Positions 1 to 64,000 of a DNA stretch of 64,000 nt are shown piece after piece (position 1 is the first letter of the stretch; every line of letters starts with the position of its first letter). Source of the stretch: Pengzhenrongella sicca (GTDB lineage Bacteria > Actinomycetota > Actinomycetes > Actinomycetales > Cellulomonadaceae). The stretch lies in assembly GCF_017569225.1 (NCBI RefSeq), contig NZ_CP071868.1, positions 2,356,001-2,420,000 on the forward strand, given 5' to 3'. The translations under genes were made by a program, and so were the position numbers. Under the pieces are notes generated by a model, which was given only the letters and a program-made list of their open reading frames with translations, had not been told where the DNA came from and ran no database searches.

Positions 1-414
1 TCAGGGGGTCGGGCGGACCTTCCTCGGGTGCAGGAGGCGCTCGGCGTCGCGCGCCGCGACGCGCTCGTCCTCCGCGGTGACGTCGGCGTGAGTCGCCCGC
101 TCACGGACGAGCCAGGCGGGCTTCTGCTGGCCGATCTCGACGATCTCGGCAGTCGTCAGCGCCTGCGTCACGCCGCCGCGCGAGAGCCCGGCGATCGAGA
201 CGCCGAGGCGGCTCGCGACGACCTCGCGGGGGTGCGGCCCGTTCTCGCGCAGCTCGACGAGCCACTCGGGCGGGGTGTTGATGAGCGCCGCGAGGTCGGA
301 CCGGCTGATCGCCTCGGCGTCGCGGAACGACTCGGGTGCGGCGGGCAGGTGGATGCCCAACTTCTTCGCGGCCGTCACCGGCTTCATGGTCTGGTGCGTT
401 CTGGCCGAGGTCAT
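1..414 (-). CDS. DUF5997 family protein
   Basis: A 137-residue soluble protein of a small actinobacterial family (DUF5997) without an assigned biochemical role. It has no signal peptide or membrane segment and is helical and charged, with a central helix-turn-helix-like stretch (PREVVASRLGVSIAGLSRGG, about residues 62-81). The ATG at 412-414 sits exactly six bases after a TACGAT -10 box, so the message is probably leaderless. It is divergent from a LysR-type gene only 39 bases away. This pairing is common in actinobacteria and suggests a shared regulatory role, which is inference. The stop codon lies at the window edge, so the gene is complete. Confidence 0.85.
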   Translation of the reverse strand: MTSARTHQTMKPVTAAKKLGIHLPAAPESFRDAEAISRSDLAALINTPPEWLVELRENGPHPREVVASRLGVSIAGLSRGGVTQALTTAEIVEIGQQKPAWLVRERATHADVTAEDERVAARDAERLLHPRKVRPTP

Positions 415-420
415 CCGGTC

Positions 421-426
421 ATCGTA
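421..426 (-). promoter_or_regulatory. -10 box, leaderless DUF5997 gene
   Basis: TACGAT on the minus strand, followed by six bases and the ATG. This spacing puts the transcription start on the A of the start codon. Confidence 0.6.
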
Positions 427-441
427 TCCGCCGGACTCGCT

Positions 442-447
442 TAGCCT
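442..447 (+). promoter_or_regulatory. -10 box upstream of LysR gene
   Basis: TAGCCT followed by six bases and an in-frame ATG at 454. It fixes a transcription start near 454, back to back with the DUF5997 promoter. Confidence 0.6.
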
Positions 448-453
448 TGAACC

Positions 454-1533
454 ATGCCCGCGCGACAGTGCGTCGGCGCGAGCGAGGAGTTCCGAGTGGA
501 TGTCGATCTGGTCCGGCTGCGCTATTTCGCGACGGTGGCCGACCACCTGCACTTCGGCCGCGCGGCCGCGGCTCTCCACATCTCGCGGCCGGCGCTGAGC
601 CGGACCGTGACCGAGCTCGAGGCCGAGCTCGGGGTGGAGCTGTTCGTGCGGCCGTCCGAACACACCGAGCTGACGGCCGACGGCGAGGCGCTGCTCGCGC
701 GCGCCCGCACGCTGCTGGCCGAGGACGCCGCGCGGGACGACCCCGACCTGTCCCCCGCCGACGGCTCCGCGCCCGCCTTCACGGTCGCGATCATGCCGGG
801 CGTGACCATCTCCAAGTGGACCAAGCTGTGGGCCGAGCGGATGCCGGACCGCCCGTTGCGGGTGCTCCGCACGGACGCCGACACGCAGACCACCGTGCTG
901 CGGGACGGTCTCGCCGACGTGAGCTTCGTGCGCCTCCCGATCGACAAGACCGGCCTGAGCACGATCCCGCTGTACGCCGAGATGCCCGTGGTCGTGGTCC
1001 CGAAGGATCACGAGATCGCCTCGCTCGAGTCGATCTCGGTCCTGGACCTGGTCGACGAGCACCTCCTGCAGGACCCGGACGACGTGCCGCAGTGGCGCGA
1101 CGCCGCGCGCCGGGGCCGCACGGCCCCGCGACGCCCCCTGCCCGAAATGGCGTCGACCGCGGACGCGATCGCGCTGGTCGCGGCGGGCCTGGGCATCGTC
1201 ATCGTGCCCCAGTCCGTCGCGAGGATGAACCACCGCAAGGACGTGACCTACCGCCCCGTCCGGGGCGTCGACGAGTACCCCGTCGCGATGGCATGGTCGG
1301 CCGACGACACGTCCGCCGAGGTCGAGGTGTTCATCGGGATCGTGCGCGGGCGATCCGCGCACAGCTCGCGCTCCGCCAACCCGGCGCAGCAGCCCGCCGC
1401 GGCCGCGCGCCGGGGCGACCAGCCGCGTCAGGGCGAACAGCCGCGCCGGGGCGACCAGGCCGCGGCGCCGTCGTCGGCCCGGCGAAAGTCGAAGGTCCAG
1501 CCGAAGGCGCGCCGACCGCGCGGCACCCGCTAG
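454..1533 (+). CDS. LysR-family transcriptional regulator
   Basis: LysR-type regulator with an N-terminal winged helix-turn-helix (LRYFATVADHLHFGRAAAAL and the following recognition helix) and a substrate-binding domain to about residue 295. The last 60 residues are a basic, Q/R/A-rich tail with three hexapeptide repeats of the RRGDQP type, unusual for the family. Two starts are possible. ATG 454 is placed exactly at the leaderless position of a TAGCCT box. GTG 496 follows a GAGGAG ribosome site by six bases and matches the usual length ahead of the DNA-binding domain. I give the longer form, but GTG 496 is about equally likely. The gene is divergent from the DUF5997 gene, a conserved actinobacterial arrangement. 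The effector is unknown. Confidence 0.85.
   Translation: MPARQCVGASEEFRVDVDLVRLRYFATVADHLHFGRAAAALHISRPALSRTVTELEAELGVELFVRPSEHTELTADGEALLARARTLLAEDAARDDPDLSPADGSAPAFTVAIMPGVTISKWTKLWAERMPDRPLRVLRTDADTQTTVLRDGLADVSFVRLPIDKTGLSTIPLYAEMPVVVVPKDHEIASLESISVLDLVDEHLLQDPDDVPQWRDAARRGRTAPRRPLPEMASTADAIALVAAGLGIVIVPQSVARMNHRKDVTYRPVRGVDEYPVAMAWSADDTSAEVEVFIGIVRGRSAHSSRSANPAQQPAAAARRGDQPRQGEQPRRGDQAAAPSSARRKSKVQPKARRPRGTR
1408..1461 (+). repeat. 3 x 18-bp tandem repeat in LysR C-terminus
   Basis: Three in-frame 18-bp units encode RRGDQP, RQGEQP and RRGDQA in the disordered basic tail of the LysR protein. Confidence 0.7.
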
Positions 1534-1614
1534 CCGACCGGCAACGGCAAACCCGTCGCAAGGCGGGGACGCACAGCCACGGGACCCTCCGGGTCAGCCG
1601 GGCTCCCGAGGGAA
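1534..1614 (+). promoter_or_regulatory. Cyclic di-GMP-I (GEMM-I) riboswitch
   Basis: The 91-base gap between the LysR stop and an EAL gene carries the GEMM-I core. GGCAAACC (1546-1553) is followed by a CCCGTC/GGCGGG hairpin closed by a GCAA (GNRA) tetraloop, then GGGACGCACAGCC (about 1565-1577). A second GC-rich arm (GGGACC...GGGTC) ends in AGCCGGGCTCCCGA (1596-1609). Aligned with the Vibrio Vc2 aptamer, the base equivalent to G20, which favours c-di-GMP over cGAMP, is G (1546), and A47 is kept. The ribosome-binding purines GAGGGAAGGA (1609-1618) begin at the aptamer's 3' edge. CCCTC at 1585-1589 could pair with GAGGG, so translational control is plausible. Confidence 0.9.
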
Positions 1615-1624
1615 GGATCACCCG

Positions 1625-2521
1625 GTGCGCAGGCGGACCGATGGAACGTTGCCGACACAGGGCCGGCAGCCGGCCGGCCAGGCCGCCGACGCGGTGTTCG
1701 AGCGTGAGCTCGCCGCGGCCGTCTCGCGCGGGGAGCTCGTGGTGCACTACCAACCGGTGCTGTCGCTGCCGTCTCGCCGGTGCACCGCCGTCGAGGCGCT
1801 GGTGCGCTGGGTGCACCCGCGCCACGGACTGCTCCTGCCGGACGCGTTCATCCCGGTCGCCGAGCGGACCGGCGCGATCGCCGCGATCGGCTCGTTCGTT
1901 TTGCGCCGCTCGTGCGCCGACGCGGCGACCTGGCGGGACACCCACCCGGGCTCGCCGCTCGCGCTGCACGTCAACATCTCGGCGCTCCAGCTCCACGACG
2001 ACCGTCTCGGCGCCGACGTGAGCGCCTGCCTCGCGGAGTTCGACGTCCCGCCCAACCAGCTGGTGCTCGAGGTCACCCAGGCCACGGCCGCCTCGTCGCC
2101 CGCCACGATCGGCCGGCTCGGCGAGCTCGCGGCGCTCGGCGTCGTCATCGCGATCGACGACGTCGGGACGGACAGCTCGGCGCTGACCACGCTCGCCAGC
2201 GTGCCCGTCCAGATCGTCAAGATCGACCGGTCGATCGTCGCGGGCAGCACCGAGAACTGCCTGGACCGGGCCGTGACCGCGGAGGTGGTCACCAGGGCCG
2301 CAGCCATGGGCCTGCGCACGATCGCGGCGGGCGTCGAACGCGCCGACCAGCAGGAGTACCTCGAGTCGATCGGCGCCGGCGCCGCGCAGGGCTACCTGTA
2401 CCAGCGGCCCGCGCCCGCCGACGAGTTCGGGGCCTGGCTCGACCAGCACCTCAGCGGCCTCCCGACGCTCGTCCCGGACGAGGCGGTCATTCTCGCGTTC
2501 GCGCCCCGGACGGGCCGCTGA
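1625..2521 (+). CDS. EAL-domain protein, degenerate active site
   Basis: A 298-residue stand-alone EAL protein, the family that hydrolyses or binds cyclic di-GMP. The EALVRW motif (E57), Asn117 (HVNIS), Glu149, Asp178-Asp179 (IDDVG), Lys199 and Gln255 are present. The EGVE motif reads AAGVE, so the general-base glutamate is Ala235. The position was checked by the family spacing of 36 residues after the Lys and 20 before the Gln. Loop 6 (DDFG) is also altered to DDVG and ELTES to EVTQ. It is therefore more likely a c-di-GMP-binding effector than a phosphodiesterase. The GTG start follows GGGAAGGA by about six bases and lies right behind a c-di-GMP riboswitch. The 3' end overlaps feoC convergently by 35 bases. 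Confidence 0.88.
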   Translation: MRRRTDGTLPTQGRQPAGQAADAVFERELAAAVSRGELVVHYQPVLSLPSRRCTAVEALVRWVHPRHGLLLPDAFIPVAERTGAIAAIGSFVLRRSCADAATWRDTHPGSPLALHVNISALQLHDDRLGADVSACLAEFDVPPNQLVLEVTQATAASSPATIGRLGELAALGVVIAIDDVGTDSSALTTLASVPVQIVKIDRSIVAGSTENCLDRAVTAEVVTRAAAMGLRTIAAGVERADQQEYLESIGAGAAQGYLYQRPAPADEFGAWLDQHLSGLPTLVPDEAVILAFAPRTGR

Positions 2522-2735
2522 CCGCGAGGGGGCAGCCCACGCAGCCGGGGGCCGCCGCGCCCGTCGGGCAGCCGGACGCGCAGTCCCGGCCGGCGATCAC
2601 GACCAGGCCCAGCCGCCCGGCGTGGTCCAGCACGGCGTGCACGAGCGACCGCGGCAGCCCAAGCCGCGCCGCGACCTGATCGGGCGTCCCGCCGCGCCGC
2701 GCGGCGTCGTCGAGCACCGCCGCCCAGGCACTCAC
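2487..2735 (-). CDS. feoC: FeoC-like small Cys-rich protein
   Basis: An 82-residue protein with a short winged-helix region (TPDQVAARLGLPRSLVHAVL) and a C-terminal four-cysteine motif (C-x3-C-x8-C-x2-C), as in FeoC proteins that carry an Fe-S cluster or regulate FeoB. Its GTG overlaps the feoB stop in a GTGA, so the two are translationally coupled. The last 35 bases run into the convergent EAL gene. It is third gene of feoABC and is expected under the same iron control. The family assignment rests on context plus the cysteines; sequence identity to enterobacterial FeoC is low. Confidence 0.75.
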   Translation of the reverse strand: MSAWAAVLDDAARRGGTPDQVAARLGLPRSLVHAVLDHAGRLGLVVIAGRDCASGCPTGAAAPGCVGCPLAVSGPSGARTRE

Positions 2736-4810
2736 AGCCGCGACCCGACCTGGAACACCGCGACCGCGAGCAGCCACGCCGTCACGAGCTGAACGCTCAG
2801 CGCCCAGAGCGTCGGACGCCACCCGAACAGCCGCTTCTGCTCGGCGAGCGCGGCGACGCACGGGGTGTAGGCGAGCACGAAGGTCATGAACGCCAGCGCC
2901 GCGGCCCCGCCGTGACCGCCCGACGACTCGTCGAAGGACGCGCGCAGCCGATCGCCCAGGTCGCCCGCCTGGGCCGGGTCACCGGGCTCGGGCACCGCGT
3001 AGGACTGCGCGAACGAGCCGACCACGACCTCCTTGGCGACGAAGCCCGTGATGAGCGCCGCGGCGGCGTGGTCGTTGCCGAACCCGGCGGGGGCGAGGAC
3101 GGGAGCCAGGCCCGCCGCCGTCCGGCCGTAGAGGCTCTCGCCGACGGGCACGTCGCCCGGGGAGTACCCGCCCGTCGCGGGGACCGCCATCAGCACCCAC
3201 ACGACGAGCAGCGTCGCGACGATGATCTTCCCGGCCCGGCCCACGAACGCGCCGACCCGCAGCACGACCGACGCCGCCAGCGTGCGCAGACCCGGGCGCT
3301 GGTACGGCGGCAGCACGAGGATCAGCGGCTCGGTGCGCACGTCCCGGAAGGCGGTGCGCCGCAGGAGCAGCCCACCGCCCAGCACGAGGGCCACGCTCAC
3401 CAGGTACATCGCAAAGATGACCGTCCCGGCGTGCGTGGGGAAGAAGGCGCCCGCGAGGAGGATGTAGACGGTCAGCCTGGCCGCGCAGGACGTCAGCGGG
3501 ATCAGCAGCCCGGTCAGCAGGCGCTGCCGGGAGCTCGGCAGGGTTCGCGTCGCCGCCAGCGCCGGCAGGTTGCAGCCGAAGCCGATGATCAGCGGGAGCA
3601 GCGCGCGGCCGTCGAGGCCGAGCGAGCGCATCACCCGGTCGGCGACGAATGCCGCCCGGGCGAGGTACCCCGAGTCCTCGAGCACCCCGAGCGCCGCGAA
3701 CATGACCGCCATGACCGGCACGAACGTCGCCACGGTGCCGACGCCGGCGAGCAAGCCGTCGACGACGAGCCCGCGCACCCAGGTGTCGTCGAGCCCGGCG
3801 ACGCTCAGGACCGCGGTCAGGCCCGCCGCGACGGGGCCGCTGACGACGGCGTCGATCGCCCCCTGCAACGGGGCGGCGGCCTTGGTCGTCAGCTCGAAGA
3901 TCAGCCAGACCACCGCGAGGAACACGGGGATGCCGGCCCACGGGTTGAGCAGCACCGCGTCGACGCGGTCGGAGAAGGTGCGCCGCGGCGACGACCCGAC
4001 CGCGGCATCGCCGGGCGCCGGCCCGAGCAGCGCGGCGAGGTCGCCCAGCACGGCCTCGACCCAGCTGAAGAGCGCCTCGGCGTGCGCGAGCTCCTGCGCA
4101 AGGTCGAGCCCGGCGTCGGCGCGCGGCGCGAGCGCCAGCCCGGCGACGGCCGGGGCGCGGGACGCGACGTCGTCGACGGCGCGGGCGAGCGCGGTCAACC
4201 CCTCGTGGGTCCGGCTCCGGGCGTCCACGGGCACGACGGGCACGCCCAGGGTCGCGGTGAGCGCGGCCGCCAGGACGGCCGGCGGCACGGCCGACGTCGG
4301 CGAGTCCGCCGCGGCGGCGGCGAGGTCCAGCATGGTCAGCGCAACGACGACCGGGGCTCCCGTCTCGGCGACCTGGGCGAGCAGGTACAGCGACCGCGTC
4401 AGCGCGGTGGCGTCCAGCACGACGACGGCGACGCCGCGGCGGTCGGGGGAACCGGCCGTGGCGGCCGCGCCGGCCGCAGCATCGCCGAGCTCGCGTACCG
4501 CGTCGGCAGTCACCTGCTCGTCGACCGAGCGGGCCACCAGGCTGTACGTGCCCGGCAGGTCCACGATCGCCCGTTCCACCGCCGGCGTGGGGTGCTTCGG
4601 ATCGGTGGTGCGCCACGTGCCGGCGAAGAGCTCCACGGTCGTGCCCGGGGCGTTCATCGTCCGTTGCCGGGCTCCGGTCAGCGCATTGAACAGCGTCGAC
4701 TTGCCGACGTTCGGGGCTCCGACGAGCAGCACGCGCAGCGGAGCGGCTCCCGGCAGGGTCGAGATGGCCCCGCGGGCGTCCGGCGTCGCCGGCGTGCCGT
4801 GACAGCTCAT
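2732..4810 (-). CDS. feoB: Ferrous iron transporter FeoB
   Basis: A 692-residue FeoB, the GTP-gated Fe(II) importer of the cytoplasmic membrane. The N-terminal G domain shows G1 (GAPNVGKST, residues 31-39) and G3 (DLPGTYSL). The G4 position reads TMLD where most FeoB have NxxD, so guanine specificity may be relaxed. The C-terminal half has the two gate regions, including the conserved Cys motif GFGCNLPALAATRTL, and about ten membrane helices. Its ATG overlaps the feoA stop (ATGA) and its stop overlaps feoC (GTGA). The three-gene operon is preceded by a DtxR-like box. Confidence 0.95.
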   Translation of the reverse strand: MSCHGTPATPDARGAISTLPGAAPLRVLLVGAPNVGKSTLFNALTGARQRTMNAPGTTVELFAGTWRTTDPKHPTPAVERAIVDLPGTYSLVARSVDEQVTADAVRELGDAAAGAAATAGSPDRRGVAVVVLDATALTRSLYLLAQVAETGAPVVVALTMLDLAAAAADSPTSAVPPAVLAAALTATLGVPVVPVDARSRTHEGLTALARAVDDVASRAPAVAGLALAPRADAGLDLAQELAHAEALFSWVEAVLGDLAALLGPAPGDAAVGSSPRRTFSDRVDAVLLNPWAGIPVFLAVVWLIFELTTKAAAPLQGAIDAVVSGPVAAGLTAVLSVAGLDDTWVRGLVVDGLLAGVGTVATFVPVMAVMFAALGVLEDSGYLARAAFVADRVMRSLGLDGRALLPLIIGFGCNLPALAATRTLPSSRQRLLTGLLIPLTSCAARLTVYILLAGAFFPTHAGTVIFAMYLVSVALVLGGGLLLRRTAFRDVRTEPLILVLPPYQRPGLRTLAASVVLRVGAFVGRAGKIIVATLLVVWVLMAVPATGGYSPGDVPVGESLYGRTAAGLAPVLAPAGFGNDHAAAALITGFVAKEVVVGSFAQSYAVPEPGDPAQAGDLGDRLRASFDESSGGHGGAAALAFMTFVLAYTPCVAALAEQKRLFGWRPTLWALSVQLVTAWLLAVAVFQVGSRL

Positions 4811-5076
4811 GCCACCGCCTCGACGGGCCGGATCGGCTCCGTGGGATGAACGGGATGGACGGGCTCGACGTCGATGAGGAGCGCGGACCCGCCGTCGAGC
4901 GCGAACCGCGACCCGGCGACGGAGATTACGCGACCGCCGAACGCCGCTCGCTGGGTCACCCGCGCCCGGGTGCCCACCCGGATGCCCATCTCGTGCAGGC
5001 GGAAGGCGGCCGCGACGGGAAGCCGCACCCCGGTCACGACGAGCTCGGCGCCAAGCGGGCCATCACAGAGAGTCAC
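4807..5076 (-). CDS. feoA: Ferrous iron transport protein FeoA
   Basis: An 89-residue SH3-like FeoA domain (LHEMGIRVGTRARV core, with the loop ending RFALDGGSALLIDV). FeoA is the small cytoplasmic partner of FeoB. The GTG at 5074-5076 has only GAGGGG directly against it as a ribosome site. A -10-like TA-rich stretch lies just upstream, so a very short or absent leader is possible. The C-terminus has a proline/valine-rich repeat-like tail (PVHPVHPTEPIRPVE). First gene of feoABC, coupled to feoB by ATGA. Confidence 0.92.
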   Translation of the reverse strand: MTLCDGPLGAELVVTGVRLPVAAAFRLHEMGIRVGTRARVTQRAAFGGRVISVAGSRFALDGGSALLIDVEPVHPVHPTEPIRPVEAVA

Positions 5077-5091
5077 CCCTCGACCCTATGG

Positions 5092-5110
5092 ATAGGTAAG
5101 CCTCTCCTAT
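5092..5110. promoter_or_regulatory. DtxR/IdeR-like iron box
   Basis: The 19-bp imperfect palindrome ATAGGTAAGCCTCTCCTAT agrees with the DtxR/IdeR consensus TWAGGTWAGSCTWACCTWA at about 15 of 19 positions. It is centred 25 bases ahead of the feoA start. It overlaps the stop codon of the neighbouring CoA-transferase gene, so the operator is embedded in a 3' coding end. Iron-loaded DtxR/IdeR would be expected to repress feoABC. Confidence 0.75.
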
Positions 5111-6510
5111 GGGACCTTCTGCCCGCCACGGCCTGCGGGCGGCGTCGGGCCGCGGTCGCGCCACCGGGCCTCGGCGGGCGCCAGGTGGACCGGTCCGGCA
5201 GGCCACGTCGGAGAGCCCGGCGGCCGCACCAGCGTCAGCACGCCCGCCGCCGACGGCAGGCGCACCAGGTACGGCGCGGCGTCGACCGGCTCCACCGGCG
5301 CGCTCGGCGGGCCGGCCGGCCGCGGCGCGGCGGTCAGCCAGGACGCGAGGCCGGCCAACGACAGCTCTCCGTGCCAGGTGCCGCCCTCGCGCCGGCGCCG
5401 GGTGAGGGCCCGCAGGACCAGCGCCGCGATCAGGTGCCCCGCGCCATGGTCGAGCGCCTGCGCCGGGAGCACGCCGGGGGCTCCTGCGGCGTCGCGCGCG
5501 CCGTCCGCGATGCCCGTCGCTGCCTGGACCACCGAGTCGAAGCCGCGGCGACCGCTCCACGGCCCGCTCGTGCCCCAGGCCGACAGGGTCACCACGACGA
5601 GGTCCGGCCAGCGCTGCGCGAGCCGGTCGGGGTGCAGCCCGAGGGCCGCCAACGCGCCCGGCCGGTAGCCCTGCACGAGCACGTCCGCGTGGTCCAGCAG
5701 CTCGTCGAAGCGGTCGCGGTCCGCCCCGGCCGCGAGGTCGAGTTCGACGTGGCGCTTCCCCGGGCCGGTCTCGAGGAGGGTCGCCGGGTCCTCGGGACTG
5801 CGCGGGTTGTCGACCCGCAGCACGTCGGCGCCGTAGGACGCGAGAGTGCGGGTGCCGATCGGGCCCGCGAGCACGCGGGTCAGGTCGAGCACGCGCAGCC
5901 CGCGGATCGACGGCACCGGCCGCGTGGGCGCCCGCGGGCCGGCGGCGACGCGCTCGAGCTGCACGAGCGGCAGGGCCTCGAGCGCCTGCCCCTGAGGGTG
6001 CTGCCGCCACTCCTGCGCGGTCCGAACCACCGCGGCGACGCCGCCCGCGGCCACGACGCGGTCCTCCACCTCCGGCCCGGTCAGGCGGGCGGCCGCCGCG
6101 AGTGGATCCGGGCCCAGTGCCCGCGCGATCGCCGCACGGTGCTGCGGGTAGTTCGCGTGCAGGCGGACCGAGCCGTCCGCCGTCGGGATGAACCGCGACA
6201 GCGGCGCGAATCCGGGGCCGCTCGCGACGGCGTCGACCTCGAGGAAGCGCTCGCTGCGGAACGCGATCCCGACGTGCCGGGCGTCGAGCTCGACGTGGCC
6301 GACGGCGTGCTGCTGTGCGTCGGCGCCGCGGGCACCGCCCGCGTGCTCCTGCGCGGCGAGCTCCGCCGCGGCAAGGACCTGCGCGCCGACCGCGCCCAGG
6401 GCGAGGCTCTCCACCGCGAATGGGGAGGCGAGGCCGACGTCGCCCCGTACCGTCAGCCCGGCGAGCAGGGCGGGGTCGCCGCCGAGCGCCTGCCAGGCCG
6501 TCGCGAGCAC
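5107..6510 (-). CDS. CaiB/BaiF family (class III) CoA-transferase
   Basis: About 467 residues with the class III CoA-transferase fold in two halves. The N-terminal segment resembles actinobacterial paralogues (LASPFAVESLALGAVGAQVL). The main CaiB domain starts near SIRGLRVLDLTRVLAGPIGT and carries ASYGADVLRVDNP, then TSGPWSGRRGFDSVVQAATG. These enzymes move CoA between carboxylic acids; the substrate cannot be read from sequence. I chose GTG 6508-6510 because GGGAGG lies four bases before it, and a GTG 39 bases upstream (6547-6549) is the alternative. The stop codon falls inside the DtxR-like box of feoA. The gene runs parallel to feoABC and is not obviously related to iron. Confidence 0.85.
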   Translation of the reverse strand: MLATAWQALGGDPALLAGLTVRGDVGLASPFAVESLALGAVGAQVLAAAELAAQEHAGGARGADAQQHAVGHVELDARHVGIAFRSERFLEVDAVASGPGFAPLSRFIPTADGSVRLHANYPQHRAAIARALGPDPLAAAARLTGPEVEDRVVAAGGVAAVVRTAQEWRQHPQGQALEALPLVQLERVAAGPRAPTRPVPSIRGLRVLDLTRVLAGPIGTRTLASYGADVLRVDNPRSPEDPATLLETGPGKRHVELDLAAGADRDRFDELLDHADVLVQGYRPGALAALGLHPDRLAQRWPDLVVVTLSAWGTSGPWSGRRGFDSVVQAATGIADGARDAAGAPGVLPAQALDHGAGHLIAALVLRALTRRRREGGTWHGELSLAGLASWLTAAPRPAGPPSAPVEPVDAAPYLVRLPSAAGVLTLVRPPGSPTWPAGPVHLAPAEARWRDRGPTPPAGRGGQKVP

Positions 6511-6592
6511 GTCGCCTCCCGTCGCTCCGGCACCAGCATGGCGTGGCACGCGCGATTCCGCGAGAGTCCCACGGTCGCAGGGCTGACCTGGA

Positions 6593-6598
6593 TAGCCT
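6593..6598 (+). promoter_or_regulatory. -10 box, leaderless small gene
   Basis: TAGCCT, six bases, then ATG at 6605. It supports the small open frame that follows as a real leaderless gene. Confidence 0.5.
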
Positions 6599-6604
6599 CG
6601 GCGG

Positions 6605-6766
6605 ATGGCGCGCACGCTCAGTTCGGGAACCGTCGAGAACCAGGGGCGCCGCTGCGACCGCTTCGAGCACGCTCGCGCGACGATCGAGCTCGACGGACAG
6701 CTGTCGACGAGCGAGCTCGCTGACCTTCTCGAGCGGACGATCTCGGGAGTAGATCCCGCACGGTGA
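6605..6766 (+). CDS. Small hypothetical protein (53 aa)
   Basis: A 53-residue frame lying in the otherwise empty 328-bp gap between the CoA-transferase and the nucleoside hydrolase. Its ATG is at the exact leaderless distance from a TAGCCT box. The second half (ATIELDGQLSTSELADLLER) reads like a folded helix-strand segment rather than random translation. I do not recognise a family. The rest of the gap (6767-6837) holds a pyrimidine-rich stretch and the ribosome site of the next gene. Confidence 0.45.
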   Translation: MARTLSSGTVENQGRRCDRFEHARATIELDGQLSTSELADLLERTISGVDPAR

Positions 6767-6837
6767 CGTGACCGATTCTTCTCTCTCTCACCCACCCACA
6801 GGCGCCGACGACGCGCCGCAGCAGAAGGTTGCCCACC

Positions 6838-7698
6838 GTGCCCCCAGCCCATCGCCTGATCATCTGCACCGACGCGAAGAACGAGGCCGATGACCAGTTC
6901 GCGATCGTCCACGCGCTGCTGACCAGCACGCTCGACGTGCGCGGCATCGTCCCCTCGCACTTCGGGCGCCCCGGCTCGATGGTCGCCTCGCGCGAGGAGG
7001 TGCACCTCCTGCTCGAACTGCTGGGCACCGCCGTGGTGGTGGCGGACGGCTCGCCGCACGCGTTACCGGCTGCCGAGACGCCGGTGCCGTCTGCGGGGGC
7101 CCGCCTCATCGTCGCGCAGGCGCGCGCGGAGTCGAGCCGCCTCTACGTCGCCGTCCTCGGGCCGCTCACGGACGTCGCCTCCGCGATCCTGGCCGAGCCG
7201 TCGCTGCGCGAGCGCGACGTCGTCGTGGTGTGGGTCGGCGGGCCGCCGTACGAGGGCGTCCCGGCGTACGCCCCAGAGTTCAACCTCATCAACGACGTCG
7301 CGGCGGCCAACGTGGTGCTCCAGTCGGGCCTCGAGGTGTGGCAGATCCCGATGCCGGTGTACACGATGGTCGGCGTCGGGCACGCCGAGCTCGAGGAGCG
7401 GCTGCGCGGGACCGGACCGGTCGGGGACTACCTCGTGGACCAGCTCGTCGCCTTCAACGCGACGGTGGACTACGGACCGATGGACTTCCGTTCGCTGGGC
7501 GACAGCCCGGCCATCGGCGCCGTGATGAACCCGGCGGCCGGCCGGTGGAGCATCCGCGCGGCCCCGCGCTTCACGGCCACCGGCGAGCTCGCCGCGGGCG
7601 ACCCGGGCCGGACCGTGCGCGTGTGCGAGTCGTTCGACACGCGATGGCTCCTCGAGGACATGTTCGCCAAGCTGCGGTCGGCTGAACCCCGGTCATGA
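6838..7698 (+). CDS. Nucleoside hydrolase-like protein
   Basis: About 286 residues of the inosine/uridine-preferring nucleoside hydrolase fold, cytoplasmic. The N-terminal calcium-site motif reads DAKNEADDQ, compared with DTDPGxDD in classical members. The later EFNLINDVAAANVVL matches the E-x-N-x3-D motif that binds ribose. Such enzymes cleave the N-glycosidic bond of nucleosides, and substrates of divergent members are often unknown. GTG 6838 follows AGAAGG by nine bases; a TTG nine bases upstream is an alternative start. It stands just ahead of an ABC sugar-import operon, separated by 143 bases that hold an operator candidate. It may belong to the same pathway but is not clearly in the same transcript. 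Confidence 0.8.
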   Translation: MPPAHRLIICTDAKNEADDQFAIVHALLTSTLDVRGIVPSHFGRPGSMVASREEVHLLLELLGTAVVVADGSPHALPAAETPVPSAGARLIVAQARAESSRLYVAVLGPLTDVASAILAEPSLRERDVVVVWVGGPPYEGVPAYAPEFNLINDVAAANVVLQSGLEVWQIPMPVYTMVGVGHAELEERLRGTGPVGDYLVDQLVAFNATVDYGPMDFRSLGDSPAIGAVMNPAAGRWSIRAAPRFTATGELAAGDPGRTVRVCESFDTRWLLEDMFAKLRSAEPRS

Positions 7699-7757
7699 CG
7701 TCGCGCGCCGGCGCCCTGACCGGCGCGCAGGCACGGCGACGCCGCCCTATTGGTGAA

Positions 7758-7773
7758 ACATCACATGTATGAT
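7758..7773. promoter_or_regulatory. Candidate GntR/FCD operator, site 1
   Basis: ACATCACATGTATGAT upstream of the sugar-binding protein gene shares 12 of 16 bases with the reverse complement of a site at 14088-14103 next to the GntR-type regulator. It contains the palindrome ACATGT and outer ATCA/TGAT arms. These two sites are the only close copies I noticed. Confidence 0.6.
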
Positions 7774-7841
7774 CTACTGATCCTGCTCGTCCCCGAGCGA
7801 GCCATCGCCAGCGTTGTCGATCAGACGAAGGATTGGGACAC

Positions 7842-9215
7842 ATGCTCTCAGTGCACCGAACGGCGATCACGAAGCCGTCGCAACGACTCTTCCTGACTGC
7901 GACTGTCGCAGCAGCCGCCCTCGCCCTCACCGCCTGCTCCTCCGGCGGCGATGCGGGCGATAGCGGATCGACCTCGGAGTTCGGCTTCGCGGCGGCGACG
8001 CAGGAGGACGGCAGCACCATCACCGTCTGGGTCGACGCCTCCCGCGAACCCGCCGCGGACGCCTTCATCGCGGCCCACCCGGACACTCCGATCAAGGTCG
8101 AGACCTACGACGGCGGCGCGAACGGCTCCGGCTCGTTCCAGACGAAGATCACTGCCTTCGACCAGGCGGGCGACGGCTGGCCCGACGTGGTCTTCTCGAC
8201 CCAGAACAACGACGCCGCCTGGGCGAGCCAGGGCGAGGATCCGTTCGCGGCCCAGCTGAACAACGGGTACGTCGACCAGTCCTTCCTGGACGGGTTCACC
8301 GAGGGCGCGCTCGCCCCCGTGACGATCGACGACACGGTGTACGGGCTGCGCAACGACCTCGCACCCACGGTGACCTGGTACGACCAGAGCCTGTTGGACC
8401 AGTTCGGCTACACGCTGCCGACGACCTGGGAGGAGTACGAGGCCCTCGGGCTGAAGGTCGCGGCCGAGCACCCGGGGTACATCATCGGCTCGGTCGGCGA
8501 CGCGTGGGCCCCCGAGGTCTACTTCTGGGGAGCCCAAGCGCCGGTCAACGTCGTCACCGGCTCCGACGAGTTCAGCACCGACACCTCCGACCCGAAGTCC
8601 GTCGCGATCGCCGAGATCATCGACAACCTGATCGACGCCGGGTCCCTCGTCCAGGACAGCGTGTTCAGCCCGGACTTCGTGACGAAGTACACGGGCAAGG
8701 TCCTGCTCCTGCCCGGGCCGGTGTGGTTCTCGGGCGCGTTGTTCCAGAACGCGGACTCCCTCAACTCCGCGGCCGGCACCATCGGCGCCGGCCTGCCGCT
8801 CGCGTGGGACGGTGACGAGGCCGTCGCCGGCAACGTCGGCGGCGGCACGTGGTTCGTCTCGAGCCACTCGAAGAACCTCGCGGCGGCCAAGGAGTTCCTC
8901 GAGTTCGTCACGAGCTCCGACGAGTACCAGGTCGAGCTCGCCCCCGGGCTGCCCGCCTACACCGCCGCCGCAGACAAGTGGCTCGTGAAGCAGGGGGAGA
9001 GCAACTTCTTCACCGGGGACTTCGCCCCGAACCTGACCACCGCGGCCAGCTCGGTCTGGGACGGCTGGGGCTACCCGAAGTTCAGCCAGGAGTCCGTGTG
9101 GGCGAAGACCGTGACGCCGGACCTCGCCAGCGGCACGAGCCTCGTCGATCTCCTCCCGGCGTGGCAGACGGCCCTCGAGAACGAGGCTCAGGTCAACGGC
9201 TACACGGTGAAGTGA
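7842..9215 (+). CDS. ABC transporter sugar-binding lipoprotein
   Basis: A 457-residue extracellular solute-binding protein (family 1, carbohydrate type). It has a Sec signal and the lipobox LTAC with the lipid-bearing Cys32. The mature part begins with a Ser/Gly/Asp linker and then the ITVWVDASREPAADAF strand typical of sugar-binding clusters. The ATG follows GAAGGA by nine bases. It is the first gene of a six-gene run with two permeases, mutarotase, lactonase and aldose dehydrogenase. No ATPase gene is present, so a shared MsiK-type ATPase elsewhere is likely. An operator candidate lies about 70 bases upstream. The ligand is probably the sugar degraded by the neighbours. Confidence 0.93.
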   Translation: MLSVHRTAITKPSQRLFLTATVAAAALALTACSSGGDAGDSGSTSEFGFAAATQEDGSTITVWVDASREPAADAFIAAHPDTPIKVETYDGGANGSGSFQTKITAFDQAGDGWPDVVFSTQNNDAAWASQGEDPFAAQLNNGYVDQSFLDGFTEGALAPVTIDDTVYGLRNDLAPTVTWYDQSLLDQFGYTLPTTWEEYEALGLKVAAEHPGYIIGSVGDAWAPEVYFWGAQAPVNVVTGSDEFSTDTSDPKSVAIAEIIDNLIDAGSLVQDSVFSPDFVTKYTGKVLLLPGPVWFSGALFQNADSLNSAAGTIGAGLPLAWDGDEAVAGNVGGGTWFVSSHSKNLAAAKEFLEFVTSSDEYQVELAPGLPAYTAAADKWLVKQGESNFFTGDFAPNLTTAASSVWDGWGYPKFSQESVWAKTVTPDLASGTSLVDLLPAWQTALENEAQVNGYTVK

Positions 9216-9217
9216 CC

Positions 9218-10162
9218 GTGACCCTCGCCCCACCAGCCCCGCCGGTCGTCGGCTCCGTACGGAGCCGACGGCCGGGCAGGCGGCCGAAGCGGCCGGTGGC
9301 CACCGGCCAGCAGGCCCGGATGTCGTACGTCTTCGTCTCCGGGTACACCGTGCTCGCCGTGGCGTTCGGGCTCGTCCCGACGCTGTATGCGCTCTACCTC
9401 TCCGTGATGCGGGACGGCCGGTTCGTCGGGGTCGACAACTTCGTGCGGGTCGTCGGCGACTTCCGCTTCCTGCCCGCGGTCCAGCACGTTGCCCTGTTCG
9501 TCGCGATCTGGCTGACCTGCCTGCTGGCATTCGTCGTCGTGCTGGCGCTCGTCGTGCACTCGATCGGCCAACGCTGGCTGAGCTCGAGCATCCGGTTCAT
9601 CTACTACATCCCGGGTGCGCTGGCGGGCGCGTCGAGCGTGGTGCTGTGGCTGTTCCTGCTCGATCCGACGGTCAGCCCGGTCTCCGCCGTGCTGCACCTG
9701 TTCGGGCTCGAGACGTTTGTCCAGACGGTCTCGCCCGGCAACCTCCCCGTCATCTTCGCCATCATCGCGTTCTGGACGGGCGCGGGCGGCTGGATCGTCG
9801 TCATGTACGGCGCGCTGAACAACATCCCGCGCGAGGTCATGGAAGCCGCCCGCATCGACGGCGCGGGGCCGATCCGGACGGCGCGCCACATCCAGCTCCC
9901 CATGATGCGCAAGTGGATCTCCTACATGGCGATCATGTCGCTCGCCGCGGGCACGCAGCTGTTCGTCGAGCCGCGCGTCCTGTCCCAGGCGAGCAAGGGC
10001 GTCGTGCCCATCGACTACTCGCTGAACCAGCTCGCCTACCTGTACGCCTTCAAGCAGAACGACAACAACGGGTCCGCGGCGATCGCCGTGCTGCTCCTGG
10101 TGGTCTCGCTCGCGCTGAGCATGTTCTTCGTCATCAAGGGTGGTCTCTTTGAACGCGACTGA
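9218..10162 (+). CDS. ABC sugar transporter permease (MalF type)
   Basis: A 314-residue inner-membrane permease with a basic N-terminus, six predicted helices and the cytoplasmic EAA loop (VMEAARIDGAGPIRTARHIQ) that docks the ATPase. The GTG start is two bases after the binding-protein stop. Together with the next gene it forms the channel of a CUT1-type importer. Confidence 0.92.
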   Translation: MTLAPPAPPVVGSVRSRRPGRRPKRPVATGQQARMSYVFVSGYTVLAVAFGLVPTLYALYLSVMRDGRFVGVDNFVRVVGDFRFLPAVQHVALFVAIWLTCLLAFVVVLALVVHSIGQRWLSSSIRFIYYIPGALAGASSVVLWLFLLDPTVSPVSAVLHLFGLETFVQTVSPGNLPVIFAIIAFWTGAGGWIVVMYGALNNIPREVMEAARIDGAGPIRTARHIQLPMMRKWISYMAIMSLAAGTQLFVEPRVLSQASKGVVPIDYSLNQLAYLYAFKQNDNNGSAAIAVLLLVVSLALSMFFVIKGGLFERD

Positions 10163-11054
10163 TCTCGACCGCAGCCGCCACGCGGCGTCTCCCGCCAGGT
10201 GGCTCGGCCGCGCTGCCGTCGTCGCGGGGATCGGCTTCTTCGTGCTGTTCTTCGTCGTGCCGATCATCTGGCTGGTGATCGCTTCGGGGAAGTCGCCCCG
10301 CGACCTCATCACGACCGCCCCGTTCCAGCCCGGCACGTTCGCAGCGTTGGCGGACAACTGGTCGGCCCTGATCGGCTTCCAGGACGGGATCATCTTTACG
10401 TGGCTCGGCAACTCGGCGCTGTACTCGATCGGCGCCCTGGTGTTGACGCTCGTCACCAGCATCCCCGCCGGGTACGCCCTGGCCCTCGGGAACTTTCCGG
10501 GGCGCAAGCCGTTGCTGACGATGACGTTGATCGTCATGCTCATCCCGAACACCGCGCTGGTGCTGCCGATCTTTCTCGAGCTGAGCGCGGTCAACCTGAT
10601 CGGCACGCCGCTGTCGGTGATCCTGCCGTTCTCGTTCTTCCCCTTCGGCGTGTACCTGACCTACATCTACTTCTCGACGAGCATCCCGCGCGACCTGCTG
10701 GCCGCGGCCCGCATCGACGGGTGCGGGGAGCTCGCGGTGTTCGGCAGGATCGCGCTCCCGCTCGCCACGCCCGTGGTCGCGCTGGTGGGCTTCTTCAGCT
10801 TCGTCGCGAACTGGAACAACTACTTCCTGCCCTTCCTCACGGTCCCGGGCACGAAGGCGCCGATCCAGGTCGGCCTGGCGGAGATGCTCTCGAACGTGCC
10901 GGCGTTCAACCCCACGGCCGCGGGCACGACCTCGATCCAGCTGCCCGCGCTCGCGCTCGCGACCCTGGTGTCGGTGGCTCCCGTCATGCTGATCTTCATG
11001 TTCTCGCAGCGATTCCTCGTCTCGGGGCTCACCGCGGGCGGGACGAAGGAGTGA
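10149..11054 (+). CDS. ABC sugar transporter permease (MalG type)
   Basis: About 301 residues, six membrane helices and an EAA loop (LLAAARIDGCGELAVFGRIA). It overlaps the preceding permease gene. TTG 10149 is preferred because AAGGGTGG lies six bases before it; GTG 10140 is the in-frame alternative with its purines too close. It pairs with the MalF-type permease. Confidence 0.9.
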   Translation: MNATDLDRSRHAASPARWLGRAAVVAGIGFFVLFFVVPIIWLVIASGKSPRDLITTAPFQPGTFAALADNWSALIGFQDGIIFTWLGNSALYSIGALVLTLVTSIPAGYALALGNFPGRKPLLTMTLIVMLIPNTALVLPIFLELSAVNLIGTPLSVILPFSFFPFGVYLTYIYFSTSIPRDLLAAARIDGCGELAVFGRIALPLATPVVALVGFFSFVANWNNYFLPFLTVPGTKAPIQVGLAEMLSNVPAFNPTAAGTTSIQLPALALATLVSVAPVMLIFMFSQRFLVSGLTAGGTKE

Positions 11055-11056
11055 CG

Positions 11057-11383
11057 ATGGAGCGGCACGCGATGGTGGTCAACGTCGTCCCCGAGCTGCG
11101 GGAGGAGTATCTGCGCCTGCACTCGGCCGTGTGGCCGCAGGTTGAGGCGACGCTCTCCGCGTGCCACGTCACCAACTACTCCATCTACCTGCTCGAGGGC
11201 ACCTTGTTCGCCTACTACGAGTACGTCGGCACCGATCACGAGGCGGACATGGCCCGAATCGCGGAGGATCCGGTGACCCAGGACTGGTGGACCCGGACCG
11301 ACCCCTGTCAGACCCCGTTCGGCGTCGGAACGACGCCGGGCCAGCGGTGGCGGGACCTGCGCGAGATCTGGCATCTGGCGTGA
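11057..11383 (+). CDS. L-rhamnose/L-fucose mutarotase-type protein
   Basis: A 108-residue protein of the RhaM family, dimeric alpha/beta-barrel enzymes that interconvert anomers of 6-deoxy sugars. The family signatures are visible: EEYLRLHSAVWP with the catalytic His, NYSIYL, FAYYEY, and the QDWWTRTDPCQTPF tail. GAAGGAG precedes the ATG. The product would supply one anomer to the aldose dehydrogenase three genes on. RhaM homologues also occur in L-fucose clusters, so the sugar is not fixed by this gene. Confidence 0.9.
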   Translation: MERHAMVVNVVPELREEYLRLHSAVWPQVEATLSACHVTNYSIYLLEGTLFAYYEYVGTDHEADMARIAEDPVTQDWWTRTDPCQTPFGVGTTPGQRWRDLREIWHLA

Positions 11384-12222
11384 CGCGCGCCCTGCTCGAC
11401 GCCCACCTGCACACCTGGCACCGGGCCACCAACCCGCAACCCTGGATCGACCCGACGACGATGGCCGCGATCGACCGCGACTTCTCGATGGCCCAGGCCG
11501 GCGAGGTGATCGCGGCGCATGGCGGCGTCGGCGGCGTCGTCGTGCAGGCCATCAACAGCCACCGCGAGACGATCGACCTCCTCGCGGCCGCGTCGGCGCG
11601 GGACGGGCTCGCCGTCGTCGGCTGGGTGGACCTCACCGGTGACGTCGCGGCCCAGGTCGACGCGCTCCGCGGCGCCCCGGGCGGGGACGCGCTGGTCGGG
11701 ATCCGGCACCTGGTCCACCTCGAGCCCGACGACGCCTGGCTGCTGCGCGCCGACGTCGCACGCGGGCTCGAGGCCCTCGCCTCGGCCGGGCTCCCGTTCG
11801 ACCTCGTCGTCCGACCGTGGCAGCTCAGGGCCGCCGCGCAGGTCGCGCGCGCCCACCCCGGCGTGCTCCTCGTCCTCGAACATCTCGGCAAGCCCCCGAT
11901 CACCAGCCCCGAGCTCGTCCGCTGGACGACCGAGCTGCAGGCGCTCGCCGGCCACGACAACGTCGTCGCGAAGGTCTCCGGCCTGACGCTCGAGGACGAC
12001 TGGGGGTCGTGGACCGCCGAGCGCCTGCGCCCGGTGCTCGACCACGCACTCGAGACGTTCGGCCCCGACCGGTTGATGTTCGGCTCCGACTGGCCGCTGG
12101 TCGAGCTGACCGGCGGCTACGGGCCCTGGAAGGACGCGTACCTGAGCCTGACCGGCGACCTGTCCCCCGCCGAGCAGGCGGCGCTCGACTCGGGCACCGC
12201 GCGCCGCGCGTACTCGCTGTGA
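11380..12222 (+). CDS. Amidohydrolase-family sugar lactonase
   Basis: A 280-residue metal-dependent hydrolase of the amidohydrolase-2 (COG3618) group, which includes L-fucono-1,5-lactonase. Visible metal and active-site motifs are DAHLHTWH near the N-terminus, LEHLGKP in the middle and MFGSDWPL near the C-terminus. It should open the lactone formed by the aldose dehydrogenase. Its GTG overlaps the mutarotase stop (GTGA) and its stop overlaps the next ATG (TGATG), so three genes are tightly coupled. Confidence 0.88.
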   Translation: MTRALLDAHLHTWHRATNPQPWIDPTTMAAIDRDFSMAQAGEVIAAHGGVGGVVVQAINSHRETIDLLAAASARDGLAVVGWVDLTGDVAAQVDALRGAPGGDALVGIRHLVHLEPDDAWLLRADVARGLEALASAGLPFDLVVRPWQLRAAAQVARAHPGVLLVLEHLGKPPITSPELVRWTTELQALAGHDNVVAKVSGLTLEDDWGSWTAERLRPVLDHALETFGPDRLMFGSDWPLVELTGGYGPWKDAYLSLTGDLSPAEQAALDSGTARRAYSL

Positions 12223-13214
12223 TGCCGGCGAGGCTACGCACCCGGCCCGTGGGCTCGACCGGCCTGCGGGCGACGGAGATCGGATTCGGCGCGGCGAGCC
12301 TCGGGAACTTGTACCGGCGGACGGGCGAGGACGAGGCGGCGAACGCCGTCGCACGCGCGTGGCAGCGCGGTATCCGGTACTTCGACACCGCGCCGCACTA
12401 CGGCCTGGGCCTGTCCGAGCTCCGGCTCGGCCGGGCGCTGGCGGCATACCCGCGGGACGAGTTCGTGGTGTCGACCAAGGTCGGCCGGCTGCTCGAGCCG
12501 AACCCGCGTCCGACCGCCCTGGACACGGACGGCTTCATCGTGCCCGGCGACGTTCATCGGGTCTGGGACTTCTCGCGGGACGGCGTGCGCCGCTCGCTCG
12601 ACGCCTCGCTCGAGCGGCTCGGGCTCGACCATGTCGACATCGTCTACGCGCACGACCCGGATCAGTTCCGCGAGAGCGCGGCCCGCGACGCGCTCGACGC
12701 CCTCGGCGAGCTCCGGGCCGACGGAGTGGTGCGCGCCATCGGCGTCGGGACGAACGTGACTCATCAGCTCGCGGGGCTCTTCGCCGACGGGCTGCTCGAC
12801 GTCGCCATGGTCGCCGGGCGCTACACGCTGATGGACCAGAGCGCGCTCGCCACCGCGCTCGAGCCGGCGCGCAGGGCGGGCGGATCGATCATCGCCGTCG
12901 CCGTCTTCAACTCGGGCCTGCTGAGCACGCCTCGGCCGGCCCCCGAGGCGAAGTACGACTACGGCCGGGCCTCGCCCGAGCTCGTCGCTCGCGCGAACAG
13001 GCTGGCTGACATCTGCGAGTCCCACGGCACGTCGCTGCCGGCCGCAGCCATCGCCTTCCCCCTCCAGCACCCGGCCGTCACGAGCGTAGCGCTGGGGATG
13101 CGCAACGCGGCGCAGGTCGACAGCAACCTCGACCGCTTCGCGAGCCCGGTCCCGCAGGCGCTCTGGACCGAGCTGGTCGACGCCGGGCTGGTCAGTCCCG
13201 AGAGCATCACCTAG
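12222..13214 (+). CDS. Aldo/keto reductase, aldose 1-dehydrogenase type
   Basis: A 330-residue TIM-barrel oxidoreductase that resembles D-threo-aldose/L-fucose 1-dehydrogenases more than general reductases. The tetrad is visible: Asp and Tyr in YFDTAPHYG, Lys in STKVG and His in YAHDPD. It would oxidise the aldose to its lactone with NAD(P). It is the last gene of the operon, and its ATG overlaps the lactonase stop. It ends against the convergent regulator gene, with a hairpin in the 51-base gap. Confidence 0.88.
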   Translation: MPARLRTRPVGSTGLRATEIGFGAASLGNLYRRTGEDEAANAVARAWQRGIRYFDTAPHYGLGLSELRLGRALAAYPRDEFVVSTKVGRLLEPNPRPTALDTDGFIVPGDVHRVWDFSRDGVRRSLDASLERLGLDHVDIVYAHDPDQFRESAARDALDALGELRADGVVRAIGVGTNVTHQLAGLFADGLLDVAMVAGRYTLMDQSALATALEPARRAGGSIIAVAVFNSGLLSTPRPAPEAKYDYGRASPELVARANRLADICESHGTSLPAAAIAFPLQHPAVTSVALGMRNAAQVDSNLDRFASPVPQALWTELVDAGLVSPESIT

Positions 13215-13251
13215 CGGGACGGGCGCAGCACGCTCCGGGAACCGAGGAGCA

Positions 13252-13273
13252 CGGGCTGACGCGGCTCAGCCCG
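13252..13273. terminator. Bidirectional hairpin between convergent genes
   Basis: CGGGCTGA and TCAGCCCG form a perfect 8-bp stem with a six-base loop between the aldo/keto reductase and the GntR gene. There is no T-run; the GntR stop codon is in the stem. Confidence 0.5.
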
Positions 13274-14042
13274 CCGGGCGGGCGCCCCGATGGTCGGGCA
13301 GCCGCCGGCGCTGCCACGCATCGATGATGTGGTCGTTCATGGCGCGTTCGGCGCGGTCGAGATCGCCGTCCTCGATCGCGGCGAAGACGGCCTCGTGCTC
13401 GGCGAGAGTGAACCGGACGTGCTCGTCCGAGGCGATCCCGCGGTAGCGGGTGCTCTCCCGGGCCCGCTCGAACAGGATCCGGGCGATGCTCTCCGCGAGG
13501 CGGTTTCCGGAGATCGCCATGACCATCTCGTGGAATGCGTGATCCGCGGCGTTGAACGCGTCCGGGTCCTCCACCGAGGTCCGCATGAGCGCGGTGGTCC
13601 GGCGCAGCTCGCCGAGCTGGTCCGCGGTCCGGTGGTGCGCCGTCTCGCCGGCCATCGTGGACTCGAGGCGGGCGCGGACGACGCTGAGGTCGTCCAGCAC
13701 GCCAAGGCTGTCGTCGTGAGCGATGAGAGCGGTCAGCACGACCCGGTCGAGGATGTTCCAGGAGCTGGACGGCTCCACGCGCGTGCCCCGGCCCTGGGCG
13801 ACGGTGACCAGGCCTTTCTCCTCGACGCGCTTGACCGACTCGCGCAGCACCGTGCGGCTCACGCCGAACTGCTGGCTGAGCGGGATCTCCGGCGGCAGCA
13901 GGTCCCCGGGAGCGAGCGAGCCGGACACGATGACGTCCACGAGCGCCTCCACGACGGCGACGCCGAGGCGCTTCGCGGGCAGCCGGGTCTCGATCGACAG
14001 GATCCGCGTCGAGGCAGAAGCACTATTGACGTTCGTCACCAT
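13266..14042 (-). CDS. GntR-family (FadR/FCD) regulator
   Basis: A 258-residue regulator with an N-terminal GntR winged helix (GDLLPPEIPLSQQFGVSRTV, then LRESVKRVEEKGLV) and a C-terminal FCD ligand domain. The metal-binding histidines of the FCD fold are suggested by DHAFHEMV and AEHEAVF. FCD proteins typically sense sugar acids or other carboxylates and derepress catabolic genes. It lies between the transport/oxidation operon and the divergent dehydratase gene, and two similar operator candidates flank the regulon. The ATG is six bases after a TAGAAT box, so it is probably leaderless. Likely inducer: the aldonate or keto-deoxy acid of the pathway. Confidence 0.9.
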   Translation of the reverse strand: MVTNVNSASASTRILSIETRLPAKRLGVAVVEALVDVIVSGSLAPGDLLPPEIPLSQQFGVSRTVLRESVKRVEEKGLVTVAQGRGTRVEPSSSWNILDRVVLTALIAHDDSLGVLDDLSVVRARLESTMAGETAHHRTADQLGELRRTTALMRTSVEDPDAFNAADHAFHEMVMAISGNRLAESIARILFERARESTRYRGIASDEHVRFTLAEHEAVFAAIEDGDLDRAERAMNDHIIDAWQRRRLPDHRGARPAG

Positions 14043-14048
14043 GACCGG

Positions 14049-14054
14049 ATTCTA
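14049..14054 (-). promoter_or_regulatory. -10 box, leaderless GntR gene
   Basis: TAGAAT on the minus strand, six bases before the ATG of the regulator. Confidence 0.6.
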
Positions 14055-14087
14055 GCGGAGCGCACTCGAACGTATGACGTCTCACCC

Positions 14088-14103
14088 TCTATACGTGTGA
14101 TGT
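14088..14103. promoter_or_regulatory. Candidate GntR/FCD operator, site 2
   Basis: TCTATACGTGTGATGT, whose reverse complement ACATCACACGTATAGA shares 12 of 16 positions with the site at 7758-7773. It extends into an ATAC-N7-GTAT inverted repeat. It lies in the intergenic region between the regulator and the dehydratase. A related half site (ACGTATGACGT) is just to its left, near 14069-14080. Confidence 0.6.
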
Positions 14104-14176
14104 ATGCTGTTTACGGACCGAAGGACGGATCGACGTCGAGATGCTGTCTCAGTCGTCCGACGACGCGAGGGATGAC

Positions 14177-15316
14177 ATGAAGATCACCGGCTTTCGGCTC
14201 ATCACGACGTATCACCACTGGGGTCGGCCGGTCGGTGACGTGAACGGCTACATCAGCGAGGGCATCACGGAGGTCCCACTCGTGATCCTGGAGACCGACT
14301 CCGGCCTCGAAGGGGTCGGCCTCGGCTCGCACAGCGACATCGCCCGGCTGTTCCCCGCCATCGAGGGCCAGGACCCGCGGGCCACGTCCTCGCTGTACGA
14401 CCGGATGCTCGCGTTCGTCTTCAAGTCCGGCCACGGCGGGGCGACCTTCGGCGGCATCGGCTCGCTCGACATGGCGCTGTGGGACCTCAAGGCCAAGATG
14501 GCGAACGAGCCGTTGTGGCGCACCCTCGGCGCCCGGGACCGGTTCGTCCCCGGGTACGCCTCGGCGCTCGAGATCGCGGTGACGGACGACGACCTCGCGG
14601 CGCTGTACAGCGGCTGGGTCGAGCGCGGATTCACCAGCGCGAAGGTCAAGGGCGGACGGGACCTCGACCACGACCTGGTGCGCCTGAAGGCGGTCCGCGA
14701 GCTCTTCCGCGCGAACACCGCCAAGCCGGCGATGATGTTCGACGCGAACGAGTCCTGGAACCGCAAGCAGGCGATCCGCTACATCTGCGCGCTCGAGGAT
14801 CAGATGGACCTGACCTGGGTCGAGGAGCCGCTGCGCCGCTGGGACGCCGAAGGTCTCGCGCTGGTGTCCCGGTCGGTCCGCGCGTCGATCGCCACGGGCG
14901 AGAACCTGACGGGCCTCGAGCAGTTCCGCCCGCTGCTGGACGCGGGCGCGGTCGACATCGTGCAGACGGGCAGCGTCTGGGGCATCACCCATTTCCTGCG
15001 GGCGGCCACCGTCGCGCACAGCCGAGACCTGCCCATCAGCCCCGTCGGCTACCTGACCAACCCCGTCGCGCACGCCGCCGCGTGCGTGCCCAACCACCTG
15101 TCGACCGAGGTCCAGGACCTCTCCTCGCCCTTCGGGCTCACGGTCGATCAGGTCATCTCCGACGGCGGCATCGTCCTCGGCGACACGCCGGGCATCGGCA
15201 TCGTGATCGACGAGCCCGCCATCGGCGCAGCGCAGGCCAGCTCCGGGTGGAGCACTCCGGCAGGCCCCCACGTCCGCCCCGATCGCGCCGGCCTGCGGCT
15301 CATACCCGAGCAGTAG
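14177..15316 (+). CDS. Enolase-superfamily sugar acid dehydratase
   Basis: A 379-residue mandelate racemase/muconate lactonizing enzyme relative. The K-x-K acid/base motif (AKVKGG) and the three metal ligands are visible (Asp in MMFDANESWN, Glu in TWVEEPL, Glu in ATGENLTG). The usual C-terminal Pro-His motif of fuconate/gluconate dehydratases is replaced by ISPVGYLTNP. The activity is therefore probably dehydration of an aldonate, but specificity is open. The ATG follows GAGGGA. It is divergent from the GntR gene and shares its operator region. It would act after the lactonase. Confidence 0.85.
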   Translation: MKITGFRLITTYHHWGRPVGDVNGYISEGITEVPLVILETDSGLEGVGLGSHSDIARLFPAIEGQDPRATSSLYDRMLAFVFKSGHGGATFGGIGSLDMALWDLKAKMANEPLWRTLGARDRFVPGYASALEIAVTDDDLAALYSGWVERGFTSAKVKGGRDLDHDLVRLKAVRELFRANTAKPAMMFDANESWNRKQAIRYICALEDQMDLTWVEEPLRRWDAEGLALVSRSVRASIATGENLTGLEQFRPLLDAGAVDIVQTGSVWGITHFLRAATVAHSRDLPISPVGYLTNPVAHAAACVPNHLSTEVQDLSSPFGLTVDQVISDGGIVLGDTPGIGIVIDEPAIGAAQASSGWSTPAGPHVRPDRAGLRLIPEQ

Positions 15317-15654
15317 GCACGGACAACTCCCCGCAACCACTCGCGCAACCACTCGCGGGTGCTGGACGCCCTGCCGCGCCTGCGCGAGATCGGACGGCGC
15401 GCTCGTCCGCGCGGGGCAGGTGACAGAACCGCACAGCTGTGACGCCCAGCAAGCCCCACGTGCCCCACCAGTCACATCCGCACCATGCTCCGCGCGGACG
15501 GTGAACCTCACCGACGCGCGAGGTACCCGAGTGCACCACCGGGACGCCCGAGCCGCCCCACAGGCCCCACCAGTCCCACCTGTCCCCCGCGCGTCGCTGC
15601 GGTTCGCCCGAGGTACTCGCCCGCCCCGGCCGCAAGAGCGCCTGTGCGCCGCGC
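15317..15654. other. 338-bp gap with degenerate repeats, no gene seen
   Basis: No convincing gene on either strand; the frames are proline- or arginine-rich shadows. A degenerate unit recurs about 90-100 bp apart. The block with CCCCACCAGTC near 15461-15473 is repeated near 15563-15575, and GAGGTAC near 15520 is repeated near 15610. It separates the dehydratase gene from the convergent LLM gene. Confidence 0.5.
15333..15356. repeat. 2 x 12-bp direct repeat
   Basis: GCAACCACTCGC occurs twice in tandem just after the dehydratase stop. Confidence 0.8.
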
Positions 15655-16491
15655 TCACCGCGAGTCGGGCGGCCCCTGACGGATCCGCGCCAGGAGCGCC
15701 TCGGGCGTCGCGCCAGCACCCTCCCAGCGCGACTCGATCCACCACGTGACGCCGGCCCCGGCGAGCATCGACGCGTGCGCCGCAGCCACGGCCGGGTCGT
15801 CAGGGAGGACGCCCTCGAGCACGATCTCGATCGGACCGGCGCCGACGTCGCGGTGCGCGTCCACCCAGGCGGCCAGCTCGCCGAGCTCGACGGGGCCGAG
15901 CGGCGTGAACGGGTCACCTCGTCGGATCGGGATGATCCCCTCGCGGCCGACGGCCCGCCGCATGGACCGCTCCGCGGGCCACGCCGCGACGACCCAGACG
16001 GGGATCCTCGGCCGCTGCACGGGCCGCGGCCGGAAGACGAGGTCGCGCACGCGGGTGTGGGTGCCCTCGAAGCTGAAGGGTTCGCCCGTCCAGGCGAGGT
16101 CGAGGATCGCGAGGGCGTCGTCGAGCTGCTCGGCGCGAACCTTGCGGTCCGTCGACTCGCCCGAGACGCGGCTGTACGCGCCGTCGTCGGTGGCGCCGAG
16201 CCCGACGGGAAGGACCAGCCGACCACCAGACAGGTGATCGACGGTCAGCGCCTGCCGAGCGACCTCCCACGGCTTGCGCCGGGGGATCGAGAACACCATC
16301 GCGCCGAGCCGGATGGTCGAGGTCGTCGCGGCGACCGCGCCGAGCAGGGTCCAGGGATCGAACGTGTCCCCCGGCCCCACGCTGATGCCGTCCCACGTGA
16401 AAAAGCCGTCCCAGCCGGCGCGCTCTGCCGCCTGTGCCATCTCGAGGACCTGGTCCGTCGAGCCGGAGCTCGCGACGATGCCGAACTTCAT
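15655..16491 (-). CDS. LLM-class (F420/flavin) oxidoreductase
   Basis: A 278-residue luciferase-like monooxygenase-fold protein. Features are the N-terminal strand KFGIVASSG, FFTWDG, the TSTIRLGAMVFSIPRRKPWE segment and SGGRLVLPVGLGATDD, all typical of F420-dependent members in actinobacteria. The substrate is unknown. The ATG follows a TAGCGT box by six bases, so it is a single leaderless gene. It is not obviously part of the sugar pathway, though it ends opposite that cluster. Confidence 0.88.
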   Translation of the reverse strand: MKFGIVASSGSTDQVLEMAQAAERAGWDGFFTWDGISVGPGDTFDPWTLLGAVAATTSTIRLGAMVFSIPRRKPWEVARQALTVDHLSGGRLVLPVGLGATDDGAYSRVSGESTDRKVRAEQLDDALAILDLAWTGEPFSFEGTHTRVRDLVFRPRPVQRPRIPVWVVAAWPAERSMRRAVGREGIIPIRRGDPFTPLGPVELGELAAWVDAHRDVGAGPIEIVLEGVLPDDPAVAAAHASMLAGAGVTWWIESRWEGAGATPEALLARIRQGPPDSR

Positions 16492-16497
16492 GGCAGC

Positions 16498-16503
16498 ACG
16501 CTA
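16498..16503 (-). promoter_or_regulatory. -10 box, leaderless LLM gene
   Basis: TAGCGT on the minus strand, six bases before the ATG at 16489-16491. Confidence 0.55.
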
Positions 16504-16539
16504 CCGGCGCGGCCGTCGGTCGGGCGAGGGTGCCGGCGG

Positions 16540-17100
16540 CTATGCGAGCGGCGGCGCCGCCCCCTGGGGCGGCGGCGGCCCGTGCGGCGGGCGGGGCGCC
16601 CGAGCCGGGTCGGGGGGCGGGGGGATCGAGCCGAGCGCGGGTGCCACGACCGGCCACACGAGCAGCGTCGCGCACGGCGCGTGGTCGACGACGAACCGGG
16701 TGGCCGGCGCGAGGGAGTGCGGTCCGAGCCGGCGCAGGTCCCCGTCACGGGCGAGGATCAGGAGGTCGGCGGCAGCCGCCGCGCCGACCACCTCGCGCTC
16801 GATGCGTCCGTGCCGTTGCTCGAGCGTGGCCGCGCGCCCGAGCTCCTGTGCCGCGGCCGCGAGCAGCTCCCGGCCCGCCTGCGCGGCGAGGTCCCCGAAC
16901 CCGTGGCCCGCCGCCGGCCGCGCCCACGCCGCCCGCCCGAGGAGCCCGGCGAGCGCCCCGTGCGCCGCGGCCGGCACCTCGTCGTCGCCGACGTACAGGA
17001 GCGTGATCCGCGCTCCGGCCGGGGCGTGCTCGCGGGCCGCCGCCACGCACGCGGGCCAGGTCGCCTCGGTCACCCAGACCAGCACGTCCATCGAGGTCAT
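16540..17100 (-). CDS. Universal stress protein-like
   Basis: A 186-residue UspA-like domain, starting MDVLVWVTEATW and with ITLLYVGDDEV and the late strand ADLLILARDGDLRRLG. The usual nucleotide motif G-x2-G-x9-G-S/T is not clear, so it may not bind ATP. The C-terminal 25 residues are a Pro/Gly-rich tail. The ATG overlaps the stop of the ArsB-like carrier (ATGA), so the two proteins are made together and the USP may modulate the carrier (inference). Confidence 0.75.
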   Translation of the reverse strand: MTSMDVLVWVTEATWPACVAAAREHAPAGARITLLYVGDDEVPAAAHGALAGLLGRAAWARPAAGHGFGDLAAQAGRELLAAAAQELGRAATLEQRHGRIEREVVGAAAAADLLILARDGDLRRLGPHSLAPATRFVVDHAPCATLLVWPVVAPALGSIPPPPDPARAPRPPHGPPPPQGAAPPLA

Positions 17101-18362
17101 CCTCCGATCGCCAACGACACCCAGAGTGCACCCACGCCGCCCACCAGGGTGAGCGGGACGCTCCAGGCGCCGAGGCGGCTGAACTCCCCCAGGCTCGGCT
17201 CCGCGTCGTGCTCGCGGAGCACCCGTCGCCACAACAGCGTCGCGAGCGAGCCGACGTAGGTGAGGTTCGGGCCGAGGTTGACCCCCAGGACCGCGGCGAG
17301 CACGGCGCCCGGACCGCCGGCCGACGCGGCGAGCGGGACGAGCAGGAGCACGGCCGGCAGGTTGTTCAGGAGGTTCGCCAGGATCGCCGCCACCGCGGCC
17401 ACCGCCAGGAGGGCGAGGAACGAGCTGCCCCGCGGCAGGAGGCCCGCCACCACATCGCCGAGGCCCGAGTCCACGACGGCGACCACGACGACGCCGAGCG
17501 CCAGCACGAAGACGCAGAACGGGAGATTCGCGGCCCGCAACAACTCTCCGGGCGTCGTGCGTCGACGGGCGAGCGCCGACGTCGCGAGCACGGCGGCGCC
17601 GGCGCCCGCGGCCCACGCGGGCGGGACCCCCAGCACCGACGCGAGCACGAAGCCCGCGAGGGTCGCCGCCACGAGCGCCACCGTCGCGCGCGCTGGCGCC
17701 GGGGCGCCGGGTGCGATCGGGCGCGGCCCCGACCCGACGGCCAGGTCGGCGGCGAAGAACCGGCGCAGGACCAGGTACTCGATCACGATGACGGTCACCC
17801 ACGGCAGGGCCATCAGCGCCGTGAAGCGCGCGAAGGACAGTCCGCTCGCCGTGAACGCGAGCAGGTTCGTCAGGTTGGACACCGGCAGCAGCAGGGACGC
17901 GGAGTTCGCCAGGTGCGTGCACGCGTAGACGAACGGCTTCGGCCGCAGCCCCGCGCGGGCGGCGGTCGCGAAGACCACCGGGGTGAGCAGCACGACGGTG
18001 GCGTCGAGGCTCAGCACGGCCGTGACCAGCGCGGCGACGCCGAAGACCGCCACGAGCAGCCGCTGCGCCCGGCCGCGCGCCGCGGTCGCCATGAGCGCCC
18101 CGGCCGCCGCGAACAGACCCTCGGCATCGCACAGGTGGGACAGGACCAGGATCGCGGCAAGGAACGCCACGACCGGGAGCAGCTCCACGATCTCCGCACG
18201 CGCGGCGGCGGGCGTCACGGCGCCGATCAGCACCACGACGACGGCGGCGGGCACGGCGGCGACGGCCTCGGGCCAGCCCCGCGGTCGCGCGACGGCGAAT
18301 CCGAGTACGCCCACGAGCAACGCGATCGCGACGAGCGACGCACCGTGCGCCACGACCGCCAC
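17097..18362 (-). CDS. ArsB/NhaD-like anion/ion permease
   Basis: A 421-residue membrane protein of the ion-transporter superfamily (ArsB, NhaD, SLC13 relatives), with about eleven helices. Two matching half motifs are visible: LSLDATVVLLTPVV followed by HLANSASLLLPVSNLTN, and GVNLGPNLTYVGSLATLLWR. The close fit is to arsenical-pump-type membrane proteins, but no ArsR or ArsA gene is nearby, so arsenite as substrate is not assured. GTG 18362 is used; another GTG nine bases downstream is possible. It is translationally coupled to a universal stress protein. Confidence 0.85.
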   Translation of the reverse strand: MAVVAHGASLVAIALLVGVLGFAVARPRGWPEAVAAVPAAVVVVLIGAVTPAAARAEIVELLPVVAFLAAILVLSHLCDAEGLFAAAGALMATAARGRAQRLLVAVFGVAALVTAVLSLDATVVLLTPVVFATAARAGLRPKPFVYACTHLANSASLLLPVSNLTNLLAFTASGLSFARFTALMALPWVTVIVIEYLVLRRFFAADLAVGSGPRPIAPGAPAPARATVALVAATLAGFVLASVLGVPPAWAAGAGAAVLATSALARRRTTPGELLRAANLPFCVFVLALGVVVVAVVDSGLGDVVAGLLPRGSSFLALLAVAAVAAILANLLNNLPAVLLLVPLAASAGGPGAVLAAVLGVNLGPNLTYVGSLATLLWRRVLREHDAEPSLGEFSRLGAWSVPLTLVGGVGALWVSLAIGG

Positions 18363-18365
18363 CCC

Positions 18366-18404
18366 CGTCTCAGTGGTCCGTCTCAGTGGTCCGTCTCAGT
18401 GGTC
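18366..18404. repeat. 3 x 13-bp perfect tandem repeat
   Basis: CGTCTCAGTGGTC is repeated three times without change, starting three bases upstream of the ArsB-like start codon. A fourth copy begins and breaks off. It lies in the promoter/leader region and could vary in copy number. Confidence 0.9.
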
Positions 18405-18509
18405 CGTCCCGGAGTCCACGCTCCGCCCGGCGAGCGGGCCGAGACTACGACACGCCAGGTCATCCGGCACGACGGCTTCAATAGGCGCACTGCCGGCCGA
18501 TAGGCAGGC

Positions 18510-19823
18510 GTGTCCTCCCCCGCGCAGCACGCCGACCCCGCCGTGCCTCTCGACGCCGCGCCAAACGGCGCCGTACCCGCCGGCGCCGCGCCCACCGAGC
18601 CGGTGCCCCTGGACGCGCTGCTGCGCGCGGACGGCCTGCACTGCGTCTACCAGCCGTTCGTCGACCTCGACACCGGCGCGGTGCTCGCCCACGAGGCGTT
18701 GCTGCGCGGCCCCGCCGGCACGCCGTGGCAGTCCCCGCTGGTGCTGCTCGACGCCGCGCGAGCGGCCGGCCGGATCGTCGACCTCGAGCGGGCATCGCTC
18801 GCGACGTCCCTCGCCGACGCCGCCCGGCTCTCGGGCGGGCGTCCCGTGACCCTGTTCGTGAACATCGAGCCGAGCACCCTGACCGGGCATCTCGACGTCG
18901 TGCTCGCCGCGGTCGCCGCCCGGGCGGCGCACGTCCAGGTCGTCGTCGAGATCACCGAGCGGGCCCTCGCCGCCGACCTTGCCGGGGTCCTGGCAGGCGC
19001 CGAGCGCCTGCGCGCGGCGGGGTGTGCGATCGCGCTCGACGACGTCGGCGTCGAGCCCGCGTCCCTCGCGCTCATCCCGTTGCTGCGTCCGGAGGTCGTC
19101 AAGCTCGACCTACGCCTGCTGCGCACCGTGCACGACGTCGCGACCATCACCGTCGCGGGGGCCGTGCGCGCGTACGCGGAGGCGTCCGGCGCCGAGGTCG
19201 TCGCCGAGGGCATCGAGACGCAGGCCGACCTGACCCGGGCTCTCGTGCTCGGGGCGACGCTCGGGCAGGGCTGGCTCTGGGGCCGCGGCGAGCGCCGGTT
19301 CGCCGCGACGACCTCCCGGCCGGAGCGGTTTGCCGCGCACTCGATCAGCCCGCAGCTGTGCACGACCCCGTACGAGGTGATCGGCGCGGGCCGCCGGCTC
19401 CGCCGCGCCCCCAAGCACCTCCTCCTGCCGCTGTCGCACACGCTCGAGCTCACCGCGGCGCAGGCGCGGGTCGCACCGCTGCTGCTCGCCGGGTTCGAGG
19501 ACGCGCGGTTCTTCAGCCCGGACACCGCGCGGCGCTACACCGAGCTCGCCCGGCAGCTGCCGTTCGTGGGCGCGCTCGGGGTCGGCATGTCCGCCGAGCC
19601 GGCGCCGGGCGTCCGGGGCACCGCGCTGTCCCGGCAGGACCCGCTCGCACGCGAGTGGACCGTCGTCGTGCTCGGCGCCCACACGGCGGCCGCCCTGATG
19701 GCGCGGGACCTCGGCGACGAGGGGGCCGACGGCGACCGCGAGTTCGAGTTCGTCGTCACCTACGACCGGGCGTTGGTCACGGCCGCCGCCCAGGCGCTCG
19801 TCGGGCGCTTCGCCCGCGCCTGA
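18510..19823 (+). CDS. EAL-DICT protein (c-di-GMP phosphodiesterase)
   Basis: A 437-residue protein with an EAL domain (about residues 35-265) followed by a DICT sensory domain (about 275-435). No membrane segment is seen. All catalytic EAL residues are present: Glu in HEALLRG, Asn in FVNIE, Glu in VEITE, Asp-Asp in LDDVG, Lys in VKLD, Glu in AEGIET and Gln in LGQGW. It can therefore be an active cyclic di-GMP hydrolase, with the DICT domain as likely input. The GTG start has GGCAGG close by. An imperfect repeat of ATAGGC and a TGCC/GGCA inverted repeat lie just upstream. A related gene with the same domain order lies at 25759-27192. Confidence 0.88.
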   Translation: MSSPAQHADPAVPLDAAPNGAVPAGAAPTEPVPLDALLRADGLHCVYQPFVDLDTGAVLAHEALLRGPAGTPWQSPLVLLDAARAAGRIVDLERASLATSLADAARLSGGRPVTLFVNIEPSTLTGHLDVVLAAVAARAAHVQVVVEITERALAADLAGVLAGAERLRAAGCAIALDDVGVEPASLALIPLLRPEVVKLDLRLLRTVHDVATITVAGAVRAYAEASGAEVVAEGIETQADLTRALVLGATLGQGWLWGRGERRFAATTSRPERFAAHSISPQLCTTPYEVIGAGRRLRRAPKHLLLPLSHTLELTAAQARVAPLLLAGFEDARFFSPDTARRYTELARQLPFVGALGVGMSAEPAPGVRGTALSRQDPLAREWTVVVLGAHTAAALMARDLGDEGADGDREFEFVVTYDRALVTAAAQALVGRFARA

Positions 19824-19826
19824 CGC

Positions 19827-20596
19827 TCACGCCCAGATCGGACTCCAGGTACCGGCCAGGACCGCCGCCGCGACGGCGGCCGCTGCGACGCCGACCGCGG
19901 CGGCCGCGACCCCCGCATCGACCCGGCTGAAGACGCTCGCGCGGGCCCACGTCCGGGTCCCGCCGCCGAAGCCGCGCGCCTCCATCGTGATCGCCAGGCG
20001 GGTGGCGCGCCGGATCGCCTGCACGAGCAGCACGGACGCCTGGTCGGCCTGGACCCGGAGCCCGGGCCGCCGGCCGCGCCGGCCGCCCAGCCCGCGGGCC
20101 CGCCGCGCCATCGTCAGGGTGGTCCACTCGTGGCCGAGCAACCCGACCAAGCGTAGCGCGGCGAGCGCACCGAGAACGAACCGGGACGGCAGCCGGAGCC
20201 GCTGCGCGAGCCCGTCCGCGAGGTCCGTCGGGTCGGTGCAGGTCAGCAGGAGAACCCCCGGCAGGGCGATCGCGAGCGCGCGCATCGCGATCGCCACGCC
20301 GCCGCGATCGCGCCGGCGCTGACGGCCACCGCGCCGAGCCGGATCACCACCGGCCCGCTCGGGTCGGCGAGCACCGCCGTGCTGTAGCCGCTGAGCGTCG
20401 CAGCGGCGAGGATCGGCCATCCGCGCAGGGCGAGGCCGCGGTAGGTGAGCCCGGCGAGGGGCACGACCGCGAGCTCGAACGCGAGCGCGACGCAGGCCGA
20501 GACCCAGTCGACCGAGAGCAGCAGGACGACCGTCAGCACGAGCGCCCCGGCGAGCTTCGCGAGCGGGTTCGCCCGCGCGAGGACGGGCGCCGTCAC
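19827..20596 (-). CDS. ECF transporter T subunit, apparent frameshift
   Basis: Transmembrane EcfT/CbiQ protein of the thiamin-precursor importer, encoded in two frames. The first part, from GTG 20596, runs TAPVLARANPLAKLAGAL and covers the first membrane helices, but its frame continues to a stop at 20243. The rest continues in the -1 frame from VAIAMRALAIALPGV near 20300 to 19827. It carries both Ala-Arg-Gly coupling motifs (MARRARGLG and TMEARGFGG). The switch falls in the GCGGCGGCG run at 20297-20305. A one-base deletion, a sequencing error in this run, or a split gene restarting at ATG 20285 would all explain it. The GTG overlaps the ATPase stop. Confidence 0.8.
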
Positions 20597-22158
20597 GCCG
20601 CCCGCCCGGACCTGGCAGGCGCCCGTCGGGGCGTACGCGCCGCGCCGCCGAGCTCGAGCCGCGCGGCGCCGAGCACGCCCGCGATCTCGGCGTCGTGGCT
20701 GACGGCGACGATCGCGCTGCCGGCGTCGAGCAGCTCGCCGAAGAGGCCCGCAAGCTCGGCCCAGGTCGTCGCGTCCTGGCCGAAGGTGGGCTCGTCGAGC
20801 ACGAGGACGGCGGGGCTCGTCGCCAGTGCCGTCGCGACCGAGACCCGCCGCTTCTCGCCGCCGGAGAGCGTGAACGGGTTCGCGCCCGCGAGGTCGGTCA
20901 AGCGCAACCGCTCGAGCAGCTCGTCGACGCGACCGGCGCCGGCCTCGCGAAGCCGCGGGGACCGGCGTCGGCCACGGGCGGCGACCCGGCGCGGCCCGAA
21001 CGCGATCTCGTCGCGGACGGTGCCGGTGACGAACTGGTGCTCCGGTTCCTGGAAGACCATGGCAATCCGGGTGATGAGCTCGGCCGCGGTCCAGTCGGCC
21101 GGATCCGCCCCGACGCCGCCCGACCGCAGGGGCGCCCCCGCGACGACCGAGCCACCGGCGGCTGGCAGCAGCCCGGCGAGCGTCAGGGCGAGCGTCGACT
21201 TCCCGGCGCCGTTCGGCCCGGTCACCACGAGCGCTTCCCCGGCCGCGACCGACAGACCGATCCCCGCGGCCACGGGCGGCGACGGCCGACGGCGTCGGCC
21301 CGGCACGCGGGCGACGGCCAGGTCGCGCGCCGCGAGCAGCGTGACGGGCGCGACGGCCGCCGCGCCGCAGGCGGGGAGCCCGCGCGCGGTGACCTGCGGC
21401 GCGCGCCCAGGTACCCACACGCCCGCCGCGTCGAGGGTCGACCGCTGCCCCGCGAGCACGCGGGCCGGCGCCCCGTCTGCCACCACCGCGCCGCCCCGAC
21501 CGAGCACGACGATGCGGTCAACGACGTCGACCCACACCTCGACCCGGTGCTCCACCACGATCAGCGTCGAGCCGGTCGCTCCGAGCACGCGCACCACCGC
21601 GTCCCGGACCTCGAGCACGCCCCGCGGGTCGAGGTTCGCCGTGGGCTCGTCCAGGATCAGCGCGCCGGGGCGCATCGCGAGGATCCCGGCCAGCCCCAGC
21701 CGCTGCTTCTGCCCGCCCGACAGGGCCGACGTCGGGTGCCCGTGCGGCAGGTCGAGGCCGACGGCCGCGAGGCTCTCGGCGACCCGGGTCCAGATCTGCG
21801 CGCGCGGCACCGCGAGGTTCTCCGCGCCGAACGCGACATCGTCGCCGATCCGGGCGAGCACGATCTGGCTCTCCGGGTCCTGCTGCATCAGCCCGACCCG
21901 CCCGCGCTGGCCCGCCGCCGGGGCGCCGTCCACCAGGAGGCGGCCGGACTCCGACCCGCCGGAGCCGTCGTCCAGCACGCCCGCGACGGCCTGCAGGAAG
22001 GTCGACTTACCCGCGCCGGAGGGACCGAGCAGAAGTACTCGCTCGCCGGCCTCGACGTGCAGGTCGAGCCCCTGCAGGGCCGGCCGCACCCGACCCGCGT
22101 GGCGCCAGCCCCACCCCTGCGCGGTGATCGACGCCGGCCGGACCACCGGCGCACTCAC
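20593..22158 (-). CDS. ECF transporter fused ATPase (EcfA1-EcfA2)
   Basis: A 521-residue double ABC ATPase. The first cassette has Walker A GPSGAGKST, signature LSGGQKQR and Walker B LILDEPT. The second has GPNGAGKST, LSGGEKRR and LVLDEPT. Each Q-loop region (MQQDPE and VFQEPE) is intact. As in YkoD it powers an ECF importer with the S and T subunits on either side. It overlaps both neighbours by GTGA. The operon is led by a TPP riboswitch, so it is off when thiamin pyrophosphate is high. Confidence 0.92.
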   Translation of the reverse strand: MSAPVVRPASITAQGWGWRHAGRVRPALQGLDLHVEAGERVLLLGPSGAGKSTFLQAVAGVLDDGSGGSESGRLLVDGAPAAGQRGRVGLMQQDPESQIVLARIGDDVAFGAENLAVPRAQIWTRVAESLAAVGLDLPHGHPTSALSGGQKQRLGLAGILAMRPGALILDEPTANLDPRGVLEVRDAVVRVLGATGSTLIVVEHRVEVWVDVVDRIVVLGRGGAVVADGAPARVLAGQRSTLDAAGVWVPGRAPQVTARGLPACGAAAVAPVTLLAARDLAVARVPGRRRRPSPPVAAGIGLSVAAGEALVVTGPNGAGKSTLALTLAGLLPAAGGSVVAGAPLRSGGVGADPADWTAAELITRIAMVFQEPEHQFVTGTVRDEIAFGPRRVAARGRRRSPRLREAGAGRVDELLERLRLTDLAGANPFTLSGGEKRRVSVATALATSPAVLVLDEPTFGQDATTWAELAGLFGELLDAGSAIVAVSHDAEIAGVLGAARLELGGAARTPRRAPARSGRAA

Positions 22159-22823
22159 GCGGGAGTCCGGCGCACGGCCGACTCGGTCGCCGCGCCGCGC
22201 GAGGCCAGGTGCGCGAGGACCCCCGTCCGGGCGAGTGCGCGCACGCCGAACCAGGGCACCGCTCCGGCGAGGACGACGCCGGACGCCGCCGTGAGGACCA
22301 GGTACACCCGCTGCCACTGCCCGGCCCAGGCGACGTGGTAGAGCACGTTCTCCGTCGCGCCGAGCGCGAGCCCGGCGACGCCGCCGGCCAGCAGCGCGAC
22401 CGGGAGGGTCCACCGCCGGTACCGGAACGCGGCGAACACGAACTCGGCCGCAAGGCCCTGCATGAGACCCGAGATGACCACGGTCCAGCCGAAGTGCGTG
22501 CCCAGGAAGCCCTCGACGACCGCCGCCACGAGCTCGCAGTACAGCGCCGCTCCCGGGCGCCGGACGATCAGCGCGCCGAGCGCGCCGGCGAGCAGCCAGC
22601 CGCCGCTGTACAGGCCCGCGAGCGGGGGGAAGCTCACCGTGAGCAACGCGACGGCGACGTAGCCGGCGGACCACCCCCAGAAGACGACGCCGACGGTCGC
22701 CGCGACGATCGAGGCGACGACGATGTCGACGACGCGCCAGCGCGATCGCCGGGCCGTTCGGAGCGAGACGGGTGCATCGGGTGCGTCAGGTGCGTCGGGT
22801 GCGTCAGGTGCGTGCATGGTCAT
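22155..22823 (-). CDS. YkoE-type ECF substrate-binding subunit
   Basis: A 222-residue integral membrane S component with six helices, resembling YkoE (hydroxymethylpyrimidine/thiamin precursor uptake): VVFWGWSAGYVA, GLYSGGWLLAGALGALIVRR, GTHFGWTVVISGLMQGLAAE. The N-terminus holds a run of Ala-Pro-Asp repeats made by a 9-bp tandem repeat. First gene of the importer operon, directly after a TPP riboswitch, which fixes the thiamin connection. Confidence 0.9.
   Translation of the reverse strand: MTMHAPDAPDAPDAPDAPVSLRTARRSRWRVVDIVVASIVAATVGVVFWGWSAGYVAVALLTVSFPPLAGLYSGGWLLAGALGALIVRRPGAALYCELVAAVVEGFLGTHFGWTVVISGLMQGLAAEFVFAAFRYRRWTLPVALLAGGVAGLALGATENVLYHVAWAGQWQRVYLVLTAASGVVLAGAVPWFGVRALARTGVLAHLASRGAATESAVRRTPA
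22771..22815 (-). repeat. 5 x 9-bp tandem repeat (APD repeats)
   Basis: Five units of GGTGCGTCR on the plus strand encode the Ala-Pro-Asp repeats at the N-terminus of the YkoE-type protein. Copy-number change would stay in frame. Confidence 0.8.
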
Positions 22824-22887
22824 GGTGCGGTCCTCCTGGAACGTCAGGAGGGGAGGGCGCCGACGGTCGCCGGCTCCCCAAGAACTC

Positions 22888-22980
22888 GACTCCCTTCGCC
22901 GGTACTAACCGGATCAGGTTCGAGGGTCTGCGGCGAACCGCACTCTCAGCGCCCACCGATCTGCGGCGGCGCTCCCCTGT
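22888..22980 (-). promoter_or_regulatory. TPP riboswitch (importer operon)
   Basis: Read on the minus strand it shows the THI box parts: a GGGGAGCGCC start arm, CTGAGA (revcomp of tctcag at 22943-22948), then AACCTGATCCGGTTAGTACC and GGCGAAGGGAG at the 3' side. It ends about 65 bases before the ykoE-type start. It responds to thiamin pyrophosphate, as in the divergent thi operon. Confidence 0.93.
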
Positions 22981-22999
22981 CGTCTCTCGTGCGCCGCGA

Positions 23000-23005
23000 A
23001 CGCTA
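23000..23005 (-). promoter_or_regulatory. -10 box of importer operon
   Basis: TAGCGT on the minus strand, about 20 bases before the riboswitch, fitting a start at the aptamer's 5' arm. Confidence 0.5.
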
Positions 23006-23047
23006 CACCGGACGCGCCCGCAGGCGTCCGGTGCCCGCCGGCGGGCG

Positions 23048-23053
23048 TAGGGT
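23048..23053 (+). promoter_or_regulatory. -10 box of thiMED operon
   Basis: TAGGGT seven bases before the first aptamer stem of the plus-strand TPP riboswitch. Confidence 0.55.
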
Positions 23054-23059
23054 CGACGA

Positions 23060-23140
23060 CCGACGCGGGGTGCCGTGCGTGGCGCGGCTGAGAACACACC
23101 CGTTGAACCTGATCTAGTTCGCACTAGCGAAGGGAACGTC
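23060..23140 (+). promoter_or_regulatory. TPP riboswitch (thiMED)
   Basis: GACGCGGGGTGCC, then GGCTGAGA, ACACCCGTTGAACCTGATC, TAGTTCGCACTAGC and GAAGGGAA form a textbook THI element. It ends only five bases before the thiM ATG, so the AAGGGAA at its 3' end is also the ribosome site and control is likely translational. Confidence 0.95.
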
Positions 23141-23144
23141 GCGG

Positions 23145-24047
23145 ATGCCCGCACCTTCTGCACGACCTGATCGACCTGATCGACCGAACACTGACCTGCG
23201 CACGAGCGAGCTGCGCGCCGACGCCATCGGCGCTGAGTCGATCAGCGCCAACGATGTCGGCGGGGTGCTCGCCGCGCTGCGTGAGCGAGCACCCCTGGTC
23301 CACTGCCTGACGAACGTCGTGGTCGCGCAGTGGACCGCTAACCTCCTGCTCGCGGTGGGAGCCAGCCCGATCATGGTCGACAACCCGCACGAGGCCGCCC
23401 CGATGGCGGCGGCCGCCGACGCGGTGCTGGTCAACCTCGGGACTCCGTCGGACGAGACCGTCGCGGCGATGCTCCTCGCGGTCGCCGCCGCGACGAGCGC
23501 CGCGACGCCGTGGGTCCTCGACCCTGTCGGCGCCGGGGCGCTCTCCTGGCGGACGCGCACGGCCGAGCGGCTGCTCGCGCCCACGACGCCCGACCGGAGC
23601 GCGCCGACGATCCTGCGCGGCAACGCGTCCGAGATCCTGGCCCTCGCCGGCGGCGCGGGCGGCAAGGGCGTGGACGCGACGCACAGCCCGGAGGCGGCGC
23701 TGCCCGCCGCGATCGCCCTTGCCCGCGAGCACGGCTGCGTCGTCGCGATCAGCGGCGAGGTCGATCACCTGACCGACGGCGAACGGGTCGTGCGCGTGGC
23801 CAACGGCCACCCGTTGCTGACCCGCGTGACGGGCGTGGGGTGCGCGCTCGGCGCGCTGATGGCGGCGTGCTGCGCCGTCACCCCCGACGCGCTGCTCGCG
23901 GCCGTCACCGCGACTGCGACGCTGACGGTCGCCGCAGAGACCGCGGCGAACGCGAGCGCGGGCCCCGGCAGCTTCGCGGTGGCGCTGCTCGACGCGCTCG
24001 CGGCGATCGAACCCGACGGACTCGTCGACCGGGTCCGGCTCGCGTGA
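23145..24047 (+). CDS. thiM: Hydroxyethylthiazole kinase
   Basis: A 300-residue ribokinase-fold enzyme that phosphorylates 4-methyl-5-hydroxyethylthiazole for thiamin salvage. Motifs: [50 protein letters not shown], and [12 protein letters not shown] with the catalytic Cys. A 40-residue N-terminal extension ([13 protein letters not shown]...) precedes the fold. The ATG is set by the riboswitch edge. First gene of thiMED; its stop overlaps thiE by GTGA. Confidence 0.95.
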
Positions 24048-24709
24048 CGCGCCGGCCGGGACGGCGCGCGCCGCTGGACCTCTCGCTGTACCTGGTGACC
24101 GACGCGGCGCTGTGCGCCGCGCTGGGCGTGGAGGCCACCGTCGCGGCGGCGGTCGGCGCCGGGGTCACCGCGGTCCAGCTCCGCGACCCGCAGGCGACCG
24201 ACGACGAGCTCGTCCGCCTGGGACGCGCCGTGCGCGCGCGCCTGGCGGGCACGGGGGTCCCGCTGCTCGTGAACGACCGGGTGCATCTCGTCGCCCCGAT
24301 CGGCGCGGACGGCGCGCACGTGGGCCAGGGCGACCTCGACGTCGCGCAGGCGCGCGCCCTCCTCGGCGAGGACGGGTTCCTCGGGCTCTCCGTCCAGACC
24401 ACCGCGCACGTGGAAGCCGCCCTCGCGCACGGGATCGACGCCGTCGACTACCTCGGGGTCGGGCCGGTGTGGGCGACCGCCACGAAGCCCGACCACGCGC
24501 CGCCCGGCGGTGTCGACGCCCTCCGGCGCATCGCGGCCGCAAGCCCGTGGCCGTGCGTCGCGATCGGGGGCATCACCGCCGGACGCCTCCCGCAGCTGCG
24601 CGCGGCGGGCGCCGCGGGGGTCGCCGTCGTCAGCGCGATCTGCGGCCAACCCGACGTCCGGGCGGCGACGGCGGCGCTGCGGGCCCGCTGGGACGGGGCG
24701 CGGGCATGA
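24044..24709 (+). CDS. thiE: Thiamin-phosphate synthase
   Basis: A 221-residue TIM-barrel enzyme joining the pyrimidine and thiazole phosphates. Visible motifs: [19 protein letters not shown] (usual QLR-[DE]-K has Pro-Gln here), [34 protein letters not shown], and VAIGGIT. The Lys of the usual RxK is missing, which is tolerated in some family members but worth noting. Overlaps both neighbours. Confidence 0.93.
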
Positions 24710-25596
24710 CCCGGCCGCCCGTCGCCCTGACGATCGCTGGCTCCGACCCCTCGGGCGGCGCCGGGATCCAGGCGGACCTGAAGACGTTCTCGGCGCTGGG
24801 CGTGTACGGGACCGCGGTGCTGACCGCCCTCACCGCGCAGAGCACCCGGGGCGTGTCGGGGGTGCACACCGTGCCGCCGCGGTTCGTCCGCGAACAGCTC
24901 GACACCCTGCTCGCCGACGTCCGCCTCGACGCCGTGAAGATCGGCATGCTCGCGACGGCGCCGATCATCGAGGCGGTGACCCAGCTGCTGGCCGAGCGGT
25001 CCCCCGCCGGCGGCGGCGAGCCCGATCCCGTCGTGGTGCTGGACCCGGTGATGGTCGCGACGAGCGGTGCCCGCCTGCTCGACGACGACGCCGTCGCGGC
25101 GATGCGCCGGCTTCTGCCTTACGCGTCGGTCGTGACCCCGAACCTGCCCGAGTCGGCGGCGCTGCTGGACGTCGCCGAGGCCGGTGACCTCGACGCGATG
25201 CGCGCCCAGGCGCATGCGCTGCGCGAGCTCGGCGCGCGGCGGGTGCTGCTCAAGGGCGGGCACCTGCGCGGGCCGGACGCCACCGACCTCTGGCTCGACG
25301 CCGCGGGCGAGCGCCTCCTGCACGCGCCGCGCGTGCCGACCCGGAACACGCACGGCACCGGGTGCACCCTCTCCTCGGCCATCGCCGCGCTTGCGGCCCA
25401 CGCGACAGCCCCGCTCGCGGCTGGCGTAGCGACCGCGCCAGCGGCGCCCGCAGCAGCCGCGCGCCCGCTGGACTGGCCCGGCGTCGTCGACGAGGCGAAG
25501 CGCTGGCTCACGGGCGCCCTCGCCGCGGCGGACACGCTCGAGATCGGGGCCGGCCCCGGCCCGGTGCACCACTTCTACGAGGCCTGGCGGACCTGA
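24706..25596 (+). CDS. thiD: HMP/HMP-P kinase
   Basis: A 296-residue bifunctional hydroxymethylpyrimidine kinase. Signatures: [56 protein letters not shown] and [15 protein letters not shown] low-complexity Ala/Pro insertion ([18 protein letters not shown]) lies near residue 245. It overlaps thiE by ATGA and closes the salvage operon, which together with the ECF importer takes up and rebuilds thiamin from precursors. Confidence 0.95.
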
Positions 25597-25758
25597 ACGG
25601 CACGGGAGTCCGCGGGCGCGGACAGCGCACCCGATTCGCTCACGAAGTGCGTGCGGCGGCCGATCATCCATCAAGAAGTCCCCCGCGACCCGGGCCGCAC
25701 CGATGCGGAACGGTCGATCCCCGAGGGACCACGCCCACGAACCGGCAGGTGGTCAACG

Positions 25759-27192
25759 ATGCTCGGCACAGACAGCGATCGGGAGCTCACGGCCGGCGTC
25801 GACGGCGTCGCCGACCAGACGGCCGCCGACCAGGAGTTCGCCGACACGGAGTTCGCCGATCTCCTCGACCGGCGCGCGGTCGACGTCGTGTTCCTGCCCA
25901 TCCTCGACCTGCACTCGGGGCAGGTCGTCGGCCTCGAGGCGCTCGCGCGCGGGCCGGTCGGCACGCAGTTCGCCAGCCCCCAGGCCCTCTTCGACGCGGG
26001 CCGGCGCACCGGGCGGGTCGCCGAGCTCGACTGGGTGTGCCGCACGGCGGCCTTCGGAGCCGTCCTCGACGCTGGGGTCCCACCGGCGATGTCGTTGTTC
26101 GTCAACGTCGAGGCTCAGGCGGTCGGGTCCCCGTGCCCGCCCGACCTCGCGCACCTCGCGACGCGGGCCGAGTCGATGCTCCGGGTATTCGTCGAGGTCA
26201 ACGATCGGACCGTGGCGGCCGACCCGGCGGGTGTGCTCAGCGCGGTCGATCGCGCACGCGAGATGGGCTGGGGCGTCGCGATCGACGACGTCGGCGCGAG
26301 CCGAGCGCCGCTGACGCTGCTGCCGATCATCCAGGCCGACGTCGTCAAGCTCGACCTGCGCCGGCTTGCCGGGGCCTCGCCCGCCGACTCGACGGCCGTC
26401 GTGAGCAGCCTCCTGCGCTACGTGGAGCGGTCCGGTGCCGCGCTCATCGTGGAAGGGATCGAGAGCGAGGCCGACGCCACGTGGGCCCGCGCGCTCGGCG
26501 CCAGCTACGGCCAGGGCTTCCATCTCGGCGCGCCCGGGCCGCTCAAGATGCACTACGCCGCGCCGCTGACCCCTGTCGGCCTGATCACGATCACCCCGCT
26601 CGACCTCGAGATCGCCTCGCCGTTCGAGCTGATGAGCGACCGTCCGCACGAGACGATGCGCGCGGAGCTCCTCGACCGGCTCGCGCTGCTACTCGCCTAC
26701 GGCGCGCACTCGACGGGTGCCTGGCCGATCTTCCTGATCGGCATGGGCCGCGAGGGCGCACTCCCCGTCCAGCTGAGCCAGTCCGGGATCCCGGCCGAGA
26801 CGCTGCTGTTCGTCGCCTTCGGCACCGGGCTCGAGGCCGACGCCGTCCCGAACGTCCGCAGCGTCCGCCTGGGGGGCCGGGACCCACTCGCGGACGAGAA
26901 GTTCGTCGTCGTGCTCGGCGATCGCGCCCCGCTCGGGATCTTCGCCCGGGCCACCACTGACGGCCGCTTCGACGTCGCGGTCACGCAAGACCGCGAGCTC
27001 GTCTACAGCGCTGCCCACCACCTCATCGCGCGCGTCCCCCCGCCCGGCGCGAGCAACCGTGCACTCGGGGTTCTGCTCGCGACGGGACCCGCCGACGACG
27101 CCCGCGCTGAGGACCGCTCCACCGCCGGGGTGCCCACGGCGGTGGTATCCGCGGCGAAGCGCGGGTGGCGTGCCCGCCTCGGCGGTCAGTAG
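25759..27192 (+). CDS. EAL-DICT protein
   Basis: A 477-residue paralogue of the protein at 18510-19823: acidic N-terminus, EAL domain (about residues 30-275), DICT domain (about 285-440) and a disordered tail. EAL residues visible: Glu in LEALARG, Asn in FVNVE, Glu in FVEVND, IDDVG, Lys in VVKLD, Glu in VEGIES, Gln in YGQGF. The site is nearly complete, with ITE changed to VND. ATG 25759 follows CAGGTGG. The 160 bases upstream show no clear riboswitch. Probably a cyclic di-GMP phosphodiesterase or sensor. Confidence 0.85.
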   Translation: MLGTDSDRELTAGVDGVADQTAADQEFADTEFADLLDRRAVDVVFLPILDLHSGQVVGLEALARGPVGTQFASPQALFDAGRRTGRVAELDWVCRTAAFGAVLDAGVPPAMSLFVNVEAQAVGSPCPPDLAHLATRAESMLRVFVEVNDRTVAADPAGVLSAVDRAREMGWGVAIDDVGASRAPLTLLPIIQADVVKLDLRRLAGASPADSTAVVSSLLRYVERSGAALIVEGIESEADATWARALGASYGQGFHLGAPGPLKMHYAAPLTPVGLITITPLDLEIASPFELMSDRPHETMRAELLDRLALLLAYGAHSTGAWPIFLIGMGREGALPVQLSQSGIPAETLLFVAFGTGLEADAVPNVRSVRLGGRDPLADEKFVVVLGDRAPLGIFARATTDGRFDVAVTQDRELVYSAAHHLIARVPPPGASNRALGVLLATGPADDARAEDRSTAGVPTAVVSAAKRGWRARLGGQ

Positions 27193-27193
27193 C

Positions 27194-27213
27194 CCAGCCC
27201 CCGCGACGGCTGG
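27194..27213. terminator. Hairpin between convergent genes
   Basis: CCAGCC and GGCTGG form a 6-bp stem with an eight-base loop directly after the EAL-DICT stop and before the convergent hypothetical gene's stop. No T-run. Confidence 0.35.
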
Positions 27214-27234
27214 CGACCGCTGGCGACTGCGCCG

Positions 27235-27642
27235 CTAGAGGGCCCGGACCCGGTTGTTGCGGGCGTCGTGCGTGAGCTCGGCCCGCCCGAGCGCCTCGAG
27301 CAGCGGGGGCAGGTACATCCCGAACCGCCCCCGGTACCCGGCCCGCAGGCCGTACCAGCCGCCGACCGGATTGTCCCGCGACCGTCCCCACGCCTCGACG
27401 GTGCCCGGCGCGGCGGGCTTCTTCTCGTCCGCGGCCCCGAGCGGGACCCAGTCCCCCTGCTCGACGAGCCAGGCGTGCAGGTCCTCGATCGCGCGCAGCC
27501 GATACCGCAGGGTCGTCGCGCCGACCTGGCACACGAGCGTCGGCGGGTCGGCCGCGACGTCGCGGTGCATGGTGTAGCCGGAGGTGCCCGGCGCCGTCGT
27601 GAGCACCCAGGGGTCGTCCGCCGTACCGCTGCCGATCGTCAT
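27235..27642 (-). CDS. Conserved hypothetical protein (135 aa)
   Basis: A 135-residue soluble protein without signal or membrane segment. The composition (DDPWVLTTAPGTSGYTMHRD at the N-terminus, LRAIEDLHAWLVEQGDWVPL in the middle, NPVGGWYGLRAGYRGRFGMY toward the end) suggests a compact alpha/beta protein of an actinobacterial family of unknown function. It stands alone between two c-di-GMP genes; no role is inferred. Confidence 0.75.
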   Translation of the reverse strand: MTIGSGTADDPWVLTTAPGTSGYTMHRDVAADPPTLVCQVGATTLRYRLRAIEDLHAWLVEQGDWVPLGAADEKKPAAPGTVEAWGRSRDNPVGGWYGLRAGYRGRFGMYLPPLLEALGRAELTHDARNNRVRAL

Positions 27643-27752
27643 CGCATCTCACCCGTTCGTCGGTCGGTGCCTACGCCGCGGCGGCTCGCCGCGCCTGACG
27701 TCAAACCTAGCCACGAAACCAGCGGCGTGGCCTCGTTCGGCACGGACGGGGC

Positions 27753-30107
27753 TCAGAACGGTCGGGGCTGCGGGATCTCCACGCCTGTGAGCGCGACGAG
27801 GCCTGGCCAGCTCGCGCACCACCGGTCGAACGCGTCGACGGGCAGCGGCCGGGACAGGTGGTAGCCCTGCGCGACGTCGCAGGTGAACGAGGTCAGGCCC
27901 GTCAGGATCGCGGCGCTCTCGACGCCCTCGGCGACCGCGCTGAGGCCGAGGTTGTGGCCGAGCTCGATCACGCTGCGCACGATCAGGCTGTTGCTGGTGT
28001 CGGTGTCCATGGTCGTGACATACGACAGGTCGATCTTGAGCTCGGTGACCGGCAGGTGCTTGAGCTGCCCGAGACTCGTGTACCCGGCGCCGAAGTCGTC
28101 GATGGCGATCTCGATCCCCTGCTCGGCGATCCGCTCGAGCAGCTCGCGCGCGCGCTTGGGGTCCGTCATGATCGCGCTCTCCGTGACCTCGAGCGTGAGC
28201 CAGCGCGCCGGGACGCCATGCTCGGCGAGCAACTCGGCCACCATCACGTCGAGGCGCTCGTCCAGGAGGTTGCGCGCCGAGAGGTTGACTGCGAGCTTGA
28301 GCGGCGACCCATTGTCGATCCACCGGCGCTGCTGCAGCAGCGCGAGGTTCAGCACGTGCCTGGTCAAGGGGCCGATCAGGCCGGTGTTCTCGGCGAGCGG
28401 GATGAACTCCGACGGCGGGATGAGGCCGCGCTCCGGGTGCTGCCAGCGCACGAGGGCCTCGGCGCCGCACACCTCGCCGGTGCTGAGGCTGACCTTCGGC
28501 TGGTAGTGCAGCACCAGCTCGTCGCCGCGCAGCGCCCGCCGCAGGTCGCCGAGCAGGGCCAGGCGAGTGGGACTGTGCTCGTCGCCGCCGGGGTCGTACG
28601 CCGAGACGCGCAGGTTGCGCTGCTTCGCGACGTACATCGCGATGTCCGCGCGCTGCATCAGCGTCGTGACGTCGGCGCCGTGCTCGCCCGAGACCACGAC
28701 GCCGATGCTCGCCTCGACGTCCAGCTCGATGCCGTCGACGACGAACGAGCTGGTCAGCGTCGCCTGGAGCGTGTGCGCCACCTCCATGGCCGCGTCCAGG
28801 CCGCCCACGTCCGCGAGCAGGACCGCGAACTCGTCGCCGCCAAGTCGCGCGATCGTGTCGGACGCCCGCAGCGCGCTCTCGAACCGGGTGCCGACCTGGA
28901 CGAGCAGCTGGTCGCCGTAGTGGTGGCCCAGGGTGTCGTTAATCTCCTTGAACCGGTCGAGGTCGATCAGGAGCAGGCCGACGGCGGTCCCGGCCCGGGA
29001 CGCGCTGAGCAGCGCCTGGTCGAAGCGGTCTCCGAGCAGCGCGCGGTTCGGCAGGCCGGTGAGCGAGTCGTGCAGCGCGCGATGCTCCAGCTCGCGCTGC
29101 AGCCGCCGCGGCTCGGTCACGTCGTGCCCGGTCAGCACGAGGCCGCCGATGCCCGCGTCGTCGCCCGGGTCCTGGATCGTCAGCTCGAACGTGCGCCATG
29201 CGCCGTCGTCGCCCGCGTCGGTCGGCCGGGCCGGCAGCCGTACCTCGAGCACCACCGCCTGCGCACCGGGCCGCACCGACGCCAGCGCAGCGCGCAGCGG
29301 GGCGCGGTCGTCGGGATGCGCGCCGGAGAACAGGTCGAGGCGGTCGTCCGGGCCGGGCCCGTCCCCGCCGAGCCGCCGCTCGGCGGACGGGCTCAGGTAG
29401 TGCGTCGCCCCGGCGTGATCGATCACGACGACGATGTCCGCCGACTGGTCGACCAGCGCGCGGAAGCGTCGCTCGCTTCGGTCGGCCTGCTCAGCGCGGG
29501 TCTCGCCGAGCCGTCGGCGGCCCTGCAGCGCGGCGGCGGCCACCGCGAGCACGAGGGCCGACAGCGCGGCGAGGTCGCTGGCGACCTTGGCCCGGGCGGC
29601 GGCGTCGACGACGGCGCGCTCCGCGCTGCCGACCAACGCGAGCGCCGACTGGAGCGCGGGCTCGACCGTGACCTGGCCCTGCGCCAGCGCCTCGGCCGCC
29701 TGCCCGTCAGCGAGCCGGTCCATCTCGACGTCGACGGCGGCGGCGTAGGCGTCGTGGGCCGCGCGGAGCGCGGACGCGGCCTGCTCGCCGAGCGTGCCCG
29801 CCCGTGCGACCGAGATCGCGTCCTCGGCGCGCGCCCGCGAGGCGGCGAGATCCGCCTCGACGACCTCGACCGTCGTCCGCCCGCCGTCGGCCCGCCACCT
29901 GATCGCATCCTGGACCCGCAGCTCCGTGGCGAGTGTCCCGAGGGAGCGCTCCGTGCGCGTGCTCTCGGCGCCCGCGCGCGTGAAGTACGCCGCGCCGGCG
30001 ACCGCGAGGGCGACCAGCACGACCACGATCATCGCGGTCGAGACGGCGTTTCGCCGCGCTGACGGGCCGGCGAAGGGCTCGCCAGCTGTCCGCGCGGATG
30101 GAGACAT
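27753..30107 (-). CDS. Membrane PAS-GGDEF-EAL cyclic di-GMP enzyme
   Basis: A 784-residue membrane protein. Helix 1 is at about residues 21-41. A helical extracytoplasmic sensor region follows to about 175, helix 2 is about 178-195, and a PAS domain spans about 210-330. The GGDEF domain is intact (GGDEF 423-427) with the inhibitory RxxD site five residues before it (RASD 414-417). The EAL domain has EALVRW, VNLS, LEVTES, IDDFG, LKID, AEGVES and AQGYH. Both activities therefore look possible. ATG 30107 is chosen as the residue where the signal-anchor region begins; upstream in-frame codons enter the hrpB gene. It lies 44 bases after hrpB on the same strand. Confidence 0.93.
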   Translation of the reverse strand: MSPSARTAGEPFAGPSARRNAVSTAMIVVVLVALAVAGAAYFTRAGAESTRTERSLGTLATELRVQDAIRWRADGGRTTVEVVEADLAASRARAEDAISVARAGTLGEQAASALRAAHDAYAAAVDVEMDRLADGQAAEALAQGQVTVEPALQSALALVGSAERAVVDAAARAKVASDLAALSALVLAVAAAALQGRRRLGETRAEQADRSERRFRALVDQSADIVVVIDHAGATHYLSPSAERRLGGDGPGPDDRLDLFSGAHPDDRAPLRAALASVRPGAQAVVLEVRLPARPTDAGDDGAWRTFELTIQDPGDDAGIGGLVLTGHDVTEPRRLQRELEHRALHDSLTGLPNRALLGDRFDQALLSASRAGTAVGLLLIDLDRFKEINDTLGHHYGDQLLVQVGTRFESALRASDTIARLGGDEFAVLLADVGGLDAAMEVAHTLQATLTSSFVVDGIELDVEASIGVVVSGEHGADVTTLMQRADIAMYVAKQRNLRVSAYDPGGDEHSPTRLALLGDLRRALRGDELVLHYQPKVSLSTGEVCGAEALVRWQHPERGLIPPSEFIPLAENTGLIGPLTRHVLNLALLQQRRWIDNGSPLKLAVNLSARNLLDERLDVMVAELLAEHGVPARWLTLEVTESAIMTDPKRARELLERIAEQGIEIAIDDFGAGYTSLGQLKHLPVTELKIDLSYVTTMDTDTSNSLIVRSVIELGHNLGLSAVAEGVESAAILTGLTSFTCDVAQGYHLSRPLPVDAFDRWCASWPGLVALTGVEIPQPRPF

Positions 30108-30151
30108 ACTCAAGCCATCGGTCACCTGCGCCGACACCTGAAGGCAATTCC

Positions 30152-32683
30152 CTAATGCCGTGCGATTCCACCCGTTCGGGTCGCCGTGGCGGTCAGCGGG
30201 TCGTCGGGCCACGCGTGCCGCGGGTAACGCCGCCGCAGCTCGCCGCGGACCTGCGGGTACCCGGTACGCCAGAACGACGCGAGGTCGGCGGTCACGGCGA
30301 CCGGCCGCCGGGCCGGCGAGAGCAGGTGCAGCACCAGCGGCACCCGGCCGGCCGCGATCCGCGGCGTGGCCGTCCACCCGAACACATCCTGGATCCGGAC
30401 CGCGAGCACGGGCTCGTCCGCCGTGTAGTCGACCGCCACCTTCGCGCCGCTCGCCGCGGTGACCCGCTCGGGGGCGAGCTCGTCCAGCCGGCCCGCCTCC
30501 GGCCACGGCAGCAGCCGGCGCAGGGCGGCGGGCACACCGATCCGCTGCAGGTCCCGTGCGCTACGCACGCGGGCCAGGTCCGGGCCGAGCCAGGCGTCGA
30601 GGGTGCGGGTGAGCGCCTCGTCGCCGACGTCCGGCCACGGTGGCCCGAACGTCGCGTGCAGGAACGCCAGCCTCCGCCGCAGCGTCGTTGCCGCCGCCGA
30701 CCAGGGCAGCAGGCCCAGCCCGTCGCGGTCCAGCCCGACGCGCACGGCCGCCGCGACCAGCGCCCGGGGCGGATCCGGCAGCGGGGCCGACGCCAGCTCG
30801 ATCGCCCCGAGCCAGCTGATGCGCCGCGCGACCACCGTGCCGCCGTCCCACCCGACGTGATCCTCGTCGCGCAGCAGGAAGGGCGCGGCCTCGAGCGCCA
30901 GGGACTCGTCGATCGGCGCCGCGGACCGCACGACGGCGTCCCGCCGCCCGGCGCCGCGATCGGCGTCGGCGATCGCGAGCCACCCCAGGCCCGTGAGCGG
31001 GCTCCCGGCCGCGAGCACGGCGCCCGTTCCCGAGGCCATCAGGTACGCGGAGCCGCTCGAGCGCAGCCGGGCGATCCGATCCGGGTGCGCGAGGGCGACG
31101 ACGAGCCCGACGGCGAGGTCGTCCGTGAGGTGTTCGGTGCCGCGATCGGTGCCGTGGGCGGCGCGGCCCCGGCTCGCGGGGACCGCGGCCCGCAACCGGC
31201 GGGTCTGCTCGGCCCACGCGGCGGCGTCCGGGCCGCCGCGGCGCAGGCTCCGCAGCGCCGCGACGAGGTCGCCGCCCGGCGCGCGCACGTCGTCGGCGAG
31301 CACGGCCACGATCTCGGCGGCGCGGCGCGGCCCGAGGACCGCCGCGCCGTCGAGCAGCGCACGGGCGAGCCGCGGGTCGGCGCCGACGCCGGCGATGGTC
31401 CGGCCGCGCGGCGTCACGGCGCCGGCCGGGCCAACCGCGCCGATCCCGACGAGGACGGCCCGGGCGGCCGCCATCGCGGGGGCCGGCGGCGGGTCCATGA
31501 GCGCGAGCCCGGTGCCGTCCGGGCTGCCCCAGCAGGCGAGGTCGAGCGCGAACGAGGTGAGGTCCGCCGTCGCGATCTCGGGCTCGGGATGCTCCGGCAG
31601 GCGCGCGTGGTCGCCCTCGGACCAGCAGCGATAGACCGCCCCGGGCGCCTCGCGCCCGGCCCGGCCCGCGCGCTGCGTCGCGCCCGCCCGGCTCACGCTG
31701 ACGGTCACGAGCCCCGCGAGCCCGCGGCGGTGGTCCGTGCGCGGCTGGCGAGCGAGGCCGGCGTCGACCACGACGCGGACCCCCGGGACGGTCAGCGAGG
31801 ACTCGGCCACCGCGGTCGAGACCACGACCCGGCGGCGCGTGCCCTGGGTCAGCGCGAGGTCCTGCTCGCGGTGCGAGAGCCGGCCGTGCAGCGGGCGAAC
31901 GTCGGCGCCGACGCCGGCGAGCCGGCGCGCGACCTGCATGACCTCCCCCGCGCCCGGGAGGAACACGAGGACGTCGCCGACCTGCTCGGCCAGGGCCCGC
32001 CGCACGCACGCGGCGACGTGGTCGAGGAAGCCCGGGGTGACGCCGCGGTCGTCGGACCGCGCGACGCGCGGCGGCGGCGGGCACCAGAGCTCGGCCACGG
32101 GGTGCAGCGACCCCCGGACGGCGATCATCGGCGCTCCGGCGGCGCCGCCGAGCAAGTCGGCCGTGCGCTCGGCCTCGACGGTGGCCGACATGGCCACGAG
32201 GGCGAGGTCGTCGCGCAGGTTCGCCCGGACGTCCACGAGCAGCGCGAGCGCGAGGTCGCCGTCCAGGTGGCGCTCGTGCACCTCGTCGAGGACGACTCCC
32301 CCGGTGCCCGGCAGGTCGGGGTCCCGCTGGAGCCGCCGCAGCAGCACGCCGGTGGTCACGAACTCGACCCGGGTCGCGGCGCCGCCGCGGTGCTCCCCGC
32401 GGACGGCGTACCCGACGCTCTCGCCGACCGGCTCGCCCAGCAGGTACGCCAGCCGGCGCGCCGCCGCGCGCGCCGCGATCCGCCGCGGCTGGGTCACGAC
32501 GACGCGGCCGGCCACCAGCGCGGCGAGCGCGGGCGGCACGAGCGTCGTCTTGCCGGTGCCGGGCGGCGCCTGCAGCACGGCGGTGCCGCCCGCGCCGATC
32601 GCGGCGACGAGCTCGGCGAGCCCGGACCGGACCGGCAGGTCGGGCGGGGCGGCGAGCAGCCGGCTGATCGGGTCCTCGAGCAC
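30152..32683 (-). CDS. hrpB: ATP-dependent helicase HrpB
   Basis: An 843-residue DEAH/RHA helicase. Walker A is APPGTGKTT, motif Ia TQPRRIAARAAARR, DEVH box LDEVHERHLD, SAT motif MSATVE, and motif VI QRAGRAGRE. The C-terminal HrpB domain ends with the LYPRHAWP-like segment (RRYPRHAWPDDP). The cellular role of HrpB is poorly known (RNA metabolism, mRNA handling). GTG start; a CAGACT box seven bases ahead may make it leaderless. Same strand as ppk2 upstream. Confidence 0.93.
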   Translation of the reverse strand: MLEDPISRLLAAPPDLPVRSGLAELVAAIGAGGTAVLQAPPGTGKTTLVPPALAALVAGRVVVTQPRRIAARAAARRLAYLLGEPVGESVGYAVRGEHRGGAATRVEFVTTGVLLRRLQRDPDLPGTGGVVLDEVHERHLDGDLALALLVDVRANLRDDLALVAMSATVEAERTADLLGGAAGAPMIAVRGSLHPVAELWCPPPPRVARSDDRGVTPGFLDHVAACVRRALAEQVGDVLVFLPGAGEVMQVARRLAGVGADVRPLHGRLSHREQDLALTQGTRRRVVVSTAVAESSLTVPGVRVVVDAGLARQPRTDHRRGLAGLVTVSVSRAGATQRAGRAGREAPGAVYRCWSEGDHARLPEHPEPEIATADLTSFALDLACWGSPDGTGLALMDPPPAPAMAAARAVLVGIGAVGPAGAVTPRGRTIAGVGADPRLARALLDGAAVLGPRRAAEIVAVLADDVRAPGGDLVAALRSLRRGGPDAAAWAEQTRRLRAAVPASRGRAAHGTDRGTEHLTDDLAVGLVVALAHPDRIARLRSSGSAYLMASGTGAVLAAGSPLTGLGWLAIADADRGAGRRDAVVRSAAPIDESLALEAAPFLLRDEDHVGWDGGTVVARRISWLGAIELASAPLPDPPRALVAAAVRVGLDRDGLGLLPWSAAATTLRRRLAFLHATFGPPWPDVGDEALTRTLDAWLGPDLARVRSARDLQRIGVPAALRRLLPWPEAGRLDELAPERVTAASGAKVAVDYTADEPVLAVRIQDVFGWTATPRIAAGRVPLVLHLLSPARRPVAVTADLASFWRTGYPQVRGELRRRYPRHAWPDDPLTATATRTGGIARH

Positions 32684-32703
32684 CCGGTGCAGTCTGCCCC
32701 GTC

Positions 32704-33573
32704 TCAGGCCAGCAGCGAACCGGCGTGGTCGGGGACGTACGTCTGGGTGTCGCGCGGCGGCCGGACGTACCCCGTCGAGGGCGGCCGGGCCGGCAGCGCG
32801 AGCGGCAGGCGCTGGACCTCGGTGTACGGGAGCGTCGAGAGCAGGTGGCTGATCATGTTGATCCGGGCGCGCCGCTTGTCATCGCTCTCGACGACGTACC
32901 AGGGCGCCTCGGGGATGTCCGTGTGCACCATCATCTGGTCCTTCGCGCGCGAGTAGTCCTCCCAGCGGCTGATGGACTCGAGGTCCATCGGCGAGAGCTT
33001 CCAGCGCCGCATCGGGTCGTCCAGCCGCGACCGGAAGCGCGCCTCCTGCTCGGCGTCGCTGACGGAGAACCAGTACTTGCGCAGCAGCACGCCGTCCTCA
33101 ACGAGCATCCGCTCGAAGATCGGGCACTGGTGCAGGAAGCGGTGGTACTCGTCGTTGGTGCAGAACCCCATGACGCGCTCGACGCCGGCCCGGTTGTACC
33201 AGGACCGGTCGAACAGCACGATCTCGCCGGCGGCCGGGAGCTGGTCGACATACCGCTGGAAGTACCACTGGGTGCGCTCGCGGTCGCTCGGCGCGGGCAG
33301 CGCCGCGATCCGCGCGACGCGCGGGTTGAGGTACTGCGTGACGCGCTTGATCGTGCTGCCCTTGCCGGCGGCATCGCGGCCCTCGAACACCACGACGAGC
33401 CGCTTGCCCTCCGCGCGGACCCACTCCTGCATCGTGACGAGCTCGGCCTGGAGCCGGAACAGCTCCTTCTCGTACGGCTTCTTGGGCACGCGACCGGAGG
33501 CTTTGCCGTCCGCGGGCGCGGCCTGCGCTGGCGCGGCCTGCGTGGACGGGGTGCGATCAGCCTTCTTGCCCAT
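32704..33573 (-). CDS. ppk2: Polyphosphate kinase 2
   Basis: A 289-residue PPK2 with an Ala/Pro-rich N-terminal 35 residues. Walker A is GRDAAGKGST, followed by the lid (LPAPSDRERTQWYFQRY) and the Walker B motif VLFDRSWYNRAGVE. It transfers phosphate between polyphosphate and nucleotides; which PPK2 class cannot be decided here. The ATG follows a TAGGCT box by six bases, so it is leaderless. It precedes hrpB by 20 bases and may share its transcript. Confidence 0.94.
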   Translation of the reverse strand: MGKKADRTPSTQAAPAQAAPADGKASGRVPKKPYEKELFRLQAELVTMQEWVRAEGKRLVVVFEGRDAAGKGSTIKRVTQYLNPRVARIAALPAPSDRERTQWYFQRYVDQLPAAGEIVLFDRSWYNRAGVERVMGFCTNDEYHRFLHQCPIFERMLVEDGVLLRKYWFSVSDAEQEARFRSRLDDPMRRWKLSPMDLESISRWEDYSRAKDQMMVHTDIPEAPWYVVESDDKRRARINMISHLLSTLPYTEVQRLPLALPARPPSTGYVRPPRDTQTYVPDHAGSLLA

Positions 33574-33579
33574 CCCGGC

Positions 33580-33585
33580 AGCCTA
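33580..33585 (-). promoter_or_regulatory. -10 box, leaderless ppk2
   Basis: TAGGCT on the minus strand, six bases before the ppk2 ATG. Confidence 0.6.
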
Positions 33586-33639
33586 CGACCGCAGCGGCGC
33601 GGATGTCGGGAAAGCCAAGCCCGGCGTCGGGCACAAAAA

Positions 33640-33709
33640 TCAGATGCCCTCTGGCCTGGGACGGTGTGCCTTGCGACGGACAGACCGACCAGATCATGAG
33701 GGCATCTGA
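33640..33709. repeat. 12-bp perfect inverted repeat, 46-bp spacer
   Basis: TCAGATGCCCTC (33640-33651) and GAGGGCATCTGA (33698-33709) are exact inverse copies in the non-coding gap between ppk2 and the radical SAM gene. The left arm can also pair locally: GGGCA (33629-33633) with TGCCC (33645-33649). An AAAAA tract precedes it. It could be a MITE-like relic, a recombination site or a switchable RNA/DNA structure. No target-site duplication is visible. Confidence 0.75.
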
Positions 33710-33784
33710 CGGGGCCCAGTCTCTCACGCCGCCGGCCAGACCCAGGTCGCGGGACCGGCGAACCCCAGCGGTGCCCGGGTCGAG

Positions 33785-33796
33785 GGACCTAGGTCC
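33785..33796. promoter_or_regulatory. DosR-like palindrome GGACCTAGGTCC
   Basis: A perfect 12-bp palindrome, within GGGACCTAGGTCC, centred 80 bases ahead of the radical SAM gene. It resembles the mycobacterial DosR core GGGACTWWAGTCC with T to C and A to G changes at symmetric positions. Binding by a NarL-family hypoxia regulator is a guess. Confidence 0.4.
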
Positions 33797-33870
33797 GGGC
33801 GCGCGCCGCGCAACCCGGCGAACACTTGCCCGCAGACAAGCGGCCAACGGGCCAGGTCAGAGGGAGCGCG

Positions 33871-35058
33871 ATGCCAGCTCGAGTGCACGGTGAGACTGTC
33901 CCGGCGACGACGGTGCCGACCGGCGGCCACCACGGCGGCGGTAAGGGCCTGGACTACGCGAAGCGGCCGATGCTGGTGTTCTGGGAGACGACGCGCGCCT
34001 GCCAGCTCGCGTGCAAGCACTGCCGAGCGAGCGCGACGGCGCAGGCGCTGCCCGGCGAGCTGAGCACGGCCGAGGGCATCGAGCTGCTCGACCAGGTCGC
34101 AGGGTTCGGCCGGCCGTACCCGATCCTCGTGCTCACCGGCGGCGACTGCCTCCTGCGCCCCGACCTGTTCGACCTGGTCGAGCACGCCACCGGGCTCGGG
34201 CTGCCGGTCGCGCTCGCGCCGTCGGTCACGCCCGCCCTCACCGCCGAGATGATCGACAAAATCGTCGCGAGCGGCGTTAAGGCCGTCTCGATCAGCCTCG
34301 ACGGCGCGCTGGCCGACACCCACGAGGGCGTGCGGGGGATCGTCGGGCACTTCGCCTCGACCGTCCAGGCGATCCGGGCGCTCTCGGCCGCCGGGCTGAC
34401 CGTCCAGGTCAACACGACCGTCATGCGCGCGAACGTCGACGAGCTCGCCGACATCGCCGACCTCATCACTCGCGCGGGCGCGAGCATCTGGGAGGTGTTC
34501 TTCCTCGTCCAGGTCGGTCGGGGCGTCGCCACCGAGGCCGTCAGCCCGGACGAGCACGAGGAGATCTGCCACTTCCTGTACGACGCCTCCCAGCACGGCT
34601 TCATCGTCCGGACCGTCGAGGCGCCGTTCTTCCGTCGGGTCGTCGCCCGGCGCACCGCCGGCGACCCGGCGCCGGCCGGTGCGCTGTACACGCGGCTGAC
34701 CGACCGACTCACCGCGCTCATGGGCGCCCCCGTCGGGCGACCGCGGGCGCAGACGGCCGCGACGCGCGACGGCAAGGGAATCGTGTTCGTCGCGTACGAC
34801 GGCGAGGTCTACCCCGCGGGATTCCTGCCGCAGCCGCTCGGCAACGTGCGCGACGTCCCGATCGGCGAGCTCTACCGTGACGACCCGCTGCTGCGTCGCA
34901 TCCGCGCCGCCGACTTCACGGGCCGCTGCGGCCGGTGCGAGTACGCCGACCTGTGTGGCGGTTCGCGCGCGCGGGCGTTCGCGGCGACGGGCGACGCGCT
35001 TGCCGAGGACCCGGCCTGCCCCTACCAGCCGACGACGCCGGCGCTCGCGAGCGTCTGA
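33871..35058 (+). CDS. Radical SAM/SPASM protein (TIGR04053-like)
   Basis: A 395-residue radical SAM enzyme. The 4Fe-4S motif C-x3-C-x2-C is at Cys44, Cys48 and Cys51 (TRACQLACKHC). The C-terminal SPASM part has a cysteine cluster (CGRCEYADLCGG and a later Cys) for auxiliary clusters. It resembles the AhbD/heme d1-type and TIGR04053 groups, whose substrate is unknown. The ATG follows GAGGGAG. It stands alone after a palindrome that could be a redox or hypoxia operator, and it is followed by a strong hairpin. Confidence 0.9.
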   Translation: MPARVHGETVPATTVPTGGHHGGGKGLDYAKRPMLVFWETTRACQLACKHCRASATAQALPGELSTAEGIELLDQVAGFGRPYPILVLTGGDCLLRPDLFDLVEHATGLGLPVALAPSVTPALTAEMIDKIVASGVKAVSISLDGALADTHEGVRGIVGHFASTVQAIRALSAAGLTVQVNTTVMRANVDELADIADLITRAGASIWEVFFLVQVGRGVATEAVSPDEHEEICHFLYDASQHGFIVRTVEAPFFRRVVARRTAGDPAPAGALYTRLTDRLTALMGAPVGRPRAQTAATRDGKGIVFVAYDGEVYPAGFLPQPLGNVRDVPIGELYRDDPLLRRIRAADFTGRCGRCEYADLCGGSRARAFAATGDALAEDPACPYQPTTPALASV

Positions 35059-35070
35059 CCGGCCGGGCCG

Positions 35071-35087
35071 CCCCCGCTCGGCGGGGG
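35071..35087. terminator. GC hairpin after radical SAM gene
   Basis: CCCCCGC-TCG-GCGGGGG, a perfect 7-bp stem 12 bases past the stop, between convergent genes. There is no T-run, as is usual for actinobacterial terminators. Confidence 0.5.
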
Positions 35088-35129
35088 TCCCGCCGCCCAG
35101 CGGTGAGTGCAGCCGTCGAGCGCGGCAGC

Positions 35130-35858
35130 TCAGGCCCCCAGCATCCAGCGCAGGGTCTGGGCGTTGCGGACGGCGTTCGCACCGCCGTCGTTGTTGAAGT
35201 ACGCCAGGACGTCGTGACCGGCGCGGTCCCACTCGCGCATCCGCTCGGCCCACCACGCCAGGTGGGCGTCGGAGTACGACCCGCCATACAGGTGGTCGGT
35301 GTCCGGGCCGTGCAGCCGGACGTAGACGACGTCGCTCGTCGCGCGCAGCACGCACGGCAGGCCCGCGCCGCTCATCACGCAGTACGCCGCGCCATGCCGC
35401 CCGAGCAGTGCGTAGACCTCCTCGGCCGCCCAGCTCGGGTGGCGCAGCTCGACGGCGACCCGGATCCACGCGGGCAGCCGGCCCAGAAAGTAGTCGAGCC
35501 GCGCGTCGTCGCGCGCGTGCTGCGGGGCCAGCTGGACGAGCAGCACCGCCCGCCGGTCCCCGAGCTCGTGCCAACCTGCCGCGATCCGGTCGATCCACAC
35601 CTCAGGCGCGTACAGCCGCTTGGCGTGGGTCAGGCCGCGGGGCGCCTTGACGCTCAGCCGGAACCCCTCCGGGAGCCGCTCGCGCCACCGCGCGAAGCTC
35701 GCATCCCGGGGCCAGTGGTAGAAGCTCGCGTTCAGCTCGGCGGTGGCGAACCGGTCGGCATACCAGCCCAGGCGGTGGCTCGCCGGGAGGCCGTCCGGGT
35801 ACAGCGCGGGGTGCCAGTGGTCGTAGCTCCAGCCCGAGGTCCCGACGGTGATCGCCAC
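35130..35858 (-). CDS. DUF72 (YecE-like) family protein
   Basis: A 242-residue TIM-barrel-like DUF72 protein. It opens with ITVGTSGWSYDHWHPALYP, has TAELNASFYHWP, FRLSVKAPRGLTHAKRL, VAVELRHPSW and the late LAYFNNDGGANAVRNAQTL. The function of the family is unknown. GTG start with a GAGAAT box six bases upstream, a possible leaderless variant. It is divergent from the mutarotase-like gene. Confidence 0.9.
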   Translation of the reverse strand: MAITVGTSGWSYDHWHPALYPDGLPASHRLGWYADRFATAELNASFYHWPRDASFARWRERLPEGFRLSVKAPRGLTHAKRLYAPEVWIDRIAAGWHELGDRRAVLLVQLAPQHARDDARLDYFLGRLPAWIRVAVELRHPSWAAEEVYALLGRHGAAYCVMSGAGLPCVLRATSDVVYVRLHGPDTDHLYGGSYSDAHLAWWAERMREWDRAGHDVLAYFNNDGGANAVRNAQTLRWMLGA

Positions 35859-35935
35859 GGGTGGATTCTCACCCGCCGGACGCGCGATGTCGCGCGATGT
35901 CCAGGCGGCGCCCCCCGGCGCGCCGGGCGGTCCGA

Positions 35936-35941
35936 TACCGT
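35936..35941 (+). promoter_or_regulatory. -10 box, leaderless mutarotase-like gene
   Basis: TACCGT, six bases, then ATG 35948. Confidence 0.55.
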
Positions 35942-35947
35942 CGCGCC

Positions 35948-36853
35948 ATGCCAACCAGCGAAACCCCGCCCACCCCCGCGCTCCCACCCTCCGTGCAGCT
36001 CGGCACGGGTCGTGGCGGTCTGCCCGTCGTGCGGGTCACCGCGCGCGAGGGAACGGCCGAGATCTACCTGCACGGCGCCCACGTCACCGGGTGGACGCCC
36101 GTCGGTGGCGAGCCCGTCCTCTGGATGAGCGCGGCCAGCGAGTACCGGGCCGACGCGGCGCTGCGCGGCGGGGTGCCGATCTGCTTTCCCTGGTTCGGCG
36201 CGCACGCGCGCGACGCCGCCGCGCCGGCCCACGGCTTCGCACGCCTGGCCGACTGGGACCTGGTCGGCGCCGTCGACCACGCCGACGGCGACGTCACGGT
36301 CACGCTCGCCCTCGGGGACACGGCCGCGACCCGCGCCTCCGCGTGGCCGCACCGGTTCGCCGCGCGCTACGCCGTGACGGTCGGCGCGCACCTGACCCTG
36401 CGCCTCGAGGTCGACAACCTCGACGTCGAGCCCGTGCGGATCGAGGCGGCGCTGCACACCTACCTGCGCGTCACGGACGTCCGGACCGCCGCAGTCGGCG
36501 GGCTCGAGGGCGCGCCCTTCCTCGACCGGCTCGCCGGGCCCGAACCCGTTCCGGGCGAGGCCGTCCCCGTGCGGTTCACGCGCGAGACGGATCGGATCTA
36601 CCTCGGGACCGAGGCCGCCGCGACCCTGACCGATCCCGGCGCTGGGCGCACCGTCACGATCGCCAAGCACGGCTCGCGCAGCACCGTCGTGTGGAACCCG
36701 TGGGTCGCGAAGGCCGCCGCGATGGCCGACTTCGGCGACGACGAGTGGCCCGCGATGGTCTGCGTGGAGACCTGCGCCGTCGGGCCAGACGCGATCGTCC
36801 TTGCCCCGGGTGCCAGCCACGCGATGACCGCCGTGCTCACCGTCGGCGCCTGA
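35948..36853 (+). CDS. D-hexose-6-phosphate mutarotase-like protein
   Basis: A 301-residue galactose-mutarotase-fold protein of the YeaD group. Features: EIYLHGAHVTGWTPVGGEPV, GGVPICFPWFG, the catalytic His region PAHGFARL, AALHTYLRV and late WNPWVAKA and CVET (general-base Glu). It interconverts anomers of glucose-6-phosphate-type sugars. Leaderless start as set by the TACCGT box. It is followed at 101 bases by the receiver/flavoprotein gene. Confidence 0.9.
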   Translation: MPTSETPPTPALPPSVQLGTGRGGLPVVRVTAREGTAEIYLHGAHVTGWTPVGGEPVLWMSAASEYRADAALRGGVPICFPWFGAHARDAAAPAHGFARLADWDLVGAVDHADGDVTVTLALGDTAATRASAWPHRFAARYAVTVGAHLTLRLEVDNLDVEPVRIEAALHTYLRVTDVRTAAVGGLEGAPFLDRLAGPEPVPGEAVPVRFTRETDRIYLGTEAAATLTDPGAGRTVTIAKHGSRSTVVWNPWVAKAAAMADFGDDEWPAMVCVETCAVGPDAIVLAPGASHAMTAVLTVGA

Positions 36854-36953
36854 CCGGGTGTCCCGGGTCCAGATGTTGACCCGCACCCGCTGACCGCGCT
36901 TGAGTGGACCTGACCGAGCGGAGCGAGCGACATCGCTGGCACGGAGGCTGCCG

Positions 36954-38648
36954 ATGGCACGACAGGACGAGCGACCGGCGATCGTGCTGGCCAGTCGCGA
37001 CGAGCGCACGCTGCACCTGGTGGGCACGGAGCTCGACCGACGCTACGGGCGCGACTACGCCATCGTGCGGTGCCGCCCCGAGAGCGCGCATGACCTGCTG
37101 ACCCACCTGCGCGACGACGGCACGCAGGTCGCGCTCGTGATCGGCGCCACGGAGGACGACGACGGCATCGACGTCCTCGGCGCCGTACGGGAGCTGCACC
37201 CGGCGGCGGTACGCATCGTCGTCGTGACGTGGGGCCGGTTCGACACCGCCGAGCGGGTCTTCGACGCCCTGGGGGCCGGCCGGATCGACCACTACTGCGT
37301 GCGCCCCGAGCACCCGCGCGACGAGGAGTTCCACCGGCTCGTCACCGAGTCCCTCGAGGACTGGTCCCTTGCGGTCGGCGGCGGGTTCGAGGCAGTCCGG
37401 ATCATCGGCGACCCGAGCGCCGCCATCAGCCACACGATGCGCGACCTGTTCACGCGCAACCACATCCCGATCGGCTTCCACGACGCACACACAGAGCGCG
37501 GCCGCGAGCTCCTCGAGGCGGCCGGGCTCGTCAACCCAGCGCTGCCGGTCGTGATCCTGCGCTACAAGCCGGAGCCCACCGTGCTGGTGGCTCCGACCTT
37601 CCCGCAGATCGCCGAGGCGTTCGGGCTCACCTCGCCGCTGCCGGCAGACGCGCGCTTCGACGTCACCGTCATCGGCGCCGGGCCGGCCGGGCTCGCCGCC
37701 GCCGTCTACGCCGCCTCAGAGGGCCTGCGCGTGCTGATCATCGAGCGCCAGGCGGTCGGCGGCCAGGCGGGCACGAGCTCGCGCATCCGCAACTACCCCG
37801 GCTTCCCGCAAGGGGTCACCGGGAATCGGCTGGCCTTCAGCGCGTTCAACCAGGCGTGGTCGTTCGGCGCGACGTTCCACTTCATGCGAGGCGCGCGAGG
37901 GCTGCGGGTCGACGGCGCGGACCGGGTCGTCGACCTCACCGACGGCACCTCCGTGCGCAGCTCGGCCGTCGTGATCGCGTCGGGCGTCGAGTACCGACGC
38001 CTCGGTGTCCCGGCGCTAGAGGAGCTGCTCGGCCGCGGGGTCTTCTACGGCGCGTCAGTGACGGAGGCGCCCGCGATGCGCGGCCGGCGCGTCGTCGTCG
38101 TCGGCGGCGGCAACTCGGCCGGGCAAGCGGCCGTGCACCTCGCGCGGTTCGCCACCCACGTGAGCGTGCTCGTGCGCGGCCAGGTCGCGGCGAGCATGTC
38201 GGACTACCTCGTGCGGGAGCTCGCGGCGCTCGCCACCGTCGACCTCCGCGAGGGGGTCGAGGTCACGGGCGGGGGCGGCGACGGGAGGCTCGAGCACGTG
38301 CTCGTGCGGGACCGGGCGACGGGTGCGCTGAGCCGGGAGGAGGCCGACGGCCTGTTCGCGCTGATCGGCTCCGAGCCGATGACCGGTTGGCTCGACGGCT
38401 CGGTCGCCCGCGACGCGCAGGGTTTCGTCCTCACCGGGGCGGACGTGCCCGGCGGGTCGATCACCGGACCGGACGGAACCGCGCGCCCGCCGATGATGCT
38501 CGAGACGTCGGTCGCGGGTGTGTTCGCGGTCGGCGACGTCCGGTATGGCTCCGTCAAACGCGTCGCGTCCGCCGTCGGGGCGGGAGCCATCTCGATCCAG
38601 CTGCTGCACGGATACCTCGAGGATCTCCGTGCCGTCGACCCGCACTGA
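36954..38648 (+). CDS. Fused receiver-like/thioredoxin reductase-like flavoprotein
   Basis: A 564-residue three-part protein. Residues 1-130 look like a response-regulator receiver fold ([15 protein letters not shown]). Residues 140-220 form a thioredoxin/glutaredoxin-like domain ([20 protein letters not shown]). Residues 235-560 are a thioredoxin-reductase-type FAD/NADPH module ([65 protein letters not shown]). The catalytic CxxC is absent: the equivalent stretch reads [10 protein letters not shown]. It cannot be an ordinary thioredoxin reductase; a redox sensor or other electron transfer is more likely. ATG 36954 follows GGAGG by six bases. Confidence 0.88.
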
Positions 38649-38682
38649 CGTCGCGGCGGACCCTCGACCCCTCACGCCCTCG

Positions 38683-39504
38683 ATGCGCCTCCTGCTCGTG
38701 GTGGCTGGCGTGCTCGTGCTGCTCGCGGGCGTGCAGCTGTTCGTCTTCTCCGCGCGCACGGACCGCTACTTCGCGTGGACGATCGCCGAGCCGCTGACCG
38801 CGGCCACCCTGGGCGCCGCCTACTGGTCGAGCGCCACGATCGAGCTGATCGCCGCGCGGTCCCGGCTCTGGGTGCAGGCGCGGATCGCCGTCCCGACCGT
38901 CCTGGTCTTCACGACCGTGACGCTGGTCGTGACGCTCGTCCACCTCGACGCGTTCCATCTCGACGGCGCGCTGCCGCCCGCGACCCGGGCCGTGACCTGG
39001 GGCTGGCTCGCCATCTACGCGCTCGTGCCGATCGCCCTCGGGTGGCTGTGGGTCGCCCAGACCCGGGTCCCCGGCTCCAACCCGCCGCGCCAGCTCCGCC
39101 TTCCCGGCTGGCTCGCGGTGCTTGCAGCGGCCCAGGCCGCCGTCCTGCTGCCGCTCGGCGCGTGGCTGCTCCTGGACCCCGTCGGCGCGGCGCCGGGCTG
39201 GCCCTGGCCCCTCACCCCCCTGACCGCGCGCGCCCTCGGGGCGTGGGCGTTGAGCCTCGGAGTCGCCGCCGTGCACTCCCTGCTTGAGCGGGACCCGACG
39301 CGGCTACGGCCCGCCGCGGTCGCCTCGATCGCGCTCGCCGTGCTGCAGGGCGTCGCGCTCGCGCGCTACGGCGACGCGGTCCGCTGGGGCGAGCCCGCGG
39401 CGGCGGGGTACCTCGCGTTCCTCGCGGTCGCGTTCGTGACCGGCGTCGGAACGCTCCGCGCGGCGGCCCGCGCGCCGCGGCGTGCCGTCCTCGTCACGCC
39501 CTGA
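38683..39504 (+). CDS. Integral membrane protein, unknown
   Basis: A 273-residue protein made mostly of six or seven hydrophobic helices (LLLVVAGVLVLLAGVQLFVF at the N-terminus, and others near 45, 70, 110, 145 and 200-255). No known family motif was recognised. It lies 34 bases after the flavoprotein gene and may be co-transcribed. ATG 38683 is chosen because it begins the first membrane helix. Confidence 0.7.
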   Translation: MRLLLVVAGVLVLLAGVQLFVFSARTDRYFAWTIAEPLTAATLGAAYWSSATIELIAARSRLWVQARIAVPTVLVFTTVTLVVTLVHLDAFHLDGALPPATRAVTWGWLAIYALVPIALGWLWVAQTRVPGSNPPRQLRLPGWLAVLAAAQAAVLLPLGAWLLLDPVGAAPGWPWPLTPLTARALGAWALSLGVAAVHSLLERDPTRLRPAAVASIALAVLQGVALARYGDAVRWGEPAAAGYLAFLAVAFVTGVGTLRAAARAPRRAVLVTP

Positions 39505-39510
39505 CCCTCG

Positions 39511-39921
39511 TCACGCCTTGACGACGAGAACCGGCCGGGACGACTGGTTGAGCACCTTGTAGGTCGTGGACCCCAGGATGACCCCCCGCAGCGGGCTCTC
39601 GCCGTACGAGCCGACCACAATCATGCGCGCGTCGCGCCGGTCCGCGACGTCGAGCAGCGCCTCGGCCGGCTTCGCGGGCACGATCTCGACCTCAGCGGCG
39701 ACGCCGGCCGCCTTCGCCCGCTCGAGCGCGTGCGCCGTCGCGGCGCGCCCCAGCTCCTCCAGGGCGGCGCGGTGGGCCGCGTACTCCTCCCCGAGGCCGC
39801 CCGGGGGTGCCGCGCCGTAGACGAGCACGAGGGTCTCGTCGAAGCGGGCGGCGAGCTCGAGCGCGGTATCGAGCGCGAGCGCCGCGCCGGGCGACTCGTC
39901 GTATCCGAGCACGAACGTCAT
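39511..39921 (-). CDS. Universal stress protein
   Basis: A 136-residue UspA domain (TFVLGYDESPGAALALDTAL, ETLVLVYGAAP) with the nucleotide-binding motif G-x2-G-x9-G-S/T visible around VVGSYGESPLRGVILGST, so ATP binding is likely. The ATG overlaps the stop of the amino-acid permease gene (ATGA), the second transporter-USP pair in this window. Probably a stress-linked regulator of the permease (inference). Confidence 0.92.
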   Translation of the reverse strand: MTFVLGYDESPGAALALDTALELAARFDETLVLVYGAAPPGGLGEEYAAHRAALEELGRAATAHALERAKAAGVAAEVEIVPAKPAEALLDVADRRDARMIVVGSYGESPLRGVILGSTTYKVLNQSSRPVLVVKA

Positions 39922-41441
39922 GTCGTCCTCCCGACAGTTCCCCGCACGAGGTCGGGGTCCGGCACCCCGGCCTTCTCCTGCCAGAAGGCCGTGTCCCGCC
40001 GACGCCAGAACGCCATCAGCACGAACCCGGTGGCCAGCACGCCGACGCCGATCACCAGCGGCGGCCCGACGCCGAGCCAGGCCTGGCCCGTGTAGGAGTT
40101 TGCGGGGTCGGACATGTCGACGACCGACTCGACCAGCAGCCACGCCAGCAGCAGCGCGCCGAGCACCGGGCCGAGGCCGATGAGCAGGAAGTTGCGTGCG
40201 CTGTCGAGCAGGTGCCGGCGGTAGTAGATCGCGCACGCGATCCCGGTCAGCGCGTAGTAGAAGGAGATCAGCAGCGAGAGCGCCGTGAGCGAGTCGAACA
40301 GCGCATTCTCGCTGGTCAGCGAGAGGACCAGGTACCAGGCGATCGCGATGCCCGCGACCCACCAGGTGGACACGTCGGGCGTGCGGTAGCGCGGGTGCAC
40401 GTGGGCGAACCGGGCCGGGATGGCCTGCCGCCGGGCCATCGACAGCGCCGTCCGGGAGGCGGGGATGATCGTGGTCTGGGTCGACGCGATGGCCGACGTC
40501 GTCACGGCGAGCAGCACGACCCAGTCCCAGCCGCCGAGGATGTCGGTCGCGAGGAGCCCGAAGATGAACTCCTCCTCCGCGGCGTTCTCGGTGAGGAAGT
40601 CGGTCCCGACGCCGGCGACGAGCGCGAACGCGACCCCGAGGTAGGTCGCGAGCAGGATCACGGTCGAGAAGATCCCCGCCCGGCCGGGCGCGCTCGCCGG
40701 GTCCTCGGTCTCCTCCGAGAGGTTGACCGCGGACTCCCAGCCCCAGTAGGCGAAGACGCCGAGCAGCAGGCCGCCGGTCAGCGCCGCACCACCCGCGCCG
40801 AACGGGTTGAACCAGGACAGAGACGGACTCGGCGCGCCGGCCGCTGCGTCGCCTTGGAGCACCTGGACGAGCGCGACGAACGCGAACACCAGCAGCGAGA
40901 CCACCTGCGCCAGGATGAGCGAGTTCTGGAACCGGGCCGACAGCTCGGTCCCGAGCACGCACAGCCAGGTCATCAGCACGATCAGCAGGACGGCTCCGAC
41001 GGTCACGACGAGCTTCGACTCGGCCAGGTCGTCCAGCCCGAGGGTCAGCAGTCCGAACCGGACGCCGACCTCCGCGAGCGAGCCGATCACGAGCACGCCC
41101 GTCATCGTGATCGCCCAGCCGCCGATCCACCCGAAGCCCGGGCCCATCGCGCGGGTGACCCACGAGAACGTCGTCCCGCAGTCCTGGTCAACCTTGTTCA
41201 GGTAGTAGAAGGCCGACGCGATCAGCAGCATCGGCACGAAGGAGGCGAGCAGGACGCCCGGGGCATGGACGCCGACGAGCGCCACGATCGGCCCGAGGAC
41301 GGCCGCGAGCGAGTACGCCGGGGACGTCGCGGCGAGCCCGATCACGAGGGCGTCCACGAAGCCGATCGCTCCGGGCTTGAGCGTGGCAGTCTCGCCACCG
41401 CCGCGAGCTGGGGCCCCCGCGGTCGCGTCGGCGGTGTCCAT
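39918..41441 (-). CDS. APC-family amino acid permease
   Basis: A 507-residue amino acid/polyamine/organocation carrier with about twelve helices. It starts with an Ala-rich cytoplasmic tail, then GFVDALVIGLAATSPAYSLAA (the glycine-rich first helix) and the FAYWGWESAVNLSEETEDP motif of helix 6. The substrate is unknown. ATG 41441 follows a G-rich site by about seven bases; a GTG 15 bases upstream is less likely. Coupled to the following universal stress protein. Confidence 0.92.
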   Translation of the reverse strand: MDTADATAGAPARGGGETATLKPGAIGFVDALVIGLAATSPAYSLAAVLGPIVALVGVHAPGVLLASFVPMLLIASAFYYLNKVDQDCGTTFSWVTRAMGPGFGWIGGWAITMTGVLVIGSLAEVGVRFGLLTLGLDDLAESKLVVTVGAVLLIVLMTWLCVLGTELSARFQNSLILAQVVSLLVFAFVALVQVLQGDAAAGAPSPSLSWFNPFGAGGAALTGGLLLGVFAYWGWESAVNLSEETEDPASAPGRAGIFSTVILLATYLGVAFALVAGVGTDFLTENAAEEEFIFGLLATDILGGWDWVVLLAVTTSAIASTQTTIIPASRTALSMARRQAIPARFAHVHPRYRTPDVSTWWVAGIAIAWYLVLSLTSENALFDSLTALSLLISFYYALTGIACAIYYRRHLLDSARNFLLIGLGPVLGALLLAWLLVESVVDMSDPANSYTGQAWLGVGPPLVIGVGVLATGFVLMAFWRRRDTAFWQEKAGVPDPDLVRGTVGRTT

Positions 41442-41573
41442 GGCAAGGCCCCCCACTGTGGCAGCGGCGACTCGGTCGGGATCACCTTCCTCCCTGAGCG
41501 GTCGCCCGGCAAGCGCAAAACGCCACGAAAGTGGACACCCATCCCCCGACGCACGCGTGGGCCCTGCGGCGCG

Positions 41574-42947
41574 TCAGTCGACCGGCAGCCGGAGGGTCGC
41601 GCGCAGGCCGCCGAGCTCCGACGCCGCGAGCAGCACGTCGCCGTCGTGCTCGCGCGCGATCTCGCGGGCGATCGCCAGGCCGAGCCCGGTGCCGCCGGCC
41701 TCCCGCTCGCGCGCGTCCTCGAGGCGGACGAACCGTTCGAACACGCGCTCGCGGTCGGCGTCCGCCACGCCGGGGCCGTCGTCCTCGACCGTGACCGTCC
41801 CGGGGGCGACCGTGACGCGGACCCGCCCGGCGGCGTGCCGGACGGCGTTGTCGAGCAGGTTCCGCACGACCCGGCCGATCGCGGCCTCGTCGCCGAACGC
41901 GCCGCCGTCGCCGCCGCGCTCGACCTGCACGTCGGCCCGCGCCGAGGCCTGCTGCGCGACGTCGACGGCGGCCCGCACCAGCGGCGCGAGGTCGACGGCG
42001 GTGCGCACCACGGGCGTCGAGCCCACCCGCGCGAGCACGAGCAGGTCGTCGACGAGCCCCTGCATGCGCAGCACCTCGTCCTCGAGGTCGCGCGCGAGCT
42101 CGGCCGGCCGGTACGCGTCCGGGTGCGCCTGCGCGACCTCGATGCTCGCGCGCAGGGCAGCGAGCGGCGAGCGCAGCTCGTGTGCCGCGTCGGCGACGAA
42201 CGCCCGCTGCCGCGCCGCGCCCACCTCGAGCCGGTCGAGCATCTCGTTCAGCGTGCGCGCGAGCGCCCCGACCTCGTCCCGCGCCGGCGGCACGGGCAGC
42301 GACCCCGGTCCGCCGGCGCGGGCGACCTGGGCGGCCGCCCGGCGCAGCTGCTCGACCGGGTCGAGTGCGCGGCCGAGCACGACCCAGATCGCGACCGCGA
42401 GCCCCGCCGTCAGGATCGGGACCACCGCGCCGAGCGAGATGGCGAGCGCGCGCAGCAGCCCCTGCACCTGCCCGAGCGGCACGCTCGCGACGACCGTCAC
42501 GGGGGCGCCGTCGTGCGTCGTCGCGAGGACCGCGACGCGCGCGGACGGGTCGTACGCGCTGGCCCGCGTCGTGCGCACCAGCGGCTCGCCGCCCGCCTCC
42601 CGGCGCAGCGCGGCCACCTCGGGCGCGGGCAGCACGGGCAGCGTTCGGCTGGCCGTGGTCGACGACGCGACGACGAGCCCGTCCCCGTCCAGCAGCTGGA
42701 CGATCTCGCCCGGCTCGGCGACGGGCAGCGTCACGGGCACGCGATCGTCGGCCACGAGCCCTGCGACCGTCGCCACCCGCTCGCGCAGGCCGTCGTCGAG
42801 CGCCGCGAGCCGGCTGCGCGAGAGCACGGCCGTCAGCGCGATCGCGCCGACGGCGAGCGCGACGCACAGCAGGCCCGCGGTGAGCACCGTCAGCCGCAGC
42901 CGCAGCGACCAGCCCGGCAGCCAGCGCCGCGGCCCCTTCGCGCTCAC
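41574..42947 (-). CDS. Sensor histidine kinase
   Basis: A 457-residue two-helix membrane kinase. Helix 1 is about 18-41, with an extracytoplasmic sensor of about 115 residues, helix 2 about 165-190, then a HAMP linker. The HisKA region has the phospho-His in AAHELRSPLAAL. The HATPase domain has the N box NLLDNAVRH, G1 DDGPG and G2 GTGLGLAIAREI. GTG start ten bases after the stop of its response regulator gene upstream. Forms a two-component system with the next gene; the divergent secreted protein and ABC genes are the likely targets. Confidence 0.93.
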   Translation of the reverse strand: MSAKGPRRWLPGWSLRLRLTVLTAGLLCVALAVGAIALTAVLSRSRLAALDDGLRERVATVAGLVADDRVPVTLPVAEPGEIVQLLDGDGLVVASSTTASRTLPVLPAPEVAALRREAGGEPLVRTTRASAYDPSARVAVLATTHDGAPVTVVASVPLGQVQGLLRALAISLGAVVPILTAGLAVAIWVVLGRALDPVEQLRRAAAQVARAGGPGSLPVPPARDEVGALARTLNEMLDRLEVGAARQRAFVADAAHELRSPLAALRASIEVAQAHPDAYRPAELARDLEDEVLRMQGLVDDLLVLARVGSTPVVRTAVDLAPLVRAAVDVAQQASARADVQVERGGDGGAFGDEAAIGRVVRNLLDNAVRHAAGRVRVTVAPGTVTVEDDGPGVADADRERVFERFVRLEDAREREAGGTGLGLAIAREIAREHDGDVLLAASELGGLRATLRLPVD

Positions 42948-42957
42948 CTCACCGCGC

Positions 42958-43611
42958 TCACCCCGCCGCGCGGTAGCCCGCGCCGCGGATCGTGGCCACG
43001 GCGCCGTGGCCGAGCTTGCGGCGCAGGTAGCCGACGTACACCTCGACGACGTTGACGTCCTCGCCCGCGCCGTCCCACACGTGGTCGCGCAGCTCCACCT
43101 TGCCCACGACCCGGTCGGCGTGCCGCATCAGGTACTCGAGCAGCGCGAGCTCGCGCGCCGTGAGCTCGACCGGGGCGCCCGCCCGGGTCACCGAGCGCGC
43201 CGCCGGGTCGAGCACGAGCGAGCCGACCGCGAGGACGGCCGGGCGCGCCTGCGCGGGCCGCCGCACGAGCGCGCGCAGCCGGGCGACGAGCACGACGAAC
43301 GAGAAGGGCTTGGTCAGGTAGTCGTCGGCGCCGACGTCGAGCCCGTCGGCGACGTCGTGCTCGCCATCCTTGGCGCTCAGCAGCAGCACCGGCGTCCAGA
43401 CGTCGAGGGCGCGCAGGGCCGTCACGACGTCGTACCCGTTGCGGCGAGGGAGCATCACGTCGAGGACGATCGCGTCGTAGTCGGTGTCGGTCGCGAGCTC
43501 GAGGCCACGCTCGCCGTCGTACGCGACGTCGACGGCGAAGCCCTCCGCCGTCAGGCCGCGCGCCAGCGCGCGCACGAGGGTGCGCTCGTCGTCGACCACC
43601 AGGATCCGCAT
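42958..43611 (-). CDS. OmpR-family response regulator
   Basis: A 217-residue regulator with a receiver domain (VDDERTLVRAL with Asp pair, phospho-Asp in IVLDVMLPRRNG, Thr/Ser in LLLSAKD, Lys in LTKPFS) and an OmpR-type winged helix (LTARELALLEYLMRHADRVV ... VVEVYVGYLRRKLG). ATG 43611 is six bases after CATGCT, a weak -10, so it may be leaderless. It is divergent from the exported protein gene at 43706, 94 bases away. Confidence 0.95.
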   Translation of the reverse strand: MRILVVDDERTLVRALARGLTAEGFAVDVAYDGERGLELATDTDYDAIVLDVMLPRRNGYDVVTALRALDVWTPVLLLSAKDGEHDVADGLDVGADDYLTKPFSFVVLVARLRALVRRPAQARPAVLAVGSLVLDPAARSVTRAGAPVELTARELALLEYLMRHADRVVGKVELRDHVWDGAGEDVNVVEVYVGYLRRKLGHGAVATIRGAGYRAAG

Positions 43612-43705
43612 ACGCGCAGCATGGCACCCGGTCCGCGCGCACGGGCACCGCCGCGCGCCCCCGGCTCTCAGCGTGCTCACAGCACCGGTGGCGCACAGTG
43701 GGCGC

Positions 43706-44992
43706 ATGAGCTCCCAGACCCCGTCGCCCTCCCCCGCCGCCGCGCCGGCCGTGCCCTCGACCCGCCGACGCCGTTCCCCGCGCGCGGCGTGGGCCGTCCC
43801 GGGGGTCGTCGGAGTCGCCGTCGCCGCGGCGTTCGTCGCGCCGCCGCTGTTCGCCTCCGCCGACGGCGCCGACCTCCCCGAGCGCACGGCGCAGCAGATC
43901 GTGGCCGCCGTCGCCGCCGCCGAGCCCACGCCGCTGTCCGGGACCGTCGTCTACACCGCCCGGCTGGGCCTGCCCGAGCTGCCGATCACCGAGATGACCG
44001 GCGCCGACCCGCTCGCCCTGCTCGGCGGCAGCTCGACGCTGCGCGTGTGGACGGACGGCACCGACCGGTCGCGCGTGTCGCTGCTCGGCCCGACGTCCGA
44101 GTACTCGGCGGTGCAGGACGGCACGCAGGCGTGGACGTATTCGAGCGCGAAGGACGAGGTCGTGCACTACGCCCTCAGCGCCGCCGACGAGGCCCGCGTC
44201 GGGTCGCTCGCCGCCGACGCGCAGGCGGGCACGCTGCCCGGCCACCCGGGCGACCTGCCGACGCCGGACGAGGCCGCCCAGACGGTGCTCGAGCGCGCCG
44301 GGGAGTTCTCTACGGTCACCGTGGGCGCGCCGACGACGGTCGCCGGCCGCGGCGCCTACCAGCTGATCGTCACGCCCGACTCCAGCGCGACGCTCGTCGG
44401 CCGCGTCGTGATCGCGGTCGACGCCGCGACGTCGGCCCCGCTGCGCGTGCAGGTCTGGAGCTCCGCGGACGCGTCCGCGCCCGCGCTCGAGATCGGCTTC
44501 ACCGACGTCTCGTTCGCGACGCCGGACGACGCCGTGCTGGCGTTCTCGGCCCCCGCGGGTGCGAGCGTCAAGGACGTCGTCGTCCCGCTCCCCGCCGACG
44601 GCGAGCTCGCACTGACCGACGGCGCCGGACCGGAGGAGCTGCCCGAAGGCGTCTCGGTCACCGGCACCGGCTGGGAGAGCGTGACCGAGTGGTCGGGCCT
44701 CGACGTCGCCGGGCTGATCGCGGGCGATCCCGCGGCGGCGGCGACCGTCCCCGGCGCCGAGCGCATCATCGGCTCCGACAGCGCCCAGGGCCTGATCGGG
44801 GAGTTCATGCCGAGCGACGACGCCGGCGCGGCCGGGATGAGCCTCGACACGAGCGCCCTGTACGACCAGCTCACGACCGCGGTGCCCGAGGGACGGCTGC
44901 TCAGCTCGACGCTGCTCAGCATCCTGATCACCGACGACGGGCGCGTGCTCGTCGGGGCGGTGCCCGCCGAGACGCTGCGCGCGCTCGCGTGA
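43706..44992 (+). CDS. Exported RseB/LolA-like protein
   Basis: A 428-residue protein with a basic N-terminus and one hydrophobic segment at about 27-50 (signal or anchor), then a LolA/RseB-like beta-rich fold: GTVVYTARLGLPELP, STLRVWTDGTDRSRVSLLGP, AVQDGTQAWTYSSAKDEVVH, and APTTVAGRGAYQLIV. In actinobacteria such proteins bind lipids or sense envelope state near ABC systems. It precedes and overlaps an ABC ATPase gene (GTGA). CACAGT, six bases before the ATG, is a weak -10. It is probably a target or sensor partner of the divergent two-component system (inference). Confidence 0.8.
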   Translation: MSSQTPSPSPAAAPAVPSTRRRRSPRAAWAVPGVVGVAVAAAFVAPPLFASADGADLPERTAQQIVAAVAAAEPTPLSGTVVYTARLGLPELPITEMTGADPLALLGGSSTLRVWTDGTDRSRVSLLGPTSEYSAVQDGTQAWTYSSAKDEVVHYALSAADEARVGSLAADAQAGTLPGHPGDLPTPDEAAQTVLERAGEFSTVTVGAPTTVAGRGAYQLIVTPDSSATLVGRVVIAVDAATSAPLRVQVWSSADASAPALEIGFTDVSFATPDDAVLAFSAPAGASVKDVVVPLPADGELALTDGAGPEELPEGVSVTGTGWESVTEWSGLDVAGLIAGDPAAAATVPGAERIIGSDSAQGLIGEFMPSDDAGAAGMSLDTSALYDQLTTAVPEGRLLSSTLLSILITDDGRVLVGAVPAETLRALA

Positions 44993-46023
44993 CGCGCTCG
45001 GCGGTCGAGGCCGCGGTGACTGAGCTCGTCGGGCCGGCCGGCACGACCGGCGCGCCCGGCCCCGCCGGCGAGCCGGCAGCCGTGACCGCGCTGGCGGTGC
45101 GCACCGAGGGGCTGACCAAGCAGTTCCGGTCGGGGCAACGGGCCGTCGACGGGATCGACCTGAGCGTGCCGCGCGGCGCCGTCTACGGTTTCCTCGGCCC
45201 GAACGGCTCCGGCAAGACGACGACGATCCGCATGCTCCTCGGCCTGGTGCGCCCGACCAGCGGGCGGGCGTGGCTGCTCGGCGAGCCGATGCCCGACGCC
45301 GCGGGCGCCGTGCTGGGCCGCGTCGGCGCGCTCGTGGAGGGGCCGGCCTTCCACCCGTACCTGAGCGCGCGCGCGAACCTCGCGCGGCTCGACGCGAGCG
45401 ACGCCACGGCGGACCCGCGCACGGCGCGCCGGCGCAGCGACGCCGCGCTCGAGCGCGTCGGGCTCACGGCCGCGGCGACGAAGGCCTACCGCCAGTACTC
45501 GCTCGGGATGAAGCAGCGCCTGGGGCTCGCCGCGGCGCTGTTGCGCCCGCGCGAGCTGCTCGTCCTCGACGAACCGACGAACGGGCTCGACCCGCAGGGC
45601 ACCCGGGAGGTCCGCCTCCTGATCCGCGAGCTCGCCGACGCCGGGACGACCGTGCTCGTCTCCTCGCACCTGCTCACCGAGATCGACCAGGTCTGCACCC
45701 ACCTGGGGATCATGGGGCGGGGCCGGCTGCTCGCGCAGGGCGAGCGCGCCACGCTCATCGATCGGGGCGCGGCGCGCGTGCTCGTCACGACCGCGGCCGG
45801 GCAGGTCGCCGCCGCGCGCGGCGTGCTCGCCGGGCTCGGCCTGGACCCGGTCACGGCGGACGGCCCCACGCTCGGCGCGCCGCTCGGCGGGCTCGCGCCC
45901 GAGCGGGTCGCGGCCGCGCTGGTGCACGCCGGCCTCGACCTCGTCGGGCTCGAGGTCCGGCGGCCAAGCCTCGAGGAGCTCTTCGTCGAGCTCACCGGGG
46001 AGGGCTTCGATGTCGCCCGCTGA
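44989..46023 (+). CDS. ABC transporter ATPase (DRI/CcmA type)
   Basis: A 344-residue ATPase. Walker A GPNGSGKTTT, signature YSLGMKQRLGL, Walker B LLVLDEPTNGLDP, D-loop and H switch (SSHLL). The layout matches bacitracin/drug-resistance-type exporters (BcrA-like). A 40-residue Ala/Gly-rich N-terminal extension precedes the cassette. GTG overlaps the stop of the exported-protein gene; the permease gene starts 14 bases before the end. Confidence 0.92.
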   Translation: MTRSAVEAAVTELVGPAGTTGAPGPAGEPAAVTALAVRTEGLTKQFRSGQRAVDGIDLSVPRGAVYGFLGPNGSGKTTTIRMLLGLVRPTSGRAWLLGEPMPDAAGAVLGRVGALVEGPAFHPYLSARANLARLDASDATADPRTARRRSDAALERVGLTAAATKAYRQYSLGMKQRLGLAAALLRPRELLVLDEPTNGLDPQGTREVRLLIRELADAGTTVLVSSHLLTEIDQVCTHLGIMGRGRLLAQGERATLIDRGAARVLVTTAAGQVAAARGVLAGLGLDPVTADGPTLGAPLGGLAPERVAAALVHAGLDLVGLEVRRPSLEELFVELTGEGFDVAR

Positions 46024-46903
46024 CACCGCCTCGGTCGTCTCCCGGCCCGCGGCCGCGCCGCCCCCCGCGCCGGCGACCAGCCGCGGCGCCTGGGGCCGGC
46101 TCGTGCGCAGCGAGCTGCGCCTCGTCTTCGGCCGCCGCCGCAACATCGCCCTGCTCTGCGGTCTGGCCACCGTTCCGCTGCTGCTCGGCGTCGTGCTCTT
46201 CGTGACCCAGGACTCCGCGCTGTCGGGGCAGGGCCCCGGGTTCGTCAGCCGGGTGACCGGCAACGGCCTCTTCCTCGTGGTCGCCGCGCTGTTCATGTGC
46301 CTGCCCTTCCTGCTGCCGCTGACGATCGGCATCGCCTCCGGAGAGGCGATCGCGGGCGAGGCCGCGGCGGGCACGCTGCGCTACCTCCTGACGGTGCCCG
46401 TCTCCCGCACGCGCCTGCTCGGGGTCAAGGCGCTGGCCACCATGGCCTTCGTCGCGGCGGCCGTGCTCGCGATCGCGGGCGTCGCCCTCGTGACCGGCGC
46501 GGCCCTGTTCGGGCTGACGGACGTCACGCTGCTGTCGGGGTCGACCGTGCCGCTCGCGGACGGCATGCTCCGGGTCGCGGGCGTCGCGGGCTACGTCGCG
46601 CTGTCACTGACGGGGCTCGTCGCGGTCGGGCTGTTCTTCTCGACCCTGACCGAGGTCCCGGTCGGGGCGATGGCGGCGACCGTGATCCTCGCGATCGTGT
46701 CCGCCGTGCTCGACACCCTCCCCCAGCTGGCCGCCATCCACGGCGGGCTGCTCACCCACCACTGGCTCGACTTCGCGGAGTTCCTGCGGGTCGAGATCGG
46801 CTGGGGCGTGCTCGGGCAGGGCCTGGCCGTGCAGGCCGCGTGGGTCGCGATCTTCGGAGCCCTCGCGTGGAGCCGGTTCACGACGGCCGACGTCTCCTCC
46901 TGA
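46010..46903 (+). CDS. ABC-2 type permease
   Basis: A 297-residue membrane protein with about six helices and the ABC-2 pattern (IAGEAAAGTLRYLLTVPVSRTRLLGVK). It is the channel partner of the preceding ATPase. An exporter for a lipid, peptide or antibiotic is likely. The ATG is inside the ATPase gene. Confidence 0.9.
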   Translation: MSPADTASVVSRPAAAPPPAPATSRGAWGRLVRSELRLVFGRRRNIALLCGLATVPLLLGVVLFVTQDSALSGQGPGFVSRVTGNGLFLVVAALFMCLPFLLPLTIGIASGEAIAGEAAAGTLRYLLTVPVSRTRLLGVKALATMAFVAAAVLAIAGVALVTGAALFGLTDVTLLSGSTVPLADGMLRVAGVAGYVALSLTGLVAVGLFFSTLTEVPVGAMAATVILAIVSAVLDTLPQLAAIHGGLLTHHWLDFAEFLRVEIGWGVLGQGLAVQAAWVAIFGALAWSRFTTADVSS

Positions 46904-46914
46904 CGAGCCGCGCT

Positions 46915-46961
46915 GGTCCCCTGGCCTGACCCCCGCGCGCGCCGGGCTCCGCCCAGGGGCC
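46915..46961. terminator. Possible terminator hairpin
   Basis: CCCCTGG (46918-46924) and CCAGGGG (46953-46959) pair across a GC-rich loop just after the ABC-2 permease stop. No T-run. Confidence 0.35.
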
Positions 46962-46986
46962 GACGCGAGCGGGGTTCCGCAGTGCC

Positions 46987-46992
46987 TAGGCT
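46987..46992 (+). promoter_or_regulatory. -10 box, leaderless histidine kinase gene
   Basis: TAGGCT, six bases, then ATG 46999. Confidence 0.6.
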
Positions 46993-46998
46993 GGTGCC

Positions 46999-48258
46999 AT
47001 GGGCTGGTGGGATCGGACGAACCGCTGGCTCGTGGCACGCGCGTTCGCGTTCGACCTCGTCGGGACCGCCTTCCTGCTGCTCGTCAGCGTCCCGACCGCC
47101 GTCTCGTTCACGGGCGCGTCGCTGGGCCGGCAGTCGATCTGGTCCGTGGTGCTCATCACGCCCCTCGCGTGGCGGCGCACCCGCCCGGTCGCGTCCGTCG
47201 TCGCGGTCTACACCGCCGGCCTGCTGCACGTGCTCGCAGGGGACCCGCTGATCTTCCCGGCCGACATCGCGGTGCTCATCGCGCTCTACTCCGCGGCGGT
47301 GCACGCGCCGCGGTGGGCGCTGCGCGCCGCGATCGCCGGCGCGCTCGCCGGGTCCGTCCTGCTCGGCATCTCCCTCGGCACCCAGCACGGCATGGACGCG
47401 CTGAGCGCCGTCGCCTTCTGGCTGTTCGCCTCCATCACCGCGCTCGCGGTGTGGGCCTTCGGCCTCGTCCGGCGGTCGCGGCGCGAGACCCTCGGCGCGC
47501 TGCGCGACCGGGCCGAGCGGCTCGAGGTCGAGCGCGACCAGCAGACCCAGCTCGCGACGTCGGCCGAGCGGGCGCGGATCGCCCGGGAGATGCACGACAT
47601 CGTCGCGCACTCGCTGTCGGTGATCATCGCCCAGGCCGACGGCGGCCGGTACGCCGCCGAGGTCGACCCCGCCGCCGCGGCGCGCGCGCTCGGCACCATC
47701 GCCGAGACGGGCCGCACCGCGCTCGCCGACATGCGCCGCCTGCTCGGGGTCCTGCGGGTCGACGCCGACGGCGCGGGCACCGCGGGCCTCCTCCCCCAGC
47801 CCGAGGCCCAGGACCTCGAGCAGCTCATCGAGCAGGTGCGCACGAGCGGCCTGCGGGTGTCCTTCGTGCGCATGGGCGCCGCCCGGCCGCTGCCGCCCGG
47901 CGCCGGCCTCGTCGCGTACCGCATCTGCCAGGAGTCGCTCACGAACGTGCTCAAGCACGCGGGGCCTGACCCGGCCGTGACCGTCGTGCTGCGCTGGCTC
48001 CCGGCGGCGCTCGTCCTCGAGGTCTCCGACGACGGCCGCGGCGCCGCCTCGCTCGTCGTGTCGGACGGCCGCGGGCAGGGCCTGACTGGCATGCACGAGC
48101 GCGCGGCGATGTTCGGCGGCACCGTCGCGGCCGGACCCCGCCCCGGCGGCGGCTACCGCGTCCGCGCCGAGCTGCCGATCCCCGCCGTCGCCCAACCTGT
48201 GCCGAACCCGCACCCGAACCCGAACCCCGAGGACCACCGTGACGCACCCGCCCGCTGA
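46999..48258 (+). CDS. NarL-type sensor histidine kinase
   Basis: A 419-residue DesK/NreB-type kinase. About five N-terminal membrane helices span residues 15-160, followed by a coiled linker. The HisKA_3 region has the phospho-His in REMHDIVAHSL, and the HATPase domain has RICQESLTNVLKHA and SDDGRG, GQGLTGMHERA. The C-terminus is an Asn-Pro-rich tail. The promoter gives a leaderless message. The response regulator gene overlaps its end by 20 bases, and a MacB-type exporter lies downstream, a common cell-envelope-stress arrangement. Confidence 0.92.
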   Translation: MGWWDRTNRWLVARAFAFDLVGTAFLLLVSVPTAVSFTGASLGRQSIWSVVLITPLAWRRTRPVASVVAVYTAGLLHVLAGDPLIFPADIAVLIALYSAAVHAPRWALRAAIAGALAGSVLLGISLGTQHGMDALSAVAFWLFASITALAVWAFGLVRRSRRETLGALRDRAERLEVERDQQTQLATSAERARIAREMHDIVAHSLSVIIAQADGGRYAAEVDPAAAARALGTIAETGRTALADMRRLLGVLRVDADGAGTAGLLPQPEAQDLEQLIEQVRTSGLRVSFVRMGAARPLPPGAGLVAYRICQESLTNVLKHAGPDPAVTVVLRWLPAALVLEVSDDGRGAASLVVSDGRGQGLTGMHERAAMFGGTVAAGPRPGGGYRVRAELPIPAVAQPVPNPHPNPNPEDHRDAPAR

Positions 48259-48994
48259 CGAGCCGACGACCCGCACCGCTGGGGCGGCCCCGATCCGGGT
48301 CGCGCTCGTCGACGACCAACAGCTCGTGCGTGCCGGGTTCCGGATGGTCATCGACTCCCAGCCGGACCTGCGCGTCGTGGCCGAGGCGGGCGACGGCGAG
48401 GAGGCCGTCCGGCTGCTCACGCGCGGCGCGGCGTCGGGCGAGGCCGTCGACGTCGTCCTCATGGACGTGCGGATGCCGCGCCTCGACGGCCTCGCGGCCA
48501 CCGCGCGCCTCACCGAGGCCGCCGCGAGCGGCCTGAGCGTGCCGCGCATCATCGTGCTGACGACCTTCGACCTCGACGAGTACGTGCTCGCCGCGATCCG
48601 GGCGGGCGCGAGCGGCTTCCTGCTCAAGGACGCGCTGCCCGAGGAGATGCTCGCGGCGATCCGGACCGTGCACGCGGGCGACGCGGTCATCGCGCCGTCG
48701 AGCACCCGCCGCCTGCTCGAGCACCTCGTCACGGCGCTGCCGCCCGCCGCTCCCGCCGGCGGCGGGCCGAGCCCCGCCCAGCGCGCGCTCGACCAACTCA
48801 CCGACCGCGAACGGGAGGTGCTCGTGCTGATGGCCCACGGGCGCTCGAACACCGAGATCGGCCACGACCTGTTCGTCGCAGAGGCGACCGTGAAGACGCA
48901 CGTCGGCCGCGTCCTGGCCAAGCTCGCCGTCCGGGACCGGGTCCAGGCCGTCGTGCTGGCCTACGAGACGGGACTCGTCCGCCCGGGCAGCTGA
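48239..48994 (+). CDS. NarL-family response regulator
   Basis: A 251-residue regulator. The receiver has the acidic pair in VDDQQLVRAGF, phospho-Asp in VLMDVRMPRLDG, Thr in VLTTFD and Lys in LLKDA. The C-terminal LuxR-type helix-turn-helix is LTDREREVLVLMAHGRSNTE followed by ATVKTHVGRVLAKL. GTG start with GAGGA upstream, overlapping the kinase gene. Likely regulates the adjacent exporter genes from the TAGCGT promoter at 49102. Confidence 0.94.
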   Translation: MTHPPADEPTTRTAGAAPIRVALVDDQQLVRAGFRMVIDSQPDLRVVAEAGDGEEAVRLLTRGAASGEAVDVVLMDVRMPRLDGLAATARLTEAAASGLSVPRIIVLTTFDLDEYVLAAIRAGASGFLLKDALPEEMLAAIRTVHAGDAVIAPSSTRRLLEHLVTALPPAAPAGGGPSPAQRALDQLTDREREVLVLMAHGRSNTEIGHDLFVAEATVKTHVGRVLAKLAVRDRVQAVVLAYETGLVRPGS

Positions 48995-49101
48995 CCGGGT
49001 CGCCCAGCAACCACTGGGTCGAGGGCGAGCGGGCGCGGGTCCGACCGTGGGGGGACCCGCGGGGGGCCCTGCGGGCGATGCGGCACCCCCGGCCCGGTCC
49101 C

Positions 49102-49107
49102 TAGCGT
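49102..49107 (+). promoter_or_regulatory. -10 box of MacB-type exporter operon
   Basis: TAGCGT about 37 bases before the GTG of the ATPase gene, giving a short leader that carries AGGAGTG. Confidence 0.45.
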
Positions 49108-49143
49108 CGAGAGCGTTCCCCTCGTCGAGCTCAGGAGTGTGTC

Positions 49144-49953
49144 GTGGACACCACCGTCTTCCAACCCGCCGGTTCGCTCAGCCGCGGCGCTGGCCCTCGC
49201 CCGCCGGCGGCGGTCGCCGCGCGCGCCCGCGGCCTGGCCAAGGTCTACGGCACCGGCGCGGCGGCCGTGACGGCGCTCGACGCCGTCGACGTCGACTTCG
49301 CGGCCGGCGCGTTCACCGCGATCATGGGCCCCTCGGGCTCCGGCAAGTCCACGCTGATGCACCTGCTCGCGGGGCTCGACAGCGCGTCGTCCGGGCAGGC
49401 CTTCCTGGGCGCGACCGAGATCACGGGGCTCGACGACGGCGACCTCACCCGGCTGCGGCGTGACCGCGTCGGCTTCGTCTTCCAGTCGTTCAACCTGTTG
49501 CCGATGTTCACCGCGACCCAGAACATCACCCTGCCGCTCGAGCTCGCGGGCGCCCCGCTCGACCGCGCGTGGTTCGACACCCTCGTCACCACGCTCGGCC
49601 TCACCGAGCGCCTCACGCACCGCCCGGCCGAGCTCTCGGGCGGGCAGCAGCAGCGGGTCGCGATCGCGCGCGCGCTCATCGCGAAGCCGGACGTCGTGTT
49701 CGCGGACGAGCCCACGGGCAACCTCGACTCGCGCTCGGGCGCCGAGGTGCTGAGCTTCCTGCGCCGCTCGGTGCGCGAGCTCGGCCGCACCGTCATCATG
49801 GTCACCCACGACCCGACCGCGGCCGCGTACGCCGACCGCGTCGTCCTCCTCGCCGACGGCCGCGTCGCGGGCGAGATCGCCGACCCCACTCCCGAGTCCG
49901 TGCTCGCTGGCCTCGACGCGCTGCGCACCCTCGACGGGCCGGTGGCCTCCTGA
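49144..49953 (+). CDS. MacB/LolD-type ABC ATPase
   Basis: A 269-residue ATPase of the MacB/LolD group with Walker A GPSGSGKST, the FQSFNLLP Q-loop, signature LSGGQQQR, Walker B VVFADEPTGNLD and H loop VTHDP. GTG follows AGGAGTG. The stop overlaps the permease ATG (TGATG). Pairs with the FtsX-like permease next. Confidence 0.95.
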   Translation: MDTTVFQPAGSLSRGAGPRPPAAVAARARGLAKVYGTGAAAVTALDAVDVDFAAGAFTAIMGPSGSGKSTLMHLLAGLDSASSGQAFLGATEITGLDDGDLTRLRRDRVGFVFQSFNLLPMFTATQNITLPLELAGAPLDRAWFDTLVTTLGLTERLTHRPAELSGGQQQRVAIARALIAKPDVVFADEPTGNLDSRSGAEVLSFLRRSVRELGRTVIMVTHDPTAAAYADRVVLLADGRVAGEIADPTPESVLAGLDALRTLDGPVAS

Positions 49954-52571
49954 TGCTGCGCCTCACGCTCGCCCAGATGCGCCGCAGCCTGCCCCGCCTG
50001 GCGGCCGCCGCGCTGGCCATCGTCCTGGGCACCGCGTTCGTGGCGGCGACCCTCATCGCGAGCTCGGTCATCGCGCGCACGAGCTACGACGCCGTCTCCG
50101 CGTCGTACGCGGACGCCGACCTCGTCGTCATCGCCCCGGCGGCGATGTCCGGGACGGACGGGGCGGCGGGGGCCGCCGATGGGTGGCTGAGCCAGGCCGA
50201 CCTCGCGGCAGTGCGCGCCACGCCCGGCGTCGCCGCGGCCGACGGGTACAGCCCGGTCTGGATCGAGCTCGTCGCCGGCACCCAGCGCGCCCAGACCCAG
50301 GTCTCCGCCGTCGCGTCCGACGCTCGCCTCGAGGCGCAGACCGTCGTCGCAGGAGAGCTGCCCGCCGCAGCCGGCGAGGTCGCCCTGCCCGGCGCGATGG
50401 CCGAGCGCCTCGGGGTCGGGGTCGGCGACACGCTGACCGTCGATCGGGGGCCGAGCGAGGACCTGACCGTCGTCGGGCTGCTCGACGACCCCTCGGGTGC
50501 GTTCGCCACGAGCGGCGGCGCCGCGATCGCCTCGACCGCCGACGCCGAACGCTGGGCCGCGCAGGACGCCGGCGACGCGCCCGTCACCTACGCACGCGCC
50601 GTCGTCGCCGTCGCCGCGGGCACGGACGTGCCAGCCGTGCAGGCGTCCCTCGCGGCCGAGGCGCCCCCGGGCTCGGCCGTCCGCACGAAGGACGAGCAGG
50701 CCAAGGTCATCACGACCGAGCTCACCAACGGGTCCGACGTCTTCACCGCGATCGTGCTCGGCTTCGCGGCCATCGCGATGCTCGTCGCCGCGCTGGTCAT
50801 CGCCAACACGTTCCAGGTGCTGATCGCGCAGCGCACGCGGACCCTCGCGCTGCTGCGCTGCGTGGGCGCCGACAAGCGCCAGCTGCGCCGGTCGGTGCTC
50901 ATCGAGGCGGGCCTGCTCGGCGGCGCGTCCTCCGCGCTCGGCCTCGCGCTCGGGGTCGGGCTCGCGCAGCTCGCGCTGACCATCCTCGGCAACGCGAACC
51001 TCGACGTGCCGCTCCCGAGCACGATCTCGATCACCCCGGCGGTCGTCCTCGCGCCGCTCGTCATCGGCACCCTCGTGACGGTGCTGGCCTCCCTCGCACC
51101 GGCGCGCGCCGCGACCCAGGTCGCGCCGTTGGCGGCGCTCCGTCCCGCCGAGGCCCCGGTGCTGACCGAGCGGCACAGTCGCCCGCGCCTCGTGGCGGCG
51201 GCGCTCCTGACGGTCGCGGGCACGATCGCCCTCGTCGCAGCGGTGGCCCTCGGGACGCGCATCGACGTGCTTCTCGCCCTCGCGCTGGGGATCGTGGGTG
51301 GCGCGCTCTCGTTCACCGGCGTCCTGATCGGCTCGGTGTTCTGGGTCCCGACGGTCGTGGGGGCCGCGGGTCACCTGCTCGCTCCCACCGGCACCGCAGC
51401 GAGGCTCGCCGCCGCCAACACCGTCCGCAACCCGCGCCGCACGGCGGCGACCAGCACCGCGCTGCTGATCGGGGTGACGCTCGTGACGATGATGAGCACC
51501 GGCGCGGCGAGCGCGCGGTCGACGATGAACGGCGCGCTCGACGACCAGTACCCGGTCGACGTGATCGTCAGCAGCGAGAACGCCGCCGGCCCGATCGCGC
51601 GAGCCGTCGGAGCCGTCCCGGGCATCGCCGACACGGTCACCGTGCCGACCCTCACGGTGACGGTGAGCACGCCCGCGGGCGACGATTTCGCGGGCGGCGA
51701 TCCGGGCGGCTACGCGATCGCACGGGTCATCGCACCGACCGCAGCGTCGACCGTGATCCGGGCCACCTCGATGCTCGCCGGCCTGACCTCCTCGAGCGTG
51801 AGCATCTCCGCACAGACGGCCGCGAGCCTCGGCATCACCGACGGCGACGTCGTCACGATGACCGCGATCGCTCTGGCCGACGACGGGGCCGACGCGCCCC
51901 TGCCGGGCGCCGTCCCGCTCGAGGTCACCGCCGTCGTCACGGACCTGCCCGAGGGGCTGCTCATGACGCCCGAGGTCGCGGCGCGGCTGACGACCGCGGC
52001 CGCCGGCGCGACCCGAGCCGACGCCGCGGGGGCCGAGGTGTGGGCGCGCCTGTCCGACGTGGACGACGCAAGCACCGTCGTACCCGCGATCGAGGACTCC
52101 CTCAGCGAGACGTCGGTCTACGTCAGCGGCGCCGTGGTCGAGCGCGCGCTGTTCCAGCGGATCATCGACACGCTGCTCGCGGTCGTCGTCGGGCTGCTCG
52201 CGGTCGCGGTCGTGATCGCGCTCATCGGGGTCGCCAACACGCTGTCCCTGTCGGTGCTCGAGCGCCGCCGGGAGTCGGCGACGCTGCGGGCCCTCGGGCT
52301 GACCCGCCGCCAGCTCCGGCTGACGCTCGCGATCGAGGGCATGCTCATCGCGGGGGTCGGCGCGGTGCTCGGGGCCGTGCTCGGCACGCTGTACGGCTGG
52401 GCCGGGGCGGGCGCGACGCTCGCCCCGATCGGCACCGTCAAGCTCGAGGTTCCGTGGCGCGACCTCGCGCTGGTCGTGCTCGTCTCGCTCGCGGCCGGCC
52501 TGCTCGCGTCGATCCTGCCCGGACGGGCCGCGGCGCGCACCTCCCCCGTCGCCGCCCTGGCGGTCGAGTGA
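49953..52571 (+). CDS. FtsX/MacB-like ABC permease
   Basis: An 872-residue permease with two FtsX domains (helices near 16-40, 260-290, 315-350, 365-390, 410-465 and at the C-terminus 750-865) and two large extracytoplasmic domains. The late segment NTLSLSVLERRRESATLRAL is the FtsX motif. It belongs to the mechanotransmission-type exporters that often expel antimicrobial peptides or lipoproteins. Probably controlled by the adjacent NarL system. Confidence 0.93.
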   Translation: MLRLTLAQMRRSLPRLAAAALAIVLGTAFVAATLIASSVIARTSYDAVSASYADADLVVIAPAAMSGTDGAAGAADGWLSQADLAAVRATPGVAAADGYSPVWIELVAGTQRAQTQVSAVASDARLEAQTVVAGELPAAAGEVALPGAMAERLGVGVGDTLTVDRGPSEDLTVVGLLDDPSGAFATSGGAAIASTADAERWAAQDAGDAPVTYARAVVAVAAGTDVPAVQASLAAEAPPGSAVRTKDEQAKVITTELTNGSDVFTAIVLGFAAIAMLVAALVIANTFQVLIAQRTRTLALLRCVGADKRQLRRSVLIEAGLLGGASSALGLALGVGLAQLALTILGNANLDVPLPSTISITPAVVLAPLVIGTLVTVLASLAPARAATQVAPLAALRPAEAPVLTERHSRPRLVAAALLTVAGTIALVAAVALGTRIDVLLALALGIVGGALSFTGVLIGSVFWVPTVVGAAGHLLAPTGTAARLAAANTVRNPRRTAATSTALLIGVTLVTMMSTGAASARSTMNGALDDQYPVDVIVSSENAAGPIARAVGAVPGIADTVTVPTLTVTVSTPAGDDFAGGDPGGYAIARVIAPTAASTVIRATSMLAGLTSSSVSISAQTAASLGITDGDVVTMTAIALADDGADAPLPGAVPLEVTAVVTDLPEGLLMTPEVAARLTTAAAGATRADAAGAEVWARLSDVDDASTVVPAIEDSLSETSVYVSGAVVERALFQRIIDTLLAVVVGLLAVAVVIALIGVANTLSLSVLERRRESATLRALGLTRRQLRLTLAIEGMLIAGVGAVLGAVLGTLYGWAGAGATLAPIGTVKLEVPWRDLALVVLVSLAAGLLASILPGRAAARTSPVAALAVE

Positions 52572-52615
52572 TTGGTGGTCGAGTGAGGGCGGTCGGGTGC
52601 GGGCGGCCTAGTGAG

Positions 52616-52644
52616 CGCACGCGCGGGCATTGACCGCGCGTGCG
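52616..52644. promoter_or_regulatory. 11-bp perfect stem hairpin
   Basis: CGCACGCGCGG and CCGCGCGTGCG form a perfect stem with the seven-base loop GCATTGA. It lies 45 bases after the permease stop and 100 bases before the GAF-ANTAR gene. It could terminate the exporter transcript or act in the ANTAR leader; no T-run follows. Confidence 0.55.
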
Positions 52645-52744
52645 ACACTGAAGAAGTCGGGGAACATTCGAGCGCGTCAGGCAGTGGCGTGCCGTCTCCG
52701 ATGCTCGCTGAACGCGGGTTCGAGCCCTCGGATCAACGGTTGCC

Positions 52745-53527
52745 ATGCCCGCGTACCGCCAGGCCCCTGACTCCAGCACGACCGCCGTCGGCGACGGCCA
52801 GTCCAACGGCCACCCCCACGACGCTGCGCGCGAGCTGCAGGACCTGCTGCTGTCGACCGAGGGCGTCGAGCAGTTCCTCGGCCAACTCATCGAGCTCGCG
52901 GTCGCCTCGATCGGCGGCGGCATTTCGGCCGGCGTCACGGTCGCCCGGGACGGGCACCCCGCCACGGTCGCGAGCAGCGACGAGCGCGCGGCGCAGTACG
53001 ACGAGATCCAGTACGGGTACGACGACGGGCCCTGCCTCACCGCGATGCGCGCGCGCAAGCTGGTGCTCATCGAGGATATGGAGCACGAGGAACGGTTCAA
53101 CGGGTACCGCGAGCACGCCCTCGCCCTCGGCGTGCGCTCGTCGTTGTCGCTGCCGCTGGACGGCGGAACCCGGTGCTACGGCGCGCTGAACCTCTACTCG
53201 CGGAGCGCCCAAGCGTTCGGCCCACGCGCCCAGGCCGAGGCGCAACGCTTCACCGACGAGGCGTCGCGGGCCCTGAACCTCGCCGCGCGGATCGCGCATC
53301 ACGCGGAGATCTCCGACCAGCTGCGCACGGCGTTGACCTCGCGCACCGTCATCGACCAGGCGATCGGGATCATCATGGCGCAGAACCGGAGCGACGCCGA
53401 CGTCGCGTTCGCCATCCTGCGCACCGCGTCGCAGAACCGGAACGTCAAGCTCAGGATCGTCGCCGCCGAGATCATCACGGCGGTCAGCAACAAGGCTCCG
53501 GTCCCGCACCGCCCGTTCGGGGAGTGA
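52745..53527 (+). CDS. GAF-ANTAR RNA-binding regulator
   Basis: A 260-residue protein with a GAF sensor domain (about residues 30-180; YDDGPCLTAMRARK and LPLDGGTRCYGALNLYS) and a C-terminal ANTAR domain (ALTSRTVIDQAIGIIMAQNR and FAILRTASQNRN). ANTAR proteins bind paired hairpins in leader RNA and prevent termination. No histidine kinase is adjacent, so control may be by the GAF domain. The only strong hairpin nearby, at 52616-52644, does not show the classical AxxGxx hexaloop. Confidence 0.92.
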   Translation: MPAYRQAPDSSTTAVGDGQSNGHPHDAARELQDLLLSTEGVEQFLGQLIELAVASIGGGISAGVTVARDGHPATVASSDERAAQYDEIQYGYDDGPCLTAMRARKLVLIEDMEHEERFNGYREHALALGVRSSLSLPLDGGTRCYGALNLYSRSAQAFGPRAQAEAQRFTDEASRALNLAARIAHHAEISDQLRTALTSRTVIDQAIGIIMAQNRSDADVAFAILRTASQNRNVKLRIVAAEIITAVSNKAPVPHRPFGE

Positions 53528-53534
53528 ACCGCCC

Positions 53535-53555
53535 CGGCTGGGCGCGCGTCAGCCG
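53535..53555. terminator. Weak hairpin between convergent genes
   Basis: CGGCTG and CAGCCG, a 6-bp stem with a nine-base loop between the ANTAR gene and the end of the penicillin-binding protein gene. Confidence 0.35.
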
Positions 53556-55492
53556 TTCACGAGCGTGAGGAACTGCGCGAGCAGCGGGCCCGCGGTCGTG
53601 GAGCCGTACTCGCCGACCTCGACGTAGACCGCGACGGCGAGGTCGCCCTGGATCGCGATCATCCACGCGTGGTTGCGCAGCTCGTCGTCCGCACCGAACT
53701 GCGCGGTGCCGGTCTTGGCGAGGACCTCCGCACCGGGCACGTCGAGCAACAGCCCGGCCCCGCCCTCGGTCACGACGGCGCGCATCATTGTGCGCAGGGC
53801 GGTCGCCTCGTCGGCGCCCAGCGCGGTGGCGGGCGCCGTCCCGGCGGGCGCCTCCGTGCCCACGAGCCACGGCACGACGGTCGCGCCGCTCGCGATCGAC
53901 GCCGCGACGGTCGCCATCGCCAGCGGCGAGACCTGGATCGTCGCCTGGCCGATCATCGACGCGGCGTGCTCCGTGCCGGTCGCCTCGGCGGGCACGGTGC
54001 CGAGGAACGCCGGGTAGCCGAGGTCGGCGTCCTGGCCGAGGCCGAGCGAGCCCGCCGCCACCGCGAGGTCGCCCTGCGCGACCAGGTCGCGCGCGCCGAC
54101 GAACGCGGTGTTGCACGAGTTCGCGACCGCCGTCTGCAGCGTGATCTCGCCGTTCGCCGCCGCCGGGTAGCCCGGGAAGTTCTCGAACGTCCGGCCGTCG
54201 GCGTCGACGCTCGTCGGGCAGCTGACCGCCGACTCGGGCGTCAGGCCGGTGCGCAGCAGCGCGAGCGAGCTCACGACCTTGAACACCGAACCCGGCGCCG
54301 CCGTCGCGAGGGTCGCGGTGGAGTACCCCGCGCTGCCGGGTCCGCTCGCCGCCGCGAGCACCTCGCCCGTCGAGGGGCGGATCGCGACGATCGCGCTCGC
54401 CGGGACGACCGGGTCGAGCACGTCCTCGGCGGCCTCCTGCACGCCCGGGTCGAGGGTCGTCTGCAGGGGCTGGCCCGGCGACGCGGGCGTCGCGAACACG
54501 TCCCGCTGCGTCACCCCGTCCGCGGCGGTCGCGACCACCGTGAGCGCCGGGAGCCCGCGCAGCTGCTCGTCGTACTGCCGCTGCAGCCCGGACAGGCCGG
54601 TGAGGTCGCCCGCGACGACGTCGCCGGCGGACGCGTCGACGATCTCAGCGGTCGCGGGGCCGGCCGCGCCGAGGACGGGGCGCGCGAAGCGCCGGCTCGG
54701 GGCGAGCGGCAGCGTGTCGGGCACCTGGATCGCGCCCGGGACGGCGGCGGCGGCCGCGAGATCCACGCCCGGTTCCTCCGTCCGCACGACCAGCGCCTCG
54801 ACGAAGGCCTTCTCCCCCGCGGCCGCGACACGGGCGGCGTAGGCCTCGGGGTCCAGGGCGAGCACCGCGGCCAGGGCGCGGGCGCCAGCGCCCTGGCCCG
54901 CGGCGTCGACCCGGGTCTTGTCGATCCCGAGCCGAAGGACGGGGCGAGGCTCGACGAGCACGGCCCCGCCGGCCCCGAGCACGTTCCCCCGCGCGGCGCT
55001 GGTGCGGCGCAGGCTCAGGGTCTCGCCGGCGAGCAGGTCGGGCGCGAGCAGGAACGGCGTCCACCGGACCTGCCAGGCGTCGTCCACGAGCTCGAGCGCC
55101 GCCGTCGTCGTGTAGGTCCAGTCCACGTCCGACGCATCGAGGTCCCAGGTGTAGGCGAGGGGGACCGTGGCGGTCGTGGCCGGGTCGCCCTCGACGACGG
55201 TCGGCTCGCCGACGACGATCGCCGGCGCGAGCGGCGCGAGGCCGGCGAACGCCGCGGTCAGCTGGACGGTCGCGTCCGCGACCGACGCCCCGCCAAGGGC
55301 GACGTCCCCGAGGTCCTGGGTCGTGATCCCCGCCGCCAGGGCGCGCGCCGCGCCCGTCGGGCTCGGCGTGTCGGGCGTGCACGCGCCGACCCCCGCGAGC
55401 ACCATCGCCCCGACCGAGACCGCGGCGGCGGCCCGAAGCCCCCGTGCCGTGTACCGCGATGACGCCGTCCGACCCTGTGCAGCTGTGCGCAT
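53549..55492 (-). CDS. Class B penicillin-binding protein (lipoprotein)
   Basis: A 647-residue transpeptidase with a signal peptide ending in the lipobox LAGVGAC (Cys38). An NTF2-like (MecA-N) domain covers about 50-165, then a dimerisation domain, then the transpeptidase. Active-site motifs: SxxK in APGSVFKVV, SxN in ANSCNTAF and KTG in LAKTGTAQ. It crosslinks peptidoglycan; MecA-like domain order may reduce beta-lactam affinity. The NTF2-like domain and lipobox are typical of actinobacterial PBPs of this type. Confidence 0.94.
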   Translation of the reverse strand: MRTAAQGRTASSRYTARGLRAAAAVSVGAMVLAGVGACTPDTPSPTGAARALAAGITTQDLGDVALGGASVADATVQLTAAFAGLAPLAPAIVVGEPTVVEGDPATTATVPLAYTWDLDASDVDWTYTTTAALELVDDAWQVRWTPFLLAPDLLAGETLSLRRTSAARGNVLGAGGAVLVEPRPVLRLGIDKTRVDAAGQGAGARALAAVLALDPEAYAARVAAAGEKAFVEALVVRTEEPGVDLAAAAAVPGAIQVPDTLPLAPSRRFARPVLGAAGPATAEIVDASAGDVVAGDLTGLSGLQRQYDEQLRGLPALTVVATAADGVTQRDVFATPASPGQPLQTTLDPGVQEAAEDVLDPVVPASAIVAIRPSTGEVLAAASGPGSAGYSTATLATAAPGSVFKVVSSLALLRTGLTPESAVSCPTSVDADGRTFENFPGYPAAANGEITLQTAVANSCNTAFVGARDLVAQGDLAVAAGSLGLGQDADLGYPAFLGTVPAEATGTEHAASMIGQATIQVSPLAMATVAASIASGATVVPWLVGTEAPAGTAPATALGADEATALRTMMRAVVTEGGAGLLLDVPGAEVLAKTGTAQFGADDELRNHAWMIAIQGDLAVAVYVEVGEYGSTTAGPLLAQFLTLVNG

Positions 55493-55534
55493 GTCTGTCG
55501 TACCCCCTGGCGTCGATCTTGCCAGATCCGCAGG

Positions 55535-57139
55535 TCAGGCAGCGACAGGCGGCTCGAGCACGACGGTCGGGTGGTTGCGCCGGGAGGACGCCACGCGCCA
55601 CCGGTCGGCGAACAGGGCGAGCAGCTCGCCGTCGCCGCGCAGCAGCACCTCGACGCCGCGCTCGGCGTTCAGCGCGGCGGTCCACTCGCGCGTCGTCTTC
55701 ATCGCCAGCGTGTAGCTGAGCCGCTCGAGGCTCACAGGCGAGTTGAACTCCGTGGCCATCCGGTGCTCGGCGACCTCGAACTGCATCGGACCCACCGCGG
55801 CGAGCACGGGTGCCTGGTCGCCCCGCAGGTCCGAGCGGAGCACCTGCACGACGCCCTCGGCCTCGAGCTGGGCGATGCCCTTGCGGAACTGCTTGTACTT
55901 GCCCGCGTCCTTGGCGCGCACGACCGCGAAGTGCTCGGGCGCGAACGTCGGCAGCGGCGGGTACTCGACCGGCTTGTCGAGGAACAGCGTGTCCCCGACC
56001 CGCAGGTCCGAGCCGTTGACCAGCCCGACGACGTCGCCCGGGTACGCCGAGTCGATCACCGTGCGCTCGCGCCCGAAGGCCTGCTGGGCGTACTTCGTCG
56101 CGAACGGGCGGCCCGTGCGCGCGAGCGTCGCGACCATGCCGCGCTCGAACAGCCCCGAGCAGACCCGGATGAACGCGAGCCGGTCCCGGTGGGAGGTGTC
56201 CATGCCCGCCTGCATCTTGAACACGAACGCGCTGAACGGGTCGTCGATCGCCCGCAGCGTGCCGTCGACCGCGGCCCGCGGGCTCGGTGACGGCGCGAGG
56301 TCGACGAGCACGTCGAGCAGCGCGTGCACCCCGAAGTTGCGGACCGCCGACGCGAACAGCACCGGCGTCGAGACGCCCGCGAGGAACGACTCGAGGTCGT
56401 GGTCGGCGCCCGAGGCGCCGAGCAGGTCGCTCTCCTCGACGGCAGTGGTCCACACATCGCCCTCGAGCGCGGCGGCGGCGTCGGCGTCGAGCGTCTCCTG
56501 GGGGGCGATGTGCGCGCCGCCGGCCGACGGGGTGAACCGCACGTACTCCCCCGTCGCCCGGTCGACGACGCCGCGGAAGTCGCCCGCGACCCCCACGGGC
56601 CACGTGAGCGGGGTGGGGGTGAGCCCCGTGCGCTCGGAGATCTCGTCCATGAGCGCCAGCGCGTCCAGGCCCGGGCGGTCCCACTTGTTGACCACCGTGA
56701 TGAGCGGGATGCCGCGGTGCTTGCAGACCGCGAACAGCTTCATGGTCTGCGCCTCGAGGCCCTTGGCGGCATCGACGAGCATGACCGCGGCGTCGACGGC
56801 CGACAGCACCCTGTAGGTGTCCTCGGAGAAGTCTGCGTGCCCGGGGGTGTCGAGCAGGTTGATGACCGTGTCGCGGTAGGAGAACTGCAGCGAGGCCGAG
56901 GTGATCGAGATCCCGCGGGCCTGCTCCATCTCCATCCAGTCCGAGACGGTGTGCCGGCGGCCGGACTTGCCGTTGATGTGGCCGGCCTCGGTGATCGCGT
57001 GGGCGTGCAGCGCGAGCGCCTCGGTGAGCGTCGACTTCCCAGCGTCGGGGTGGCTGATCACCGCGAACGAGCGCCGCCGCGCGGCCTGGGCCAGCACGCC
57101 GTCGTCGTGGATCGCACTGCTCGTGGCGCCGTGCTGCAC
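55535..57139 (-). CDS. prfC: Peptide chain release factor 3
   Basis: A 534-residue GTPase that recycles class I release factors. Motifs: G1 SHPDAGKST, switch I GRRHTVSDWMEMEQARGISI, G3 DTPGHADF and G4 NKWDRPG, then domains II and III ending VVLEPPV. The start is GTG 57139, six bases after AGGAG; a TTG 45 bases upstream also keeps the frame. RF3 is not universal in actinobacteria, so its presence is notable. Confidence 0.96.
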   Translation of the reverse strand: MQHGATSSAIHDDGVLAQAARRRSFAVISHPDAGKSTLTEALALHAHAITEAGHINGKSGRRHTVSDWMEMEQARGISITSASLQFSYRDTVINLLDTPGHADFSEDTYRVLSAVDAAVMLVDAAKGLEAQTMKLFAVCKHRGIPLITVVNKWDRPGLDALALMDEISERTGLTPTPLTWPVGVAGDFRGVVDRATGEYVRFTPSAGGAHIAPQETLDADAAAALEGDVWTTAVEESDLLGASGADHDLESFLAGVSTPVLFASAVRNFGVHALLDVLVDLAPSPSPRAAVDGTLRAIDDPFSAFVFKMQAGMDTSHRDRLAFIRVCSGLFERGMVATLARTGRPFATKYAQQAFGRERTVIDSAYPGDVVGLVNGSDLRVGDTLFLDKPVEYPPLPTFAPEHFAVVRAKDAGKYKQFRKGIAQLEAEGVVQVLRSDLRGDQAPVLAAVGPMQFEVAEHRMATEFNSPVSLERLSYTLAMKTTREWTAALNAERGVEVLLRGDGELLALFADRWRVASSRRNHPTVVLEPPVAA

Positions 57140-57284
57140 CAGCACTCCTCGTGAGTCGGGTCGGTCACTCGGGATGCCGGTCAACCGACCCCCACTTTAC
57201 CCGCGACTTCCCGGCCGGCGCCCTGCCCCGGCGCGGGCGGGCACGTCGACGTGCGGATCGGGCGCAGGCGGGCAGGATGGAGCG

Positions 57285-58139
57285 ATGCAGACACGACGAA
57301 TTGGAACGCAGCAGGTCAGCGCCATCGGGCTCGGCGGGATGCCCATGTCCATCGAGGGCCGGCCCGACGAGGCCCGCTCGATCGCCACCGTCCACGCCGC
57401 GCTCGACGCTGGCGTGACGCTCATCGACACCGCGGACGCGTACCACCTGCACGCGGGCGAGGTCGGCCACAACGAGACGCTCATCGCGACGGCGCTCGCC
57501 ACGTGGGGCGGCGACGCCTCGAGCGTCCTCGTCTCGACCAAGGGCGGCCACCTGCGCCCCGGCGACGGCACCTGGACGGTCGACGGCCGGCCGGAGCACC
57601 TGCGGGCCGCGGCCCAGGCCTCGCTCAAGCGCCTCGGCGGCGACGCAATCGGCCTGTACCACTTCCACCGGCCCGACCCCGCCGTGCCGTACGCCGACTC
57701 CGTGGGGGTGCTCGCCGAGCTGCTCGACGAGGGCACGATCCGGTTCGCGGGCATCTCCAACGCGACCCCGGAGCAGATCCGGATCGCCCAGGAGGTGCTC
57801 GGCGGCCGCCTCGCGAGCGTGCAGAACCAGTTCTCGCCCGCGTTCGGCTCCAGCCGCCCGGAGCTCGACCTGTGCGACGAGCTCGACATCGCGTTCCTGC
57901 CGTGGAGCCCGCTGGGCGGCATCTCGTCGGCCGCCGACCTGGGCGCGCGCTTCGCCCCGTTCGGCCAGGTCGCGCGCGAGCGCGGCGTCAGCCCGCAGGT
58001 CGTGTGCCTGGCCTGGCACCTGGCGACGTCGCCCCGCGTGATCCCGATCCCGGGCGCCTCGCGGCCCGAGAGCATCCGCGACTCGGCCACCGCGGCCGAC
58101 CTCACGCTCACGGCCGACGAGCTCGCCTCGCTGGGCTGA
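57285..58139 (+). CDS. Aldo/keto reductase
   Basis: A 284-residue AKR with tetrad residues Asp and Tyr (IDTADAYHLH), Lys (STKGG) and His (YHFHRPDP). Substrate unknown. GGATGGAG precedes the ATG, and CAGGAT six bases before it may be a leaderless -10. It is separate from the sugar-pathway reductase at 12.2 kb. Confidence 0.92.
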   Translation: MQTRRIGTQQVSAIGLGGMPMSIEGRPDEARSIATVHAALDAGVTLIDTADAYHLHAGEVGHNETLIATALATWGGDASSVLVSTKGGHLRPGDGTWTVDGRPEHLRAAAQASLKRLGGDAIGLYHFHRPDPAVPYADSVGVLAELLDEGTIRFAGISNATPEQIRIAQEVLGGRLASVQNQFSPAFGSSRPELDLCDELDIAFLPWSPLGGISSAADLGARFAPFGQVARERGVSPQVVCLAWHLATSPRVIPIPGASRPESIRDSATAADLTLTADELASLG

Positions 58140-58160
58140 GCGGCACCCGGGCGGCACGCG

Positions 58161-58460
58161 ATGGGGCGGGGTGCGACCCAGGGGCCGGGACAGGGCGATC
58201 GCCCGGGCCCGCGCACCTCGGCGGCCGCGCGGGTCCGGGGCCGGGTGCAGGGCGTCGGTTTCCGTTGGTGGTTTCGGTCGGAGCTCGAGCGCCGGGGCCT
58301 GACCGGCACCGCGACCAACCTGGCCGACGGCAGCGTCGAGGTGACGCTCGCCGGCGCGGCGGACGCGGTCGCGGACCTGCTCGCGGCCCTGCACGGGCCC
58401 GACGCCCCGGGGCGGGTCGACGCCGTCGACCCGCTCCCCCCGCCGCCGTCAGAGCGCTGA
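58161..58460 (+). CDS. acyP: Acylphosphatase
   Basis: A 99-residue protein with the acylphosphatase core V-R-G-R-V-Q-G-V-G-F-R, the catalytic Arg, and the Asn of TATNLADGSVEV. It hydrolyses acyl phosphates. The first 20 residues (GRGATQGPGQGDRPGP) are a disordered extension. The 3' end overlaps the convergent kinase gene by 12 bases. Confidence 0.9.
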   Translation: MGRGATQGPGQGDRPGPRTSAAARVRGRVQGVGFRWWFRSELERRGLTGTATNLADGSVEVTLAGAADAVADLLAALHGPDAPGRVDAVDPLPPPPSER

Positions 58461-60035
58461 CGGCCCCGGGGCCGAGGCAGGGCTCGCCGTGGCGGCGAGG
58501 GCGTGGAAGATCGGGCGCAGCGCCGGGTACAGCGTCCGGTACACCGCGTACAGCGCGTCGTACTCCGCCGCGACCGCCGGGTTCGGGGCCACGTCGCGCC
58601 CGCTCGGCAGCGCGGCGACCGGCGGCGCTGCGTCGGCCAGCGCTGCGTCGCCCAGCGCACCGTCGCCCAGTGCTGCGTCGGCCCGCACGAAGTCCCAGGC
58701 GAGGATCGCCGCGCCCGCGGCGCTCACCTCCGGCGCGGCGCACACGCGAACGGGTCGCTGCGTGATGTCGGTGAGGATCTGGATCCACAGCGCGCTGCGC
58801 GCGCCCCCGCCGACGGCGCGGATCGACGTGATCGGCGTCCCCGTGACCTCCTCGAGCCGCTCGAGGTGCAGCCGCAGCTCGAAGCCCACGCCCTCGAGGA
58901 TCGAGCGGTACAGGTGCGCGGGCGTGTGCCGCCCGTGCCAGCCGACCGTCGCGCCGCGCGCGAGCGGGTCCCAGTACGGGGTCTGCGCCGCGTTCCAGTA
59001 CGGCAGCGTCACCAGCCCCTCGGCCCCGATGGGCACCCGGCTCGCACCGAGCTCGAGCTCTCGCCCGGGCTGGCCGTCGCTGCCGGCCGCCCCGAACTGC
59101 TCGCGGCACCACGACGCGAGGTAGGCCGCGGCGTTGAGGATGGTCTCGAGCGTGAACTCCCCCGGGCGCAGCCCGGCGAGGGTCCGGAACGCCGGGTCCC
59201 AGCGGTAGCCGCGCGACTGCACGCCGAGCACCATCGACGTGCCGAGGTTGAGGTAGGCGATCCCGGGCTCGGTCGCGCCGAGCCCGAGTCCGGCCGCCTG
59301 GCCGTCGCCGATGCCCGCGACGAGCGGGACGGGGCTTGGCAGGCCGAGCGAGCGCGCGACGTCCGGCGTGAGCGGCGCGATCTGCTCGCCGGCCGCGACC
59401 AGGTCGGGAAGCTGGTCCCGCCGCAGGCCGGCGAGCTCGACGAGCTCGTCCGACCAGTCGAGCCGGCGCAGGTCGAACAGCCCCAGGGTGTCGGCGGAGG
59501 CGTGGCTCGTCGCCCAGCGGCCGGTGAGCCGCGCGGCCAGGTACGCCTGCACGTCGCCGACTCGCGCCGCGGCGCGCAGCACCTCGGGCTCGTGCGACGC
59601 CAGCCAGGCGAGCTTGTAGATCGCGGGCGTCGTGTCCGGCGGCTTGCCGGACAGCTCGTGCACGCGCGCCGAGCCGAGCGCCGCGATCTCGGCGTGCGCG
59701 CGCCCGTCGAGCCAGAGGATCGCGGGTCGCAGCGGCCGCCCCTCGCCGTCCAGGCAGACGAACGTCTCCCGCTGGTGGGTCAGGCACACGGCCCGGACGC
59801 GACCCGGGTCATCGAGCTGGGCGACCGTCGCCGCGATCGCGGCCTGCGTCGCGGCCCACCACTGCTCGGCGTCCTGCTCGTGCTGGGACGGCGCGGGCTG
59901 GGCGGTGCGCAGCGGCCGGGAGGCCTGCGCCACGACGACGCCGTCGGTCGTCGACGCGATGGCCTTCGCGGCGGTGGTCGACAGGTCGACCGCGAGGACG
60001 AGCCCGCCGCCGTCGACCGTCGGCTGACCGCTCAC
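58449..60035 (-). CDS. FGGY-family sugar kinase (xylulokinase-like)
   Basis: A 528-residue carbohydrate kinase. N-terminal phosphate-binding loop LAVDLSTTAAKA, then LTHQRETFVCLD and AILWLDGRA in the first domain, and GIGDGQAAGLG, LNLGTSMVLG, and VGGGARSALWIQ in the second. The closest resemblance is to xylulokinases. The C-terminal region holds Ala/Leu/Gly/Asp repeats. The GTG overlaps the stop of the dehydrogenase gene upstream. Together they suggest oxidation of a pentitol or hexitol to a ketose followed by phosphorylation. Confidence 0.9.
   Translation of the reverse strand: MSGQPTVDGGGLVLAVDLSTTAAKAIASTTDGVVVAQASRPLRTAQPAPSQHEQDAEQWWAATQAAIAATVAQLDDPGRVRAVCLTHQRETFVCLDGEGRPLRPAILWLDGRAHAEIAALGSARVHELSGKPPDTTPAIYKLAWLASHEPEVLRAAARVGDVQAYLAARLTGRWATSHASADTLGLFDLRRLDWSDELVELAGLRRDQLPDLVAAGEQIAPLTPDVARSLGLPSPVPLVAGIGDGQAAGLGLGATEPGIAYLNLGTSMVLGVQSRGYRWDPAFRTLAGLRPGEFTLETILNAAAYLASWCREQFGAAGSDGQPGRELELGASRVPIGAEGLVTLPYWNAAQTPYWDPLARGATVGWHGRHTPAHLYRSILEGVGFELRLHLERLEEVTGTPITSIRAVGGGARSALWIQILTDITQRPVRVCAAPEVSAAGAAILAWDFVRADAALGDGALGDAALADAAPPVAALPSGRDVAPNPAVAAEYDALYAVYRTLYPALRPIFHALAATASPASAPGPSAL
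58630..58674 (-). repeat. 15-bp tandem repeat in kinase gene
   Basis: Three 15-bp units plus a partial fourth (GCGTCGSCCAGYGCT type) encode ALGD/ALAD repeats near the C-terminus of the kinase. Confidence 0.7.
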
Positions 60036-61129
60036 GAGGTGGGCGCCACGATGACCTTCAGCCCGACCCGGTCGCTCGCGACGGCGAAGGCCTCGCCGGC
60101 CCGATCGAGGCCGAACGTGTGGGAGACGACCGACGCGACGTCGACCCGGCCGGCGGCGGCGAGCGCGATCGAGCGCCGGTAGACCTCCTTCATCCGCCGG
60201 GAGAGCTTGATCGTCAGGCCCTTGCGGCGCGCGACCGAGGCAGGGAACGACGTGTCGTCGCGGTCGGGAATGCCCGCGAGGATGACGCGGCCACCGGGCC
60301 GCGCCGCCCCGACCGCGAGACCCACCGCCGCGTCATTACCGGCGGCCTCGAACGCGACGTCGACGCCGCGGCCGCCGGTCGCGGCGAGGATCTGGGCCTC
60401 GATGTCGGGGGCGTCGGCGTCGAGGACGACGTCGGCGCCCATCGCCGCGGCAGCGGCGCGCCGGTGGGCGAGCGGCTCGACCGCGACGACGGTGATCGCG
60501 CCGCCGGCCCGCGCGAGCTGCACGAGGCACAGCCCGATCGGCCCGCAGCCGATCACGGCGACGGCCGCGCCGATGCGGGGCTTGCCGAGGTCGTGGGCGT
60601 GCACGGCGACCCCGAGCGGCTCGAGCATCGCGGCGTCGGCGTCGCTGAGGCTCGTGGGAACGGCGTGCAGCAGCTCGGTGGGCCAGGCGACGTACTCGCG
60701 CAGGCCGCCGTCGTTGGCGCCGTGGCCCGCGAACCCGACCGTCGGGCAGAGGTTCCGGTTGCCCTCGAGGCACTGCTCGCACGCGCCGCACGGGCGGGCG
60801 GGGTCGACAGCGACCCGCTGCCCGTCCAGCGGGCCGCCCTCGACGACCCCCGCGAACTCGTGCCCGAGCACGAGCGGGCGCGTGAGCTGGGCGTCCCCGA
60901 TGCCACCCTGCGCGAACCAGTGCAGGTCCGAGCCGCACAGCCCGATCGCCGTGACCCGCACGAGGCTCTCGCCGGGGCCGGTGACGGGGCGGGGCTCCTG
61001 TGCCACCCGCACGTCGCCGATCGCGTGCAGCCGCGCGACGCGCATCGTCGCGGCCGGGGCCGGGCCCGAAAGGCCCGCTCGGTGCGACTGCGCGGCCGGG
61101 GCCGCCTGCTCAAAGGGTGTGTCTGACAT
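60032..61129 (-). CDS. Zinc-dependent polyol/idonate dehydrogenase
   Basis: A 365-residue medium-chain dehydrogenase. Catalytic zinc ligands lie in GLCGSDLHWF (Cys) and GHEFAG (His-Glu), and the structural zinc site is CGACEQCLEGNRNLC. The Rossmann motif is IGCGPIGLC. It resembles sorbitol, xylitol and L-idonate dehydrogenases. The start is ATG 61129, seven bases after TAGGGT, hence leaderless; an internal ATG at 61045 would remove a 28-residue tail. It heads an operon with the FGGY kinase. Confidence 0.9.
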   Translation of the reverse strand: MSDTPFEQAAPAAQSHRAGLSGPAPAATMRVARLHAIGDVRVAQEPRPVTGPGESLVRVTAIGLCGSDLHWFAQGGIGDAQLTRPLVLGHEFAGVVEGGPLDGQRVAVDPARPCGACEQCLEGNRNLCPTVGFAGHGANDGGLREYVAWPTELLHAVPTSLSDADAAMLEPLGVAVHAHDLGKPRIGAAVAVIGCGPIGLCLVQLARAGGAITVVAVEPLAHRRAAAAAMGADVVLDADAPDIEAQILAATGGRGVDVAFEAAGNDAAVGLAVGAARPGGRVILAGIPDRDDTSFPASVARRKGLTIKLSRRMKEVYRRSIALAAAGRVDVASVVSHTFGLDRAGEAFAVASDRVGLKVIVAPTS

Positions 61130-61136
61130 GGCTTCG

Positions 61137-61142
61137 ACCCTA
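61137..61142 (-). promoter_or_regulatory. -10 box, leaderless dehydrogenase gene
   Basis: TAGGGT on the minus strand, seven bases before the ATG at 61127-61129. Confidence 0.55.
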
Positions 61143-61169
61143 GACGCTGCGATCGGCGACACTGTCCCG

Positions 61170-61799
61170 GTGGTCGTGCAGCCGGTGACTCCCGAGGCGC
61201 TCGTCGGCCGACTTGTCGGGTTCGTGACCGCGCTCGATGCGGGTCGGCGCTGGCGGATCGCGATCGACGGCGCGCCCGCTACCGCGCCCGGCGACCTCGC
61301 CGACGCGCTCGTCGGGCCGCTGCGGGCCGCGGGCCGGCCGGTCGTGCGCGCCAGCGCGAGCGACTTCCTGCGCCGCGCATCGCTGCGCTGGGAGCGCGGC
61401 CGCGAGGACGCGGACGCGCTCTTCGAGGACTGGCTGGACGCGGGCGCGCTGACGCGCGAGGTGCTCGTCCCGTTCGGGCCGGCGGGCACCGGCCGCTACC
61501 TGCCGTCGCTGCGCGATCCCGTCCGGGACCGGTCCACCCGAGCCGGGACGCTCCAGGCCCCGGCAGGCGCGGTCCTGGTGCTCGACGGCACCCTGCTCCT
61601 CGGCCGGGTCACCGCGCTCGACCTGTCGGTGCACCTCGCGCTCCGGCCCGAGACCCTCGCGCGGCGGACGCCAACGGCCGACCGCTGGTCGCTGCCCGCC
61701 TTCGCCCGCTACGCGGCCGAGGTCGACCCCGAGCGCGCCGCCGACGTCGTCGTGCGGGTCGACGATCCGCGGCACCCCGCGCTCGTGCTCCCGGTATGA
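61170..61799 (+). CDS. Uridine kinase-like protein, degenerate P-loop
   Basis: A 209-residue P-loop-fold protein in the uridine kinase/phosphoribulokinase style. The P-loop position reads IDGAPATAPGDLADAL and lacks the Gly-Lys-Ser/Thr of Walker A; a catalytic loss or unusual nucleotide site is implied. Later segments (LVLDGTLLLG and ADVVVRVDDPRHP) match the fold. GTG 61170 is chosen because GACACT lies six bases before it. An in-frame ATG at 61128 would share its CATG with the divergent dehydrogenase start. Confidence 0.7.
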   Translation: MVVQPVTPEALVGRLVGFVTALDAGRRWRIAIDGAPATAPGDLADALVGPLRAAGRPVVRASASDFLRRASLRWERGREDADALFEDWLDAGALTREVLVPFGPAGTGRYLPSLRDPVRDRSTRAGTLQAPAGAVLVLDGTLLLGRVTALDLSVHLALRPETLARRTPTADRWSLPAFARYAAEVDPERAADVVVRVDDPRHPALVLPV

Positions 61800-61819
61800 G
61801 GGACGCCGTCGGCCGTCCC
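61800..61819. terminator. Hairpin after kinase-like gene
   Basis: GGGACG and CGTCCC, a 6-bp stem right after the stop, between convergent genes. Confidence 0.35.
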
Positions 61820-61845
61820 GGTGGCCTGCCGCGACGGCCCCTGCG

Positions 61846-62841
61846 TCAGCGGGCGGCCGGGCGGTACGCCGAGATCAGCCCGTCGAAGAGCTCGTTCAGC
61901 CGGCCGTCGACGACCCGCCGGGCCGGGTCGGCGTCGTGCCACGCGACGATCTCGCGCGCGCCCTGACGGAACGGGACCGCCGGGGCGAACTGCGGCACGA
62001 GCGACCGGATCTTGGTCGTGTCGAAGATCATCGCGTGCGCCTTGTCGCCGAGCAGACCCGCGCCGATCTCGGGATCGGCCGCCGCGATCGCGTCCGAGGG
62101 CACGTGGACCAGGCGCGCCTCGACGCCGGCTGCGGCCGCGAGGTCGCCGTAGATCGTGTTCCAGGTCGGCGCCTCGTGCGACGTGATGTGGAACGCCTCG
62201 CCGATCGCCGTCGCCGCGCCGAGCAGCCCGACGAAGCCGACCGCGAAGTCGGTGGTGTGCGTGAGCGTCCACGGCGTGGTGCCGTCTCCGTGCACCACGA
62301 CCTCGAGGCCCCGCCGCATCCGGTCCACGACGGTCCAGCCGCCGTCGCACGGGACCGTCGTGCGGTCGTAGGTGTGCGAGGGCCGCACGATCGTGATGGG
62401 CGTCCCGCGGTCACGGTAGGCGCGCACGAGCAGGTCCTCGCAGGCGATCTTCTGCCGCGAGTACTCCCAGAACGGGTTGCGCAGCGGCGTCGACTCCACG
62501 ATCGGCAGGTGCGTCGGCGGCGTCTGGTAGGCCGACGCCGAGCTGATGAACACGTACTGACCCGTGCGCCCGGCGAACAGGTCGAGGTCCTGCTGGACGT
62601 GCTCCGGCGTGAACGCGACGAAGTCCGCGACCACGTCGAACGACTCGTCCCCCAGCGCCGCCCGGACGGCCGCGGCGTCCCGGACGTCGGCGTGCAGGAC
62701 GCGCACCCCCGCGGGCACGGGACGGGCCGACGACGCACCGCGGGTCAGGAGGGTCAGCTCGATCCCCACGGCCCTGGCGCGGGCCGCGCACGCCGCGCTG
62801 ATGACCCCGGTACCGCCGATGAACAAGACTGTGAGCGCCAC
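61846..62841 (-). CDS. NAD-dependent epimerase/dehydratase-like
   Basis: A 331-residue extended SDR protein. The N-terminal nucleotide motif VLFIGGTGVISAAC, DVVADFVAFTPEHV, FISSASAYQTP and the YSRQK catalytic Tyr-x3-Lys are present. It could modify a nucleotide sugar or act as a reductase. GTG follows GAAGG by seven bases. The gene is monocistronic. Confidence 0.88.
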   Translation of the reverse strand: MALTVLFIGGTGVISAACAARARAVGIELTLLTRGASSARPVPAGVRVLHADVRDAAAVRAALGDESFDVVADFVAFTPEHVQQDLDLFAGRTGQYVFISSASAYQTPPTHLPIVESTPLRNPFWEYSRQKIACEDLLVRAYRDRGTPITIVRPSHTYDRTTVPCDGGWTVVDRMRRGLEVVVHGDGTTPWTLTHTTDFAVGFVGLLGAATAIGEAFHITSHEAPTWNTIYGDLAAAAGVEARLVHVPSDAIAAADPEIGAGLLGDKAHAMIFDTTKIRSLVPQFAPAVPFRQGAREIVAWHDADPARRVVDGRLNELFDGLISAYRPAAR

Positions 62842-62959
62842 GGGTGACCTTCTCCTCGAACCTGCCGGTAGGGCGGGACCGCGCCCGACCGGGCCGCGCC
62901 GCCGCCCTCACGGTAGCCGTGCCATGTACAGACCGCCGCCGCGGGTGCATCGTGGAGTG

Positions 62960-63178
62960 ATGGGAGAGGTCGTCGCACTGCCGCTGCGGCGGGCGAGCGT
63001 GCTGCCCGACGTCCGGGGAGACCGGCGCGCGCTCCAGGTCACGTGGCACGCGCAGGACGACGTGTTCGTCATCAGCCTCTGGCGGGCCGGGGAGTGCACC
63101 GGGAGCGTGCGCCTCGCCGCGGCAGACGCCGCGATCCTGGTCGGGGCGCTCGCCGACGGGCTCGCCGAGCGGGGCTGA
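62960..63178 (+). CDS. Small conserved hypothetical protein (72 aa)
   Basis: A 72-residue protein with a beta-hairpin-like core (ALQVTWHAQDDVFVISLW) and a C-terminal helix (AAADAAILVGALADGLAE). Similar short actinobacterial proteins exist without known function. ATG 62960 is used; an in-frame ATG at 62924 would add 12 residues. It ends five bases before the convergent LiaF-like gene. Confidence 0.7.
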   Translation: MGEVVALPLRRASVLPDVRGDRRALQVTWHAQDDVFVISLWRAGECTGSVRLAAADAAILVGALADGLAERG

Positions 63179-63183
63179 CCGGC

Positions 63184-63849
63184 TCAGTTCTTGATCTCGG
63201 CGCCGCCCATGATCGACGTGACGTGCACGTTCAGCTCGGGTGCGTGCGGGTCGACGGGCGCGATGGTCTTGTCGTCCCAGCCGCCGAGCACGGGCAGCCC
63301 GCTCACCCGGACGCGCCACGTCGGGGGCACCTTGATCTCGACGCCGCCCCACAGCACGAAGACGGCGATGTCGGCGCGGTCGGCGAGCCCGGCCTGGCGC
63401 AGGTCCACGGCGATGCCGCCCATGATCGCGCTGAGGCTGCCGCCGCGGAAGGCCTGCGACCGCGTCCGGCGCTCGGAGCCCCACCAGATCACTGCGGAGT
63501 TGATCACGTCGTCGTCGTCGCCGCGGGAGCCCAGCCGGGTGAGCAGCGTCAGGCCGACCAAGATGATCCCGATCGGCCAGAGCAGGTTCCACACGTTGAC
63601 GTCGATCAGGTCGAGCCGATCGAGCTGGAAGAACGCGCCGACAGCGATCACGAAGACCGGCCCGATCCAGGCGCGCGGCACCGCGAACAGCGCCACGAGG
63701 CCGATCGCGACGATCACGAGCGGCCAGTAGGTCGAGAACAGCTCGCCGAGGCTCACCTCGACCACGCCGAGCTGGCCGAGCAGCGCCGCGACACCGACGG
63801 CGACGACGAACGCGCCGAGCAGGGCCTGCGACAGGGGGCGACGATTCAT
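63184..63849 (-). CDS. LiaF-like membrane protein
   Basis: A 221-residue protein with four N-terminal membrane helices (residues 8-105) and a soluble C-terminal domain of the cell-wall-stress LiaF type (FRGGSLSAIMGGIAVDLRQA ... FVLWGGVEIKVPPTWRV ... SIMGGAEIKN). LiaF proteins repress a LiaRS-type response to envelope damage. No liaRS genes are adjacent. ATG 63849 follows a TACCGT box by six bases. Confidence 0.88.
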   Translation of the reverse strand: MNRRPLSQALLGAFVVAVGVAALLGQLGVVEVSLGELFSTYWPLVIVAIGLVALFAVPRAWIGPVFVIAVGAFFQLDRLDLIDVNVWNLLWPIGIILVGLTLLTRLGSRGDDDDVINSAVIWWGSERRTRSQAFRGGSLSAIMGGIAVDLRQAGLADRADIAVFVLWGGVEIKVPPTWRVRVSGLPVLGGWDDKTIAPVDPHAPELNVHVTSIMGGAEIKN

Positions 63850-63855
63850 GCGGCC

Positions 63856-63861
63856 ACGGTA
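63856..63861 (-). promoter_or_regulatory. -10 box, leaderless LiaF-like gene
   Basis: TACCGT on the minus strand, six bases before the ATG. Confidence 0.55.
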
Positions 63862-63903
63862 GCGGCGCCGGCGCCCCCCAGATGCCAGATCGGCTCCGGT
63901 CAG

Positions 63904-63909
63904 TAGGGT
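63904..63909 (+). promoter_or_regulatory. -10 box, leaderless aldo/keto reductase gene
   Basis: TAGGGT, six bases, then ATG 63916. Confidence 0.6.
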
Positions 63910-63915
63910 TGCAGC

Positions 63916-64000
63916 ATGCGCTACCGCACACTCGGGAACAGCGGGGCAGTCGTCTCCACCTACGCCCTCGGCACGATGACGTTCGGCGCCGAGGCCGACG
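63916..64000 (+). CDS. Aldo/keto reductase, 5' part only
   Basis: The first 28 residues (MRYRTLGNSGAVVSTYALGT...) match the start of aldo/keto reductases (RxLGxSGxxVSxxxLGT). The gene runs off the window. A leaderless start is set by the TAGGGT box. Confidence 0.85.
   Translation, partial: MRYRTLGNSGAVVSTYALGTMTFGAEAD

Follow-up and report, generated by a model that had tools for sequence, protein, structure and literature searches.

The window analyzed here is a 64-kb stretch of the Pengzhenrongella sicca chromosome, and its genes between 6838 and 15316 comprise an ABC importer, three sugar-converting enzymes, a mutarotase, a GntR/FCD regulator, and a nucleoside-hydrolase-fold (NH-like) protein. 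We found the gene inventory of a preliminary description of this DNA at or very near its original coordinates, with every gene present and supported by Pfam (Table 1).

Table 1. Genes and operator-like sites of the 6838 to 15316 region
Feature	Position	Strand	Support and remarks
Nucleoside-hydrolase-fold (NH-like) protein	6838..7698	+	PF01156, 66.3 bits (cut-off 34.2); 286 aa, GTG start
Operator-like site ATACATGTGATGT	7758..7770	-	Exact motif match; SBP promoter region, between NH-like and SBP genes
ABC importer solute-binding protein (SBP)	7842..9215	+	PF01547 (SBP_bac_1); synteny
ABC importer permease 1	9248..10162	+	PF00528 (BPD_transp_1); synteny; start codon uncertain
ABC importer permease 2	10140..11054	+	PF00528 (BPD_transp_1); synteny
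RhaM-family sugar mutarotase	11057..11383	+	PF05336 (rhaM), 96.9 bits
Amidohydrolase, probable aldonolactonase (fuconolactonase-like)	11380..12222	+	PF04909 (Amidohydro_2), 165 bits
Aldo-keto reductase (AKR), probable aldose 1-dehydrogenase	12222..13214	+	PF00248 (Aldo_ket_red), 166 bits; start codon uncertain
GntR/FCD regulator, probable operon regulator	13266..14042	-	PF00392 and PF07729
Operator-like site ATACGTGTGATGT	14091..14103	+	Second exact motif match; upstream of dehydratase gene
Enolase-superfamily (MR-type) acid-sugar dehydratase	14141..15316	+	PF13378 (MR_MLE_C), 154 bits

None of the cluster proteins reached an equivalog cut-off in an NCBIfam scan, and the substrate names of the enzymes are not settled by the family scores. 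The mutarotase scored 50 bits against TIGR02625, under the cut-off of 99.6, and the amidohydrolase scored 168 bits against the fucono-1,5-lactonase model NF052480 (cut-off 400) while also matching PDB 4dlf (E = 6e-30). For the AKR, which reached no family cut-off, all of the top five solved relatives were L-galactose dehydrogenases (E = 1e-28 to 4e-36).

The regulator gene adjoins the dehydratase gene in relatives as well. Two exact matches to the motif ATACRTGTGAYGT occur in the 64-kb window. The site before the SBP gene is kept in relatives, where it precedes the called SBP start by 84 to 161 nt, and the site before the dehydratase gene recurs with one mismatch in seven relatives. No such site was found upstream of the NH-like gene. 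A regulon scan with the 16-base operator pattern, allowing up to three mismatches, returned only the two window sites at two or fewer mismatches; the remaining matches were at the level of the reversed-pattern control.

A dehydratase lacking the His-Asp dyad

The dehydratase likely starts at an ATG near 14177, which would agree with its relatives. Its top NCBIfam match was L-talarate/galactarate dehydratase, at 159 against a cut-off of 500. Across 16 sequences, the lysines of the KxK base motif (K168 and K170) and the three acidic metal ligands (D201, E228-E229, and E254) were invariant. The His-Asp dyad of the mandelate-racemase subgroup was absent from all 16: the His position is held by Val or Ile throughout, and the Asp falls in a two-residue gap relative to FucD and PDB 2og9. 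We flag this subgroup as one without the textbook catalytic dyad. The structure model (pLDDT of 85.7) had 2ovl and mandelate racemase as its nearest folds (Z of ~41). The enzyme is not FucD-like; it belongs to a different subgroup and is ~25% identical to the FucD homologue of the same genome, and a search of the window cluster for a FucD-family L-fuconate dehydratase found none. As an observation in its own right, the dyad-less dehydratase is one of two more unusual side results.

Orthologous clusters and a distant KDG hub

We compared orthologous clusters from 18 genomes, 8 within the family (SBP identity of 67 to 75%) and 10 from other families (53 to 62%). Outside the 64-kb window, genes were called on stretches of sequence with a codon-score caller and checked by tblastn. 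Most of the 18 clusters encode a zinc alcohol dehydrogenase (MDR) and an SDR of KduD-like type close to the SBP gene, usually upstream of it in divergent orientation, and in most relatives this pair occupies the position held here by the NH-like gene. The KduD-like SDR scored 297 to 328 bits against the KduD model TIGR01832 (cut-off 338.85). KDG kinase and KDPG aldolase genes are inside four clusters (L066, L201, L203, and L208). Five relatives (L202 and L204 to L207) have the importer and dehydratase with the SDR/MDR set not nearby. FAH-family genes were present in L200, L201, and L207 only, and L200 also carries FucD. GH141-like, GH95, and GH29 genes flank orthologous or related clusters in relatives. 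These families include known L-fucosidases and L-galactosidases and are best known as L-fucosidases.

The preliminary description stated that the cluster holds no aldolase or terminal dehydrogenase, and our search of the window cluster agreed: neither was found, nor was a keto-deoxy-fuconate aldolase or a dehydrogenase with an FAH hydrolase. Aldolase and dehydrogenase genes are in the clusters of relatives and at ~3.987 to 3.995 Mb of the same chromosome, in a KDG hub composed of KduI, a KduD-like SDR, a 2-hydroxyacid dehydrogenase, an MDR, a second SDR, a KDPG aldolase, and a KDG kinase. The kinase and aldolase that are cluster linked in four relatives are present but unlinked here. The hub MDR, second SDR, and 2-hydroxyacid dehydrogenase are 62 to 72% identical to cluster-borne copies in L070, L071, and L082, and the L066 aldolase and kinase share 68% and 72% identity with their hub counterparts. 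This similarity favors use of the hub by the operon. The earlier suggestion that the route draws on enzymes encoded far from the cluster is supported. On the other hand, pectin breakdown (KduI/KduD) may be the sole role of the hub genes, and the operator pattern was not found at the hub at two or fewer mismatches, so that any co-regulation with the operon is conjectural.

A second cluster in the same genome, at 2.58 Mb, carries GH42, FucD, a paralogous dehydratase (67%), and a lactonase, followed further along by FAH, a KDG-kinase-like PfkB, and a hexulose-phosphate-synthase-like gene. We rejected this cluster as the source of the downstream genes, as the SDR/MDR pair is absent there. The same type of cluster has an MDR in relatives L072 and L073 and also an SDR in L073.

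The nucleoside-hydrolase-like neighbor

The NH-like protein has the fold of the nucleoside hydrolases (Z of 27 to 33), with an rmsd of 2.8 over 270 residues to 1mas (Z up to 32.6). Like the inosine-uridine nucleoside hydrolases (RihA and IU-NH), it has the metal-site aspartates (D12, D18, D19, and D222), which were invariant in 30 homologues. However, its N-terminal loop is two residues longer than DxDPGxDD, and the catalytic His expected before the C-terminal Asp is replaced in all 30 by an invariant Gly221, which aligns with the His of LHDP in 6zk1. Unlike RihA and IU-NH, its genes sit among sugar importers and apiose-type genes. The protein is thus a member of an NH-fold clade without the catalytic His, often found in apiose-type clusters; literature searches returned no report that connects such an enzyme to apiose. 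This His-less clade is the second of the two more unusual side results.

It had been proposed that the importer takes up a glycoside or nucleoside, from which the NH-like enzyme would release the sugar for oxidation by the operon. The gene is adjacent to the SBP gene on the same strand with a gap of 143 nt, and the clade is often near ABC importers, with a CUT1-type permease within 4 genes at 42 of 80 loci. However, the proposed comparison of gene neighborhoods for constant presence of the hydrolase gave 0 of 18 orthologous clusters by tblastn, in the family and beyond it, an outcome that the preliminary description had itself named as refuting. Within the family, its nearest two orthologues (85% and 56%) adjoin other ABC importers without pathway genes, and one of their two genomes, G068, has both the NH-like module and the operon module, on different contigs. 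Since the gene is absent from these clusters, has its own neighborhoods elsewhere, and lies upstream of an operator-like site that excludes it, we judged it to be a bystander with its own history, neither a member of the operon nor needed for the route. We regard the proposal as very improbable, and the claimed coupling of nucleoside hydrolysis to sugar oxidation dissolves. An inverted repeat is visible after the NH-like gene, but it folded no better than shuffles (z of -0.08), and a search for terminator- or promoter-like sites gave none; we discarded a terminator hairpin as evidence.

A candidate L-galactose pathway and its alternatives

We consider it reasonably probable that the genes from 7842 to 15316 form an operon under GntR control that takes up and oxidatively degrades a hexose of L-galacto configuration whose C6-hydroxyl is free. 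L-Galactose is the likeliest such sugar, and the final steps would be encoded at the 3.99-Mb hub. The sugar would be taken up by the ABC importer and acted on by the RhaM-type mutarotase, after which the AKR would convert L-galactose to the lactone, the amidohydrolase the lactone to L-galactonate, and the enolase-superfamily enzyme L-galactonate to 2-keto-3-deoxy-L-galactonate (L-KDGal). This part retains the non-phosphorylating opening of the preliminary description (aldose to lactone to aldonate to keto-deoxy acid, with mutarotase and importer), which our data support. From here, we infer that the MDR and KduD-like SDR would oxidize C5 and then reduce it again in the inverted configuration, taking L-KDGal through 2,5-diketo-3-deoxygluconate to KDG, and that KDG kinase and KDPG aldolase would carry KDG through KDPG to pyruvate and glyceraldehyde 3-phosphate. 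In P. sicca, the hub would supply these last enzymes. The KDG/KDPG route is favored because most clusters carry the MDR and KduD-like SDR and four also carry the kinase and aldolase, while L-galactose is favored by the solved relatives of the AKR and by the glycoside hydrolase genes flanking the clusters of relatives.

The same glycoside hydrolases, being best known as L-fucosidases, also weaken the L-galactose model, as do the lack of any enzyme at an equivalog cut-off and the relatives without a nearby SDR/MDR set. A plain L-fucose operon of the kind seen in Bifidobacterium or Xanthomonas would run from L-fucose through fuconolactone, fuconate, and 2-keto-3-deoxyfuconate to pyruvate plus either lactaldehyde or lactate; an FAH hydrolase or aldolase encoded elsewhere would complete the route. 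The RhaM mutarotase, the fuconolactonase-like amidohydrolase, the fucosidase-type glycoside hydrolases around related clusters, and the FAH-family gene close to the 2.58-Mb cluster are consistent with such an operon, and FAH in L200 and L201 with FucD in L200 fits an L-fucose branch. Its layout would also be familiar: the Bifidobacterium fum (L-fucose) operon (PMC6817895) shares the SBP and two permeases, the mutarotase, an amidohydrolase-type lactonase, a dehydratase, and nearby GH95/GH29. However, KDG kinase requires a C6-hydroxyl, a group missing from 6-deoxy sugars, so the kinase and aldolase inside four orthologous clusters argue against both L-fucose and L-rhamnose; a 6-deoxy acid could not accept a phosphate at C6. 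Nor is the dehydratase of the FucD type; a separate FucD homologue is in the other cluster of this genome, and the AKR is nearest to L-galactose dehydrogenases. We therefore consider L-fucose unlikely. The steps could also come in another order, in which the MDR oxidizes L-galactonate at C5 to D-tagaturonate, the SDR reduces this to D-altronate, and the enolase-type enzyme forms KDG by dehydration of D-altronate, following Luteolibacter/E. coli logic. This order needs the same enzyme classes and has been proven for Luteolibacter LG18 (PMC12632266), where different enzymes carry it out, but the SDR is closest to KduD, whose known substrate is a 3-deoxy-2,5-diketo acid and not D-tagaturonate, and we think it quite improbable.

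The L-galactose reading has partial parallels in known systems. The earlier view that this combination had not been described holds only in part, as the layout is close to the fum operon while the downstream enzymes differ: fum relies on a keto-deoxy-fuconate aldolase and opens with another dehydrogenase, whereas here an AKR comes first, the dehydratase is of another subgroup, and relatives carry KduD, MDR, KDG kinase, and KDPG aldolase. The 3,6-anhydro-L-galactose pathway (VejACI; SCO3480/SCO3486 in S. coelicolor; PMC9706016) likewise passes through L-KDGal, and its cycloisomerase is a distant homologue of the window dehydratase (5xd9, E = 2.5e-32). However, that pathway uses ALDH oxidation and cycloisomerization in place of the AKR, lactonase, and dyad-less MR-type enzyme found here. 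The dual L-glucose/L-galactose lgu pathway of Luteolibacter LG18 (PMC12632266) also takes L-galactose to KDG, KDPG, and pyruvate plus glyceraldehyde 3-phosphate, but via D-tagaturonate and D-altronate, and its KDG kinase can prefer pyrophosphate.

More tentatively, and with somewhat less than even confidence, we suggest that this operon family may be a so far undescribed L-galactose pathway of the Actinomycetota, combining a single-lysine, dyad-less enolase-superfamily dehydratase acting on L-galactonate with redox C5 inversion of L-KDGal to KDG by the MDR and KduD-like SDR. A review (PMC11219438) left open the entry of bacterial L-KDGal to central metabolism and suggested conversion to D-KDGal or D-KDG. 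Taken together, the conserved module and its relatives predict a complete route from L-galactose to pyruvate, and, if true, the C5-inversion pathway would explain by which route L-KDGal enters the central metabolism of bacteria.

Operon structure and the neighbouring hydrolase gene

The window (G000:C1:2356001-2420000, on the P. sicca contig) lies in a 4.40-Mb single-contig genome, and every gene named in the preliminary description was found in it. None of the cluster genes satisfied a curated equivalog model, so family names alone leave the substrate unfixed.

Genes of the operon and its flank in the window
Gene	Position	Strand
NH-like	6838-7698	+
SBP	7842-9215	+
Two permeases	end at 11054	+
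RhaM mutarotase	11057-11383	+
Amidohydrolase (probable lactonase)	11380-12222	+
AKR	12222-13214	+
GntR	13266-14042	-
Dehydratase	14141-15316	+

The nucleoside hydrolase-like (NH-like) gene had been suggested to belong to the route. Three independent tests (synteny, its own orthologues, and regulation) argued against this. Searching 221 family genomes with the NH-like protein and the dehydratase, we found the same importer and dehydratase in eight clusters (L065 to L071 and L082), most of which also carry the mutarotase, lactonase, and AKR; using the SBP as query against 396 genomes from the order gave ten further clusters in other families (L199 to L208), such counts of relatives varying with the genome set and thresholds used. 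Genes outside the window were called with a simple codon-score caller and checked by tblastn. By tblastn, the NH-like gene was absent from all 18 clusters. Its family orthologues at 85% and 56% adjoin other ABC importers, with no pathway enzymes beside them, and family genome G068 has both modules on separate contigs. No mutarotase was found at any of 80 NH loci, where the best resemblances to the dehydratase (28% identity), lactonase (39%), and AKR (54%) were single cases.

We derived the operator-like motif ATACRTGTGAYGT from the very promoters of the SBP and dehydratase genes, and its value as evidence therefore lies in conservation and absence before the NH-like gene, not in binding. The window holds exactly two copies, one at 7758-7770 (NH/SBP gap) and one at 14091-14103 (ahead of the dehydratase), and allowing up to 2 mismatches added no other site; when the 16-base pattern was scanned across the genome, these two were again the only sites with ≤2 mismatches. 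The SBP promoter copy is exact in 7 of 9 clusters and has 1 mismatch in another, and the dehydratase promoter copy has one mismatch in seven relatives. Upstream of the NH-like gene, the best match has 6 mismatches. Taken together, these sequence comparisons indicate that the hydrolase is not part of the operon.

The NH-like protein and the dehydratase

A nucleoside hydrolase fold is clearly predicted for the NH-like protein (pLDDT 92, Z up to 32.6). The metal aspartates are conserved, the clade carries the motif TDAKNEADDQ, and all 30 homologues compared have Gly in place of the leaving-group (catalytic) His. Two or more of four gene types occur together at 31 of the 80 NH loci: a split transketolase, an FGGY kinase, a xylose-isomerase-like protein, and an apiosidase-like GH (PF13204; 11 loci). 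These gene sets resemble the D-apiose transketolase route, in which aplK is the kinase and aptA and aptB are the transketolases (PMC13001218). The closest orthologues (64-85%) instead adjoin an SBP and two permeases, with LacI nearby in most and a GH3 gene in several. The clade is a candidate pentofuranoside (perhaps apioside) hydrolase family, and a pentofuranoside would be a reasonable first guess for the substrate.

All 16 dehydratase homologues keep the KxK motif and the metal ligands unchanged. The His-Asp dyad of the mandelate racemase subgroup is missing in these 16, the Asp being removed by a two-residue gap and the His position holding Pro-Val/Ile. The AlphaFold model (pLDDT 85.7) folds as expected, its matches to 2ovl and mandelate racemase having a Z of about 41. 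A single-lysine mechanism is our guess, and we infer the name dehydratase from family and context.

Two cluster types of this genome carry members of the dyad-less MR/MLE-type subgroup. The second cluster, L064 (G000:C1:2578500-2598400), comprises GntR, LacI, GH42, an SBP, two permeases, a lactonase, and a FucD homologue, and its dehydratase is a 67% paralogue of that in the window. FAH, a PfkB kinase, and a hexulose-phosphate-synthase-like gene lie beyond its core.

Candidate genes for later steps

At the window operon, no MDR (zinc alcohol dehydrogenase), SDR, KDPG aldolase, or KDG kinase was found. In relatives, the slot divergently upstream of the SBP, occupied by the NH-like gene in the window, holds an MDR and an SDR, and in some a 2-hydroxyacid dehydrogenase. 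This SDR is closest to KduD (TIGR01832, 322 bits versus a cut-off of 338.85). Family cluster L066 has a KDPG aldolase and a PfkB-family KDG-kinase-like gene between the dehydratase and AKR, a pair also present in L201, L203, and L208 of other families.

The earlier guess that the route borrows a distant enzyme was right in kind, since candidate later-step genes lie at 3.987-3.995 Mb of the same genome: KduI (379 bits, cut-off 250), a KduD-like SDR, a 2-hydroxyacid dehydrogenase, an MDR, a second SDR, a KDPG aldolase (eda, 221 bits, cut-off 156), and a KDG kinase. Three of these proteins are 62-72% identical to cluster-borne copies of L070, L071, and L082. The surrounding region (L100, G000:C1:3979000-3998900) also holds an ABC importer, an FAD oxidoreductase (PF12831), and a GH2 gene.

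The probable sugar and its proposed route

Families GH141, GH95, and GH29 include fucosidase and galactosidase activities. GH141-like genes flank L065, L070, L071, L082, L199, L201, L203, and L204 and lie near the dehydratase cluster in L086; their right-handed beta-helix product, 47-83% identical among five compared loci, is a candidate alpha-L-galactosidase or fucosidase. GH29 flanks L082, GH95 flanks the related dehydratase clusters L083 and L085, and GH42 and GH53 lie near L067. The flanking hydrolases suggest L-fucose or L-galactose as the sugar. The position on which KDG kinase acts is C6; a route that ends with this enzyme therefore requires a C6-hydroxyl, which counts against L-fucose and L-rhamnose, as both lack one. 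AKR relatives with known structure are L-galactose dehydrogenases.

The sole difference between L-KDGal and KDG lies at C5, the position at which KduD acts as a dehydrogenase on the 2,5-diketo intermediate. It is thus plausible that the MDR and SDR are a C5 inverter. In Luteolibacter, other enzymes have been proven to work in a different order, through D-tagaturonate and D-altronate (PMC12632266); here we consider that order less likely. Under C5 inversion, the MDR and SDR would turn L-KDGal into KDG; how bacterial L-KDGal enters central metabolism has been stated as an open question (PMC11219438). FAH-family genes adjoin the same importer in L200 and L201, with FucD in L200; these may be dual clusters, and some lineages may use both L-fucose and L-galactose.

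Follow-up and report, generated by a model that had tools for sequence, protein, structure and literature searches.

Transporters of the YkoEDC type consist of an EcfS protein of the PF09819 family, which we take to be the YkoE family, a fused double ATPase, and an EcfT protein that corresponds to YkoC (CbiQ family, PF02361). The locus described here is located in a window of 64,000 nucleotides (the whole stretch of DNA that was analysed) and has the same components, encoded in one overlapping operon and preceded by a TPP riboswitch. It is unlike a YkoEDC-type transporter in that the EcfT frame is broken. The name YkoEDC is used presumptively for this operon, and both the name and the putative substrate follow from gene context.

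Broken ecfT genes have a precedent in another ECF module. The accessible part of one report describes real ecfT frameshifts with early truncation in small-colony variants of Staphylococcus aureus (PMC6102330), where 133 of 268 amino acids are retained, compared with 117 amino acids here and 267 in the continuous EcfT of the same-genus relative L002. This precedent favors a true null mutation at our locus as well. Unlike the present break, the S. aureus case was shown by strain comparison and a revertant, as that part of the report states. The break also resembles the singletons collected in the GeneTack survey, as far as the available text of the survey describes them (PMC3711429): it is isolated, it affects a conserved family, and it is absent from homologues, and no difference from that class is seen. 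The same text expects singleton frame breaks validated by homology to be sequencing errors.

The locus is best described as the EcfT gene of an otherwise ordinary YkoEDC-type importer, interrupted in one assembly by an indel of the one-base class. With a probability of roughly one half, we infer that the offset stems from a residual mistake in base calling or assembly. The error would have occurred at a very GC-rich spot between two perfect inverted repeats, and the living cell would have a whole EcfT. This reading is favored because the break is private, neither part is eroded, and the site is a GC-rich hairpin. Most likely the break reflects either a small sequencing error or a loss that is very recent, is not a new mechanism, and adds little beyond annotation.

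The operon and its interrupted EcfT gene

The ECF operon is read from the minus strand in the order EcfS, EcfAA and EcfT, the last being farthest from the TPP riboswitch (Table 1). According to the coordinates, each partner gene overlaps the one that follows it by 4 bases. Neither partner gene is interrupted, which agrees with an earlier note that had called the neighboring genes intact and tightly overlapped. The EcfS (PF09819), ATPase and EcfT genes that define the YkoEDC-type set are thus found together, and the riboswitch at 22874-22988 indicates TPP control. The feature that is missing is a continuous EcfT, whose frame is broken at approximately 20299. Gene order and family membership suggest that the importer is of the YkoEDC type, and the context indicates that it probably transports a thiamin precursor (vitamin B1 precursor). 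Scores against NCBIfam TIGR02454 (CbiQ) fall below the cut-off (47.5 of 111.8 bits for the C-terminal part, 68.6 for L002), and therefore EcfT is not the cobalt equivalog.

A divergent set of thiamin salvage genes lies behind a second TPP riboswitch. The true start of ThiM is probably later than the listed position 23145, because the start of the listed ORF overlaps this riboswitch. ThiM is followed by genes that read as ThiE and then ThiD, both named from sequence. Elsewhere in the window, at 1537-1611 on the plus strand, there is a match to the c-di-GMP-I-GGC riboswitch (61.1 bits versus a cut-off of 59), and an EAL-DICT gene occupies 18510-19823.

The EcfT gene (20596..19827, minus strand) is composed of two parts in different frames, offset by one base at a GCGGCGGCG stretch near 20299. 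The first ~98 of the 117 residues of the N-terminal part are conserved and can be aligned to EcfT proteins, and an out-of-frame tail follows. Although a Pfam search with this part by itself finds nothing at E 0.001, it aligns to the N-termini of EcfT proteins with 29-65% identity (70 closest loci). The C-terminal part matches columns 98-210 of the 216 in the CbiQ profile (E 2e-17). A codon-usage HMM that was blind to the finding sets the frame change at 20298-20302, and GC at the third codon position (GC3) is 0.98 in the N-terminal part and 0.95 in the C-terminal part. The gene name, the coordinates and the two frames assigned in the earlier note are correct.

Table 1. Coordinates of the ECF locus, its surroundings and other apparent frame breaks in the same genome.
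Feature	Position	Strand	Evidence or description
EcfT C-terminal part, frame B	19827..20300	-	ends at stop 19827; Pfam CbiQ PF02361
EcfT N-terminal part, frame A	20243..20596	-	GTG 20596 to stop 20243, 117 aa
Perfect 11-bp inverted repeat, 9-nt loop, adjoining break	20265..20295	.	inverted-repeat scan
Perfect 9-bp inverted repeat, 9-nt loop holding the break	20286..20312	.	inverted-repeat scan
Frame break site	20295..20303	-	codon-usage HMM 20298-20302 + alignment of relatives
Fused double ATPase EcfAA	20593..22158	-	521 aa, uninterrupted, 0 stops; ABC_tran E 1.5e-50
EcfS, PF09819 family	22155..22823	-	222 aa, uninterrupted, 0 stops; PF09819 E 2.1e-36
TPP riboswitch ahead of ECF operon	22874..22988	-	67.9 bits
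TPP riboswitch ahead of divergent thiamin salvage genes	23056..23153	+	riboswitch search
ThiM (PF02110)	23145..24047	+	ORF list + Pfam
Apparent break, zinc metallopeptidase	L148 17493	-	HMM + by eye
Apparent break, RidA-like protein	L149 14462	-	HMM + by eye
Apparent break, DUF222/HNH gene	L119 14284	+	HMM + by eye
Apparent break, DUF222/HNH gene	L144 2600	+	HMM + by eye
Apparent break, IS transposase	L159 4869	+	HMM + by eye
Apparent break, pectinesterase-containing giant protein	L168 12936	+	HMM + by eye

Distribution and conservation of the break

Among 97 EcfT loci that were examined, both parts could be located in 80 (N-part hits strong in 70, with E at most about 1.3e-7, and weak in 10, from 1e-6 to 0.2). 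Fifteen others lack an N-part hit and are uninformative, and the remaining two are this locus, represented twice. Every informative locus (80/80) has both parts in one frame with no stops, and different frames occur in 2/97 loci only, both of them copies of this very locus. The comparison with relatives that the earlier note had proposed thus establishes that the frame break is private to this one genome or assembly. Within the genus, a match to the C-terminal part is found in two of five genomes (the present one included), and the genus relative G003 has the same ECF operon order. A search of a plasmid collection with the C-terminal part yielded no match. One of the EcfT loci, L034 (WNZI01000001.1), encodes an Arthrobacter-like EcfT in a record titled Vibrio cholerae strain 35D, and this record name looks wrong.

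The broken copy has retained the residues that characterize its family. In an alignment with 70 relatives, it keeps 59 of the 61 residues that are conserved in at least 90% of them, and 85 of the 90 residues at the 80% level. When each relative is left out in turn, the medians of retention are 100% and 95% and the minima 81% and 73% at the 90% and 80% levels, respectively, so that the broken EcfT falls within the range of the 70 relatives. With these counts and with uninterrupted EcfS and EcfAA genes, no relaxed constraint was detected on the broken EcfT or its partner genes. Constraint on EcfT either persists or ended only very recently.

This result bears directly on the main alternative, in which the indel is a very recent null mutation that truncates EcfT before the coupling motifs. 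The importer would then be dead, and the strain would live by ThiBPQ-like uptake. Since neither EcfT part nor the partner genes are eroded, such a mutation must be very recent. The absence of erosion is compatible with a mutation of that age, and so a real inactivation survives this test. Considering also the evidence on thiamin supply given below, we put this reading somewhat short of even odds. A third way to account for the lack of decay in both parts and in the partner genes would be a real break in a cell that still obtains a working EcfT, either from two parts made separately or through a frame change that is non-canonical and assisted by the hairpin. To this we give only a slim chance.

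Local sequence and translational alternatives

The break site is very GC-rich and is bracketed by the two perfect inverted repeats. That these repeats lie where the frame changes was noticed post hoc. The window contains 23 perfect inverted repeats with a stem of at least 9, equal to the highest count in six Markov simulations (9-23), and because the count falls within that range the repeats are unremarkable as such. The fold of the DNA at the break is somewhat stronger than that of shuffled sequences (z -2.0). A homopolymer slip was discarded, because nowhere within 30 bases of the break does the same base occur three or more times in succession. The break does carry a short tandem GCG repeat of three units. 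In a separate count, the palindrome GCGATCGC has 27 copies in the whole window versus 7-18 in ten first-order Markov simulations.

Some of these features might promote errors. GGC motifs and inverted repeats are described ahead of Illumina miscalls in the accessible part of one study (PMC3622629), but those miscalls are mismatches rather than indels, and the connection to the indel seen here is a hint, no more. The context that could be regarded as error-prone includes two perfect inverted repeats but no homopolymer, and the six other breaks in the genome (see below) lack such a context.

Programmed or leaky -1 ribosomal frameshifting, aided by a hairpin, would fuse both frames into one EcfT. 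Two features speak for this model: the frame changes in the -1 direction, and the perfect 11-bp repeat follows directly downstream. However, bacterial -1 shifting has a Z_ZZN or X_XXZ_ZZN motif as a mandatory part, according to the available text of one source (PMC4066793), and neither motif is present here. In addition, the RNA fold is no stronger than that of shuffled sequences (z -0.95), and the site is not conserved, with the break present in 0/80 informative loci. A search of one open-access library turned up no EcfT gene with reported recoding and nothing on programmed frameshifting in thiamine ABC permeases. The slippery-site -1 shift suggested in the earlier note thus finds poor support in a triplet repeat without triple identical bases, and we regard it as very improbable.

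The same note had also suggested a split protein with a restart at ATG 20285. In this model, the C-terminal part would be translated on its own and would combine with the N-terminal part. An ATG at 20285 is indeed in frame with the C-terminal part, 42 bases ahead of the stop of the N-terminal part, and neither part is eroded. Against this, no Shine-Dalgarno-like sequence is seen by eye before the ATG, whose first base (A) is inside an arm of the 11-bp inverted repeat. Moreover, no informative relative is split, and the break is ahead of the coupling motifs, in the presumed membrane domain. This assignment of the break region to the membrane domain of EcfT is our presumption, guided by an alignment to 4hzu_T. 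The idea consequently fares poorly, and we consider it hardly credible.

In phase variation, slippage would change the length of the short tandem GCG repeat at the break. However, adding or removing one three-base unit preserves the frame, three units are few, and the frame is unchanged in the informative relatives. Phase variation is as far-fetched as the split protein, and even when recoding and all remaining possibilities, these two among them, are taken jointly, they remain improbable.

Thiamin supply and other breaks in the genome

No match to ThiC was found in this genome or in the four other genomes of the genus (0/5), and the cell thus depends on uptake of thiamin or of its precursors. 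This need counts against a null mutation. The argument is weakened by a third TPP riboswitch, which precedes uninterrupted genes reading as ThiB, ThiP and ThiQ (G000:C1:4163000-4172000, L105; named from sequence). Because this second TPP-regulated uptake operon is present, loss of the ECF importer would be tolerable, and the ThiBPQ-like genes suggest that thiamin uptake could survive it. Three other genomes of the genus (G001, G002 and G004) each have one TPP riboswitch match followed by relatives of the ThiBPQ-like genes and no match to the EcfT C-terminal part, a pattern that likewise favors a tolerated null mutation. In G003, the single TPP riboswitch match is ahead of the ECF operon. As a possible replacement for the broken EcfT, the genome that carries the window offers one other CbiQ-family match. 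The genes beside it, named from sequence, read as an ATPase and a BioY-like protein, and the set looks like a biotin importer.

The two leading readings, both already among the options of the earlier note, differ in their consequences. If the offset is an error, then a prediction based on the genome would wrongly call the importer dead. If it is real, then of its two uptake systems under TPP control the strain has freshly lost one, and its genus has no ThiC match in the five genomes searched.

The genome is a single contig of 4,395,128 bases with 99.99% completeness. It was scanned for further breaks in the window and 50 stretches of 20 kb (1,064,000 bases). Strict filtering of the frame-break HMM calls recovered just 15/83 simulated single-base deletions and was abandoned; the unfiltered caller recovered 70/83. 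Of its 60 raw calls, 41 had a flank with fewer than 100 coding bases and were removed, and 19 were judged by eye. Seven of these were taken as breaks within one gene, ecfT included. The other 12 were put down to genes that adjoin or overlap, to composition artefacts, or left undecided (L138 and L117), and they include a call at the start of ecfT (20640), as overlaps score much like shifts.

Pfam searches were made for five of the six other breaks. Both halves match neighboring columns of one family in L148, L149 and L119, with four of these six half-matches below the curated cut-off, and just one half has a match in L144 and L168. The ecfT break is therefore one of several isolated breaks in this genome and is not special, a situation that fits either residual indels or ordinary pseudogenes. 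The approximately six further breaks in the 1.064-Mb sample lend support to residual error, and the presence of other breaks in the same genome is compatible with a null mutation as well. Several observations count against an error. The single contig and its completeness indicate that the assembly may be well polished. Some of the other breaks affect gene types prone to decay (two DUF222/HNH genes and an IS transposase), as would be expected for natural pseudogenes. The ecfT break is off a homopolymer, and the RNA fold at the site is unexceptional (z -0.95). There is also no common error signature, in that the other six breaks are away from inverted repeats. Within 15 bases, none of those six has an inverted repeat whose stem reaches 8 or more (0/6), and a hairpin-driven error process was accordingly dismissed as a general cause.

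The same kind of scan was applied to a control genome, G016 (195,000 bases), and gave 18 calls, or four under a slightly different strict filter. By eye, two of them are apparent breaks, at L133 15879 (-) and 7428 (-), and one of these is in a protein kinase-like gene.
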